Positions 1 to 46,310 of a DNA stretch of 46,310 nucleotides are shown here, in pieces. Each line of letters begins with the position of its first letter. Positions within the stretch are counted from its first letter, which is position 1. The notes under the pieces are model-generated. The model saw nothing but the letters and a program-made list of their open reading frames with translations, had not been told where the DNA came from and searched no databases. The stretch comes from an uncultured Alphaproteobacteria bacterium. GTDB lineage: Bacteria > Pseudomonadota > Alphaproteobacteria > SP197. The DNA lies in contig CALIUG010000009.1 of assembly GCA_938048755.1 (NCBI GenBank), positions 1 to 46,310 of the forward strand, written 5' to 3'. Position numbers and translations under genes: made by a program.

Positions 1-58
1 CAGACGCGATACCACACACAATCCGCAAACGAAGATCGCTCGACGTAGACTTTCCCAT
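1..58 (-). CDS. IS630-family transposase, N-terminal fragment (runs off the window)
   Basis: Only 19 codons are inside the window, starting ATG at 58 and reading MGKSTSSDLRLRIVCGIAS. Many IS630 transposases begin MGK-x-YSSDLRERV, so the match is specific although short. The start is supported by an AGGAGGT ribosome site (plus-strand ACCTCCT, 64-70) about five bases upstream. The C-terminal DDE catalytic domain is not visible, so intactness cannot be judged. An unrelated short frame is possible but unlikely given the start motif and the ribosome site together. Confidence 0.55.
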   Translation of the reverse strand, partial: MGKSTSSDLRLRIVCGIAS

Positions 59-140
59 GAGACACCTCCTGACCCATGGAATCACCAATCAAACAAAATG
101 GGAATCCCCCAACGATTCCTAATTCACGCACTACGCTCTA
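1..140 (-). mobile_element. Edge of an IS630-family insertion sequence (truncated by window start)
   Basis: The minus strand carries the start of a transposase-like reading frame preceded by a strong ribosome site. About 80 bases further upstream is the tetranucleotide CTAG (138-141). IS630-family elements insert at TA, often within CTAG, so the outer end of the element may lie at the TA at 139-140; the other end is outside the window. The extent is inferred: no second terminal repeat is visible for comparison. Confidence 0.5.
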
Positions 141-190
141 GCTGTAGCCGGGTGGGCTCCCGAAACGACACCTGAGCCGTTGATCGGGGG

Positions 191-814
191 TTACGCCAGA
201 CTTTCGACGCGCGAAACCACGTCTGGCAGGTCCGGGCGCTGGCGTTCCTGGGGGGCGGACTTGCGGGTGCCGATGTGGATGAAGCCGATCAGGTGTTCGT
301 CTTCGGGAATACCCAAAGCCTTCTTGATCACTGGGTTGCGGGAAGGCCAGTTGGTTACCCATTGTGCGCCGTAACCCATGGCGACAGCGGCATTGAGAAG
401 ATTGAAACAGACATTGCCGCCCGATAGCAGCTGCTCGACGGGTGGCACGTTGTCGTTGCCGTGGGTCGTGCGGCTGCTCACCACCACCAGTACGGGCGAA
501 CGATTCGGCCGCACGCGTTCCAGCGCCAGTCGATCTTCGCTTGCGTCGGGTTCGATCTTGGAGAATTCGGCGACAAACAACTCGCCCAGCTCGGCCTGTG
601 CAGCCTTGCTCAGGACCTGAAGCCGCCAGGGGGTCATGCGGCCATGGTCGGGCACACGCACGGCAATCTCGAGCATTCGCGTCAGTTCATCCTCGGACGG
701 ACCGGGCTCGATCAACTGGGCTGCCAGGTTGGAGCGCCGCGTCGCCAGCAGGTCCAGGGCGTTGCCGTCGGTCACGTTGAGGGCAGGGGCGTCGGCTTGG
801 GATGCGTCGGTCAC
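191..814 (-). CDS. Nitroreductase family protein, YdjA-like
   Basis: 207 residues, slightly longer than the usual 180-195 of the YdjA/TdcA-like branch, through a ~20-residue N-terminal extension. The N-terminal part contains RRSNLAAQL and VPDHGRMTPWRLQVL, matching the RRS and PDHG-x-x-PWR motifs that bind FMN in this subfamily. The C-terminal part has GAQWVTNWPS and HIGTRKSAPQERQRPD, the usual phosphate-contact and closing segments. Family members are cytoplasmic FMN flavoproteins that reduce nitro or quinone substrates with NAD(P)H; the substrate cannot be told. It lies 30 bases downstream of the transglycosylase gene on the same strand and may be read from it. An alternative internal start (Met after the extension) is not obvious. 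Confidence 0.85.
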   Translation of the reverse strand: MTDASQADAPALNVTDGNALDLLATRRSNLAAQLIEPGPSEDELTRMLEIAVRVPDHGRMTPWRLQVLSKAAQAELGELFVAEFSKIEPDASEDRLALERVRPNRSPVLVVVSSRTTHGNDNVPPVEQLLSGGNVCFNLLNAAVAMGYGAQWVTNWPSRNPVIKKALGIPEDEHLIGFIHIGTRKSAPQERQRPDLPDVVSRVESLA

Positions 815-844
815 GGTCAGGCTCCGGAAGAAGTGGGAAGTGGT

Positions 845-2812
845 TCAGCAAGGCGCCGCGCAGGCGGTCTTGGGGTCAAGTTGCAGGTCCGCTGCCTGGG
901 CACCGCCCAGCATGCGATAGACCTGCATGCCCTCCAGCACACGCTGGACATAGTTCTGCGTTTCTTCGAAGGGAATCTCCTCGATCCAGTCAACGATATC
1001 GATGCCCGGTGCATGGGGGTCGCCCATTTCTCCGACCCACTGGCGCACGCGCCCGGGACCGGCGTTATAGGATGCGATGGCACACACAAAGGAGCCGTTC
1101 TGGGTTTCCAGCATCTGCTGGATATAGGCCATGCCCAGACGCATGTTGTGCTGTGGATCGTTCAGGAGTTTCGACGACGAGGTCGAAATGCCGAGATCGC
1201 CGGCCATTTCCTGAGCGGTCGGCAGCATCAGCTGCATCAGGCCGCGCGCACCAGCCGGTGAAATTGCCCCGGCATTGAACGCGCTTTCCTGACGGATGAT
1301 GGCCAGGGCAAGCGCGGGATCCACGGTGCTGCCCGCAGGCAGTTCGAGGACCGGATAACCGGCGGTGACCAGAACCGTGCCGTTGCGCACAGCACGTTTT
1401 GCAACGATCACGGCCAGATCGGGCCGGTTCATGACCAGAGCCAGTTGGCCGATCAACTGATGGCGTGCGCTCGACGTGGTGTTGTCGGTCATCGCCAGCA
1501 GGAATGTGCGTACCAGGTTTTCTTCCCCGATCTCGTGAAGCTGACGCACGATGGTGGTGAGTTCGTCATCGGCAAAAGCCTGGAGATCTGCTGACGTGAT
1601 GGACGGGGCTTCGGGAAGCCTTGGCGCCACACCGATCTTGCCGGCGCCAAGCTGGCCATAGAAGGTCGTTCCGTATCCCGCTGCCAAGTCGTACCAGACT
1701 TCGGCCAGAACCATGTCCCCCATGCCTTCGGCGGCACGCCCGGCCCAATAGGCGCCGCGGGCCCGGCTGATGGGGTAACTCACTTCACCGTAGAAGGTCA
1801 TGAAGTGATCGAGCGCGGCACCGGGATTGTCGAGCTTGCGCAGGGCAAGCCATCCCGCCAGCCAGTCCACTTCATGATATAGCGCGCCGCTCTGGGCGTA
1901 GTGATCGGCAAGCACGCGATAGGCGGCACCGTACTCTTCGCCATCCATGAAAATCTCAGCGATTTCCAGGCGCTCTGCTGCCCAGAGGTCGGGATAGCTC
2001 AGACCATGGGGTGCCTTGATCAGAAGCTCCAGAGTTCCCTGGGCATCACCTCGGCTGCTGCGCCAGCGCATGCGCTCATAGAGCAGGCCCTCGTCGTTCT
2101 GCAGGGCAGCCGGTACGGCCGCAATGGCGGCATCCACACCGTTTGCGCCGGTGCGGAGCAGGATGCGCGCCTTGGCCAGAGCGGCGCGATCGCCCTGGAT
2201 ATAGGGCAGGATGCGCTGGGCTGCGGTGGTTTTGCCTTCCCAAATCAGCCGGTCGATGCGCTGCCAGTGCTGTTCGGCGTCGATCAGCACGCCGTATTCA
2301 CGCAGGAAGGTCGTTTCATCTGCAGCGCTGAAGTCCCAGCTTTGCCAGGCTGACGCGATCAGTGCGCGTGCATCGGCATCGCGTCCCAACGTCACCAATG
2401 CGGCAAGGTACTGCAGCAACCCCTCATCGGTTTCGGGCGCAAAGACATCGAAATAGGCCGTCACATCCTGGGCCGAAAGGTCGCTGGGCATGGCGTTCTC
2501 GGCACGCTTGCGCAGGCTTGTCTGGGACGGCCATTCCGGATTCTGAATCAGGAACTGGGCAATCGCGACATAGTCGTTGCTGCGGTCGACATCCTTCAGT
2601 TCCATCCAGCGCAGAACCTTGGCCAGGGTGGGATCGCTTGCCTGGTTTGCGTTCAGGCGGACATCGGACCAGCGATCGGCATAGGCCGCAGCAAAGGCAG
2701 CGCGATAGATCGCGTTGTCGGCATCGGTCAGCGCCTGTTGCGCCTGGGCCTGACCGCCCGCCAGGAACAGCGTGACGATCAGGGAAACTATGACGGACAG
2801 ACGCTTACGCAC
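845..2812 (-). CDS. slt: Soluble lytic murein transglycosylase (Slt70-like)
   Basis: Periplasmic peptidoglycan lyase that cuts the MurNAc-GlcNAc bond to leave 1,6-anhydro-MurNAc. I place the start at GTG 2812 (655 residues), because it begins a clear signal peptide (VRKRLSVIVSLIVTLFLAGG, cleavage near AQA-QQ), is preceded by GGAG at nine bases, and leaves a 22-base gap after sufA instead of a large overlap. The long middle part is helical-repeat-like (superhelical U and L domains). The C-terminal GH23 domain has the catalytic Glu at about residue 509 in RQESAF, then AGARGLMQL and SYNAGPGRV motifs. Length is close to E. coli Slt70. It follows the suf operon closely and may be co-transcribed, although the functions are unrelated. 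Confidence 0.92.
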   Translation of the reverse strand: MRKRLSVIVSLIVTLFLAGGQAQAQQALTDADNAIYRAAFAAAYADRWSDVRLNANQASDPTLAKVLRWMELKDVDRSNDYVAIAQFLIQNPEWPSQTSLRKRAENAMPSDLSAQDVTAYFDVFAPETDEGLLQYLAALVTLGRDADARALIASAWQSWDFSAADETTFLREYGVLIDAEQHWQRIDRLIWEGKTTAAQRILPYIQGDRAALAKARILLRTGANGVDAAIAAVPAALQNDEGLLYERMRWRSSRGDAQGTLELLIKAPHGLSYPDLWAAERLEIAEIFMDGEEYGAAYRVLADHYAQSGALYHEVDWLAGWLALRKLDNPGAALDHFMTFYGEVSYPISRARGAYWAGRAAEGMGDMVLAEVWYDLAAGYGTTFYGQLGAGKIGVAPRLPEAPSITSADLQAFADDELTTIVRQLHEIGEENLVRTFLLAMTDNTTSSARHQLIGQLALVMNRPDLAVIVAKRAVRNGTVLVTAGYPVLELPAGSTVDPALALAIIRQESAFNAGAISPAGARGLMQLMLPTAQEMAGDLGISTSSSKLLNDPQHNMRLGMAYIQQMLETQNGSFVCAIASYNAGPGRVRQWVGEMGDPHAPGIDIVDWIEEIPFEETQNYVQRVLEGMQVYRMLGGAQAADLQLDPKTACAAPC

Positions 2813-2834
2813 GTGATGGAGCTCCGGAAGGTTC

Positions 2835-3179
2835 TCAGACGGTGAAGGACTCGCCGCAGCCGCACATGCCCTTGACGTTGGGATTGTTGAAGACAAACCG
2901 GCTTTCCAGCTTGTCCTCATGCCAGTCGAGTTCGGTGCCCAGCAGGAACATCGCGGCGGTGGGTTCGATCAGGAGCTTCACGCCCTTGTCCTCGATGATG
3001 TCCTCCTTGCCGGTTTCCTCTTCGGCATAGTCCATCGTGTAGGAGAACCCGCTGCAGCCGGCCATCTTGACGCCGACCTTCAGTCCGATCGCCTTGTCGT
3101 TGAGCTTCATGAGCGACTTCACGCGCTCGGCCGCACTGTCGGTCAGGGTCAGCAGTTGTTTATCGGTCATGCCAAACAT
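2835..3179 (-). CDS. sufA: A-type Fe-S cluster carrier SufA/IscA family
   Basis: 114 residues, standard for the HesB/IscA/SufA family, which receives [2Fe-2S] or [4Fe-4S] clusters from the SufBCD scaffold and passes them to apo-proteins. All three ligand cysteines are present: C42 in the GCSGFSY motif and C106/C108 in GMCGCGESF near the C terminus. The start at 3179 has GGAG six bases upstream; a second Met three codons later is possible. It is the last suf gene, separated from sufT by 163 bases holding a large hairpin, so its expression may differ from the rest of the operon. ErpA would be the main alternative name; operon context favours SufA. Confidence 0.9.
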   Translation of the reverse strand: MFGMTDKQLLTLTDSAAERVKSLMKLNDKAIGLKVGVKMAGCSGFSYTMDYAEEETGKEDIIEDKGVKLLIEPTAAMFLLGTELDWHEDKLESRFVFNNPNVKGMCGCGESFTV

Positions 3180-3244
3180 GTTGGTCTCCAGTTCACGTCA
3201 CGCGTGTCGCTTTGAAACCCTATGGGGTCTCTTTGGTCTTCGGT

Positions 3245-3317
3245 GCTAGCCCGCTCCCCCGCCCGGCCACCCACGAGCGTACCCTTGATGGGTGGCCGGG
3301 TGGGGGAGAGGGCTGGC
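3245..3317. repeat. Large imperfect palindrome between sufT and sufA
   Basis: Two 32-base arms (3245-3276 and 3286-3317) are reverse complements with about four mismatches, around a 9-base loop. The core GCCCGGCCACCCA pairs with TGGGTGGCCGGGT. There is no T-run after it on the minus strand, so it is not a textbook intrinsic terminator. It could act as an mRNA-stabilising or attenuating hairpin between sufT and sufA, or be a REP-like repetitive element. Confidence 0.8.
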
Positions 3318-3342
3318 TTTGGCGGTGCGGTTTACCCGCCCA

Positions 3343-3753
3343 TCAGTACATTCCTAGTTCGATCTTGGCGTAATCGGTCATCATGCCGGGATCCCATGGC
3401 GGGTCCCAGACAATCTCCACATCAATGGTGGTCGAGCCTTCCACCTTGGTCACGGCATCGCGCACCCAGATCGGAATGTCTTCGGCCACCGGGCAACCCG
3501 GCGCGGTCAGGGTCATCTCGATCTTGATCGACCCGTCCTTGCGCGAATCAATGGCGTAGATCAGGCCCAGATCATAGATGTTCACGGGAATCTCGGGGTC
3601 AAACACGGTGCGGATGGCATCCACGATGTCACCGATCAGCGGCTCGCCCTCTTCCTGCTCGATCTCACGGGGATCGACATCCTCATCGGGACGCCAGCTC
3701 TCGTGGGTCTTGGTTTCCTGGGCCGGCGGCGCTGGGGCGGTTGTTTCGTCCAT
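3343..3753 (-). CDS. sufT: SUF-associated MIP18/DUF59 protein SufT
   Basis: 136 residues. The N-terminal ~35 residues are acidic, Pro-rich and probably disordered; residues ~38-136 form the MIP18/PaaD-like (DUF59) domain, with DPEIPVNIYDLGLIY and the conserved Cys at 87 in LTAPGCPVA. SufT proteins help maturation of Fe-S proteins and are usually encoded in suf operons, as here between sufU and sufA. The gene starts three bases after the sufU stop, so translation is probably coupled. Cytoplasmic. Confidence 0.88.
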   Translation of the reverse strand: MDETTAPAPPAQETKTHESWRPDEDVDPREIEQEEGEPLIGDIVDAIRTVFDPEIPVNIYDLGLIYAIDSRKDGSIKIEMTLTAPGCPVAEDIPIWVRDAVTKVEGSTTIDVEIVWDPPWDPGMMTDYAKIELGMY

Positions 3754-3756
3754 GGC

Positions 3757-4214
3757 TTACTCCGTCGTCACTGTTTCTTCGCCATCCATGGCGGCCGTCA
3801 TGGTGTGCCAGGCAAGCGTGGCGCATTTCACCCGCATGGGAAACTCGCGCACGCCCGAAAGCACGATCAGCTTGTCGAGGTCTTCGTCGTCGTCGCCGTT
3901 CACGTCGGCATCGTCGCCGGTCACCAGCTTATGGAATTTCTCGAACAGGGCGCGGGCATCGGCTTCGTTCCGGCCCTGCACCATTTCGGTCATCATGGAT
4001 GCCGACGCCATGGAAATCGCGCAACCGCGGCCCTCAAAGGCGACATCCTCAACCAGACCGCCCCTGTCCATCTTCAGATAGACGGTCAGTTGGTCACCGC
4101 AGAGCGGGTTATCGCCTTCGGCCATACGGTTGCAGTCCTCGGGATGGCGGAAGTTCCGCGGGCTCTTGCCGTGATCCAGAATGACCTCCTGATAGAGGTC
4201 GCGCAGGTCATCCA

Positions 4215-4218
<4 letters not shown>
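3757..4218 (-). CDS. sufU: Fe-S assembly sulfur-transfer protein SufU
   Basis: 153 residues, IscU-like fold. The ligand set C40-G-D42 (NPLCGD), C66 (GRGCAIS) and C132 (VKCATLAWHT) is complete. An insertion of about 18 residues before the last cysteine, here rich in Asp (GDDADVNGDDDED), is the hallmark that separates SufU from IscU. SufU accepts persulfide sulfur from SufS. The start overlaps the sufS stop by four bases (ATGA), which indicates translational coupling. Confidence 0.92.
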
Positions 4219-5467
<1,249 letters not shown>

Positions 5468-5471
<4 letters not shown>

Positions 5472-6772
5472 GAATTGCCTCCCTGCCAGGCCTTGGCATG
5501 GCTGCGGAACGCTTCGCGGATGGCGGCGTTGCTGATTTCGTCAATCGCGCCGTCAACAAAGGCGTCGATCAGCAGGCCACGGGCTTCTTCCAGCGGAATG
5601 CCGCGGGCACGCAGGTAGAACAATGCGTGTTCATCGAGTTCACCCACTGTTGCGCCATGGCTGCAAACGACATCGTCGGCATAGATTTCCAGCTCCGGCT
5701 TGGCATCGATTTCAGCCTTGTCGGAAAGCAGCAGCGCCTTGTTGCTCTGGTGGCCGTTGGTACGCTGGGCATCCTTGCGCACCACGATACGACCCTGGAA
5801 CACACCTTTGGAGCGCTCGTCCAGCGCACCCTTGTAAACCTCGCTGCTCTTGCAGTCGGGCGCGGCATGGTCGATCAGTGTCGTGGTATCGAGTTGCTGC
5901 TTGCCCCGGCCCAGATAGGCGCCGTTCAGCATGCAGGACGAGCCCGGTGCCTGCAGTTCGATGGCGATCTGGTTGCGCGCGACCGAGGAGCCCGTCATCA
6001 GGGAGAAGTTCTCGTAAACTGCATCGGCCGAAGCGTGGATCTGCGTCGTGGCGATGTGGAAGGCATCGGCTGCTTCGTCCTGCAGCTTGAAATGGTTCAG
6101 CCTGGCACCGGTTGCCAGCACGATCTCGGCCACGGTGTTGGAGAGGTAGGTGCCGGTCTGTCCGATATGACGCTCCACGATGGTCGCCTGGGCGCCTGGA
6201 TGCAGTACGAAGAGGTTGCGTGGATGCCAGGCTGCGCGGGTATCGCCGGTCGCGCCGATAAACACCAGTTCGATCGGGCGTTCGATGGTCATGCCGTCGG
6301 GCACATAAAGCGCAAAGCCATCGGCCAGCCATGCCGTGTTGAGTGCCACAAAATGACGGCGCCCCAATGTCGCGACCCGTCCGAGATAACTCTCCAGAAA
6401 CGCCTTGGAGTTCTGCATGGCCTGGGCCAGCGGCAGTGCGACCAAGCCATCAGGCAGTCCCGTCAGGTCTGAAAGCCCGGCATGGAAGTGGCCGTTCACA
6501 AAGACTGCGCGATAGGGCTCTGCGCCAAGGTCCATGTCGGGAACCGAAACATCGGCGTCAGGCTCATGGGCATGACCGAACGGGTCGGAGGCCAGCGTGC
6601 GCAGGTCGGTGTACTTCCATTCTTCCACGCGCCGTGTCGGCAGGCCAAGGCCTTCGAAACGGTGTGCGCCGCCCTTGCGCAGGCCGTCAAGCCAGCCGCT
6701 GCCCGCACCCGGGAGGGTTGCGGCGTGCGTCTCGTAGTCTCTGAGCAATCCGGCGTCTGTCATGGCGTTCAT
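5468..6772 (-). CDS. sufD: Fe-S scaffold subunit SufD
   Basis: 434 residues, typical for SufD. The right-handed beta-helix core is recognisable from the C-terminal motifs DDVVCSHGATVGELDEHALFYLRARGIP and LLIDAFVDGAI (quoted in part), shared with SufB. SufD pairs with SufB and two SufC ATPases to form the scaffold. The start codon overlaps the sufC stop by one base (TGATG). A second Met three codons in is an alternative start. Cytoplasmic. Confidence 0.94.
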
Positions 6773-7527
6773 CAGGCTGCTGCCGCAACAATGTCGGCAT
6801 AGCCCTTTTCCTCGAGCTCCAGGGCCAGCGACTTGTCACCACTCAGGATGATGCGTCCGGCTGAGAGAACGTGGACATGGTCGGGCACGATATAGTCCAG
6901 AAGGCGCTGGTAATGGGTGATCACCAGCATGGAACGGTCCTCGGCACGCAGCGCGTTGACGCCGTCGGCCACGGTTTTCAAGGCATCGATGTCGAGGCCT
7001 GAATCCGTTTCGTCCAGAATCGCCAGGGATGGCTCCAGCATCGCCATCTGCAGGACTTCCATGCGCTTCTTCTCGCCACCGGAGAAGCCGGTGTTGAGAG
7101 CGCGGCGAACCATGTCGTTGACGATGGAAAGCTCCTTCAGGCGCGCATCCATGATCTTCTTGAACTCGAAGGCATCCAGTTCCTTCTCGCCGCGCGCCTT
7201 GCGCACGGAGTTCATGGCCTGCTTGAGGAAGGTCACCGTGGGCACGCCGGGAATCTCGACGGGATACTGGAAGGCCAGGAAGACGCCCGCCTGGGCGCGC
7301 TCCTCGGGCAACATCTCCATCAGGTTTTCACCCTTGTACAGCACCTCGCCCTTGGACACCTCATAACCGTCGCGGCCCGAAAGGACATAGGAAAGCGTCG
7401 ACTTGCCCGAGCCGTTGGGGCCCATGATCGCGTGCACTTCACCTGCGCCCATTTCCAGGTTGATCCCCTTAAGGATCTCTTTGCCGTCCACGGTGGCATG
7501 CAGGTCTTTGATCGAAAGAATGTTCAT
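6772..7527 (-). CDS. sufC: Fe-S assembly ATPase SufC
   Basis: 251 residues from ATG 7527, chosen because it has GAGGA five bases upstream and matches the family N terminus (MNILSIKDL); the open frame extends further but overlaps sufB. ABC ATPase motifs are complete: Walker A GPNGSGKST (36-44), signature SGGEKKR (149-155) and Walker B LAILDETDSGLD (168-179), the last being diagnostic for SufC. It powers the conformational change of SufBCD. Unlike transporter ATPases it is soluble. Confidence 0.96.
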   Translation of the reverse strand: MNILSIKDLHATVDGKEILKGINLEMGAGEVHAIMGPNGSGKSTLSYVLSGRDGYEVSKGEVLYKGENLMEMLPEERAQAGVFLAFQYPVEIPGVPTVTFLKQAMNSVRKARGEKELDAFEFKKIMDARLKELSIVNDMVRRALNTGFSGGEKKRMEVLQMAMLEPSLAILDETDSGLDIDALKTVADGVNALRAEDRSMLVITHYQRLLDYIVPDHVHVLSAGRIILSGDKSLALELEEKGYADIVAAAA

Positions 7528-7555
7528 TGTTGTCCTCGTTGCGTGGCGCGTCGGT

Positions 7556-9016
7556 TTAACCGACGCTGCCTTCCAGGCTGATGCCGACGAGCTTCTGGGC
7601 TTCGACGGCAAATTCCATGGGGAGTTCCTGCAGCACCTCGCGGCAGAAGCCGTTGACGATCAGGGTCAGGGCTTCTTCCTCGGGAATGCCGCGCTGGCGG
7701 CAGTAGAAAAGCTGGTCGTCGGAGACCTTCGACGTTGTCGCCTCGTGCTCGACCCGCGCGCTGCGGTTCTTTGATTCGATGTAGGGCACGGTGTGTGCCC
7801 CGCATTCATCACCGATCAGCAGGCTGTCGCACTGGGTATAGTTCTTGGCGCCATGGGCCATGGCATTCATGCGTACCTGGCCGCGATAGGTGCTCTGGGA
7901 TTTGCCCGCCGAGATACCCTTGGCGATGATCCGGCTCCTCGTGTTCTTGCCGATATGGAGCATCTTGGTGCCGGTATCGGCCTGCTGGCGGTTGTTGGTG
8001 ATCGCCACGGAATAGAACTCGCCCACGCTGTCATCGCCTTTAAGGATGCAGCTTGGATACTTCCAGGTGATCGCCGATCCGGTCTCGACCTGGGTCCAGG
8101 AGATCTTGGCGCGTTTTTCGCAAAGGCCGCGTTTGGTCACGAAGTTGTAGATGCCACCCTTGCCGTCCTCGTCACCGGGGTACCAGTTCTGCACGGTCGA
8201 ATACTTGATTTCGGCGTCATCCATCGCGATCAGCTCGACCACGGCGGCATGGAGCTGGTTTTCGTCACGCTGGGGCGCGGTGCAGCCTTCCAGGTAACTC
8301 ACATAGCTGCCTTCGTCGGCCACGATCAGGGTGCGTTCGAACTGGCCGGTTTCCGCGGCATTGATGCGGAAATAGGTCGAAAGCTCCATGGGGCAACGCA
8401 CGCCCTTGGGGATGTAGCAGAACGACCCGTCGGTGAAGACGGCAGAGTTCAGCGCGGCATAGAAGTTGTCGGAGGTCGGCACCACCGAACCCATGTACTT
8501 CCTGACCAGTTCGGGATGGTCCTGGATCGCTTCGGAGATGGCACAGAAGATGATGCCGTCCTTCTCCAGCCGGTCCTTGAAGGTGGTAGCGACCGAAACA
8601 CTGTCGAACACGGCGTCGATGGCGACATTGCGCACGCCGGCCAGCACTTCTTGTTCCTTCAGCGGAATGCCCAGCTTGGCATAGGTGTCGAGCAGGGCCG
8701 GGTCGACCTCGTCCAGGCTCTTGGGCCGGTCGGCGTCGGACTTGGGCGCGGCATAATAGTAGCTGTCCTGATAATCGATGGGCGGATAACCCACGCGCGC
8801 CCACATCGGCTCTGTCATGGTCAGCCAGTGGCGATAGGCTTCCAGGCGCCATTCGAGCAGCCACTCGGGCTCGTTCTTCTTGGCGGAAATGAACCGTACC
8901 GTGTCCTCGCTCAACCCCTTGGGCGCGCGATCCATTTCGATCTCGGTAACAAAACCATGCTTGTACTTGTCGGTCGCTTCGCCGACGGTCTCGATGGTCT
9001 CAAGAACGGCTGCCAT
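7556..9016 (-). CDS. sufB: Fe-S scaffold subunit SufB
   Basis: 486 residues, the expected length. Contains [15 protein letters not shown], the [12 protein letters not shown] segment and, near the C terminus, a conserved cysteine in [18 protein letters not shown] followed by [19 protein letters not shown] (glutamate and histidine of the cluster/FADH2 region). SufB carries the nascent cluster on the SufBCD complex. It is the first enzyme gene after the regulator, 12 bases downstream of it. Confidence 0.96.
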
Positions 9017-9028
9017 GAACGGAATTCC

Positions 9029-9481
9029 TTACTGTTTCGCGCGTGCGGGTTCGGCAAGTTCGGTCAGCGGCGCAATCGCCGGAAAGGCCATCGCCGCCAG
9101 GGAGACGCCTTCAAACGCCTCGCGCAGGGCACTGTTGATCTGGTTCCAGCCGCCACGCATGGGGCACAGGGACTCCACGTCACAGCTTCCGGGGTGGTCG
9201 TCGACACACAGAGTGAGTGCGATCGGGCCTTCGACGGCCTGGACAATCTCGGCGACCGAAATATCTTCGGGCTTGCGCATCAGTTCATAACCACCGTGGG
9301 CGCCGCGATGGGAATCCAGCAGATTCTCGCGGGCAAACACCTTCAGCAACTTGCCGACCGTGGCTTCGGAAAGCCCGGTGCCTTCGGCAACCTGATGGCT
9401 GGTCTGGGTCTCGTGATGACGCCAGGCCATGAAGGTCATGACGACCACGCCGTAATCGGCCATGCGGCTTAATCGGATCAT
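9029..9481 (-). CDS. Rrf2-family Fe-S regulator of the suf operon (SufR/IscR-like)
   Basis: 150 residues from ATG 9481, which begins MIRLSRMADYGVVVM, the usual start of the SUF-associated Rrf2 regulator family; GAGAG lies five bases upstream. A longer upstream frame has no support. Residues 1-65 form a winged helix (HQVAEGTGLSEATVGKLLKV as recognition region). Three cysteines, C92, C100 and C106, in the C-x7-C-x5-C pattern are typical [2Fe-2S] ligands. It probably senses cluster supply and represses the operon when holo. A repeated half-site lies directly upstream and is a candidate autoregulatory operator. Confidence 0.9.
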   Translation of the reverse strand: MIRLSRMADYGVVVMTFMAWRHHETQTSHQVAEGTGLSEATVGKLLKVFARENLLDSHRGAHGGYELMRKPEDISVAEIVQAVEGPIALTLCVDDHPGSCDVESLCPMRGGWNQINSALREAFEGVSLAAMAFPAIAPLTELAEPARAKQ

Positions 9482-9509
9482 CGGGTCTCTCGCGGTTGAT
9501 GCGCCATTT

Positions 9510-9581
9510 GCGCAATCAGAACTAATTTGGGTCTGATTGCCTATGTGTGTCCGTTTGGGCCAGGAGTCAAGGCGCAATCAG
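9510..9581 (-). promoter_or_regulatory. Candidate operator of the suf operon: three CTGATTGC half-sites
   Basis: A perfect 8-base dyad, GCAATCAG (9512-9519) and CTGATTGC (9533-9540), is separated by 13 bases. A third copy, GCGCAATCAG, lies at 9572-9581 and is identical over ten bases to 9510-9519. All lie upstream of the Rrf2 regulator start at 9481. The minus strand also shows a TTGACT hexamer (plus-strand AGTCAA, 9565-9570) that could be a -35 box; no good -10 box is seen. Operator function is inferred from position and symmetry. Confidence 0.55.
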
Positions 9582-9590
9582 GTGCCGAAG

Positions 9591-11582
9591 TCAGGCGTTG
9601 GCAAGGGCCGGGCGACCAGTCGCCAGGGCCGAAATCCGGCTTTCGATGAAGAGTTTGCTGCCGTCCTTGCCCTTGACGATCTCGTCATGGCGGTCGATCT
9701 GCACGGCAATGTCCTGGGCACCGATCTGTTCGGCGGCCCGGCGCGCCCGCTGGGCGACATCGGCCTGGGTATGGCCGGTGGCCAGTTCCAGGTCTTCGAA
9801 ATCGGCAATGCCCTCGGCCAGGTGGCAGCGAAAGAGGCCGTCTGATGGGGCGGTGATCAGTGCGTCGAAGCGTTGTGCAATGCCGCCTGCTACAGCGCCC
9901 ACGGCGTTGCAGACATGGGCATGGTCGGGCACCACGGCTTCGGTATGCAGGCGCCGTCCGACCTCGGGATAATACGTCGCGGCCGGGGCGCCCACCGCAA
10001 CGACGGGGCGCTTGAAGTTGATCGCGATGTCGAACAGGTCGCCTTCCTTGCCCGAAAGAGAGCCGGCCAGAAACGCCTCGGCCGCCGCGCCAGTCGGCAG
10101 AACCGTGCCTGCTTCCTCGGCCACGGCGGCTTCCAGCAGGGCGCGTGTCGTGGCCGTGATCGCCGCGTCAAAGACTTCCCGAGCAAAGGCGGCGGGGTCA
10201 TCCGGTGACTTGTGGCCGGAAATGGCCCACCAGCGGGTCCAGAGTCTGGCTCCGATCTCGGCGGCTTCCTTCGACCAGGAATCCTGCAGGCCCAGAACGT
10301 GCGAAGCATCGCTGGGCGTGAAGCGCGACAGGATGATCAGGCCGCGATCCTGCAGGCGTTCCAGCGGAAGCTTCGGTGACTGGTCGCGATAGAGTTCTTC
10401 CAGGGCCACCGGCCCGTTTTCCAGCCGCTCCCAAAGCCAGCGCTGCGGGCGGGTCAGTTCGGCCGGGTCGGTATCAAGCGAGCGCTGGCGCAGGGCAAAG
10501 ACGCCATCCCATTCGGCAGGCCAGCCCCGTGCCATCTGGTCCTGCAGGGTACGCAGAACACCGGGATGTTTGTCGGCCAGCAGGGAAAGCGGCACGGCAC
10601 GGCGTGGTCCTACCGCCAGGCGTCCGCGATCGTTCAGGCGCGTTTCGCTGTCGCCGCCCAGGCCGGAGGTGTGTACGGCCACGGCCCGCACCATGGTGCG
10701 ATAGCCGCCGACCCGCGCGCCCTTGGGGTCGAGCAGGGGCCTGCCGTTGCGCACCAGCGCGATGTCGGTCGTGGTACCTCCGATGTCGGAGACAAAGGCA
10801 TCGTCGCGCCCGGAAAGGTGATGGGCACCCACGACACTGGCGGCGGGCCCGGAAAGAATGGTCTCGACCGGCGATTCCAGGGCCGTTGCGGCATCGATCA
10901 GCGATCCGTCGCCCTTCACCACCATGATGGGTGCACTGACGCCACGCTCTTCCATCAGATCGCGCACCGCAATGATCAGGCCCTGGATCAGGGAAATCAG
11001 GCGCGCGTTCAGCAGGGCCGTCAGCGCGCGACGTGGCGCATCCAGTTCACTCGAAAGGTAATGCGCGCACGACACCGGCAGCCCGGTTGTCTCACGCAGC
11101 ATGTCGCGCGCGGCAATCTCGTGTTCGGGATTACGCACGGCAAAGAGGGAAGAAATGGCAAAGGCCGAAACCCTCCCTCGCACAACCATGGCTTCTGCCT
11201 TGAGCGCTTCAAGATCCAGCGGCGCGCGCGGATCGCCCATGGCGTCATGGCCACCATTCACCGCGATCAGTGGATCACCGGCCAGCGCACGGGTCAGGTC
11301 CGGGCGCCGTGCGTCGGCTGGTGCATGACCGATCAGCACCAGGGCTGCCGGGCTGCCCTGATCCTCGACAATGGCGTTGGTCGCCAGGGTCGTGGAGATC
11401 GAGACCAGCGCGATCTCTCCGGCATGCTCGCCGATCACCGCATCCACGGCCTCGGCAACACCGATGGTGAGATCATGTTTGGTTGTCAGCGCCTTGGCTG
11501 ATGCCGCAACGCCGCGTTCCATGTCGAACAGGGCAGCATCGGTATAGGTGCCGCCGGTATCGATACCCAGGGTTAGAGCCAC
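9591..11582 (-). CDS. Hydantoinase A / oxoprolinase-type ATPase
   Basis: 663 residues from GTG 11582, chosen because GGAGA lies six bases upstream and the protein then begins VALTLGIDTGGTYTDAALFD-like at the family N terminus. The N-terminal Hydant_A_N domain has the GIDTGGTYTDA phosphate loop; the hydantoinase A domain has FVSDIGGTTTDIALV and HTSGLGGDSE. Family members couple ATP hydrolysis to opening of 5-oxoproline, hydantoin or related rings, usually with a HyuB-type subunit. No HyuB gene is present in this window. The residues between ~400 and 500 (RWLWERLENGPVALEELY) look like a winged-helix insertion. Substrate unknown. Confidence 0.85.
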   Translation of the reverse strand: MALTLGIDTGGTYTDAALFDMERGVAASAKALTTKHDLTIGVAEAVDAVIGEHAGEIALVSISTTLATNAIVEDQGSPAALVLIGHAPADARRPDLTRALAGDPLIAVNGGHDAMGDPRAPLDLEALKAEAMVVRGRVSAFAISSLFAVRNPEHEIAARDMLRETTGLPVSCAHYLSSELDAPRRALTALLNARLISLIQGLIIAVRDLMEERGVSAPIMVVKGDGSLIDAATALESPVETILSGPAASVVGAHHLSGRDDAFVSDIGGTTTDIALVRNGRPLLDPKGARVGGYRTMVRAVAVHTSGLGGDSETRLNDRGRLAVGPRRAVPLSLLADKHPGVLRTLQDQMARGWPAEWDGVFALRQRSLDTDPAELTRPQRWLWERLENGPVALEELYRDQSPKLPLERLQDRGLIILSRFTPSDASHVLGLQDSWSKEAAEIGARLWTRWWAISGHKSPDDPAAFAREVFDAAITATTRALLEAAVAEEAGTVLPTGAAAEAFLAGSLSGKEGDLFDIAINFKRPVVAVGAPAATYYPEVGRRLHTEAVVPDHAHVCNAVGAVAGGIAQRFDALITAPSDGLFRCHLAEGIADFEDLELATGHTQADVAQRARRAAEQIGAQDIAVQIDRHDEIVKGKDGSKLFIESRISALATGRPALANA

Positions 11583-11670
11583 ACGTTGTCTCCGGGAAAA
11601 GCCGTCGCGAAACCGCGAACTATCGCGATTTACGTTGGGATGTCTACAGATGCCGAACCTAAATCCCTTC

Positions 11671-11783
11671 CCGTCATGGCCCCACTTGATGGGGCCATCC
11701 ATGAATGAAGCATTGCCCGCGCGCTGCCGGAGTTGGGGGCGGGATAACGGCATGGATCACCCGGTCAAGCCCTGTGATGACGG
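11671..11783. repeat. Composite palindromic intergenic element
   Basis: A hairpin ATGGCCCCA (11676-11684) / TGGGGCCAT (11690-11698) with loop CTTGA is followed 55 bases later by CATGGAT (11751-11757), which pairs with ATCCATG (11697-11703). The outer ends CCGTCAT (11671-11677) and ATGACGG (11777-11783) also pair. The hairpin core recurs at 14561-14593. This layout, CGTCATGGCC at one end and GTGATGACG at the other, resembles dispersed intergenic palindromes known in alphaproteobacteria. It lies between divergently transcribed genes. Confidence 0.65.
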
Positions 11784-11867
11784 GTTTGTCGTTGTGGCGT
11801 TGCTCGTACCTGCACCAGGGACGGATTTGATCTATTCTCTGCGCAACAAGCTGCGGGGATACAAGCA

Positions 11868-13121
11868 ATGACATCGGGCATGACGCACCGGGAACGGGTT
11901 CTGAAGTTCATCCGGCCGGAAATGGAGACCATCTTTTCGCTGGAGGAATATGCCGGGCGTCTGGAACGCGTGAAGGCAGGCATGGCAGCGGCAGGCCTCG
12001 ATCTGCTCTACCTCACCTCACCGGAAGCGATCTGTTATCTCTCGGGCTTCCGTGCGGAATGGTACCAGGCCCAGGGACCCATGAGCTGGCTGCCGATCAG
12101 CGGTCTTGCCGTTCATGTCGATGCCGATGACTACATCCATTTCGAGGTCCAGAACGAAGAGATCATTGCCGGTTTCACCTCGGTCTCACGTGACCTCAGG
12201 ATCTTCGGCGGGGATGCCCAGCCGGGCAACGATGTGCTCGAGTTCATCATCGACGAGCTCGATGGTGAAGGCTGGCTGAAGGGCAGGGTGGGGCTGGAGA
12301 TGTTCAGCTATCGCCCCAATCGTGGTGTGAGCGAGATGATGCAGGCCGCCATGGAGGCCAAAGGGGCAACCGTGGTCGATGGCACGGCCATCGTCGGCAA
12401 TGTCAGGAAGATCAAGTCGCCCCAGGAAATCGCCTTCACACGAACCGCTGCCAGGATCGGTGACATCGGCATGCAGGCTGCGCACGATGCCATCTGGCCC
12501 GGGGTCACCGAACTGGATGTCTATGGCGAGGTCGTGCGCGCGATGGCCCAGGCCGGAGGTGAGAACCCCTCGATCACCATGCCGGTTTCCTCTGGTGCGA
12601 AGTCGTCGTGCATGCATGCGCTGGCCTCGCGCAAGAAGATCATGCCCGGCGAGGTCGTCAACGTGGACCTTTGCGGCGTCTACAACCGCTATCACACCAA
12701 CATGGCGCGCACCTTCTGCATCGGTGAACCCAGCCCGGAAGTGTCGCGCTATCTCGACGCCATCACCGGCGTAAAGGCAATGCTGAGCGAGGTCATCCGG
12801 CCCAACCTGCCGGTGCGCGAACTGCTGAAAACCATCGAAGCCTACTACCGCGATACCGGCATCTGGCAGGACCAGTGCTGGATCGGCGGCTACGATCTCG
12901 GCATGTCCTTCCCGCCCGACTGGGTCGGCCCGTGGTTCTATGACGTGCACAACGAACCCGGCGACGAGGTCTTCGAGCCAGGCATGACGACCAATTATGA
13001 AGCCAACTTCTACCTGCCCGATCTGGCGGGCATGTCGATGTTCATCGACATGATGGTCTTCACCGAGGACAGCGCCGAATTCCTGCAGGAAACGCCGGCC
13101 CGGATGCCCGTGATCGAATGA
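11868..13121 (+). CDS. Creatinase-like M24 family protein with altered metal site
   Basis: 417 residues: creatinase N-terminal domain (~25-165) and pita-bread M24 domain (~185-410). In metal-dependent M24 peptidases the five ligands are D, D, H, E, E. Here D267 (VVNVDLCG) and E378 are kept, but the second Asp is N278 (YHTNMART), the His of the GHG motif is replaced (GGYDLG, 341-345) and the final Glu is D394. The conserved active-site His H250 is present. This pattern fits a creatinase-type, metal-free C-N hydrolase rather than a peptidase; the substrate is unknown. Start has GGGGAT upstream; Met5 is an alternative. Overlaps recX by four bases. Confidence 0.85.
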   Translation: MTSGMTHRERVLKFIRPEMETIFSLEEYAGRLERVKAGMAAAGLDLLYLTSPEAICYLSGFRAEWYQAQGPMSWLPISGLAVHVDADDYIHFEVQNEEIIAGFTSVSRDLRIFGGDAQPGNDVLEFIIDELDGEGWLKGRVGLEMFSYRPNRGVSEMMQAAMEAKGATVVDGTAIVGNVRKIKSPQEIAFTRTAARIGDIGMQAAHDAIWPGVTELDVYGEVVRAMAQAGGENPSITMPVSSGAKSSCMHALASRKKIMPGEVVNVDLCGVYNRYHTNMARTFCIGEPSPEVSRYLDAITGVKAMLSEVIRPNLPVRELLKTIEAYYRDTGIWQDQCWIGGYDLGMSFPPDWVGPWFYDVHNEPGDEVFEPGMTTNYEANFYLPDLAGMSMFIDMMVFTEDSAEFLQETPARMPVIE

Positions 13122-13681
13122 AGGAAAAACGCGCTCGCAGACCGCGTCGCATCACGCCGGACTATCTCGAGCGGGCCGCGCTGTTCTATCTCCAGCGCTA
13201 TTCCAGTTCCTCGGGCAATCTCAAATCCGTCCTGCAACGCAAGGTCTGGCGTGCAGCGCGTGAGACCGAGATCGATCAGGAAGAAGCCAACGGCTGGATC
13301 GATGAGGTCGTCGCAAAGATCGTGCGCGCAGGGCTGCTCGATGACCGGCGTTATGCCGAAACCCGCGTGCTTTCCCTGCGCCGTTCCGGCGAATCCGAGC
13401 GCGCCATCCGCATGAAACTTGCCGCCAAGGGCGTTGAAGGCGATCTGGTGGAGCAGGCCCTGCAACAGGACGAGCTGGAAAATGACGAACTCACCGCAGC
13501 AATCGCCTATGCGCGCAAGCGACGCCTGGGTCCGTTCCACAAGGACGACAAACGCGAGGAACGTCAGGAAAAGGATCTCGCCGCCCTGGCGCGGCGTGGC
13601 TTCAGCTATGAAACATGCCGCAAGGTGATCGAAGCCTCCGATGAACGCGCGCTGGAGGCGCTTCAGGCGGAACGCTTCTGA
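13118..13681 (+). CDS. recX: RecA regulator RecX
   Basis: 187 residues, made of the three-helix repeats of RecX. The segments AALFYLQRYSSSSGNLKSVL, IVRAGLLDDRRYAETRV and a C-terminal LARRGFSYETCRKVIEAS are typical. RecX binds RecA filaments and limits recombination and SOS activity. The start overlaps the stop of the M24 gene (ATGA), so the two are translationally coupled, an unusual partner; recA is not in the window. The N terminus is very basic (KEKRARRPRR). Confidence 0.88.
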   Translation: MKEKRARRPRRITPDYLERAALFYLQRYSSSSGNLKSVLQRKVWRAARETEIDQEEANGWIDEVVAKIVRAGLLDDRRYAETRVLSLRRSGESERAIRMKLAAKGVEGDLVEQALQQDELENDELTAAIAYARKRRLGPFHKDDKREERQEKDLAALARRGFSYETCRKVIEASDERALEALQAERF

Positions 13682-13767
13682 AAAGGGATCGGCACCGGAA
13701 ATCTCTCGCCGACCGTCACTGCATGGGCAAGACTGCCTCTCCCTGATGCAGCAAGGAGACGGCCCTG

Positions 13768-14538
13768 ATGTCCCTTCTCGAACGCTCCGACCATGAAGGC
13801 GTGCTGGTTCTCACGCTGAACCGGCCCGACAAACGCAACGCGCTCAACACCGCGCTATGGGAGGAACTCCACGAGGCCCTGGTCGAGGCACGGGAAGGAC
13901 ACACGCGCTGTGTTGTTCTGGCAGGGGCAGGCAAGGCGTTCTGCGGTGGCGGTGATGTCAGCGAAGCCGTGGATGCCGACGACGCCTTCTTCGAGAAGGT
14001 CTACTGTCTCACCCACAGGGCCGTCGAAGCGCTCTACAGCTTGCCCTGCCCGACCATCGCCATGGTGCACGGAGCCGCGATCGGCGCAGGGCTGGAACTT
14101 GCCCTTGCCTGTGATTTCCGCTTTGCGGGTGAATCATCGTTCTTCGATATCGGGTTCACCCGCTTTGCCGCACCGCCCGAGGCGATCTCGGCTGCCATGT
14201 TGCCCCGCCTGCTGGGCCTGGAGCAGGCCAAGCGCTGGGTCTTTACCGGAGAGCGCTGGACCGGCGAGCAGGCCAGGACCAACGGGCTGGTGGGGGTCCT
14301 GTTTCCCGATGAGCGGCTCAGAGAGGAAACTCTGGCCTTTGCGGCCGATCTCGCCAGGGGACCGACGCTTGCCTATGGCATGGGCAAGAGCCTCATGAAC
14401 CAGAGCTTCGATCGTTCCGTGGAGGAAACCCTCGCCGCCACGCTGGATGCCGGCCTTGCCAGCATGAAGAGCCGGGATGCTGCCGAAGCCATCCAGGCCA
14501 TGGTCGAACGCCGCGATCCGGTCTTCACCGGCAGTTAG
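13768..14538 (+). CDS. Enoyl-CoA hydratase/isomerase family protein
   Basis: 256 residues, normal crotonase length. The oxyanion-hole segments AFCGGGDV (58-64) and AIGAGLELALACD (104-116) are present, with a Glu at 110. The second catalytic loop, normally GxxPxxGG, reads GFTRFAAPPEAISAA, so the specific reaction (hydration, isomerisation or hydrolysis) cannot be assigned. Acyl-CoA metabolism in the cytoplasm is likely. Start ATG 13768 has AAGGAGA seven to nine bases upstream. It ends at a perfect hairpin (14561-14593). Confidence 0.88.
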   Translation: MSLLERSDHEGVLVLTLNRPDKRNALNTALWEELHEALVEAREGHTRCVVLAGAGKAFCGGGDVSEAVDADDAFFEKVYCLTHRAVEALYSLPCPTIAMVHGAAIGAGLELALACDFRFAGESSFFDIGFTRFAAPPEAISAAMLPRLLGLEQAKRWVFTGERWTGEQARTNGLVGVLFPDERLREETLAFAADLARGPTLAYGMGKSLMNQSFDRSVEETLAATLDAGLASMKSRDAAEAIQAMVERRDPVFTGS

Positions 14539-14560
14539 GTCCGCCGAACCTTCTCTCTCT

Positions 14561-14593
14561 CCGTCATGGCCCCATCAAGTGGGGCCATGACGG
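14561..14593. terminator. Perfect 14-bp hairpin between convergent genes
   Basis: CCGTCATGGCCCCA (14561-14574) and TGGGGCCATGACGG (14580-14593) are exact reverse complements around TCAAG. It lies 22 bases after the crotonase stop and 55 bases from the stop of the convergent transporter gene, so it may terminate both. It has no clear T-run and shares its sequence with the element at 11671, so it may primarily be a mobile palindromic repeat. Confidence 0.65.
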
Positions 14594-14648
14594 GTGAGGA
14601 GGGGAAGGAGGGGTCTGGGGTGCATGGGTTTGCGTTCGCGGCCTGCCC

Positions 14649-15557
14649 TCAAGTGCCCCGTTCGGTCTTTCGTTCCTGAACCAGGGCCATGCCGGCCATC
14701 AGGACGATCAGGGCGAGCCAGACCCAGATGGAGTGGGTTTCACCGAACAGCACCATGCCCCACAGGATTCCGGTGATCGTCGCGACATAGGTCGCCTGGG
14801 AGGCAAAGACGGGACTGGTGCGTTGCAGGACATAGAGGAACACGGTGTAGCTGAGCGCGTTGATCGAGAACATCAGGACCGAAGCCCAGTGGGACTGTGT
14901 CCAGACTCCGGTGATGTCCATGAAGTTGTCGGTTGCCAGCGCGATGGGGAGCATCAGCAGGGCGCCGCAAAGCTGGAACGCACCGACAAGCGAGATGGGG
15001 TCGATCCCTTCGGGACCGCGCAGGGCGAGCAGCAGATTCTCGACCGTGAAACAGGCTGGAACCAGAAGCGCGAGCAGGGCCCAAAGCAGGGCAACCCCGC
15101 CTTCCGCGCCGATGGATGGCCACATGATCATCAGGATGGCAACAAAGCCCAGTGCCAGCCCGCCCAGGCGCAGGGCGGCGGGTTTGTCGATGCCCAGCAT
15201 GATCGAGGCACCATAGGTCATGATCGGCACCAGGGTCATGGTGATGGCCAGCAGGCCCGCGCCGATATTGGGCGCAACATAGAAGATCAGCCCTGTCGGC
15301 AGGGTCGTGCCGAAGATGCCGCAGATCAGATAGAAACCGATGGCACGGGGATTGAGCGGCAGGTGCGAGCGCCGAATGACCGAGATCGACAGCAGAAGCA
15401 GGCCGCCGCCCACGCCTTGCCAGACCGTCAGGCCAAAGGGGTGGAAACCGCCTTCGCGGGCAATACGGGCCAGGGCAAAGAACAGGCCCCAGGAGCCGCC
15501 AGCCACGACCAGGAGAAACAGGAACCACAGCCGGTGACGATCAAACGTCAGGCTCAT
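14649..15557 (-). CDS. EamA/DMT-family transporter, copy 2 of a tandem pair
   Basis: 302 residues from ATG 15557, which overlaps the upstream transporter stop by four bases. About ten hydrophobic helices in two EamA repeats; motifs GGSWGLFFALARIA near the N terminus and GILWGMVLFGET in the second repeat. Inner-membrane exporter or permease of the drug/metabolite superfamily; substrate unknown. It is clearly paralogous to its upstream neighbour (shared HPFGLTxWQGxGGG and ALIVLMAGMA/ALVTMLAGMA endings), so the pair may form a heterodimer or be a recent duplication. Confidence 0.85.
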   Translation of the reverse strand: MSLTFDRHRLWFLFLLVVAGGSWGLFFALARIAREGGFHPFGLTVWQGVGGGLLLLSISVIRRSHLPLNPRAIGFYLICGIFGTTLPTGLIFYVAPNIGAGLLAITMTLVPIMTYGASIMLGIDKPAALRLGGLALGFVAILMIMWPSIGAEGGVALLWALLALLVPACFTVENLLLALRGPEGIDPISLVGAFQLCGALLMLPIALATDNFMDITGVWTQSHWASVLMFSINALSYTVFLYVLQRTSPVFASQATYVATITGILWGMVLFGETHSIWVWLALIVLMAGMALVQERKTERGT

Positions 15558-16486
15558 GTTGCCGTCACGGTGCGTTCGACCTTGCGTTCGCGCACCATCG
15601 CCATGCCCGCCAGCATGGTGACCAGGGCAACCCAGAACCACAGCCCGTGACTTTCGCCCAGCAACGCCATGCCCCACAGGATGCCGGTCAGCACTGTGAA
15701 ATAGCCTGACATCGACGCCAGCACCGGGCCTGCGGCAAAGATCAGCGCGATGAACATGCCGTAGCTCAGGATGTTGACGACGAAGATCGCCAGCACCGAG
15801 ATCTCCGCGTTGCTCAACGGCCAGGTGATGGGATACCAGGTCCCGGTCGCCAGCATGACAGGGGTCATGATCAAACCGCCGGTCAGGACCATGCCGCAGA
15901 CCAGCACCGTAGCATCGGTTCCGCGTGGGCTGCGCACGGCAATGAAGACATTCTCGATGGCGTAACCCAGAGGTACCAACAGGGCGACGAGGACCCAGAG
16001 CGGGTCGGTGATGGTGGCCTCCGAGCCTGGCAGGACCAGCATGGCGACGGCAGCGACGCCAAGCACAATGCCCAGGGAGCGAAGGAGCTGCAGCTTGTCG
16101 ATGCCAAGGGCGAGCGAAAGGAGGTAGGCGGCAATCGGCACGGTGGCCATCAGCATCGCCATGATCCCAGCCGAGACATGCTCGGCGGCATAAAACAGCG
16201 CCATGGTCGGCATGATCGTTCCGATCAAGCCGCAGAAGACGTAGAGCTGCAGATGTGCCTTATCGAGCGGCAGGCGTTTGCGACGGATGGCCAGTATGAC
16301 CAGCAGGATGACACCGCCGCCAATGCCCTGCCACCAGGTCAGGCCAAAGGGATGCGCGCCGTCCTCGGTTGCTGTCTTGGCAAGAGTCGGCACAAGACCC
16401 CAGATGCCACCGCAGAACACCATGGTGAGATAGATCGCAAGACGGCGCTGCCAAAGAGGGCGCGATGGATCGAAGATGGGGCGCAA
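15554..16486 (-). CDS. EamA/DMT-family transporter, copy 1 of a tandem pair
   Basis: 310 residues with about ten membrane helices. The N-terminal repeat begins with FCGGIWGLVPTLAKTA and includes HPFGLTWWQGIGGG; the C-terminal repeat has GILWGMALLGESHGLWFW. The two DMT genes overlap by four bases and are surely one transcription unit. The start lies 129 bases from the divergently transcribed uup start, so 16487-16615 holds both promoters. Transported compound unknown. Confidence 0.85.
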   Translation of the reverse strand: MRPIFDPSRPLWQRRLAIYLTMVFCGGIWGLVPTLAKTATEDGAHPFGLTWWQGIGGGVILLVILAIRRKRLPLDKAHLQLYVFCGLIGTIMPTMALFYAAEHVSAGIMAMLMATVPIAAYLLSLALGIDKLQLLRSLGIVLGVAAVAMLVLPGSEATITDPLWVLVALLVPLGYAIENVFIAVRSPRGTDATVLVCGMVLTGGLIMTPVMLATGTWYPITWPLSNAEISVLAIFVVNILSYGMFIALIFAAGPVLASMSGYFTVLTGILWGMALLGESHGLWFWVALVTMLAGMAMVRERKVERTVTAT

Positions 16487-16615
16487 CGCAGACCGCTTTC
16501 ATGGCTGACGGGCCGCGGGAATGCGCCCGGCGGCATCCTGTCATCCCGGCAAATCGGCGGCAAGGCGCATTGCATGGCTGCAATCTGGCGCGTCAACGTG
16601 TTATGCCCTGCCGCC

Positions 16616-18412
16616 ATGGCCCCACCGATCCTCACCCTGCGCGATATTGCCGTCCACGCCGACCGTGAACCCCTGTTCCAGGGGCTTGAGCTGTCGCTGG
16701 AGGCAGGCGACCGCTTTTGCCTGATCGGGCGCAACGGCAGCGGCAAGTCAACCCTGCTGCGGGTGATGTCGGGCATGGTCGATCCCGACAAGGGCGAGCG
16801 TTTTGTTCAGCCCGGCACAACCGTGGGCGTGTTGGCCCAGGACCTTCTGGACCAGCCGGAAGGTACGGCAGGCGCGTGGGCTGCAGCCGGCCTGGCCGAT
16901 GATGCCGGTTCGTATCGCGCTGAGGCCTTCCTGGATCGCCTGGGCCTTGATCCCACGCGCGAGATGGCAGGGCTGTCGGGCGGCGAACAGCGACGCGCCC
17001 ATCTGGCGCGAACATTGGCAGCCGAGCCCGATGTTCTCCTGCTCGACGAGCCGACCAACCATCTCGACATCCGAGCCATCGAATGGCTTGAGAACTTTGT
17101 CGGGTCCTGGCGTGGCGCTGTGGTGATCGTCAGCCATGATCGTGCCTTCTTGCGTCGTGTCACCAAGTCCATGCTCTGGCTCGACCGCAAGACCCTGCGT
17201 CGCCGGGATGCAGGCTTCGAGACCTTCGAGACCTGGTCCAGCGAAGTGGCCGATGCGGACGAGAAGAACGCCGCCCGGGTCGAGCGCCGCATCTCCGAAG
17301 AAGAGCGTTACATGGAACGCGGCGTCACTGCGCGGCGCACACGCAACATGCGCCGGGTCGCTGCTCTGGCCAGCCTGCGCCAGGAACAGTCGGCCCTGCG
17401 CCGTGCCCATCAGGCCGACGCCAGGATCGGTCTGGAAGGCGGCTCCTCGCGCAGCAATCTGGTGATCGAATCCGACGGTATCACCAAGACCTATGGTTAT
17501 CGCACCATCGTTGCCCCCTTCAGCACCCGTATCCTGCGGGGTGACCGCATCGGCATCGTCGGTCCCAATGGTGCCGGAAAGACCACGCTGATCCGCATGC
17601 TGACCGGTCATCTGGAAGCTGATTCCGGCACCGTGCGCCGCGCCGAAGACCTGCAGATCGTCTATTTCGATCAGCAGCGTCAGGCACTCGATCCCGACAG
17701 CACGCCCTGGAAGACACTGGCCCACGGCAACAGCGATCGCGTCAATGTCCGTGGTGAGTCCCGTCATGTCGTGGCTTATCTGCGTGACTTCCTGTTTGCC
17801 GAAAACCAGGCACGCCAGCCCATCCGCTCGCTTTCGGGCGGTGAACGCAACCGGTTGCTGCTGGCACGCCTGTTCACCCAGCCGGCCGACCTTCTGGTTC
17901 TCGACGAGCCGACCAACGATCTCGACATGGAAACCCTCGACCTGTTGCAGGAAGTGCTTTCGGAATTCCCCGGAACCCTGCTTGTGGTCAGCCATGACCG
18001 CGACTTCCTCGATCGTCTGGTCACCGTGACCTATGGCATGGAGGGCGACGGCATTGTGGTGGAATGCCCTGGTGGTTACGCCGACTACCGCCGTCAACAG
18101 GCCCGCATCGCAGCCGGGACGGTCGAAGAGAAGACAGGGGTGCAGAAGAGCGCACCGGCCAAGGCCAAGGGGCGCAAGAAACTCAGCTACAAGGTCCAGC
18201 GCGAACTGGATCTGCTGCCCGACCAGATCAGCGCCCTTGAGACAGAGATCAAGAAACTGGAAACCACGCTGGCCGACGCCGCTCTCTTCACCCGTGACCC
18301 CGATGCCTACAATGTCGCGGTGACAGGATTGCAGAAGGCCCAGAGCGATCTTGCCACCTCCGAAGAGCGCTGGCTGGAGCTCGAAGAACTGCGCGAAGCA
18401 GCGAACGCCTGA
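16616..18412 (+). CDS. uup: ABC-F ATPase, Uup type
   Basis: 598 residues from ATG 16616, placed at the family N terminus MAPPILTLRDIAVH; an in-frame ATG at 16574 is an alternative, and neither has a strong ribosome site. Two ABC domains without membrane segments: Walker A GRNGSGKST (38-46) and GPNGAGKTT, signatures LSGGEQRRAHLA and LSGGERNRLLLA, Walker B LLLDEPTNHLD and LVLDEPTNDLD. A Lys-rich linker and C-terminal coiled coil (KVQRELDLLPDQISALETEI) mark the Uup branch, which acts at the ribosome or branched DNA. Intact C terminus despite the foreign gene inserted directly after its stop. Confidence 0.92.
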   Translation: MAPPILTLRDIAVHADREPLFQGLELSLEAGDRFCLIGRNGSGKSTLLRVMSGMVDPDKGERFVQPGTTVGVLAQDLLDQPEGTAGAWAAAGLADDAGSYRAEAFLDRLGLDPTREMAGLSGGEQRRAHLARTLAAEPDVLLLDEPTNHLDIRAIEWLENFVGSWRGAVVIVSHDRAFLRRVTKSMLWLDRKTLRRRDAGFETFETWSSEVADADEKNAARVERRISEEERYMERGVTARRTRNMRRVAALASLRQEQSALRRAHQADARIGLEGGSSRSNLVIESDGITKTYGYRTIVAPFSTRILRGDRIGIVGPNGAGKTTLIRMLTGHLEADSGTVRRAEDLQIVYFDQQRQALDPDSTPWKTLAHGNSDRVNVRGESRHVVAYLRDFLFAENQARQPIRSLSGGERNRLLLARLFTQPADLLVLDEPTNDLDMETLDLLQEVLSEFPGTLLVVSHDRDFLDRLVTVTYGMEGDGIVVECPGGYADYRRQQARIAAGTVEEKTGVQKSAPAKAKGRKKLSYKVQRELDLLPDQISALETEIKKLETTLADAALFTRDPDAYNVAVTGLQKAQSDLATSEERWLELEELREAANA

Positions 18413-19432
18413 CAAATTGGAGCTAGGCTTTATCCGATAAATGGAGTGTCTGAGCGGGTGATTAAGTTTCTTACCTATTCCCATTTTTAGTTTTTCCTCA
18501 AGGGCATTTTGATTTCTTGATGGTGCAATAATGATTCGAACGATAGGTAAAGTGGGATAGTTTATACCTAGAGTCTTAATGTACTCTCGGCCATCGGCGT
18601 GTTGAAAAATCTGTTTTTTTGGCTTTCCAGGGCCAGTGTATTTTGCATCAAATTCAAAGTATCGCTCTTCAATTTCAGGAGTCATGGGTAACTGAGTCAG
18701 TCGAACTTCCCTCTCTTCCTCAAATGCTCTATGTTTAAAACGCACCATCATCGAAAGAAATTTGACTGAAGAGTCAATGATATCTAGATCGCCTCCCGAA
18801 GAATCATAATAATTAAAGAATGTTTCTTTGATAGAATGTATAAACTCACCAAATTCGTCATCAAATCGTTCGTCATTGCCATCGTATACAAAATTCCCCA
18901 TCATTGTAGGTGCTGAGAAATCGAAATCGTTGTATTCACTCATATAGAGCTGGAAGAGTTTCTTTGTGTCAAATACAATCGCGCAAACTTCTGATGCATA
19001 GCCTCGCCACTGACTAAGGAGACCGTTGTTTTGTTCATATGTTTGATCATCTGTGTGTGAACAGAAAGAAGTAATATAGGGAATTGTTAGGCCAGGCTTC
19101 CCATCTTCAGATCCAAGAGATGTGTTATAGAATGATCGAACAATTATTTCTGTTTCGTCTCGCCCAATCGATTTCCACCCACCCTTTTTTCCTAGGTCAA
19201 TTTTCTCTGGAATTTTTTTTGTTCGGTAAATTTTTTTTGAAAGATCAAGGAAGTAGGGGAGTAGTTTTTTTTCCATTTTTTGTTTTAGTAATTTCATTTC
19301 AGTTCTATCATTTAGGTCAGTAAATTTTGTAGCGAACAATGAATTACTTTCTATAATTCTCATTGCAGAATCAATGCTTGTGTAGTGAAATATTTCGTTA
19401 TGTCGATCGAAGATATCTATCTTAGGTGTCAC
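18413..19432 (-). CDS. DUF2971 protein on an AT-rich island; no stop codon of its own
   Basis: The minus-strand frame starts at GTG 19432 with GAGGAG just upstream and encodes 340 residues before reaching the uup stop. It has DUF2971 features: FHYTS (15-19), FATKFTDLNDRTEM, SFCSHTDDQTYEQNNGLLSQ followed by WRGYASEVCAIVFD, and EEEREVRL. The function of the family is not established. The DNA is about 35-40% GC by eye with long T-runs, unlike its neighbours, so it is horizontally acquired. No stop follows the domain: the frame continues antisense through uup to 16748, giving a potential 894-residue product. The start overlaps the stop of the DJ-1 gene by one base. Either a truncated acquired gene or one now fused to antisense sequence. 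Confidence 0.8.
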
Positions 19433-20028
19433 TAACTCCTCTGGGGCCAGTATTCATATTCCATGAATCGCGCGGTGCGGGCTGCCGTGTCTTCGCCATG
19501 GAGGCGTTCGATGACGTGGAGCGTCATGTCGATGCCTGCCGAGACGCCCGAGGAACAGATGATGCGGCCGTTATCGGCCCAGCGCGCGCCTTCCTGGATC
19601 TCGACCGTTGGCTCGATGCTGCGCAGCCAGTCATAGGTGTTCCAATGGGTCGTGGCCTTCAGGCCCTTCAACAAGCCCGCGGCCGCCAGGACATGGGCGC
19701 CGGTACAGACCGAGAGTAGCATCTCGACCTTGTCGTTCTGCTCGGCAACCCAGTCCGTGATCTCCGACCGTTTGACCAGCGGGCGGGTGCCCGCACCGCC
19801 GGGGACCAGCAGGAGATCGACTTCCGGCATGGTTTCGAAGGACCAGCGCGGTGTGATGACAAGGCCGCCGACACCGCTCACCGGCGCCATGGTTTCACCC
19901 ACCATACCGGTCTCGAACAGGGGTTCGCCGCCTGCGGATTCGGCTGTGATGAAGGCTTCGAACGGGCCGACGCAATCGAGCGGTTCGACACCTTCGAAGA
20001 TGTAGATGGCGGCGGTGCGTGGGGTCAT
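19432..20028 (-). CDS. DJ-1/PfpI family protein (isonitrile hydratase-like)
   Basis: 198 residues from ATG 20028, with AGGAA upstream; a longer frame would overlap oppC. Class I glutamine amidotransferase-like fold with the nucleophile elbow Cys108 in LLSVCTGAHVLAAAGLL and the upstream acid region near FEGVEPLDCVGPFEAF. This subgroup includes isonitrile hydratases and AraC-type regulators lacking the DNA-binding domain; no DNA-binding domain is present here. It begins 22 bases after oppC and is probably the last gene of that operon. Substrate unknown. Confidence 0.87.
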   Translation of the reverse strand: MTPRTAAIYIFEGVEPLDCVGPFEAFITAESAGGEPLFETGMVGETMAPVSGVGGLVITPRWSFETMPEVDLLLVPGGAGTRPLVKRSEITDWVAEQNDKVEMLLSVCTGAHVLAAAGLLKGLKATTHWNTYDWLRSIEPTVEIQEGARWADNGRIICSSGVSAGIDMTLHVIERLHGEDTAARTARFMEYEYWPQRS

Positions 20029-20050
20029 GTCGAGTTTCCTGAATGAAGGC

Positions 20051-20914
20051 TTAATGATCCCTTGGATCCAGCGCGTCGCGCAAGCCATCGCCGATGAAGT
20101 TGAGGCAGAAGAGAGTCGTTGCCAGGAACAGGGCCGGGAACACCAGCATCCAGGGCGAGGCCTGCATGGTCTCGGCCCCTTCGGAGATCAGCACGCCCCA
20201 ACTGGTCATGGGTTCCTGCACGCCAAGGCCCAGGAAGGAAAGGAAGGATTCAAACAGGATCACCTGGGGCACGGTCAGCGTGGCAAAGACCACCACGGGG
20301 CCCATCAGGTTGGGAACGATATGGCGCATGACGACCTGGCGGGTCGGTGCGCCCATGGCCTGGGCGGCACGAACGAAGTCCTGGCGTTTCAAGGTGAGGG
20401 TTTGTCCGCGCACGATGCGCGCCATGTCGAGCCAGGATACCGCGCCCAGCGCCACGAACATCAGGATGGGATCGCGTCCGAAAAAGACCATGAGCAGGAC
20501 AACAAAGAACATGAAGGGCAGGGCATAAAGCACATCGACGATGCGCATCAGCAGGGCGTCGATCGTGCCGCCGAGATAACCGGCCAGCGCGCCCCAGGTC
20601 ACGCCGATGGCAACCGCAACCAGGGTTGCCGCGATACCCAGCGCCAGCGAGATGCGCCCGCCGGTCAGGACACGCACCAGCAGGTCACGCCCGTTGCCGT
20701 CCGTGCCGAACCAGTGATCGGCATCGGGCGGCGTCTGGATCTTCTCCCAGTCGATGGCGTCGAGTTCATAATCCGACAGCATGGGACCAAAGACACAGGC
20801 CAAGGCGATCAGCCCGAGGATGACGGCCGAAACCACAGCCGCGCGGTTGCGCCGCAGGCGGGTGGTGGCATCGCGCCAGGGTGAACGCGGCGGGGCAAGG
20901 GTGAGATCAGTCAT
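20051..20914 (-). CDS. Oligopeptide-type ABC transporter permease (OppC/DppC-like)
   Basis: 287 residues from ATG 20914, overlapping the oppB-like stop by eight bases. Starts with a cytoplasmic tail (WRDATTRLRRNRAA), then about six helices. The EAA coupling loop is seen as RAAQAMGAPTRQVVMRHIVPN. GTDGNGRDLL and SFLSFLGLGVQEP are typical of OppC. Inner-membrane half of the channel with the preceding permease. No ATPase subunit gene is encoded next to it. Confidence 0.9.
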   Translation of the reverse strand: MTDLTLAPPRSPWRDATTRLRRNRAAVVSAVILGLIALACVFGPMLSDYELDAIDWEKIQTPPDADHWFGTDGNGRDLLVRVLTGGRISLALGIAATLVAVAIGVTWGALAGYLGGTIDALLMRIVDVLYALPFMFFVVLLMVFFGRDPILMFVALGAVSWLDMARIVRGQTLTLKRQDFVRAAQAMGAPTRQVVMRHIVPNLMGPVVVFATLTVPQVILFESFLSFLGLGVQEPMTSWGVLISEGAETMQASPWMLVFPALFLATTLFCLNFIGDGLRDALDPRDH

Positions 20915-21824
20915 GCCGCACCCGCGGATCGAACAGGGGATAGAGCAGGTCGACAACGAGATTGAGCAGGATGATCAGTACGGCATAGAAGATCACGACG
21001 CCCATCACGAGTGTGTAGTCACGGTTGAGCGCCCCTTGCACAAAGTACCGCCCGATGCCTGGAATGCCGAAGATCTGCTCGATCACAACCGATCCGGTGA
21101 TGATGCCTGCAGTCGCGGGACCCAGATAGGACAGTACCGGAAGCGCGGCGGCACGCATGGCGTGACCGGTCACTGTGGCGTATTCCGAAAGACCCTTGGC
21201 GCGGGCCGTGCGGATGAAGTCGGCGCGCAGCACCTCCAGCATGGAGCCGCGGGTCAGGCGCGCGATGGTGGCGATCTGGGGCAGGGCAAGCGCCAGCACG
21301 GGAAGGATGGCGTGGTTGATGCCGCCCCAGCCGCCGACCGGCAGCAGGGCGAACCAGACACCAAGAACGAGTGTCATGATGGGGGCGACGACGAAGTTTG
21401 GAACGGCAATGCCGGTCATCGCCACACCCATCACCGCCATGTCGCTGGCGGTGTTGCGGCGCAAGGCAGCGAGCGAACCGGCGGAAAAACCGATCACGAT
21501 CGCAAGGATCATGGCCGAGACACCAAGCTGCATGGAGATCGGGAAACCATCGGCCAGCAGTTCGCTGACGCTGAAATCGCGATAGCGGAAGGATGGGCCG
21601 AACTCGCCGGTCAGCACGTTGCCCAGATAGCGCACGAACTGGGCGGTGAGCGGTTCGTCCAGGTGATAAGCGCGCTCCAGATTGGCTGCGACCTCAGGGG
21701 GAACCTGACGTTCCTGGTCAAACGGGCCGCCTGGAGCCAGGCGGATCATGAAAAACGCGATGGTGATGACCACCAGAATCGTGGGGACCGCGCTTGCCAG
21801 CCGCCGGGCTGCGTAACTGAACAC
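20907..21824 (-). CDS. Oligopeptide-type ABC transporter permease (OppB/DppB-like)
   Basis: 305 residues from GTG 21824, almost identical in length to E. coli OppB and fitting the 20-base gap after the binding-protein gene; the ribosome site is weak. N-terminal helix SAVPTILVVITIAFFMIRLA followed by PGGPFDQER. The EAA loop reads RTARAKGLSEYATVTGHAMR. VIEQIFGIPGIGRYFVQ is a standard OppB motif near the C terminus. Forms the channel with the OppC-like partner. Confidence 0.9.
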   Translation of the reverse strand: MFSYAARRLASAVPTILVVITIAFFMIRLAPGGPFDQERQVPPEVAANLERAYHLDEPLTAQFVRYLGNVLTGEFGPSFRYRDFSVSELLADGFPISMQLGVSAMILAIVIGFSAGSLAALRRNTASDMAVMGVAMTGIAVPNFVVAPIMTLVLGVWFALLPVGGWGGINHAILPVLALALPQIATIARLTRGSMLEVLRADFIRTARAKGLSEYATVTGHAMRAAALPVLSYLGPATAGIITGSVVIEQIFGIPGIGRYFVQGALNRDYTLVMGVVIFYAVLIILLNLVVDLLYPLFDPRVRHD

Positions 21825-21844
21825 TGTTGTTGCGCCGCGCCGCG

Positions 21845-23440
21845 CTAGTGTTCGCTGACGGACAGGAAGCGGCTGGGGTGCACGTCCTTGATGTTGTCGA
21901 CCCATCCATGCACCCAGGGTTTGATCATGTGCTGGGTCGTATAGAAGTAGATCGGGATGACCGGCGCATCAGCCAGGAAGATGCGCTCGGCCTCCTCGAG
22001 CATGGCCTGACGTGCGACCATATCGGTCTCCATCGCCGCGCTTTTCAGCAACGCGTCATAGGCGGGGTTGCTGTAGCCGGTTGAGTTCATGGTGCCGGCA
22101 TCCGAAAGGAACAGATCGAGGAATGTGTTGGCGTCGTTGTAGTCGCCGATCCAGCCGGAACGCACGACCTGGTAGGCCTTTTCGTCGCGGCTGGCGAGAT
22201 AGACCTTCCATTCCTCGTTGCGCAGCGTGACCTCGACACCCAGAAGCTGTTTCCACATGGCTCCGATGGCAATGGCGATCTTCTTGTGGTTGTCGCTGGT
22301 GTTGTAGAGAATCTCGATCTCCAGCGGATTGTCCTCGCCGTATCCGGCTTCGGCATAAAGCGCCCGGGCTGCGTCGTTGCGTGCCGACTGATCCCAGGCT
22401 TCGAAGTCCATGGTCTGCTGTTGATAATAGGCAACGCCGGGCGGTACGAAGGAATAGGCGGGGATCTCGCCGGCACGCGTGATGCTCTGGGTCAAAATTT
22501 CCCGGTTGATGGCCAGCGACAGGGCCTGACGTAGGGGAACGTTGTCGGCAAACGGTGCAGCGGTCGTGTTGAGGCCGTAATAGTAGACGCCCAGATAGGG
22601 GAAGTTGCGGTATTCGTCGTTCAGGTTCTCGACGATCCATTCGATCTGGTCGGCGGGAATGTCGTAGCTGACATCGAGTTCGTCGGCCCGGTAGCGTTGC
22701 AGTTCCTGGCCTTCATCCTCGGTCGGGTAGTACCAGACCTCATCGAGAGCCACGTTCTCCGCATCATGAAAATGCGGGTTGGGTACCAGCTTGATATGCG
22801 ATTGCGGCACCCATTCGGCCAGAGTGAAGGCGCCGTTGCCGACTAGGTTGCCGGCCCGTGTCCAGGCGCTGCCGTGTTCTTCCAGAGAGGGGCGGTGCAG
22901 CGGATAGGCCATGTGATGGGTCAGCATGTCCAGGAAGTAGGCCGTGGGCGCATTCAGCGTGATTTCCAGGGTGCGATCGTCCAGCGCCTTGATGCCAAGA
23001 TTGCCCAAGGCGATCATCTCGCCGTTCACCACCGCTTCGGCATTCTTCACGGGATAGAGAATGAAGGCATAGGAGCCTGCGGTGGCGGGATCCAGGCCGC
23101 GATGGAAGGCATAGACGAAATCATGGGCCGTGACCGGGTCACCGTTTGACCAACGGCCATCCTCGCGCAGGTGGAAGGTGTAGACCGTGCCGTCCGGGCT
23201 GATGTCCCAGCTTTCGGCGGCACCTGGAATGAGGCTGGCGTCGGGGCCTTCGGCAATCAGGCCTTCGAACAGGTCGCGCTGGATGTTGGCTTCGGCAACG
23301 CCCGAGGAAAGGTGAATGTCGAGGCTTTCCGGCTCGGCACCGTTGCCCAGATGCAGTTCCCCGCCAGCCAGGGCCGGGCCGGCACCGATCGTGATGGATA
23401 CGAGAAACCCCAGTAGAAGCTGTCGTGCGGTGCCGGGCAT
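21845..23440 (-). CDS. Peptide ABC transporter substrate-binding protein (OppA-like)
   Basis: 531 residues from ATG 23440, chosen because it begins a signal peptide (MPGTARQLLLGFLVSITIGA, cleavage near ALA-GG) and has GAGG nearby. SBP_bac_5 fold: GNGAEPESLDIHLSS, LREDGRWSNGDPVTAHDFVYA (shown in part) and a C-terminal PVIPIYFYTTQHMIKPWVHG. Periplasmic receptor, probably for oligopeptides as in OppA/MppA. First gene of the operon; the OppD/OppF ATPases must come from elsewhere. Confidence 0.9.
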   Translation of the reverse strand: MPGTARQLLLGFLVSITIGAGPALAGGELHLGNGAEPESLDIHLSSGVAEANIQRDLFEGLIAEGPDASLIPGAAESWDISPDGTVYTFHLREDGRWSNGDPVTAHDFVYAFHRGLDPATAGSYAFILYPVKNAEAVVNGEMIALGNLGIKALDDRTLEITLNAPTAYFLDMLTHHMAYPLHRPSLEEHGSAWTRAGNLVGNGAFTLAEWVPQSHIKLVPNPHFHDAENVALDEVWYYPTEDEGQELQRYRADELDVSYDIPADQIEWIVENLNDEYRNFPYLGVYYYGLNTTAAPFADNVPLRQALSLAINREILTQSITRAGEIPAYSFVPPGVAYYQQQTMDFEAWDQSARNDAARALYAEAGYGEDNPLEIEILYNTSDNHKKIAIAIGAMWKQLLGVEVTLRNEEWKVYLASRDEKAYQVVRSGWIGDYNDANTFLDLFLSDAGTMNSTGYSNPAYDALLKSAAMETDMVARQAMLEEAERIFLADAPVIPIYFYTTQHMIKPWVHGWVDNIKDVHPSRFLSVSEH

Positions 23441-23670
23441 GATCCTCAATTCTCCAGGTAAGGGAAGCTGTTGCGAATCGTATGCCGTGTGGGCCAATAC
23501 GTCCACGGATCGGTCGGGGATGCCGCGTTCAGACCTTGGATTTGGTAGCTTGTGGAAGAATTTCTCAATTGCGTGTACTGGCTCGGCAGGGCGGCCACGA
23601 GCGATGTAGTGTGTCGCCGTGACGGCTGCCTGGATGTCGGGTCGGGTGGCGCGCCAACCAGAGGGGCGAA

Positions 23671-24315
23671 ATGCAGAAGGTCAAGAGACTGGTGGAGGGC
23701 TACAGGTCCTTCCTGAAAGGGCGTTATCCCCACGAATCAGCGCTTTACAGGAAGCTGGGCGAAGAGGGTCAACACCCCAACATCATGATCATTGCCTGCT
23801 GCGACAGCCGGGTCGATCCCGCCACGATCTTCGGTGCGACACCTGGCGAACTGTTTGTCGTGCGCAACGTCGCGAATCTGGTGCCTCCTTTCGAACCTCA
23901 CGGCGACTATCACGGCACCAGCGCTGCGCTGGAGTTCGCCGTCACCAGCCTGGAGGTCGAGCACATCGTGGTCCTGGGGCATGCCCGCTGCGGTGGCATC
24001 CAGGCTTTTCTGGACGGTGTGGATTCCGGCAAGCCCGGCGACAGCTTCATTGCCAAGTGGATGTCGCTGCTCAATCCCGCCCGTGGTGCGGCCCTGCGCC
24101 CCGGTCTGGTGGGCCAGGAAGCGCGTTTGCGCGCCCTTGAACTCGAAGGCATCCGCCACTCGATCGACAATCTGGAGACGTTTCCGTTTGTTCGTGAACG
24201 CGAGAATGCGGGGCGCCTGACCATTCATGGCGGGTATTTCGGTGTCGCGACAGGCGAGCTGCTGTCGCTCAACCGGGAGACCGGTGCGTTTGAACCGGTT
24301 CCAGCCCAGGACTGA
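23671..24315 (+). CDS. Beta-class carbonic anhydrase
   Basis: 214 residues, normal for the family, which interconverts CO2 and bicarbonate at a zinc site. Zinc ligands and dyad are visible: C44-D45-S46-R47 in ACCDSRVDP, H104 and C107 in GHARCGG. Start ATG 23671 has GAGGGG eight bases upstream. It is divergent from the oppA-like gene; the 230-base gap (23441-23670) presumably holds both promoters, although no clear boxes stand out. Cytoplasmic. Confidence 0.95.
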   Translation: MQKVKRLVEGYRSFLKGRYPHESALYRKLGEEGQHPNIMIIACCDSRVDPATIFGATPGELFVVRNVANLVPPFEPHGDYHGTSAALEFAVTSLEVEHIVVLGHARCGGIQAFLDGVDSGKPGDSFIAKWMSLLNPARGAALRPGLVGQEARLRALELEGIRHSIDNLETFPFVRERENAGRLTIHGGYFGVATGELLSLNRETGAFEPVPAQD

Positions 24316-24329
24316 TTCAGATTCAGGCT

Positions 24330-24710
24330 CTACTGCAGCGTGATGTTGCCTTCGACCACGGTGAAGGGCTCTGCCACGCCGGTACTCTCGACCAGCCAGT
24401 GCAGAACGCCGTCACGCTCGATCACGGGATAACAGCTCTCTCCGCCACCGCGCCAGACCGAGCAGTAGCGGCCCGCGCTGCTGATGCGCCAGGTGCCCCA
24501 ATCGGGCGCCCTGCCATCGGCGACATAGACCGTGCGCCCATTTTCCTGGAAGTGCTGCACGTAATGTCCCTGGCCCCACACGCCATCGATCGAGTTGCCC
24601 GACAGCAGGGTTTCGAGTTCTTCACCCATGACCTCGCGATCCTGGGCCAGGGCAGGTGCGGCCATCAGCGTGAGCGCGACCAGTACCGCGGGAATTCGAG
24701 CCAGCTTCAC
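24330..24710 (-). CDS. Small exported protein of unknown function
   Basis: 126 residues from GTG 24710, selected because GGAG lies seven bases upstream and a signal peptide follows (LARIPAVLVALTLMAAPALA, then QDREV). The mature ~100 residues contain LLSGNSIDGVWGQGHYV, an aromatic beta-rich core, two cysteines (YCSVWRGGGESCYPV) that could form a disulfide, and a C-terminal VVEGNITLQ. The GTWRIS...CSVW...CYPV layout recalls small periplasmic DUF995-like proteins, a tentative comparison. Convergent with carbonic anhydrase, 14 bases away. Confidence 0.7.
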   Translation of the reverse strand: MKLARIPAVLVALTLMAAPALAQDREVMGEELETLLSGNSIDGVWGQGHYVQHFQENGRTVYVADGRAPDWGTWRISSAGRYCSVWRGGGESCYPVIERDGVLHWLVESTGVAEPFTVVEGNITLQ

Positions 24711-24938
24711 AATGGATCTCCAGATCAGGTGTACTTCAGGTCTGAAACACTGGCCCCGGGAAGGCTGTTGCTGCCAATCAAATGGTGGTGAGGCAAACCC
24801 GGGATCAACGCGGTCAGGCCAGAACGCACGCCGTTCGGCACAGCCAGGGCAGGGGCCTTGCATGACTGCTCGTTCCGCCTATGGTTCGGAAGCGCCACCA
24901 TGGTTCCCATCAGGCCTTTTCAACCGGAAACAAGAGAT

Positions 24939-25478
24939 ATGCTGAACAGACAAAACTGGATTGCCCATATTGCTGCCGGATTGGTTCTTGCTGCGTTGAG
25001 CGGGCCTGCGCTGGCACAGCAGACCAAGATGTATTCCGGCTTCGCTGCCATCGATTCAGAAGGACTGGTTGTCGTGACCGGAGCCGACCAGTTTCGGACG
25101 CTCTCGACCATGACCGGCAACCTGTTTCTAGATGACGGCAACGGACTGGTCGATACGGCCGATGTCCTGTGCACCTCCAGCATGGATAACGATCTGGCGG
25201 CTGGTACCGTGGAAGGATCGGGCGAGTGTGTCATGACCGCACCGGATGGTGCGCAGATGTATGCGATCTGGACCTGCGTTGGCGATGCCATGGTCGGCTG
25301 TGACGGAGACTTCAAGATTGTCAGCGGGCACGACCGCTATGAGGGCGTGACCGGTGGTGGCCTGATGACCGTGCGCACCATGGAGACCACGCTTGCCGAA
25401 GAAGACGCGACCGCCGGCGCCGAGATTACCGGCCGCGGTTTCGTGATCTGGGACGAGTTCTTCCTGAAACTGCCCTGA
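24939..25478 (+). CDS. Small exported protein of unknown function
   Basis: 179 residues from ATG 24939, which begins a signal peptide (MLNRQNWIAHIAAGLVLAAL, cleavage after ALA near residue 26). The mature part is beta-rich with cysteines in LCTSSMD, GECVMT, WTCVGDAM and GCDGDFK, so two disulfides are likely. The segment FKIVSGHDRYEGVTGGG is similar to ends of allene-oxide-cyclase-like or lipocalin-like barrels in which a baseline is followed by a G-x-G-x-Y/F-G repeat; I cannot assign it. Divergent from the previous small exported protein across 228 bases. Confidence 0.75.
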   Translation: MLNRQNWIAHIAAGLVLAALSGPALAQQTKMYSGFAAIDSEGLVVVTGADQFRTLSTMTGNLFLDDGNGLVDTADVLCTSSMDNDLAAGTVEGSGECVMTAPDGAQMYAIWTCVGDAMVGCDGDFKIVSGHDRYEGVTGGGLMTVRTMETTLAEEDATAGAEITGRGFVIWDEFFLKLP

Positions 25479-25536
25479 GGCAGACTCGCGATGTCGCTGC
25501 GCCAGGCCGCTAGAACCTGGCGCAGGTTTATCGGCT

Positions 25537-26307
25537 CTAGTGCGAGAGAATCTGCGAAAGGAAGAGTTTTGTGCGCTCGTTCTTCGGGTTGGAGAAGAAC
25601 TCCTCGGGTGCTTCCATTTCGACGATTTCGCCTTCATCCATGAAGACCATGGTGTCGCCCACGGTGCGGGCAAAGCCCATTTCGTGGGTCACGCAGACCA
25701 TGGTCATGCCTTCTTCGGCAAGTTCGACCATGACGTCGAGCACTTCCTTGATCATCTCAGGATCAAGTGCGCTGGTGGGTTCGTCGAACAGCATGATCTT
25801 GGGCTTCATGCAGAGCGAGCGGGCAATGGCCACACGCTGCTGCTGACCACCCGAAAGCTGACCTGGATACTTCTGGGCCTGTTCGGGAATCTTGACGCGC
25901 TCGAGGTACATCATGGCGGTCTCGATCGCTTCGCCGCGTGGAACCTTGCGCACCCATGTCGGGCCCAGAATCAGATTCTCCAGCACGGTCATGTGCGGGA
26001 ACAGATTGAAATGCTGGAACACCATGCCGACCTCCTTGCGGATCGCCTCGATCTGCTTGAGATCGTTGGTGAGTTCCAGGCCATCGACAAACAGGTGGCC
26101 GCGCTGGTGTTCCTCCAGCCGGTTGATGCAGCGGATCATGGTGGACTTGCCCGAACCCGAAGGTCCGCAAACCACGACCCGTTCGCCGTGCCGGACGGTG
26201 AGGTTGATGTCCTTGAGGACATGAAACTCGCCATACCACTTGTGCAGATGGCGCAGCTCGACAGCAGGTCCCAGATTAGGTGCAGCGGCTTCTTGTGCGT
26301 TTGCCAT
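25537..26307 (-). CDS. aapP: General L-amino acid ABC transporter ATP-binding protein AapP
   Basis: 256 residues from ATG 26307 with AGGGGA upstream. PAAT-type ABC ATPase: Walker [11 protein letters not shown]-loop [14 protein letters not shown], signature [15 protein letters not shown], Walker [14 protein letters not shown] and H-loop VTHEMGF. It energises uptake through AapQ/AapM. Last gene of aapJQMP, 10 bases after aapM. No regulatory C-terminal domain. Confidence 0.95.
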
Positions 26308-26317
26308 TGTTTTTCCC

Positions 26318-27424
26318 CTAGTGGTTCTGGCCTTTGGCCAGATCCTTCTCCAGCCATTGGCTGTAGCGTGACATGAAGAAGCAGAAGCAGAAGTAGATCG
26401 CCGCGCAGAACAGGTAACCCTCAACGAAGAAGGGCCGCCAGTTGATGTCCTGGAACGCGACGCGGCTGGTCATCAGCAGGTCGAAGAGACCGATGATGAC
26501 CACCAGTGAGGTATCCTTGAAGCCGCCGATGAAGCCATTGACCATGGGCGGGATCGTGATGCGCAGGGCTTGCGGCAGAATGATCTTGCGCATGGATTGC
26601 CAGTAGCTCAGGCCCATGGCATCGGCTGCTTCATACTGCCCGCGCGGAATGGCCTGAAGGCCGGCACGAATGATCTCCGCGCCATAGGCTGCACCAAACA
26701 GGATGATGCCGACCTGGGCGCGCAGCAGGGTATCGATCGAGATCCCGGCAGGCAGGAACAACGGGAACATGACCGAAGCCATGAACAGGATCGAAATCAG
26801 CGGCACACCACGGATCAACTCGATGTAAGCGACAGACAGCGATCGGATCGCGGGCATGCGCGAACGCCGCCCGAGAGCCAGAAGAATGCCAAGCGGGAAG
26901 GCAAAGACGGTGCCGAAGGTCGCCAGGAACAGGGTCAGCGGCAGGCCGCCCCACTGGTTCTGATCGACATACTTCAGGCCGAACACGCCGCCCCACATCA
27001 GGATACCGACCATGACGAGGCCGACGGCCCAGGCAACCGCAATCCACCATCCCAGTTTCCAGAGCGGCTTGACGCAGCTTCCGAAAATCAGCGTCAGGAA
27101 GATGATCATGGCGACCAGGGGACGCCAGTGCTGCTCATAGGGATAGACACCGAAAAAGATGAAGCGGTGTTTTTCGTAGATGAAGGCCCAGCAGGCGCCC
27201 TTGGCTTCACGGCAGATCTCGGGCGACTTGTCGCCCCAGACCGAATTGATCAGCGCCCATTCGACCATGCCGGGCACGGTGGTGATGATCAGGTAGATCG
27301 CCAACAGGGACAGGATGGAGTTAAACCAGTTGCTGAACAGGTTCTTGCGCAACCAGCCGATGATGCCGACTTCGGTTGCCGGCGGGCGTGACCAGTCTTC
27401 GTGCTTTTCGGTGGTGTCTGTCAT
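26318..27424 (-). CDS. aapM: General L-amino acid ABC transporter permease AapM
   Basis: 368 residues. The long N-terminal extension with two to three extra helices and a periplasmic loop ([20 protein letters not shown]) is typical for AapM. The HisM-like permease core includes [20 protein letters not shown] and the EAA loop [20 protein letters not shown]. Forms a heterodimeric inner-membrane channel with AapQ. Starts one base after the aapQ stop. Confidence 0.95.
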
Positions 27425-27425
27425 A

Positions 27426-28616
27426 TCAGCGCTCCACCAGGGCGATTTTGGTGTTGTACCAGTTCATGAACAGCGAGATCGACAGGCTCAGTGTCAGATA
27501 GACCGACATGATGATCGCAATGCCTTCGATGGCCTGTCCGCTCTGGTTGATCGTGGTGTTGGTGACGCCGACGATGTCGGGATAACCGATGGCCACGGCC
27601 AGCGAACTGTTTTTGGTAAGGTTGAGATACTGGCTGGTTGTGGGCGGAATGATGACCCGCAACGCCTGGGGCAGAACAATGAAGCGCAGGATCTGCCCGC
27701 GCTTGAGACCCAGGGAGCCTGCGGCCTCCCACTGTCCCTTCGAGACAGCCAGGATGCCGCTTCGCACGATCTCGGCAATGAAGGACGCGGTATAGAGCGT
27801 CAGGCCAAGCCAGAGTGCCAGGAACTCGGAGGTGACTTCGCCACCGCCCTTGAACGAGAAGCCCTTGAACTCGGGTGAGTCGAGCGATGTCGGCGCGCCG
27901 CCGGCAAGCCAGCCGATCATCATGCCCACGGCAAAGATCAGCATGGACGGGCCCAGCGTGTTCTTGATCTCGCCGGTCTCGTCATGAATTTTCTTGTTGC
28001 GGCGGTACAGCCAGATGACCGCGATCAACGCGACCAGGAAGCCGCCCAGCAAACCCAGGTAACCCCAGGTATCGGGCAGCGGCATGTTGAAACCGCGGTT
28101 CGAGAGATAGACACCCAGGAACGGTCCGTAGGCTTCCTTGGCGCGCGGCAGGACCTCGACGATCATCGCGTACCAGAAGAAGAGCTGCAGCAGCAGCGGC
28201 ACATTGCGCAGGGTCTCGATGTAGACCGTGGCCAGCCGTGCGATCAGCCAGTTGGGCGAAAGCCGCATGACACCGACAACCGTGCCGATGATGGTCGCGA
28301 ACACGATGCCGATAACCGCCACCTTGATGGTGTTCAGCAGGCCGACAAGGATCGCGCGCCAGTAGGAGTTGGCTGCGGAATAGGGTACCAGGCCTTCGCC
28401 GATGGCAAACCCTGCCTCAAGGTCCAGAAAGCTGAAGCCCGATGCGATGTTCTGGCGTTCCAGGTTCACCATGGTGTTGTGGATCAGGAACCAGAACACG
28501 GCGATGACGCCGCCGACGGCAACGATCTGCCAGAAGATCGCCCGCACTTTCGGGTCGTTGTAGAAGACTGCCTTGGCCGGTTGAAGGCCTTCGGACTCGC
28601 CTGTGTTGATTGTCAT
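27426..28616 (-). CDS. aapQ: General L-amino acid ABC transporter permease AapQ
   Basis: 396 residues, the usual AapQ length. It begins in a cytoplasmic tail (FYNDPKVRAIFWQIV) and has the core motifs ETLRNVPLLLQLFFWY and EAAGSLGLKRGQILRFIVLP (EAA loop) plus LTKNSSLAVAIGYPDIVGV. Heterodimer partner of AapM. Separated from aapJ by 68 bases with a stable hairpin. Confidence 0.95.
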   Translation of the reverse strand: MTINTGESEGLQPAKAVFYNDPKVRAIFWQIVAVGGVIAVFWFLIHNTMVNLERQNIASGFSFLDLEAGFAIGEGLVPYSAANSYWRAILVGLLNTIKVAVIGIVFATIIGTVVGVMRLSPNWLIARLATVYIETLRNVPLLLQLFFWYAMIVEVLPRAKEAYGPFLGVYLSNRGFNMPLPDTWGYLGLLGGFLVALIAVIWLYRRNKKIHDETGEIKNTLGPSMLIFAVGMMIGWLAGGAPTSLDSPEFKGFSFKGGGEVTSEFLALWLGLTLYTASFIAEIVRSGILAVSKGQWEAAGSLGLKRGQILRFIVLPQALRVIIPPTTSQYLNLTKNSSLAVAIGYPDIVGVTNTTINQSGQAIEGIAIIMSVYLTLSLSISLFMNWYNTKIALVER

Positions 28617-28637
28617 TTGGATGCCCCCAGAGTGAAA

Positions 28638-28667
28638 CCGCCGCCCGAAGTCTCCTCCGGGCGGCGG
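28638..28667 (-). promoter_or_regulatory. Hairpin between aapJ and aapQ
   Basis: CCGCCGCCCG (28638-28647) and CGGGCGGCGG (28658-28667) pair perfectly over ten bases with a ten-base loop, and flanking AGTGAA/TTCACT can extend the stem. No T-run follows. Such hairpins after the binding-protein gene commonly protect its mRNA or partly terminate, giving more receptor than permease. Confidence 0.75.
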
Positions 28668-28684
28668 GGTAGTTCACTCAACGA

Positions 28685-29704
28685 TCAGCGGATCGGAGGT
28701 GCATACATGAGACCACCATCGGTCCAGAGCGCATTCACGCCACGCTGGAAGCCGAGAGGGGTTTCGGTACCGACATTGCGCTCGAAGATTTCGGAATAGT
28801 TACCCACCTGCTTGATGGCATTGTAGGCCCATTCTTCGTTGATCTTCATGGCTTCGCCCATACCAGGAGCAACACCCAGCAGACGCTGGATATTGGGATC
28901 GTCGCTGGTCAGCATGTCGTCGACATTGGCGGACGAAATGCCCATTTCCTCGGCGTTCAGCAGAGCGTTGACCGTCCACTTGACGACATCAAACCACTCG
29001 TCGTCGTCGTTGCGGGTCACGGGGCCCAGGGGCTCCTTGGAAATGATGTCGGGAAGGATGACGTAGTCATCGGGATTCTCGACGTTCGAGACGCGGATCG
29101 AGGCCAGGCCCGAAGCATCCGTCGTGTAGACGTCGCAACGGCCGGAGACGAACGCGGTCACGGACTCTTCAAAGCCCTCGAACACGACGGGATCAAAGGT
29201 CATGCCGGTGGCGCGGAAGTAGTCGGTCAGGTTCTTTTCGGTCGTTGTGCCGGTCTGAACGCAGATGGCGGCGCCATCAAGCTCGGAGGCATTGGAGACG
29301 CCCAGCGAGGTCGGGACCATGAAGCCCTGACCGTCATAGAACGTGACGTTGGTGAAGTTCAGACCCAGCGCGGTGTCGCGGGTAAGGGTCCAGGTCGTGT
29401 TGCGCGAAAGCACATCGACTTCGCCCGACTGCAGGGCGGTGAAGCGCTGCTGAGCCGAAAGCGGAACAAATTCGACGGCCTCGGAATCGCCCAGAACAGC
29501 GGCGGCGACGGCGCGGCACACGTCCGCATCCAGCCCACGCATGATGCCCTGGCTGTCAGGAATAGCAAAACCAGCGAGCGAGCCGCTGACGCCGCAGCGC
29601 ACAGCGCCACGGTCCATCACCGCATCCAGCGTCGCACCTGCGAACGCCTGACCGGCGAGCATGACGGCACCTGCCGCCAAACCAATTACTTTGAGTGATT
29701 TCAT
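28685..29704 (-). CDS. aapJ: General L-amino acid ABC transporter binding protein AapJ
   Basis: 339 residues with signal peptide (MKSLKVIGLAAGAVMLAGQA, cleavage after AFA). SBP_bac_3 fold: RGAVRCGVSGSLAGFA, DVCRAVAAAVLG, FVPLSAQQRFTALQSGEVDVLSRN (in part) and a Cys pair typical of AapJ. Periplasmic receptor for a broad range of L-amino acids. Start has GGGAGGGG six to eight bases upstream, a strong ribosome site fitting high expression. Promoter candidate at 29741-29769. Confidence 0.95.
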   Translation of the reverse strand: MKSLKVIGLAAGAVMLAGQAFAGATLDAVMDRGAVRCGVSGSLAGFAIPDSQGIMRGLDADVCRAVAAAVLGDSEAVEFVPLSAQQRFTALQSGEVDVLSRNTTWTLTRDTALGLNFTNVTFYDGQGFMVPTSLGVSNASELDGAAICVQTGTTTEKNLTDYFRATGMTFDPVVFEGFEESVTAFVSGRCDVYTTDASGLASIRVSNVENPDDYVILPDIISKEPLGPVTRNDDDEWFDVVKWTVNALLNAEEMGISSANVDDMLTSDDPNIQRLLGVAPGMGEAMKINEEWAYNAIKQVGNYSEIFERNVGTETPLGFQRGVNALWTDGGLMYAPPIR

Positions 29705-29740
29705 GGGATCCCCTCCCTTTATAAGCCTGTGAAGCGGCGG

Positions 29741-29769
29741 CTTTTATGAACAGACCGCTCGAGCGTCAA
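29741..29769 (-). promoter_or_regulatory. Candidate sigma-70 promoter of aapJQMP
   Basis: On the minus strand TTGACG (plus-strand 29764-29769) and TAAAAG (29741-29746) are separated by exactly 17 bases and lie 37 bases upstream of the aapJ start. Five and four of six bases match the consensus. Transcription would begin about 30 bases before the ATG. Confidence 0.55.
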
Positions 29770-29997
29770 GTCTAGGTCTGCGGAATAGGGAACGTCCAGC
29801 GCCCATATTGCCAGGCTGTTATGCGTTGACGAAAACAGTCGGGAATCTGCGGTTTTCCGGGATTTGTTACTTGGCACAAGCCCGGGTGATGCAGAGGATC
29901 AGCACCCGTAAAGCTGCTTGCGGTGCGTCCCTGTGCGTTGCGACTCGGCCTGCTCTTGCGATCACATTCCGAATATTGAAACGAATCGAGGGTTGTT

Positions 29998-31212
29998 TCA
30001 GGCGCTGTCCTTGCCACCCTGTGAAAGGTGCCGAATGGTTGCCAGTACCGCGAAGATCAGGCCGCCGGATACGGCCAGAACAATCAGCCCGTGGGGATCC
30101 CATAGCAGAATCGCCACACCGGCGATCGGCGGGCCGATCAGGTGGCCGAATTCGTAGACGAAGATGAAGGTCGCGTTGGCCGCTGCCAGTTCCTCTCGCT
30201 TGAACCGCTGACCGACCAGGGCCAGACCACAGGTGTACATGCCGCCCATGATACCACCCCAAAAGAACAGCAGCGGCCAAAGCAGCAGAGGCTTGCCCAG
30301 CGCAAAGGGAAACAGTGCCGTGCCGACGGTCATCAGCAGGGCAAAGATGATGAGAAGCAGGCGTCGGTCGAACCGGTCCGCAATCATGCCGACGGGGTAC
30401 TGGAGGACGACATTGCCCACCGACATGACAATCAGCAGGATCAGCGCGTTGCTTTCGTCGTAACCCTGACGCTGAACGTAGATCAGAAAAAACGCGAACA
30501 ACGCACCGAAGACAAAACCATCGGTCAGGGCGGCCATCATGGTAGCCGGTGCGCGCCGGATCGCGGCTATCACGCCAAATCCCTCATGGGCCCTGATTCC
30601 AGGGGCAAGATCACGTGCCAGAACCAGCGGCATGACGCCCACAGCCAGGGTGGCGGCGATGATGAAAAACGGCTCGGGCCCATCCGAACCAACGAACAGC
30701 AGGATCGGCAGGCCCGCCAGATACCCGCCCGACATGGCAGTCACATAGATTCCCATGACACGCCCGCGGATGCGGTTGTCGACCAGCGTATTGATCCAGG
30801 TCTCGCTGACCACCCAGTGGATGGCGATCCCGATGCCCATCATGAAACGCAGTGGAAACCACGCCCAGATGTTGTCGAAGACCGGTAACAGCACGATCGA
30901 CAGGATCATCAGGATGAAACCCAGATAAAGCGCACGCATGGTGCCAAGGCGGCCCACGATGCGGGGCATCAGAATGGTGAAGATCAGCAATCCCGCCGGA
31001 GCTGCGGCCGTGTTGAGGCCGATAAGCCAGGTTTCGGTTTCGCGCCGCTCCAGGATCAGGACCAGCAGGGGCATGCAGATGGAGAACGTCAGTGAGGCTG
31101 CAAAGGCGCTGGCGATGACGGCACCCAGGCTGCGCCAGACCTGTCCGGTGGTCAGCGTCGGCGGCGATTCATCATCTGTCTCAAAAACACTGGCATCGCG
31201 CGGTTCGTTCAT
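29998..31212 (-). CDS. MFS transporter (YcaD/quinolone-efflux-like)
   Basis: 404 residues from ATG 31212, whose start overlaps the stop of the monooxygenase gene by four bases. Twelve hydrophobic helices. The loop motifs [16 protein letters not shown] and [16 protein letters not shown] are the two MFS signature loops, and [20 protein letters not shown] is typical of the UMF1/YcaD-like branch. Inner-membrane transporter; substrate unknown. Coupling to a flavin monooxygenase suggests uptake or efflux of the compound that enzyme hydroxylates, which is inference only. Confidence 0.85.
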
Positions 31213-32783
31213 TCGGATACCTTGAATACGCGTCCGAAATAGTCGCCCAGAGGGCCCAGATCGGCGGGATGGGATGCCAGCCCGACATAGCCGTCGGGCC
31301 GGATGACGAAGACGGCACCATCCCCCGCACCATAACGGTCGTGTAGGGCGTGCCCGGGATCGCCCCAGCCACCATCGCCTCCGCCGATCACCATGACGTT
31401 GACCAGTTCGCCATGACGGGCGGCGGCAGCATCCGCACACTGCCGAACGGGGCCTTCACCCGCTTTCCCGGCAAAGGCCAGAAGGACATGCCGGGGACCG
31501 CGCAAGGCTTCGAAGAGCGTTGTTGTGTTGCCCTGGGAGTCGACAAGCGGGCCATCGGATGCGCGCTCGCCAGCCTTGATCTTCTGGCGACCATGATGCC
31601 AGTGATTGAGCACGACATGGCTGTCGGGATAACCGATGGCATGTTGGGAGAGTTGCTGGCGCAGGCGTTTCTGCACGGTTTCGCGCGGACCCAGAAGGCC
31701 CACAAGGGTGTCGCGCGTGATGCGTCCCACCATGCTCTTGATGTCGATCATACGCAGCATGCCGCCGGTTTCCTTCAGAACCTGTGCCCCGACGGGATGG
31801 CGTTCATCGTTGAAGCTGTCGAGCAGGCCTTCGCTTGCCTGCCCGTGCACTGCAAGGCCCAGTTTCCAGCCAAGATTGTAGGCATCCTGCATGCCGGTGT
31901 TCATGCCCTGGCCACCGGCCGGGCTGTGGATATGGGCAGCGTCGCCGGCGATAAACACACGGCCTTCGCGATAACGGTCCACCTGGCGTTCGCTGATGCG
32001 GAAGGTGGTCAGCCAGACGGGATCGCTTACCGTGACCGGTACCGGACTGCGTGCGTTCATGAAGTCCTGGACCACGTCCAGGGTGATGTCAGTGAGGTCA
32101 TCTGGGATGTCACCCAGAATGCGGTCGCGTCCCCCGGCAATCGGTGCGGCAAACAGAAGGCCGTCCTGAGCAAAATTCATGATGATGCGGTCGGACGGCA
32201 TGTTCCAGGCCAGATGCACATCGGCCAGGATCATGTTTTTGGGATAGGATTCTCCGGAGAAGTCGAGGTCCAGCGCATGGCGTACGGTGCTGTGGGCACC
32301 ATCGCAGCCGACCAGATAGGCCGCCCGACAGGATTCCTGGCGACCATCGCTATGGCGCAGTGTTGCCGTGACACCGTCATCGTCTTGCGCGAACTCGAGC
32401 AGTTCCACCTGGCGTTCATCGCGTCCGCCCAGAGTTGCAAGATGTTCGATCAGCAACCGTTCGGTCTCGCCCTGAACCAGGTCGAGCAGCATGGGATAGG
32501 GCGAATCCAGCTTGAAGAGGTCCAGCTCAACCAGCTTGTGCTCGCCCGAGAACATCAACGCACCGATCTGGGGAACACCACGCCGGATCGCTTCATCAAC
32601 GATGCCCAGGTCCTGAAACAGCTCGAGCGAGCGAGCATGAACACCGATCGCCTTGGAGAGATCGGTAGGACCCTCGTTCTTGTCGATCAGGCGTGCCTTC
32701 ACACCGCGCCGCGCAAGATCACAGGCCAGAAACAGACCAACGGGTCCGGCCCCGGCAATCAGGACGTCACAGTCGTGGTTCAT
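31209..32783 (-). CDS. FAD-dependent aromatic monooxygenase
   Basis: 524 residues, class A flavoprotein hydroxylase of the PheA/TfdB/MhpA type. Rossmann motif [20 protein letters not shown] (about 8-27), central [12 protein letters not shown] (DG motif, NADPH/FAD contact) and [20 protein letters not shown] (GD motif). The last ~150 residues resemble the thioredoxin-like C-terminal domain of phenol hydroxylases, without a CxxC. It hydroxylates an aromatic or polyketide-like substrate using NAD(P)H and O2. No ring-cleavage gene is nearby. Translationally coupled to the MFS gene. Confidence 0.88.
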
Positions 32784-32916
32784 GGTTCACTCCCCGGAAG
32801 TTTGCAGCCTCGCCCGATTCCACGCGCACGGCAACAAATACCACGGTCCCGTGACATATCCCCGGGCAACGGATTGGCCTACAACGGTGTTTCCCTGTTT
32901 CCACCGAGGTTCCCCC

Positions 32917-33813
32917 GTGGACAACATTCCCCGCGGCATTGTCATGGTGCTCTTGTCGATCCTGTTCTTCGTGTCGCTCGACACGACGGCCAAGCTGATG
33001 ACGCAAACGCATCCACCATTTCAGATCGCGTGGGGCCGCTACCTGTTTTCATTCCTGCTGTTGCCGCTGCTGATCCGACCTCGTGAGCTCAAGCTGGCGT
33101 TCCGCAGCAACCGGCCGGGCATGCAGTTTGCTCGCTCCATCCTGCTGGTTTCGACGACCTGCACGTTCTTCTACGCGATCAAGTACATCCCGCTTGCCGA
33201 CGCCATTGCCATCGGCTTTGCTTCACCCCTGCTGGCGACCGCACTTGCCATTCCCATCCTGAAGGAGAAGGTCGGTGTGCGACGCTGGTCAGCCATCCTG
33301 ATCGGCTTTGCGGGCGTGCTGATTGTCTTGCGTCCGGGGTTCGAGGATCGCCATTGGGCCTACTTCCTGCCCCTCGGCGTTGCCGCGATGATGGCGACCT
33401 ACAATGTGCTGACCCGCCTGGTGAACCGCTACGACAGTGCCCAGACCAGCATCGCGTTCAACAACACGACCGGCATGATCGTCATGACCCTGGTGATCCT
33501 GTTGCTGCCGGGTCAGTGGGCCGGATTGTCAGCGATCAACTGGGGAACCCTGGTAGCCCTGGGCGCGTTCGGCACAGCAGGGCATTTTTGCCTGATCCTG
33601 GCCTACCGCTATGCACCAGTATCGACGCTGGCACCGTTCACCTACAGCCATATGGTTCTGGCCGTCATTGTCGGGCTGGTGGTGTTCGGCGACATGCCGG
33701 ATCTGCCGACGCTGTTGGGCGCCGGCGTGATTGCAGGCTCAGGCATTTATGTCTTCCGGCGCGAAGCCGCCCTGGCACGCACCGCACGTGCCACAGCAGG
33801 ACAGATTCGCTAA
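32917..33813 (+). CDS. EamA/DMT-family transporter
   Basis: 298 residues from GTG 32917, chosen because GAGG lies seven bases upstream and the family begins NxPRGIxxxLLS just here (DNIPRGIVMVLLSILFFVSL). About ten helices in two repeats; WGRYLFSFLLLPLL and GFASPLLATALAIPILKEKV in the first, YRYAPVSTLAPFTYSHMVLA in the second. Inner membrane; close to the RhaT/EamA group often annotated as S-adenosylmethionine or drug/metabolite transporters, but the substrate is not deducible. Divergent from the monooxygenase gene. Confidence 0.87.
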   Translation: MDNIPRGIVMVLLSILFFVSLDTTAKLMTQTHPPFQIAWGRYLFSFLLLPLLIRPRELKLAFRSNRPGMQFARSILLVSTTCTFFYAIKYIPLADAIAIGFASPLLATALAIPILKEKVGVRRWSAILIGFAGVLIVLRPGFEDRHWAYFLPLGVAAMMATYNVLTRLVNRYDSAQTSIAFNNTTGMIVMTLVILLLPGQWAGLSAINWGTLVALGAFGTAGHFCLILAYRYAPVSTLAPFTYSHMVLAVIVGLVVFGDMPDLPTLLGAGVIAGSGIYVFRREAALARTARATAGQIR

Positions 33814-33832
33814 CCCATCATCTTGACGACGT

Positions 33833-35935
33833 TCAGGGCTCCATCATGCCGCCCATCATGGCGCTCATGTCGTTGCCGTTCAGCAATGTGCGGCCATCGG
33901 GCGTGAGTTCGAGGTCATAGATGTGGGTGACCACGCCGCCGTCCTCGATCCGTTGACCCATGGCCTGCATCATGGCCAGTCCCTGGGCAGCGTCTTGGGC
34001 ATCCATGTCGTTGGGCATGGCTTCCAGGCGACGCATGGCGTCTTCCAGACCCTGAACCTCCAGCCTGACCTGGCCGACCGTCATCATGGGCGAATCAGCC
34101 GAAGCCGTGAAGGCGCCGGTCATGGATGCGCTGGCAATGTCGCTCACGATCTCGAAACGCTCGAAGTGCATCGTGCTGCCAATTTCAGCCATACGCTGTT
34201 GCAGACCCAGGCCCATGAACATCAAGGCCATTTCGGCCTGCTGTTCGAACGCTTCGGGATCGGCCATCGCGCCCTCGATCATTTCCAGCATCATGGTCTC
34301 GGCCTCGGCCATGGGAAGTTCACTCATGACGAGAACGATATCGACCGTGCGGGGCAGGAAATCGGTTTCGGCGGGAGAGAGCGGTACGTCCAGTCCGCTA
34401 TGGCCATAGGCCATCATGATCGCGCCTTCGTCCTTGTCGGCATCGTCCATGCCGAAGCCAAGATTCATGGCATCCAGGGAAAAGCGGTCACCGCTGTCGG
34501 GATCGTCGACCATCAGATCAGAGAGGGCTATCGACATCTCGAAGCCCTCCATCAGCGGTGCGCGTTCGCGCGCGAAGGCGATGATCTCGGCGCCTATCGC
34601 CTGAACTTCGGCCATGACGGCATCTGAGGGGTGGTCCATGCCGGCCATGCGCTCCTGGACGTCCTGCATCGCCATGTTCATGCGGTTGAAAAATACCAGG
34701 TCGACGAACCGATAGTCGAAGTCCATGGCCAGGGATCCGAGATGGAAGACCTCCCGTCCCTCGAGGCTTGCTGCCCAGTCTGACATCTCGATTGACAGCG
34801 GACCCGACCACTTTCCGGGGCGTGGTTCGTTCAGTGCCAAACTAAGCGCGACATCCGCAATATCGAAACGGAACAGGCCGTCCATGGGGTCGTCGGCCCA
34901 GACGGAGATGTCCGAGAGGGATCCATCTGCATCGGTCCAGGTGTTGATCTCTGGTGCGTAGACGCCCGAGATACTCTGGCTGCCAATGCTGGTGCCGCCG
35001 ATCTCCGCACCACTGGGGTCATAGAACGTCGTGGTGGCGGGAAATTCGACCGTCATCGCATAACGTCCCGAATCCATGGGCACCAGCTCCATCCTGGCAT
35101 CATCGACGATCCAGGTGCCTTCGGTCGTGAGTGCCATGATCTCGCGTACGGTCGCGACGATGCGGCCGTCATCCTCCTCGGTGACATCCACGACATAGGT
35201 GAAGCTGTCACCCTGTTCGCGTGCGCTTGTGGCAAATTGCCCCAGCGTGCGCTCGATCTGATCGCGTAGCTGGGTGGCCGTGTCGGACTCGTCGTAGATC
35301 GGCGCTGACGGCGTGTCGGAGTATTCGATCTGGCTGTCTTCGGCCATGCGTTCGGCCAGCACTGCGTCCATGCGCGCAATGATGTCTTCGCTCAGCACGC
35401 CCTTGGGAACCTGCCCGGAATCCCAGAGTTCAATGAGAGCGTCAAACGCGTCCTGGTTACCCGCCTCTGCAGCTTCACCCAGAAGTTCGGCTGCGTGCGC
35501 GACATCGGGATAGGTACCCAGGCCGCGGGCATAAAATTCCGCCATCTTGAGTTCGGCTTCCTGGTGTCCCAGTGCGGCGGCTGCGCTGTAGGAATCAAAG
35601 GCCGCACCGAAGTCACGCGGCACACCAACCGAGTTCTCGAACATCTGGCCCACCCTGAAATGGGCTTCGGCATGATCCTGAGCGGCGGCGCGGCGATACC
35701 AGCGAATGGCGTTGGAGAAGTTCTGCTGTGTGCCCTCGCCGTTCTCGTACATCTGGCCGATGTAGAACATCGCTTCACCGTTGCCGTCGGCAACCAGGCC
35801 CGAAAAGGCGTCAAAGGCGGCATCATGGTCGCCGGACTGATAGAGCGCGATGGCATCATCGATCTCTTCGGCCATGGCCGAAGGGGCCAGTGCGAACAGG
35901 GAAAGGGCAAAGACCAGGCGGGACAGGCGGCACAT
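33833..35935 (-). CDS. Exported Sel1-repeat protein with large unknown C-terminal domain
   Basis: 700 residues with a signal peptide (RLVFALSLFALAPSAMA, cleavage near residue 22). Residues ~25-165 hold three to four Sel1-like repeats (for example AMFYIGQMYENGEGTQQNFS and AEFYARGLGTYPDVAHA). From ~215 to the end there is a different, beta-rich region with no motif I know; it resembles lipid-transfer-like repeat proteins such as DUF2125/DUF945 only in general character (alternating beta strands, conserved DxGRY and FERFEI segments). The C terminus is Met-rich and ends MSAMMGGMMEP. Likely periplasmic. Convergent with the DMT gene, 19 bases away. Confidence 0.75.
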   Translation of the reverse strand: MCRLSRLVFALSLFALAPSAMAEEIDDAIALYQSGDHDAAFDAFSGLVADGNGEAMFYIGQMYENGEGTQQNFSNAIRWYRRAAAQDHAEAHFRVGQMFENSVGVPRDFGAAFDSYSAAAALGHQEAELKMAEFYARGLGTYPDVAHAAELLGEAAEAGNQDAFDALIELWDSGQVPKGVLSEDIIARMDAVLAERMAEDSQIEYSDTPSAPIYDESDTATQLRDQIERTLGQFATSAREQGDSFTYVVDVTEEDDGRIVATVREIMALTTEGTWIVDDARMELVPMDSGRYAMTVEFPATTTFYDPSGAEIGGTSIGSQSISGVYAPEINTWTDADGSLSDISVWADDPMDGLFRFDIADVALSLALNEPRPGKWSGPLSIEMSDWAASLEGREVFHLGSLAMDFDYRFVDLVFFNRMNMAMQDVQERMAGMDHPSDAVMAEVQAIGAEIIAFARERAPLMEGFEMSIALSDLMVDDPDSGDRFSLDAMNLGFGMDDADKDEGAIMMAYGHSGLDVPLSPAETDFLPRTVDIVLVMSELPMAEAETMMLEMIEGAMADPEAFEQQAEMALMFMGLGLQQRMAEIGSTMHFERFEIVSDIASASMTGAFTASADSPMMTVGQVRLEVQGLEDAMRRLEAMPNDMDAQDAAQGLAMMQAMGQRIEDGGVVTHIYDLELTPDGRTLLNGNDMSAMMGGMMEP

Positions 35936-36486
35936 GGTGCGCTCCAGACAGATTGTTCGTTCCTGCGTGAGCCGGAGCCCGGAAAACCGGTCCGATTCGG
36001 CGGGGCGACTCTATCGTGCCGCAGCGTCCTTGTAAGCAGGTGATCATGAGAGTGTGACGGCTGCTACGTTTCGAGGTGCAAAACGTTCAGCCGCGACAAC
36101 CCAGTGACTGGTGTCACAGGGCAGGCGTCCGTTCAGCCCTACATTTCAGGCAAGGCCCGCAGGATGGTTTGCTGCCACATCACAGCCGGCAGCAGATCGC
36201 GGGCTTCCGCTTCCGCCAGGAAGCAGCGATCTCCGTGTCGGGTGTCAGAGTGCAAGTCCCCCCAGAGCGAGAGCTCTTCTTGTTCCCTGATGCCTGCACG
36301 GGGATTGTTCTTTTCGAAATCCACCAAAGTCTGAAGCTTCCGGAAAGTAACCCGTGACCCGAACTGCGCGAGCGCCGGGCCACGGGTAAGGTGTGCTTGG
36401 TCCGATGCGGTAGGGGGATCATGAACCTTCAGGCCGTGTTGTGCCGTGAACGGCTTCACACAACCTGAAGGTTCAAGAAGCGCGAG
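35936..36486. other. 551-base stretch without a convincing gene
   Basis: Contains the upstream region of the exported Sel1 protein (first ~100 bases) and, near 36422-36475, a dyad after the glycosyltransferase gene. A 106-codon minus-strand frame (36139-36459, GTG start, weak ribosome site) has plausible codon use and reads SDTRHGDRCFLAEAEARDLL near its end, but I recognise no family; it may be a remnant or chance frame. The string TTCGAAATCCACCA (36313-36326) looks like a tRNA tail but no cloverleaf can be drawn before it. Confidence 0.5.
36422..36475 (-). terminator. Dyad downstream of the glycosyltransferase gene
   Basis: TGAACCTTCAGG (36422-36433) and CCTGAAGGTTCA (36464-36475) are perfect reverse complements of 12 bases. 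The 30-base interior holds a second small dyad, CCGT-GA-ACGG (36443-36452). It begins 11 bases after the glycosyltransferase stop. Without a T-run it is a candidate terminator or operator rather than a sure one. Confidence 0.55.
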
Positions 36487-37779
36487 TCAGGACGCGGTCT
36501 GCTTGAGCAGGTTGTCGAGCGCCTCTGCACCCTTGCGACGCCCGTCCTGTGCCTGCATGTGCGCGGCCAGTTCGTCCAGACGTGCCTGCATGTCCTTGTC
36601 GGTCAGCATGCGCTCCACGGCCTTGGCGATATCGGCTTCTTCCCAGTTGTAGCGCTCCATCGCGATACCGTAGCCGCGCTCGTCGATATGGGTCGCGTTG
36701 TCGTGGCCGTCCCAGCAATAGGGCATGATCAGCGCGGGTTTGCCGAAATAGAGGCACTCGTTGAAGCTGTTGTTGCCGCCATGGTGAATGACCGCGTCGA
36801 CCTGCTTGATCACGCTGGGCTGGGGATACCAGCTCTCCAGGTGGCAGTTGTCGGGGATCGTTTCATAGGCATCGCCATAATCGCCGACATTGACGAGCAC
36901 GCGATAGGGCAGCTTGCCCAGGGTGGCCATCAGTCGGCCCATCAGATCGGTATCGCCCGATCCCAGGCTGCCGAAGCTGACATAGAGCAGGGGCGCGTCG
37001 TCATGGGCGGCAAAGTGTGGCACCTCGTAAGGCTTGTCCTCGCGGATACAGCCTTCCAGATAGACGAACTTCTCCGGATCCAGCGGATTGCGCCGGTTGA
37101 AGGCAAGCGGCTTGGGGTAATGAAGAAGATTGAGCCAGGGCGAGGCCTCGAAGAACTCGCCGACCGGATAGGGCTCTTCGCCGCACTCTGCCAGGAACTC
37201 GTTGAACTTGGCGTGGATCGGCCCGATCTCGCGCTCGAACTTCTCGCGATAGGCCGCAAAACAGGCGTGGTCGTTTTCGCCACAGCCCGAGAGATGGGGC
37301 GGAATGTCGGGATCTTCGATCTCGTTTTCACTGCACGAAATGATCCGTACCCATGGCACGCCGTACTGCTTGGTCGCGGGGAACAGGATGACGTTGTCGA
37401 CACAGATCAGGTCGGGCTTGATCTCGTCCAGCGCGGCGGGAAGGTCTTTCTCTGCCCAGAACGCGGTATCGACGATCGCTTCCCAGCAGGCCTTGATATA
37501 GGTCGAGACCTGCTCGATCGGCGGCGTGCGGAAATTGGGAATCTGGCCGTTGATGAAATCGACCCAGTAGTTTGCCATGGCCTCGGGATCCATGGGTTCG
37601 GACATGGCAATCAGCCGTTCCTCGAAACCATACCCCGCGAACACGCCTTCGAATCCGGCATCGGCAACAAATACGCAGCGATGGCCCATGTCGCGGCATA
37701 TCTGTGCGATGCCCACGGAATTGAGTGCCGGTCCGAAAGCGGCCTCGGGAAAGAAAACAATCGTCTTGGCGTCAGCCAT
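36487..37779 (-). CDS. GT1-like (UGT/MGT-type) glycosyltransferase
   Basis: 430 residues from ATG 37779; a TTG two codons earlier is less likely. GT-B fold. The N-terminal half begins KTIVFFPEAAFGPALNSVGI; the C-terminal half has LLYVSFGSLGSGD and the nucleotide-sugar motif HHGGNNSFNECLYFGKPALI followed by MPYCWDGHDNATHI, matching the UGT/macrolide glycosyltransferase signature. It transfers a sugar to a small hydrophobic acceptor or sterol/lipid. No biosynthetic cluster accompanies it. The region around NPLDPEKFVYLEGCIRED aligns with MGT-type enzymes. Acceptor unknown. Confidence 0.87.
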   Translation of the reverse strand: MADAKTIVFFPEAAFGPALNSVGIAQICRDMGHRCVFVADAGFEGVFAGYGFEERLIAMSEPMDPEAMANYWVDFINGQIPNFRTPPIEQVSTYIKACWEAIVDTAFWAEKDLPAALDEIKPDLICVDNVILFPATKQYGVPWVRIISCSENEIEDPDIPPHLSGCGENDHACFAAYREKFEREIGPIHAKFNEFLAECGEEPYPVGEFFEASPWLNLLHYPKPLAFNRRNPLDPEKFVYLEGCIREDKPYEVPHFAAHDDAPLLYVSFGSLGSGDTDLMGRLMATLGKLPYRVLVNVGDYGDAYETIPDNCHLESWYPQPSVIKQVDAVIHHGGNNSFNECLYFGKPALIMPYCWDGHDNATHIDERGYGIAMERYNWEEADIAKAVERMLTDKDMQARLDELAAHMQAQDGRRKGAEALDNLLKQTAS

Positions 37780-37835
37780 GGTCAAAGCCCCGTCTTGTCA
37801 TGGTTGTTACATGTTTGGTCGTTCAGAAGTGTTTA

Positions 37836-38900
37836 TCACAGCGGCACGGCATGCGCCGCCTTGTCATCCCAGGTGCACCATACCCGGCGACCTTCGGGTA
37901 AATCGTCGGCATCCAGCCTGCCACTGTCAACGCGTGCCATCAGAGTTTCCGACAGACCCGGTATTCTGATCAGCACGGAAAGGCCAGCTGGCGAATAGGC
38001 CAGGCGTTCGACATGGCCCTCCAGGCGCGCGTCCAGCCCTGTCGGTTGGGTCAGATGGATTTCCAGATGATCGGGCCGCAGCGCCAGCGCCCATTGGGCA
38101 CCGGCCTCGCGGACCTGGGCGAGTGCTTTTGATGCCGACTGGCCCACATGATCGCGCAGGATATCGCCAGGCATCAGATTGACCGGCCCGGTCAGCCTGG
38201 CGGTCAGTGCCGATCCTGGCGTGCGATAGAGTGTGTCTGGTCTGTCCAGGTCGATCAGACGCCCGTCATGCAGGATCGCCAGCTTGTCGGCCATACCCAT
38301 GGCCAGACCGGAATCGGTTGTGGCCATCAACATGGTCAGGCCGACCTGACGCTGCAGGGTGCGCAGGTCGCCTAGGACGCGACCGGCGTGAAGTGGGTCG
38401 AGTTGATTGAGCGCCTCATCCAGCAACAGCACCAGGGGCTGCACCGCCAGAGCACGGGCCAGCGCGGCCAACTGGCGTTCCGCGGGGTTCAGGTCGTGGG
38501 GATGGACTGTTACCTGATTCTGCAGGCCCACAATCTCGAGAGAGGAAGCCACCCTGTGATCGCGTTCCGGGCGCCTAAGCTTTCGCGATTTCAGGCCATA
38601 GGCGACGTTCTTGGCAACGGTCATGTGCGGAAACAGGGCGTCCTGTTCGGTCAACAGGGTAAAAGGCCGTTTGTGGGCCGCAAGTTCCCTCAGGTCGTGG
38701 CCGTTGAAGACGATGTGACCACCCTCGAGAATCCCGAAACCGGCAATCAGGCGCAGCAGGCTGCTCTTGCCTGCGCGCGCGGAACCCAGCAGGACCAGTG
38801 TCTGGCCCGCTTCGATGCTGAGATCGATGCCGGCCACGGGCGCTGCCGGACTGTCCTGGCCCGTGACACGCTGGAGTTCGAGGCTGTTTGCCGATGTCAT
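37836..38900 (-). CDS. Orphan PotA-like ABC ATPase with degenerate motifs
   Basis: 354 residues from ATG 38900. Overall layout matches PotA/FbpC-type ATPases: ABC domain (1-235) and C-terminal TOBE-like domain (~240-354, LALRPDHLEIHL). Walker A is GSARAGKSS (39-47). Key motifs are changed: the Q-loop reads LTEQDALFPHMTV with the Gln shifted, the LSGGQ signature is LNPAE (137-141), Walker B is LLLDEALNQLD with D161/E162 kept, and the H-loop His is Thr (ATTDSG, T195). No permease or binding-protein gene is adjacent. It is probably ATP-binding but weakly or non-hydrolysing, or a decaying gene without frameshifts. Confidence 0.82.
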   Translation of the reverse strand: MTSANSLELQRVTGQDSPAAPVAGIDLSIEAGQTLVLLGSARAGKSSLLRLIAGFGILEGGHIVFNGHDLRELAAHKRPFTLLTEQDALFPHMTVAKNVAYGLKSRKLRRPERDHRVASSLEIVGLQNQVTVHPHDLNPAERQLAALARALAVQPLVLLLDEALNQLDPLHAGRVLGDLRTLQRQVGLTMLMATTDSGLAMGMADKLAILHDGRLIDLDRPDTLYRTPGSALTARLTGPVNLMPGDILRDHVGQSASKALAQVREAGAQWALALRPDHLEIHLTQPTGLDARLEGHVERLAYSPAGLSVLIRIPGLSETLMARVDSGRLDADDLPEGRRVWCTWDDKAAHAVPL

Positions 38901-38961
38901 GGCAGGATCGTGCGCATTTCGGCTGGTGTGTTCAAGCATGGGGCGTATTCTTCGCGCCATC

Positions 38962-39897
38962 ATGACAAACGCCTTGCCGACAACATCAGCCGACTGGACA
39001 CACGCCCTGCAGCAAGGGGGTCGTGCCACCCTGGCGCGTGCCATCACCATGGTGGAAAACGATGCACCCGAGGCGCGTGAGGTTCTGCGTGCCGCCCGGA
39101 CGTTGACCGGCCACGCGCTGGTCGTGGGTGTCACCGGTGCGCCCGGTGCCGGCAAGTCGACCCTGGTCGGTGCCTATGTCTCCGAACTGCGGCGCCGCGA
39201 TCTCAGTGTGGGCGTGCTGGCGGTCGATCCCTCCAGCCCGCTCACGGGTGGGGCGCTCCTGGGCGACCGCATCCGCATGCTGACCCATGCCGGTGACCCC
39301 GGCGTGTTCGTACGCAGCCTGGCTTCTCGCGGACACCTGGGCGGCCTTGCCCGGTCCACCGGAGCCGTGGTCGATGTCATGGATGCCGCGGGACGTGATG
39401 TCGTGGTGGTGGAGACCGTTGGTGTCGGGCAGTCCGAAATCGAAGTGACCGATCTGGCCGATGTGCGTGTGGTCGTCTGGGCGCCGGGTGCGGGTGACGA
39501 TGTGCAGGCCGCCAAGGCCGGCATTCTCGAGATCGCCGATGTCCTGGTCGTCAACAAAGCCGATCTTCCGCCTGCTGCAGCGACTGAAGCAGCGCTGCGC
39601 AGCGCTGCGTCCTACGGAGCGGGAAGAGCGCCCACGGTCATGCGCACGATTGCCACCAACGGCACCGGCGTGCCGGAAATGGCAGACCAGATTGCAGAGC
39701 TGGCGCAACAAGCTTCTGGTTCCAGGGCCGCGGGAGCAGCACGAAGATTGCAGCGCCAGCTTGTCGATGCAGCGGCCATGGTTGCGCGGCAGCGGGCACA
39801 GGACCATTCCGGACTTGCCGACCTGTGTAGAGCCGTGCGCAAGGGCGAACTCGACTTTGACGAGGCGGCATCACGACTCATTTCCTTCAAGGCGTAA
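38962..39897 (+). CDS. meaB: Methylmalonyl-CoA mutase-associated GTPase MeaB
   Basis: 311 residues from ATG 38962 (an in-frame ATG at 38938 is an alternative). G3E-like GTPase with Walker A TGAPGAGKST (58-67), VLAVDPSSPLTGGALLGDR, FVRSLASRGHLGG and the guanine-specific VNKAD motif. MeaB protects and reloads cobalamin-dependent acyl-CoA mutases. No mutase gene is in the window. It shares a 61-base divergent region with the orphan ABC ATPase. The genes for its partner must be elsewhere. Confidence 0.92.
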   Translation: MTNALPTTSADWTHALQQGGRATLARAITMVENDAPEAREVLRAARTLTGHALVVGVTGAPGAGKSTLVGAYVSELRRRDLSVGVLAVDPSSPLTGGALLGDRIRMLTHAGDPGVFVRSLASRGHLGGLARSTGAVVDVMDAAGRDVVVVETVGVGQSEIEVTDLADVRVVVWAPGAGDDVQAAKAGILEIADVLVVNKADLPPAAATEAALRSAASYGAGRAPTVMRTIATNGTGVPEMADQIAELAQQASGSRAAGAARRLQRQLVDAAAMVARQRAQDHSGLADLCRAVRKGELDFDEAASRLISFKA

Positions 39898-39924
39898 AGC
39901 GGTGCCGGCAACTATCCACACGTG

Positions 39925-39942
39925 ATTTCACGCTTGTGAAAT
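39925..39942 (+). terminator. Small hairpin after meaB
   Basis: ATTTCAC (39925-39931) and GTGAAAT (39936-39942) pair around GCTT, 27 bases after the meaB stop, followed by TCTGCTCT. Possible weak terminator or operator for the next gene. Confidence 0.35.
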
Positions 39943-40031
39943 TCTGCTCTAGTGTCATGGCGCAACCACAGGGGTGGTGCGGTCGAAGGGCCGCTCGGGT
40001 TGTCATTTGGGGCTCAACCATCGGGACTTGC

Positions 40032-40607
40032 ATGTCAGACGTGCGCGTCAGGTTTGCCGGCAGGGTGATCGTTGCTCTGCTGTGTATTTCGCTGTTTCCG
40101 GGCGTGGCACCGGTCAGCGCCAATGACGCGCCTGAAACCTACGGCGAGGCGATGGCCTGGTACGGCAACGAGGCGCAGGCAGGCAATGCCGAAGCCCAGT
40201 TTCTGCTCGCCTATGCCCTGGAAACCGGGGTTGGTGCAGACGTGAGTCTGGATGAGGCCAGGCGCTGGTATCAGCTTGCCGGAGAACAGGGCCACGTGCG
40301 CGCGCAGGTCCGTCTGGGCCTGATGCTTGCGGAAGGACGCGGCGGTCCGGTCGATGTCGCAATGGCGCGGATCTGGCTCGACAAGGCGGCCAATGCCGGT
40401 GATGTCGATGCCATGTCGCTGCTGGGCTTTCTCCTGGTTGCCGAGGAGCCTGTCGATCTCAATGCCGCCTACCGATGGTTTCGGCTGGCAAGCGAGCAGG
40501 GCGATGCCGCCGCCGCCGGCAATCTGGCGGCCCTGGTGGACATGATGACCCCCACCCAGCGCAAGGCAGCCGAGGTGGCTCTGGACGCCTGGCTCTCAAG
40601 CCACTGA
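40032..40607 (+). CDS. Exported Sel1-repeat protein
   Basis: 191 residues from ATG 40032, with CGGGA six bases upstream; it starts a signal peptide (VRFAGRVIVALLCISLFPGV, cleavage near VSA-ND). The mature part is three to four Sel1-like (TPR-like) repeats of about 36 residues: NAEAQFLLAYALETGVGADV, VRAQVRLGLMLAEGRGGPVD, DAMSLLGFLLVAEEPVDLNA. Such proteins act as periplasmic protein-protein adaptors. It is the second exported Sel1 protein of the window (also 33833-35935), but much shorter. Confidence 0.8.
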   Translation: MSDVRVRFAGRVIVALLCISLFPGVAPVSANDAPETYGEAMAWYGNEAQAGNAEAQFLLAYALETGVGADVSLDEARRWYQLAGEQGHVRAQVRLGLMLAEGRGGPVDVAMARIWLDKAANAGDVDAMSLLGFLLVAEEPVDLNAAYRWFRLASEQGDAAAAGNLAALVDMMTPTQRKAAEVALDAWLSSH

Positions 40608-40677
40608 AACGCGCACTTGCGGGCTTGTGATCACTGCGCCTGTTTCACGCGGGGGTGATCCGATCTAATCTGATGGC

Positions 40678-41562
40678 ATGATTGCTTCGTTCCGTTTCCC
40701 GAAATTTGCCGGCGTCATCTTGCTTGCCGGAGTGCTGTTCACGCCGTCGCTTGCGCAGTCCCAGAGCCTGCCGCAGGCCGTATGGATTGACGTCGAACAG
40801 GTTTACGAATACCGCAAACCTTCGCTGATCGGTTTTATTCCGCTCGAGGATTACGAACTCCCGGTCCTTGAATACATCGAGGATATGATGTTCGCGGCCG
40901 ATATCGAGCCGCTCTATCCCGAAGACGAGGGTGGTGATGCGACGATCCGCGTAACTCTGCGTGGGCGCGCCAATGGCGGCACCTATCTGGAGCCGACCCG
41001 GGCTTATCTCTATACCGGCGCTGATATCGTGGGCGATATCGAGATCATCGGGCCCGGCGAAACGCTGGCAACGGCGAACTTTACGTCAACCATCCAGCGC
41101 CCGTTCCAGTTGACCATCAATCTGGGTTTTGAAGATCCCGCCAACGCGCCGTTCGGAACCGCGTTGGTGCAGCCTGGCGGATTCATCGAAGAGCTGTGTT
41201 ACGCACTTGCCGTAGCCTGGGGTGCCGAGGCGATCATGCCATCGCTGTTCGAGCATGAGCCCGCCATTCGGGCCGGTGCAGCAACCGCTCTGGGCAATAT
41301 CGGTGATCCCGTCGCTGTGCCCGATCTGCTGGATGCACTCTATGACGAGGAAGATCGTGTGCGCTGGGAATCAGCATGGTCCCTGGGGCGCATTGGCGAT
41401 GCCAGAGCCGTGCCGGAGCTGATCGAAGCACTTCGCGATGAGTCGCCTGATGTCCGCTGGTTCTCTTCCTGGTCGCTGCGTGCCATCACGGGCGAGGATT
41501 TTGGTCTTGATCACGACCTCTGGTCAGCCTGGCTGGCGCAACAGCCGGACGTGCAGGGCTAG
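40678..41562 (+). CDS. Exported protein with C-terminal HEAT repeats
   Basis: 294 residues. A signal peptide (FAGVILLAGVLFTPSLAQSQ) is followed by an unrecognised ~150-residue domain (DVEQVYEYRKPSLIGFIPLE, GGDATIRVTLRGRANGGTYL). Residues ~195-275 form two to three HEAT/PBS-lyase-like repeats (AIRAGAATALGNIGDPVAVP, VRWESAWSLGRIGDARAVPE, VRWFSSWSLRAITGE). Probably periplasmic. Start is weakly supported by a ribosome site; the signal peptide fixes it. Convergent with the AsmA-like gene; a hairpin follows. Confidence 0.78.
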   Translation: MIASFRFPKFAGVILLAGVLFTPSLAQSQSLPQAVWIDVEQVYEYRKPSLIGFIPLEDYELPVLEYIEDMMFAADIEPLYPEDEGGDATIRVTLRGRANGGTYLEPTRAYLYTGADIVGDIEIIGPGETLATANFTSTIQRPFQLTINLGFEDPANAPFGTALVQPGGFIEELCYALAVAWGAEAIMPSLFEHEPAIRAGAATALGNIGDPVAVPDLLDALYDEEDRVRWESAWSLGRIGDARAVPELIEALRDESPDVRWFSSWSLRAITGEDFGLDHDLWSAWLAQQPDVQG

Positions 41563-41566
41563 GAAG

Positions 41567-41587
41567 CCCTGGTGACTCCAACCAGGG
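41567..41587. terminator. Hairpin between convergent HEAT-repeat and AsmA-like genes
   Basis: CCCTGGT (41567-41573) and ACCAGGG (41581-41587) pair around GACTCCA; an alternative stem uses GGTGACTCC with GGAGCCACC. Position between two converging stops suggests a bidirectional terminator. No T-run. Confidence 0.45.
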
Positions 41588-41605
41588 AGCCACCAGAAGC
41601 CTTGA

Positions 41606-43687
41606 TCAGAACAGGTCGCCCAAACCGCCGCTGTCACCGTCACCGCCAAGACCATCGAGCAGGCCGCCGCCTTCGCCATCGCCGGTGAGGCCATCGAGCA
41701 AGCCGCCGCCATCGCCGTCGCCGGTCACGCCATCAAGCAGGCCGCCCGCATCTTCGCCACCGAGCATTTCAAGAGTCTCCCCAAGGGCCTCGGGGTTGGT
41801 CAGGGCATTCTTGGCGATCGCCTCGAGATCCGGCGTAATCGCCGGACTTGCCCAGGGGCCACGCACATTGACCGGAATGCCAAAGCCCGACGTGTCTTCA
41901 GCACCCTGACCTTCCAGTGACGCCGTCGCCTTGGGCGTGATCGTGTAGTCGAGCGTCTTGTCGGGCATGTTGACGTTGCCCTGGCCGTCCATGCGGAACA
42001 GTGGTGCCGACATGAAGAGGTCGTCGTTGGCCAGCATGCCGTTCTCGATGTTGTAGGTGCCCGAGAGCTCGGCAAAGTCGGTGGACTCGGTCGGCGAAAC
42101 AGCCTGACCGATCGATTCAATCGAAAGTTCGCGCACCATGGCCGCGATGTTGATGCCCTTGAACGCTCCGTCGCGGAAGATGAAGTTGCCATTGCCAAAA
42201 AGGTTCTCGACAAACTGCTTCTGCGACACACCCGTGGTCGTGATGTCCATGTTGAGGTCTGCCGTTCCCGACAGCTTGTCGAAGCCGGCTGCGGCAGCAA
42301 GAAGCGGCTCTGCCTGGATGCCGGTTGCCGAGAACGTTTTGGCAATGGCCGGACGTGCACCGCTGCGGTCGATCTCGACATGAGCGGTTCCGTTGCCGCC
42401 GTAAAGCGCGGCCTCCAGCAGATCAACCGTCGCCGAACCGTTGTTGACCACGATGTGGAGACGGCTGCGTCCGATCTCGATGGCCTGAACCTTCAAGCCC
42501 GCGAGATCAAAGGTGAGGTCCGCATTGGCGGCGTCAAGACCGGAAAAATCGATCTCTTCATCCGACCAGTCCTGCGCCAGCGAATCTCCGCCGTCTGTGG
42601 AACCGCCGCTAGCATCCCCGCTGCCACCGGCTTCGCCTGTGCCTTCTTCGGGCTGGGGCAGGTAGGGGTTGAGGTCGAGCATGTCGGACTCGAGGTTCGC
42701 GGTGATGCTGGGGCGATCGCCGCCCATGTTGACCGCGATGTCGCCTCTTGCCTTGAGGTCGTCGATGGTCACCTCTGCACCGTTGAAGGCGATGTTGTCG
42801 CCGTTCATGTCGAGCGTGCCGCTAACCTTGATCACTTCGGGTGCCGGGCTTGCAGGATCCAGCGGTTGCTCCATCCAGAGAGCCAGACCTGAAAGCGAGG
42901 GAATGGAAAGAGCCACCTTGCCGGTTACTGCACCGGCCTGAGCGACGCTGCCGTTGAAGCTGACATTGAGTGGCTCGCTTTCAATGATAACGGTGGCATC
43001 TGACGTGCCGCCATCCATTAGGGATTTTGGCGAGGCAAGGCTTGTAGCCAGATTGAGCGTCTTGTCCTTGAAGGTAAACGAACCTTCGCCGTTGAACGGG
43101 CTCGCCAGATCGGGGAGGGACAGGACCATGTTGATGCCCGACACCACCGTCGTCTCGCCGGACGCGCCGTCAACAAAGGTCACCTGACCGTTTTCGATGC
43201 GCACATCACCCAGAGTCAGGTTTGCAAGGCCATTGCCACCGGCATCGGCTGTGCCCTCGGCACCTGAGCCATCCGTGGTCGTGCCTTCTGCGCCCGGCTC
43301 CGGCGTGAACTGCCAGTTGCCACTGCCGTCGGGCTTGCCTTCGAGATAGATCACAGGGTCGATCAGGACGAACTCATCGACAACCAGATCACCGCTCAGC
43401 AGCGGCATCAGCTGGACGTCGAGCGCCAGCTTGGTCAGCGAAACCATATCGGTCACGGGGCTGCCGGGTTCGTTGGCGAAATGTACGTCGTTGGCTTCGA
43501 TCCGGACATTGGGGAAGACCGAGAGGCTGACATCACCGGCAATGGTCAGTTGGCGCCCTGTTGCCTGGCTGGCCTGGGTCTGTGCCTGTTCCTTGACCCA
43601 ATCGACGGGAATGAAGAACGGTAGTGCGACGACGGCTCCAATCAGCAGTACGACGACGACACCCAGTCCAATCAGAATCTTGCGCAT
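41606..43687 (-). CDS. AsmA-family membrane-anchored protein
   Basis: 693 residues. One N-terminal membrane helix (ILIGLGVVVVLLIGAVVALP) then VDWVKEQAQTQASQATGRQL and TIAGDVSLSVFPNVRIEAND, the AsmA N-terminal motif. The AsmA-2 region near 480-640 (DGAFKGINIAAMVRELSIES, then MLANDDLFMSAPLFRMDGQG) is clear. AsmA-like proteins span the periplasm and take part in lipid transfer or outer-membrane biogenesis. Low-complexity Gly/Ser/Asp linkers occur at ~135-155 and ~350-375, and the C terminus carries a Gly/Asp 13-residue repeat. Start ATG 43687. Confidence 0.88.
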   Translation of the reverse strand: MRKILIGLGVVVVLLIGAVVALPFFIPVDWVKEQAQTQASQATGRQLTIAGDVSLSVFPNVRIEANDVHFANEPGSPVTDMVSLTKLALDVQLMPLLSGDLVVDEFVLIDPVIYLEGKPDGSGNWQFTPEPGAEGTTTDGSGAEGTADAGGNGLANLTLGDVRIENGQVTFVDGASGETTVVSGINMVLSLPDLASPFNGEGSFTFKDKTLNLATSLASPKSLMDGGTSDATVIIESEPLNVSFNGSVAQAGAVTGKVALSIPSLSGLALWMEQPLDPASPAPEVIKVSGTLDMNGDNIAFNGAEVTIDDLKARGDIAVNMGGDRPSITANLESDMLDLNPYLPQPEEGTGEAGGSGDASGGSTDGGDSLAQDWSDEEIDFSGLDAANADLTFDLAGLKVQAIEIGRSRLHIVVNNGSATVDLLEAALYGGNGTAHVEIDRSGARPAIAKTFSATGIQAEPLLAAAAGFDKLSGTADLNMDITTTGVSQKQFVENLFGNGNFIFRDGAFKGINIAAMVRELSIESIGQAVSPTESTDFAELSGTYNIENGMLANDDLFMSAPLFRMDGQGNVNMPDKTLDYTITPKATASLEGQGAEDTSGFGIPVNVRGPWASPAITPDLEAIAKNALTNPEALGETLEMLGGEDAGGLLDGVTGDGDGGGLLDGLTGDGEGGGLLDGLGGDGDSGGLGDLF
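41609..41746 (-). repeat. Gly/Asp-rich 13-residue repeat tail of the AsmA-like protein
   Basis: Three 39-base units encode GGLLDGVTGDGDG, GGLLDGLTGDGEG and GGLLDGLGGDGDS, then a partial unit GGLGDLF ends the protein. The DNA units share most bases (GCCGCCGCC-type phasing). The sequence resembles Ca-binding RTX repeats only loosely (no GGxGxDxUx). Confidence 0.75.
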
Positions 43688-43857
43688 GATGGCTCCCCAT
43701 TCACCTATGTTCGTATCGTCTCAAAATGAGACATAAAGGTGGCGATTCAAAGACAATGACGCCCTAATCGGGTCGTCAGGCCTGATGTTGCAATTATTGT
43801 GCTGGGTACGGCATGGATCAACCGGCACCCGCCGAACGCTTGTCCGCCTGAGCAGCG

Positions 43858-44280
43858 TCAGTAGGCGATGGTTGCGATTGTGTTGGCCTGCAGATCGATG
43901 TCGTTGATCGGGATCAGCGCTGTCATGAAGTCGAAATCATAGGTGGCATCGATTTCAACAAGGCTTCCAGCCGCATTGTCAGGCGTGAAGGTCACGGTAA
44001 CCGTTAGGTTGTCAGCATCCAGTGCCCCCGAACTGGCCAGAATGAACTCCTCGATCGAATCGGCGGTTGCGGGAGACGAACTGGCCGAACCATGAACGAT
44101 TGCGTATCGCTCGGCTTCGTAGACGGCATGCCCAAGGCTGTTCTGGATGAACAGGATGCGGCCCAGCTCCATGAAGCAATAGGTGATCAGAAGGAACACC
44201 GGCATGATCAGGGCGAACTCAATCGCGACAATGCCGCGGTCGTTCGTCCCAAGCCCTGCCAGCTGCCTGATTGCGGGCAT
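43858..44280 (-). CDS. TadE-like pseudopilin (Tad pilus family), copy 2
   Basis: 140 residues. The N-terminal region DRGIVAIEFALIMPVFLLIT is the TadE motif: a Gly before the cleavage-type site, a Glu in the hydrophobic stretch (E at +5-like position) and one membrane helix. The C-terminal ~95 residues are extracytoplasmic. The start overlaps the upstream gene's stop by one base (TGATG). In Flp/Tad systems these minor pseudopilins help assembly. No tadA/B/C or flp gene is in the window. Confidence 0.83.
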   Translation of the reverse strand: MPAIRQLAGLGTNDRGIVAIEFALIMPVFLLITYCFMELGRILFIQNSLGHAVYEAERYAIVHGSASSSPATADSIEEFILASSGALDADNLTVTVTFTPDNAAGSLVEIDATYDFDFMTALIPINDIDLQANTIATIAY

Positions 44281-44738
44281 CAGTCCGGAATCCTGATCAC
44301 GGCGTGAGACTGCAGGTCAGCCTCGTTGCCTACATGGGGATAGTCGAAGATCAGCGGATAGTCCTGGTTGACGGTGACTTCCAGATACCGCCCCGGCGCA
44401 ATCTCGCCGGTGCATTCCACATCGCATTGGACGACACCGCCGGTCGGGCAGCGGCATTCCCGCGTGACCGCAACGGTCACCGCGTCATAGCTGTCGGGAA
44501 GGGCGTCGCGCACGGCAGCGATGATGCCTGCGTCGTCATCCTCGTTGCCGGCCATGATGGCGAACTTCGCCCCCGCACTGGCTGCCTGGGAAAGCCGCGT
44601 GTTCTCATAGACCATCAGGCCGTAGTCCATCAGGCCCACAAGGGCGATCAGCATGACCGGGACAACCAGGGCAAACTCCACGGCTGCGCTGCCACGCTTG
44701 TCTGAGGCAAAGAGTCTGGATTTCCTGAACAAAGGCAT
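44280..44738 (-). CDS. TadE-like pseudopilin (Tad pilus family), copy 1
   Basis: 152 residues from ATG 44738, which begins MPLFRKSRLFASDKRGSAAV and has AGGAGGT nine bases upstream. The TadE motif GSAAVEFALVVPVMLIALVG precedes the membrane helix. A cysteine cluster in ECRCPTGGVVQCDVECTG suggests two disulfides, as in many TadE proteins. Followed by the second tadE-like gene with one base of overlap; both are read with the tadG-like gene. Confidence 0.85.
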   Translation of the reverse strand: MPLFRKSRLFASDKRGSAAVEFALVVPVMLIALVGLMDYGLMVYENTRLSQAASAGAKFAIMAGNEDDDAGIIAAVRDALPDSYDAVTVAVTRECRCPTGGVVQCDVECTGEIAPGRYLEVTVNQDYPLIFDYPHVGNEADLQSHAVIRIPD

Positions 44739-44752
44739 GTCCTGGCTACCTC

Positions 44753-46060
44753 CTAGCCGGCAAGGGCAACGTTGCCGGGAGCGACCGGAAGATCGATGCC
44801 GCGATCCTCGCATTCGATCTGCATGCCGGAATTGCCCTTGAACTCGACGGTGCTGCCGACCAGAACAGTGCAGCCTCCCGTGTCGTTGCCGCCTGTGAAC
44901 TCCAGGGGCTGTGAGGGGAAGTAGACGACACCGGTCAGGGTCATGTCGCCGCCGCCATTGAACTTGCTGGACGTGCCGGTGGAATCGGGATCCTGGTAAA
45001 AGAGCATTCCGGTGTAATCGTCGCCAACCGAGTCACCATCAGGGTCGGCAGCCAGTTCCACGGCAGCATTGCCGTTGATGTCCACTTCTGCATCGTCGGT
45101 CAGGTAGAAGAAGACATCCTCGCCATAGGTGACTCCGCCGTTCACCACAAGGTCACCGCCATCAAGGATGTAGACGCCGGGTGCAAAGGTTGCGTTGCCT
45201 CCGGTGATCTTGATGCTGCCGCAATAGGTGCCGGGTTGAAGGGTCGTGTTGTCGCCATTCTTGATCTTGACCTGGGAGTTGTGGTCGCAGGCCCCTGGAA
45301 TGGGCTCTGGCGTACTGGCATAGGGATCCACGATCCTGCCGGCATTCTGTTTGATGCCATCGGTCGTGGTCAGCGAACCGCTACCGCCCAGTGCGACGCC
45401 CCCGACGGCCTGAACATTCTTTGCTTCAACCGTTGCGCTGCCGAAAACGTTCACCGAATCGACCGCGTTGGAATTGGTGGCAATACCGCAATTGAGCTCG
45501 ACATCGGGATTGCCACCCACCGTGATGGCGCCGCTGGCTGATTCGTCCAGAGCCAGAATGCAGAAACCGTCGGTTCCGGCGGTGAGCGTGGCAACCGCAT
45601 AGGCGTTGATCGTGACGTCGCCTTCCGTAAAGACCGATGAAAACAGAAGCGAAAGGTCGCGACTCATGATGACTTCCACCGCATCGGCGTTGCCGGTGAA
45701 ATCGCCAGCAAGCGGCGGAATGTTGACGACAATGGCGTCGCCCAGCGTGCCGTCATATCCGTTGGCCGTTGTGGCCTGTCCGGCGGCCTGTGTCGCGACG
45801 GCATTGTTGTTGCCTGCCAGTCGTTCATAGGCCCCGCTGAGTGCCGCGGCATCGGCGGCCGATTGCAGACCGCGTTTGGCATGGAACCAGAGGCCGACCT
45901 CGACACCCAGGCCGACAAAGCCGACGACAACGGGTAGCGACAGTGCCGTTACAATTGCGATGGCGCCGCCGGTCTCCTTGTGAAACCGTCTGATCGACGA
46001 AAAAATGCCCTTGATGGGTCCTGATTCAGACCCGCTTTCTGTCTTTCGCTGCGTCATCAT
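44753..46060 (-). CDS. TadG-like protein with beta-rich C-terminal domain
   Basis: 435 residues from ATG 46060 (ATGATG pair; AGGG eight bases upstream; an ATG at 46078 is also possible). Residues ~25-80 hold the TadG N-terminal motif: TGGAIAIVTALSLPVVVGFV and WFHAKRGLQSAADAAALSGA. The rest has Ala/Gly/Asn/Asp-rich beta-helix-like repeats (GNPDVELNCGIATNSNAVDS, FGSATVEAKNVQAVGGVALG) and lacks the VWA domain of full TadG, as often in alphaproteobacteria. Anchored in the inner membrane with an extracytoplasmic helix. It starts the tadG-tadE-tadE unit. Confidence 0.83.
   Translation of the reverse strand: MMTQRKTESGSESGPIKGIFSSIRRFHKETGGAIAIVTALSLPVVVGFVGLGVEVGLWFHAKRGLQSAADAAALSGAYERLAGNNNAVATQAAGQATTANGYDGTLGDAIVVNIPPLAGDFTGNADAVEVIMSRDLSLLFSSVFTEGDVTINAYAVATLTAGTDGFCILALDESASGAITVGGNPDVELNCGIATNSNAVDSVNVFGSATVEAKNVQAVGGVALGGSGSLTTTDGIKQNAGRIVDPYASTPEPIPGACDHNSQVKIKNGDNTTLQPGTYCGSIKITGGNATFAPGVYILDGGDLVVNGGVTYGEDVFFYLTDDAEVDINGNAAVELAADPDGDSVGDDYTGMLFYQDPDSTGTSSKFNGGGDMTLTGVVYFPSQPLEFTGGNDTGGCTVLVGSTVEFKGNSGMQIECEDRGIDLPVAPGNVALAG
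45060..45180. repeat. Direct repeat, internal copy (in tadG-like gene)
   Basis: 121 bases identical to 46190-46310, covering the codons for about GVYILDGGDLVVNGG to INGNAAV in the tadG-like gene. Confidence 0.95.
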
Positions 46061-46310
46061 AAGGACAGCCCTGTGCATTTGGTGCGTTCGACCCCCGCCA
46101 GAGCTGGAATTTCGTACGCTGTGCTGAGTCTTACTGTTAAGATTTTGTACGCAACGTCGCGAAGTGATGCGTGTCACAACGTTATTTGTACGGCAGCATT
46201 GCCGTTGATGTCCACTTCTGCATCGTCGGTCAGGTAGAAGAAGACATCCTCGCCATAGGTGACTCCGCCGTTCACCACAAGGTCACCGCCATCAAGGATG
46301 TAGACGCCGG
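46061..46310. other. Leader of the tadG-like gene and terminal repeat
   Basis: 46061-46189 is noncoding on the minus strand; it contains the inverted repeat TCTTA-CTGT-TAAGA (46129-46142), a possible regulatory dyad. 46190-46310 repeats 45060-45180 exactly. Promoter boxes are not clear. Confidence 0.6.
46190..46310. repeat. Direct repeat, terminal copy
   Basis: Exact copy of 45060-45180, same orientation, running to the last base of the window. On the minus strand the copied reading frame would continue out of the repeat as NAAV-QITL and then a stop, so it could be the tail of a truncated duplicate. Alternatively it is an assembly overlap. Confidence 0.95.

Follow-up and report, generated by a model that had tools for sequence, protein, structure and literature searches.

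The minus-strand open reading frame at 16748..19432 of the window (the whole 46,310-nucleotide stretch of alphaproteobacterial DNA that was analysed) very probably records a solitary AT-rich DUF2971 accessory gene that was acquired between two convergent genes and that, in the sequence as given, is frameshifted shortly before its own stop codon, its antisense run across a neighbouring gene being open by chance. The apparent giant protein of 894 residues is an accident. What seemed to be a stop-less giant gene reduces to a small acquisition of an ordinary kind that carries a frameshift, which is a warning for the interpretation of long antisense frames in GC-rich DNA. As a by-product, the analysis yields a testable hypothesis for DUF2971, a family without assigned biochemistry, and the main interest lies in this poorly understood and apparently mobile family rather than in the window copy.

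The displaced end of the DUF2971 gene

The frame starts with GTG at 19432 and is open throughout to 16748 (894 aa). As the preliminary description had it, the first part is AT-rich, and GC by position, which it proposed to follow, is 0.32–0.45 in this segment (18413..19432, minus strand) against 0.60–0.68 in 1.3 kb on each side. The window protein matches Pfam DUF2971 (PF11185) with E 3.1e-4 and 22.4 bits, narrowly above the cut-off of 22. The DUF2971 coding part in frame 0 (18457..19432, minus strand) is delimited by Pfam, PHROG 1762 and alignments A1, A2 and A4; of the 325 codons aligned, those down to about 18478 are family-like and the final few are already off-frame.

To locate the end of the gene, we compared 14 homologue loci, 10 from genome contigs and 4 from viral contigs. 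Alignment A2 combines the window protein with 12 of them and omits L051 and L055, in which the frame is broken or cut. In all 12, the homologue stops in frame after a common C-terminal block, consisting of a serine, a proline three residues on and Y, F, L or H, with the stop following after 1–4 residues. This S-x-x-P-(Y/F) block is a feature seen in the present set and has no curated definition; in L059 a serine replaces its proline, and L045 and L068, relatives found otherwise, are without it. In the window, frame 0 reads ...GIGKKLNHPLRHSIYRIKPSSNLSG... and the block is missing. The +1 frame, past a TAG at 18477..18475, gives VRNLITRSDTPFIG, with TAA following at 18432..18430, so that a family-like end, NLITRSDTPFIG followed by the stop (18430..18468, minus strand), lies 17 nt (18413..18429) before the uup stop. 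The corresponding end in Thalassospira (L050) is ...LTRSHTPYVG and stop. We also scanned all six window frames with a PSSM built from 17 homologue tails, requiring a stop within six codons, and the +1-frame site ranked first of 8358 in the window (13.4 bits, with the runner-up at 11.3).

Because the family end and a stop are present in the +1 frame, the stop did not disappear at the border of the inserted segment, and the assertion in the preliminary description that the gene lacks its own stop codon does not hold. The DUF2971 gene has its own stop, put out of frame between about 18477 and about 18459: a change from frame 0 to +1 is obligatory within 18459..18477 (minus strand), since the +1 frame has a stop at 18477..18475 and resembles the family from about 18459 onward. 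A frameshift about a dozen codons before the stop, whether by mutation or by an assembly indel, would displace the conserved end together with the stop, with the consequence that frame 0 drops the last conserved block and continues across uup in antisense. Upstream of this point the near-invariant residues of A2 and A4 are kept (N41, D42, E45, S122, W142, R143, Y145, D155, Y183, K233, F237, E240, E242, R244, P296 and P304). A homologue from a Lake Baikal member of the Rhodospirillales (L051, 5015–5991) is likewise disrupted: its frame changes and it contains a stop. No copy of the gene from the same species was found for comparison.

The displacement could instead be a sequencing or assembly error, in which case the gene would be intact in the organism and end at TAA 18432..18430. 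We consider this rather unlikely. The assembly is fragmented (301 contigs) and, this one lesion aside, the frame is open and its near-invariant residues before the lesion are retained, as expected of an intact gene. However, gaps relative to the related genome G002 in the 32 listed gene intervals (for example at 2820, 7530, 13637 and 24307) are compensated by a nearby gap, are multiples of three or lie no more than about 100 nt from a gene end. No long homopolymer occurs where the frame changes, and the gene reads in frame through its longer T runs. Interior frame errors are therefore not abundant in the contig, a point in favour of a real mutation. Should the frameshift be real and the gene be translated, the window copy, which keeps the residues of its HYT and E-x-E regions, would lose its conserved end, gain an unrelated tail and probably be impaired or unstable, impairment being expected because its last strand is replaced.

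The insertion site and its counterparts in relatives

The segment lies between two intact genes that are both open and recognised by Pfam: a uup-like ABC-F ATPase gene (16616..18412, plus strand, start ATG; ABC_tran and ABC_tran_CTD), which stops with TGA at 18410–18412, and a DJ-1/PfpI-like gene (19432..20088, minus strand; DJ-1_PfpI, E 2.9e-19), which stops with TAG at 19434..19432. By direct reading, the DJ-1 stop and the DUF2971 start codon (GTG, 19432..19430) have one base in common in TAGTG (19430..19434, minus strand). The fit between the two stops is as tight as first described, but owing to this overlap the DNA strictly between them is 18413–19431, or 1019 nt and not 1020, and the multiple-of-three length of the segment is a coincidence. 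Likewise, the gene sits between convergent stops in the sense that it is tail-to-tail with uup, its only such partner; it lies on the same strand as the DJ-1-like gene and behind it. Given the one-base overlap and an AGAGGAG just upstream of TAGTG, the DJ-1-like and DUF2971 genes may be translationally coupled.

Comparison of the locus in relatives, another check suggested at the outset, places the acquisition precisely. The window's genome (4.16 Mb, 301 contigs, 92.7% complete) was compared at this locus with G002, the closest relative used and a member of the same genus, in which uup is 92% and DJ-1 85% identical. In G002 there are 0 nt between the stops: the uup TGA runs straight into CTA, which is the DJ-1 stop read on the opposite strand. 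When the window was compared by blastn with 60 kb of G002, the two were collinear for about 43 kb, with the match breaking at 18413 and restarting at 19445. DUF2971 is absent between uup and DJ-1 in all six relatives whose slot was read; the two stops are 12 nt apart in G010, about 90 nt in G009 and about 200 nt in G014. The C-terminus of DJ-1, which ends in ...WPQRS in the window and ...WPLT in G002, is variable among relatives anyway. A profile search found DUF2971 in one of the 16 genomes of the taxonomic family, the sole carrier being the window's own; with the own genome included each time, single-protein queries matched 3/61 relatives and 5/385 genomes of the class, and alignment A1 matched 21/398 genomes of the phylum. 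These results bear out what was originally proposed, the precise gain of one gene without damage to either neighbour, and acquisition in the window's own lineage is the simplest reading.

Two further features were noted during these comparisons. In G012 (L037 3270–3751) and G015 (L034 2536–3016), which belong to a genus of the family other than that of the window, the position behind DJ-1 is taken up by a different ORF of about 135 codons, on the DJ-1 strand and conserved between both. Within the window, two neighbouring minus-strand ORFs at 14649–16486 resemble tandem paralogues, short stretches of each matching the other's G002 counterpart at about 75%.

No pair of repeats or inverted ends of the kind left by a transposable element or a target duplication flanks the segment at its two joins, from which we infer that it was acquired by illegitimate recombination. 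Such a segment, bearing a solitary AT-rich DUF2971 gene, would have entered directly behind the DJ-1-like gene; illegitimate recombination has been put forward for many small variable segments in bacterial genomes (PMC2884548). Neither the promoter scan nor the terminator scan gave signals above those of shuffles. Joining of the AT-rich segment by chimeric assembly would also account for a gene present in no other genome of the taxonomic family, but is very improbable, as both joins fall at gene ends, both neighbours are open and several homologues occupy like slots in other genomes.

The antisense continuation across uup

Downstream of the native stop, frame 0 continues in antisense across uup (16748..18412, minus strand). 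Counted from the 3′ end, the frame opposite the uup codons stays open over 553 codons, and a same-frame opening of equal or greater length arises in 68 of 1000 codon shuffles and 106 of 1000 synonymous shuffles (7 to 11%). Comparable openings occur in relatives, where the uup antisense is open over all 582 codons examined in G010 and over 571 codons in one stretch in G014; in G002, counted from the same end, it closes after 27 codons, and the other three reach a maximum of 200–283. Other window genes are likewise open in antisense, for instance over 432/432 and 479/524 codons. The tail needs only codon use as its explanation and is open by chance, so the caution originally attached to it, that it may be untranslated or unstable, was well placed.

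The preliminary description had the segment inserted without a stop and the gene ending in antisense uup, as a protein of 894 residues. The frame is formally open to 16748, yet this account is barely credible: the C-terminal block and stop of the family sit in the +1 frame, an antisense run of this length is expected at the shuffle frequencies given above, and the corresponding antisense frame of G002 closes early. Programmed frameshifting, by which frame 0 would be joined to +1 and an intact protein still made, is compatible with the confinement of the frame change to a short stretch, but the 12 aligned homologues are single-frame to their stops and no in-frame stop or other pause signal is evident at the shift, which leaves it a negligible probability. 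A frameshifted accessory gene followed by a chance opening remains the preferred reading.

Spread of the DUF2971 family and its possible biochemistry

The genes of this family are AT-rich and mostly solitary, and they also occur on phage and satellite-like contigs. At every one of the 14 loci, GC is lower in the homologous ORF than in the flanks (in L051, L055 and L056, which are broken or cut, the fragment was scored). Of 10 neighbouring ORFs scanned, 3 have no Pfam family and 7 have one: GNAT and HMGL-like in L050, Lrp/AsnC in L049, an ABC ATPase in L052, alanine dehydrogenase in L054, and a class V aminotransferase and a phage-integrase-type recombinase in L051; a resolvase lies near L047. 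The downstream side could be read, by mechanical gene calls, at 10 non-viral loci (L045, L046, L047, L049–L054 and L062). Four of these (L049, L050, L051 and L062) are tail-to-tail with a convergent ORF at 35 nt or less, as in the window; L050 and L062 share their neighbours and may be one site. L051 lies 34 nt from the end of its convergent recombinase gene.

Several viral contigs show other arrangements. In L057 (4445–6616), an AT-rich DUF2971 gene lies between Phage_tail_S and Phage_base_V/spike in a moron-like position. In two IMG/VR contigs, an integrase and AlpA precede DUF2971 and AAA_25 follows it (L058, 2923–8419), or a D5-primase-like gene follows it (L059, 2163–6022); both look like phage satellites, “P2-like” and “satellite-like” being our own labels.

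With E 1.5e-10, the window protein is among the 12 of 13 A2 members that match PHROG 1762. To the PADLOC phage-defence candidate PDC-S31 it is similar only at E 0.037, whereas the best of the 13 A2 members reaches 8.7e-8. As a single query against the genome and viral contigs it found no relative, whereas alignment queries found some; tblastn matched one plasmid and no phage record, NCBIfam returned nothing for it, and a PDB sequence search gave a lone match at E 0.2. Our search of the open full-text literature found no mention of PF11185 or PDC-S31; DUF2971 is mentioned there in a single paper, on the re-annotation of a genome.

The preliminary description had suggested, as speculation, a resemblance to ADP-ribosyltransferases. 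We modeled the frame-0 part of the window protein (AlphaFold2; pLDDT 81.4, pTM 0.82) and the shorter viral homologue L058 (pLDDT 83.6, pTM 0.82) and searched both against the PDB with Foldseek. DarT chains occupy five of the first seven ranks for the window model (best E 0.074, probability ≤0.41); for L058, six DarT chains fill ranks 1–7 together with yeast Tpt1 (E 0.0095–0.093, probability 0.51–0.87). Among the top ranks of both searches E ranges from 0.0095 to 0.7, with none at or below 0.001, and TM-scores are low, from 0.07 to 0.42 (0.22–0.42 for L058, target-normalised). A BFVD search gave no match at E ≤0.001 (best 6.7e-3).

In an hhalign comparison of profiles from 36 DUF2971 and 10 DarT proteins with gappy columns removed, the HYT region aligned with the first motif of DarT (score 31.0, P 7e-4, probability 26%). 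None of 250 trimmed column shuffles reached 31.0, and reversed DarT and DJ-1 scored 17.4 and 9.9; in an anomalous untrimmed control, 3 of 200 shuffles scored 132–137, above the real 32.6. The C-terminal halves of the two families showed no significant similarity (P 0.35) and their global alignment was poor. PF14487 (DarT) did not match the window protein, for which PF11185 was alone at E up to 1, and a DarG antitoxin (macrodomain/NADAR) is absent from the two adjacent genes, which are DJ-1/PfpI and ABC-F. The fold of DarT, its H-Y-E motif and its role in phage defence are described in PMC11543638 and PMC10789625, and CmdT, another defence ADP-ribosyltransferase, in PMC11618068.

Two independent sub-threshold lines, from predicted fold and from profile, thus lend support to a relation with ADP-ribosyltransferases, which stays unproven. 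It is plausible, though somewhat short of probable, that the intact family is a small DarT/Tpt1-type ADP-ribosyltransferase-like enzyme encoded by an anti-phage or conflict gene; at a similar level of confidence, intact DUF2971 would bind NAD+ via the HYT strand while the E-x-E region modifies nucleic acid or protein in phage conflicts. More tentatively still, DUF2971 may be a solitary DarT/Tpt1-like branch without a dedicated antitoxin, which modifies a nucleic acid while phages infect and spreads, in the form of single AT-rich genes, among phages, satellites and chromosomal slots between convergent genes, the window copy just starting to decay.

Compared with known systems, the window copy is closest to DUF2971 itself (PF11185; PHROG 1762; PDC-S31 for some members): it scores above the Pfam cut-off and carries the stretches HYT, LND..E, WR.Y, FK(H)..F.EE.E.R and LPI..II.(G/A)P, but unlike other members it is frameshifted before its stop, with the C-terminal block off-frame. 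DarT, the toxin of DarTG systems (PF14487), takes top ranks in the PDB fold searches and its first motif aligns by profile comparison, yet the window has no PF14487 match and no adjacent DarG-like gene, and the similarity is below significance. The RNA 2′-phosphotransferase Tpt1/KptA, of the same superfamily as DarT, stands at rank 4 in the L058 fold search, but only about 79 columns are aligned (E 0.024) and there is no sequence-family match. At the level of the locus, the small variable segments described in PMC2884548 are likewise short inserts that lie between backbone genes and in which no sign of a mobile element is seen, although strains within a species were compared there and species of one genus are compared here.
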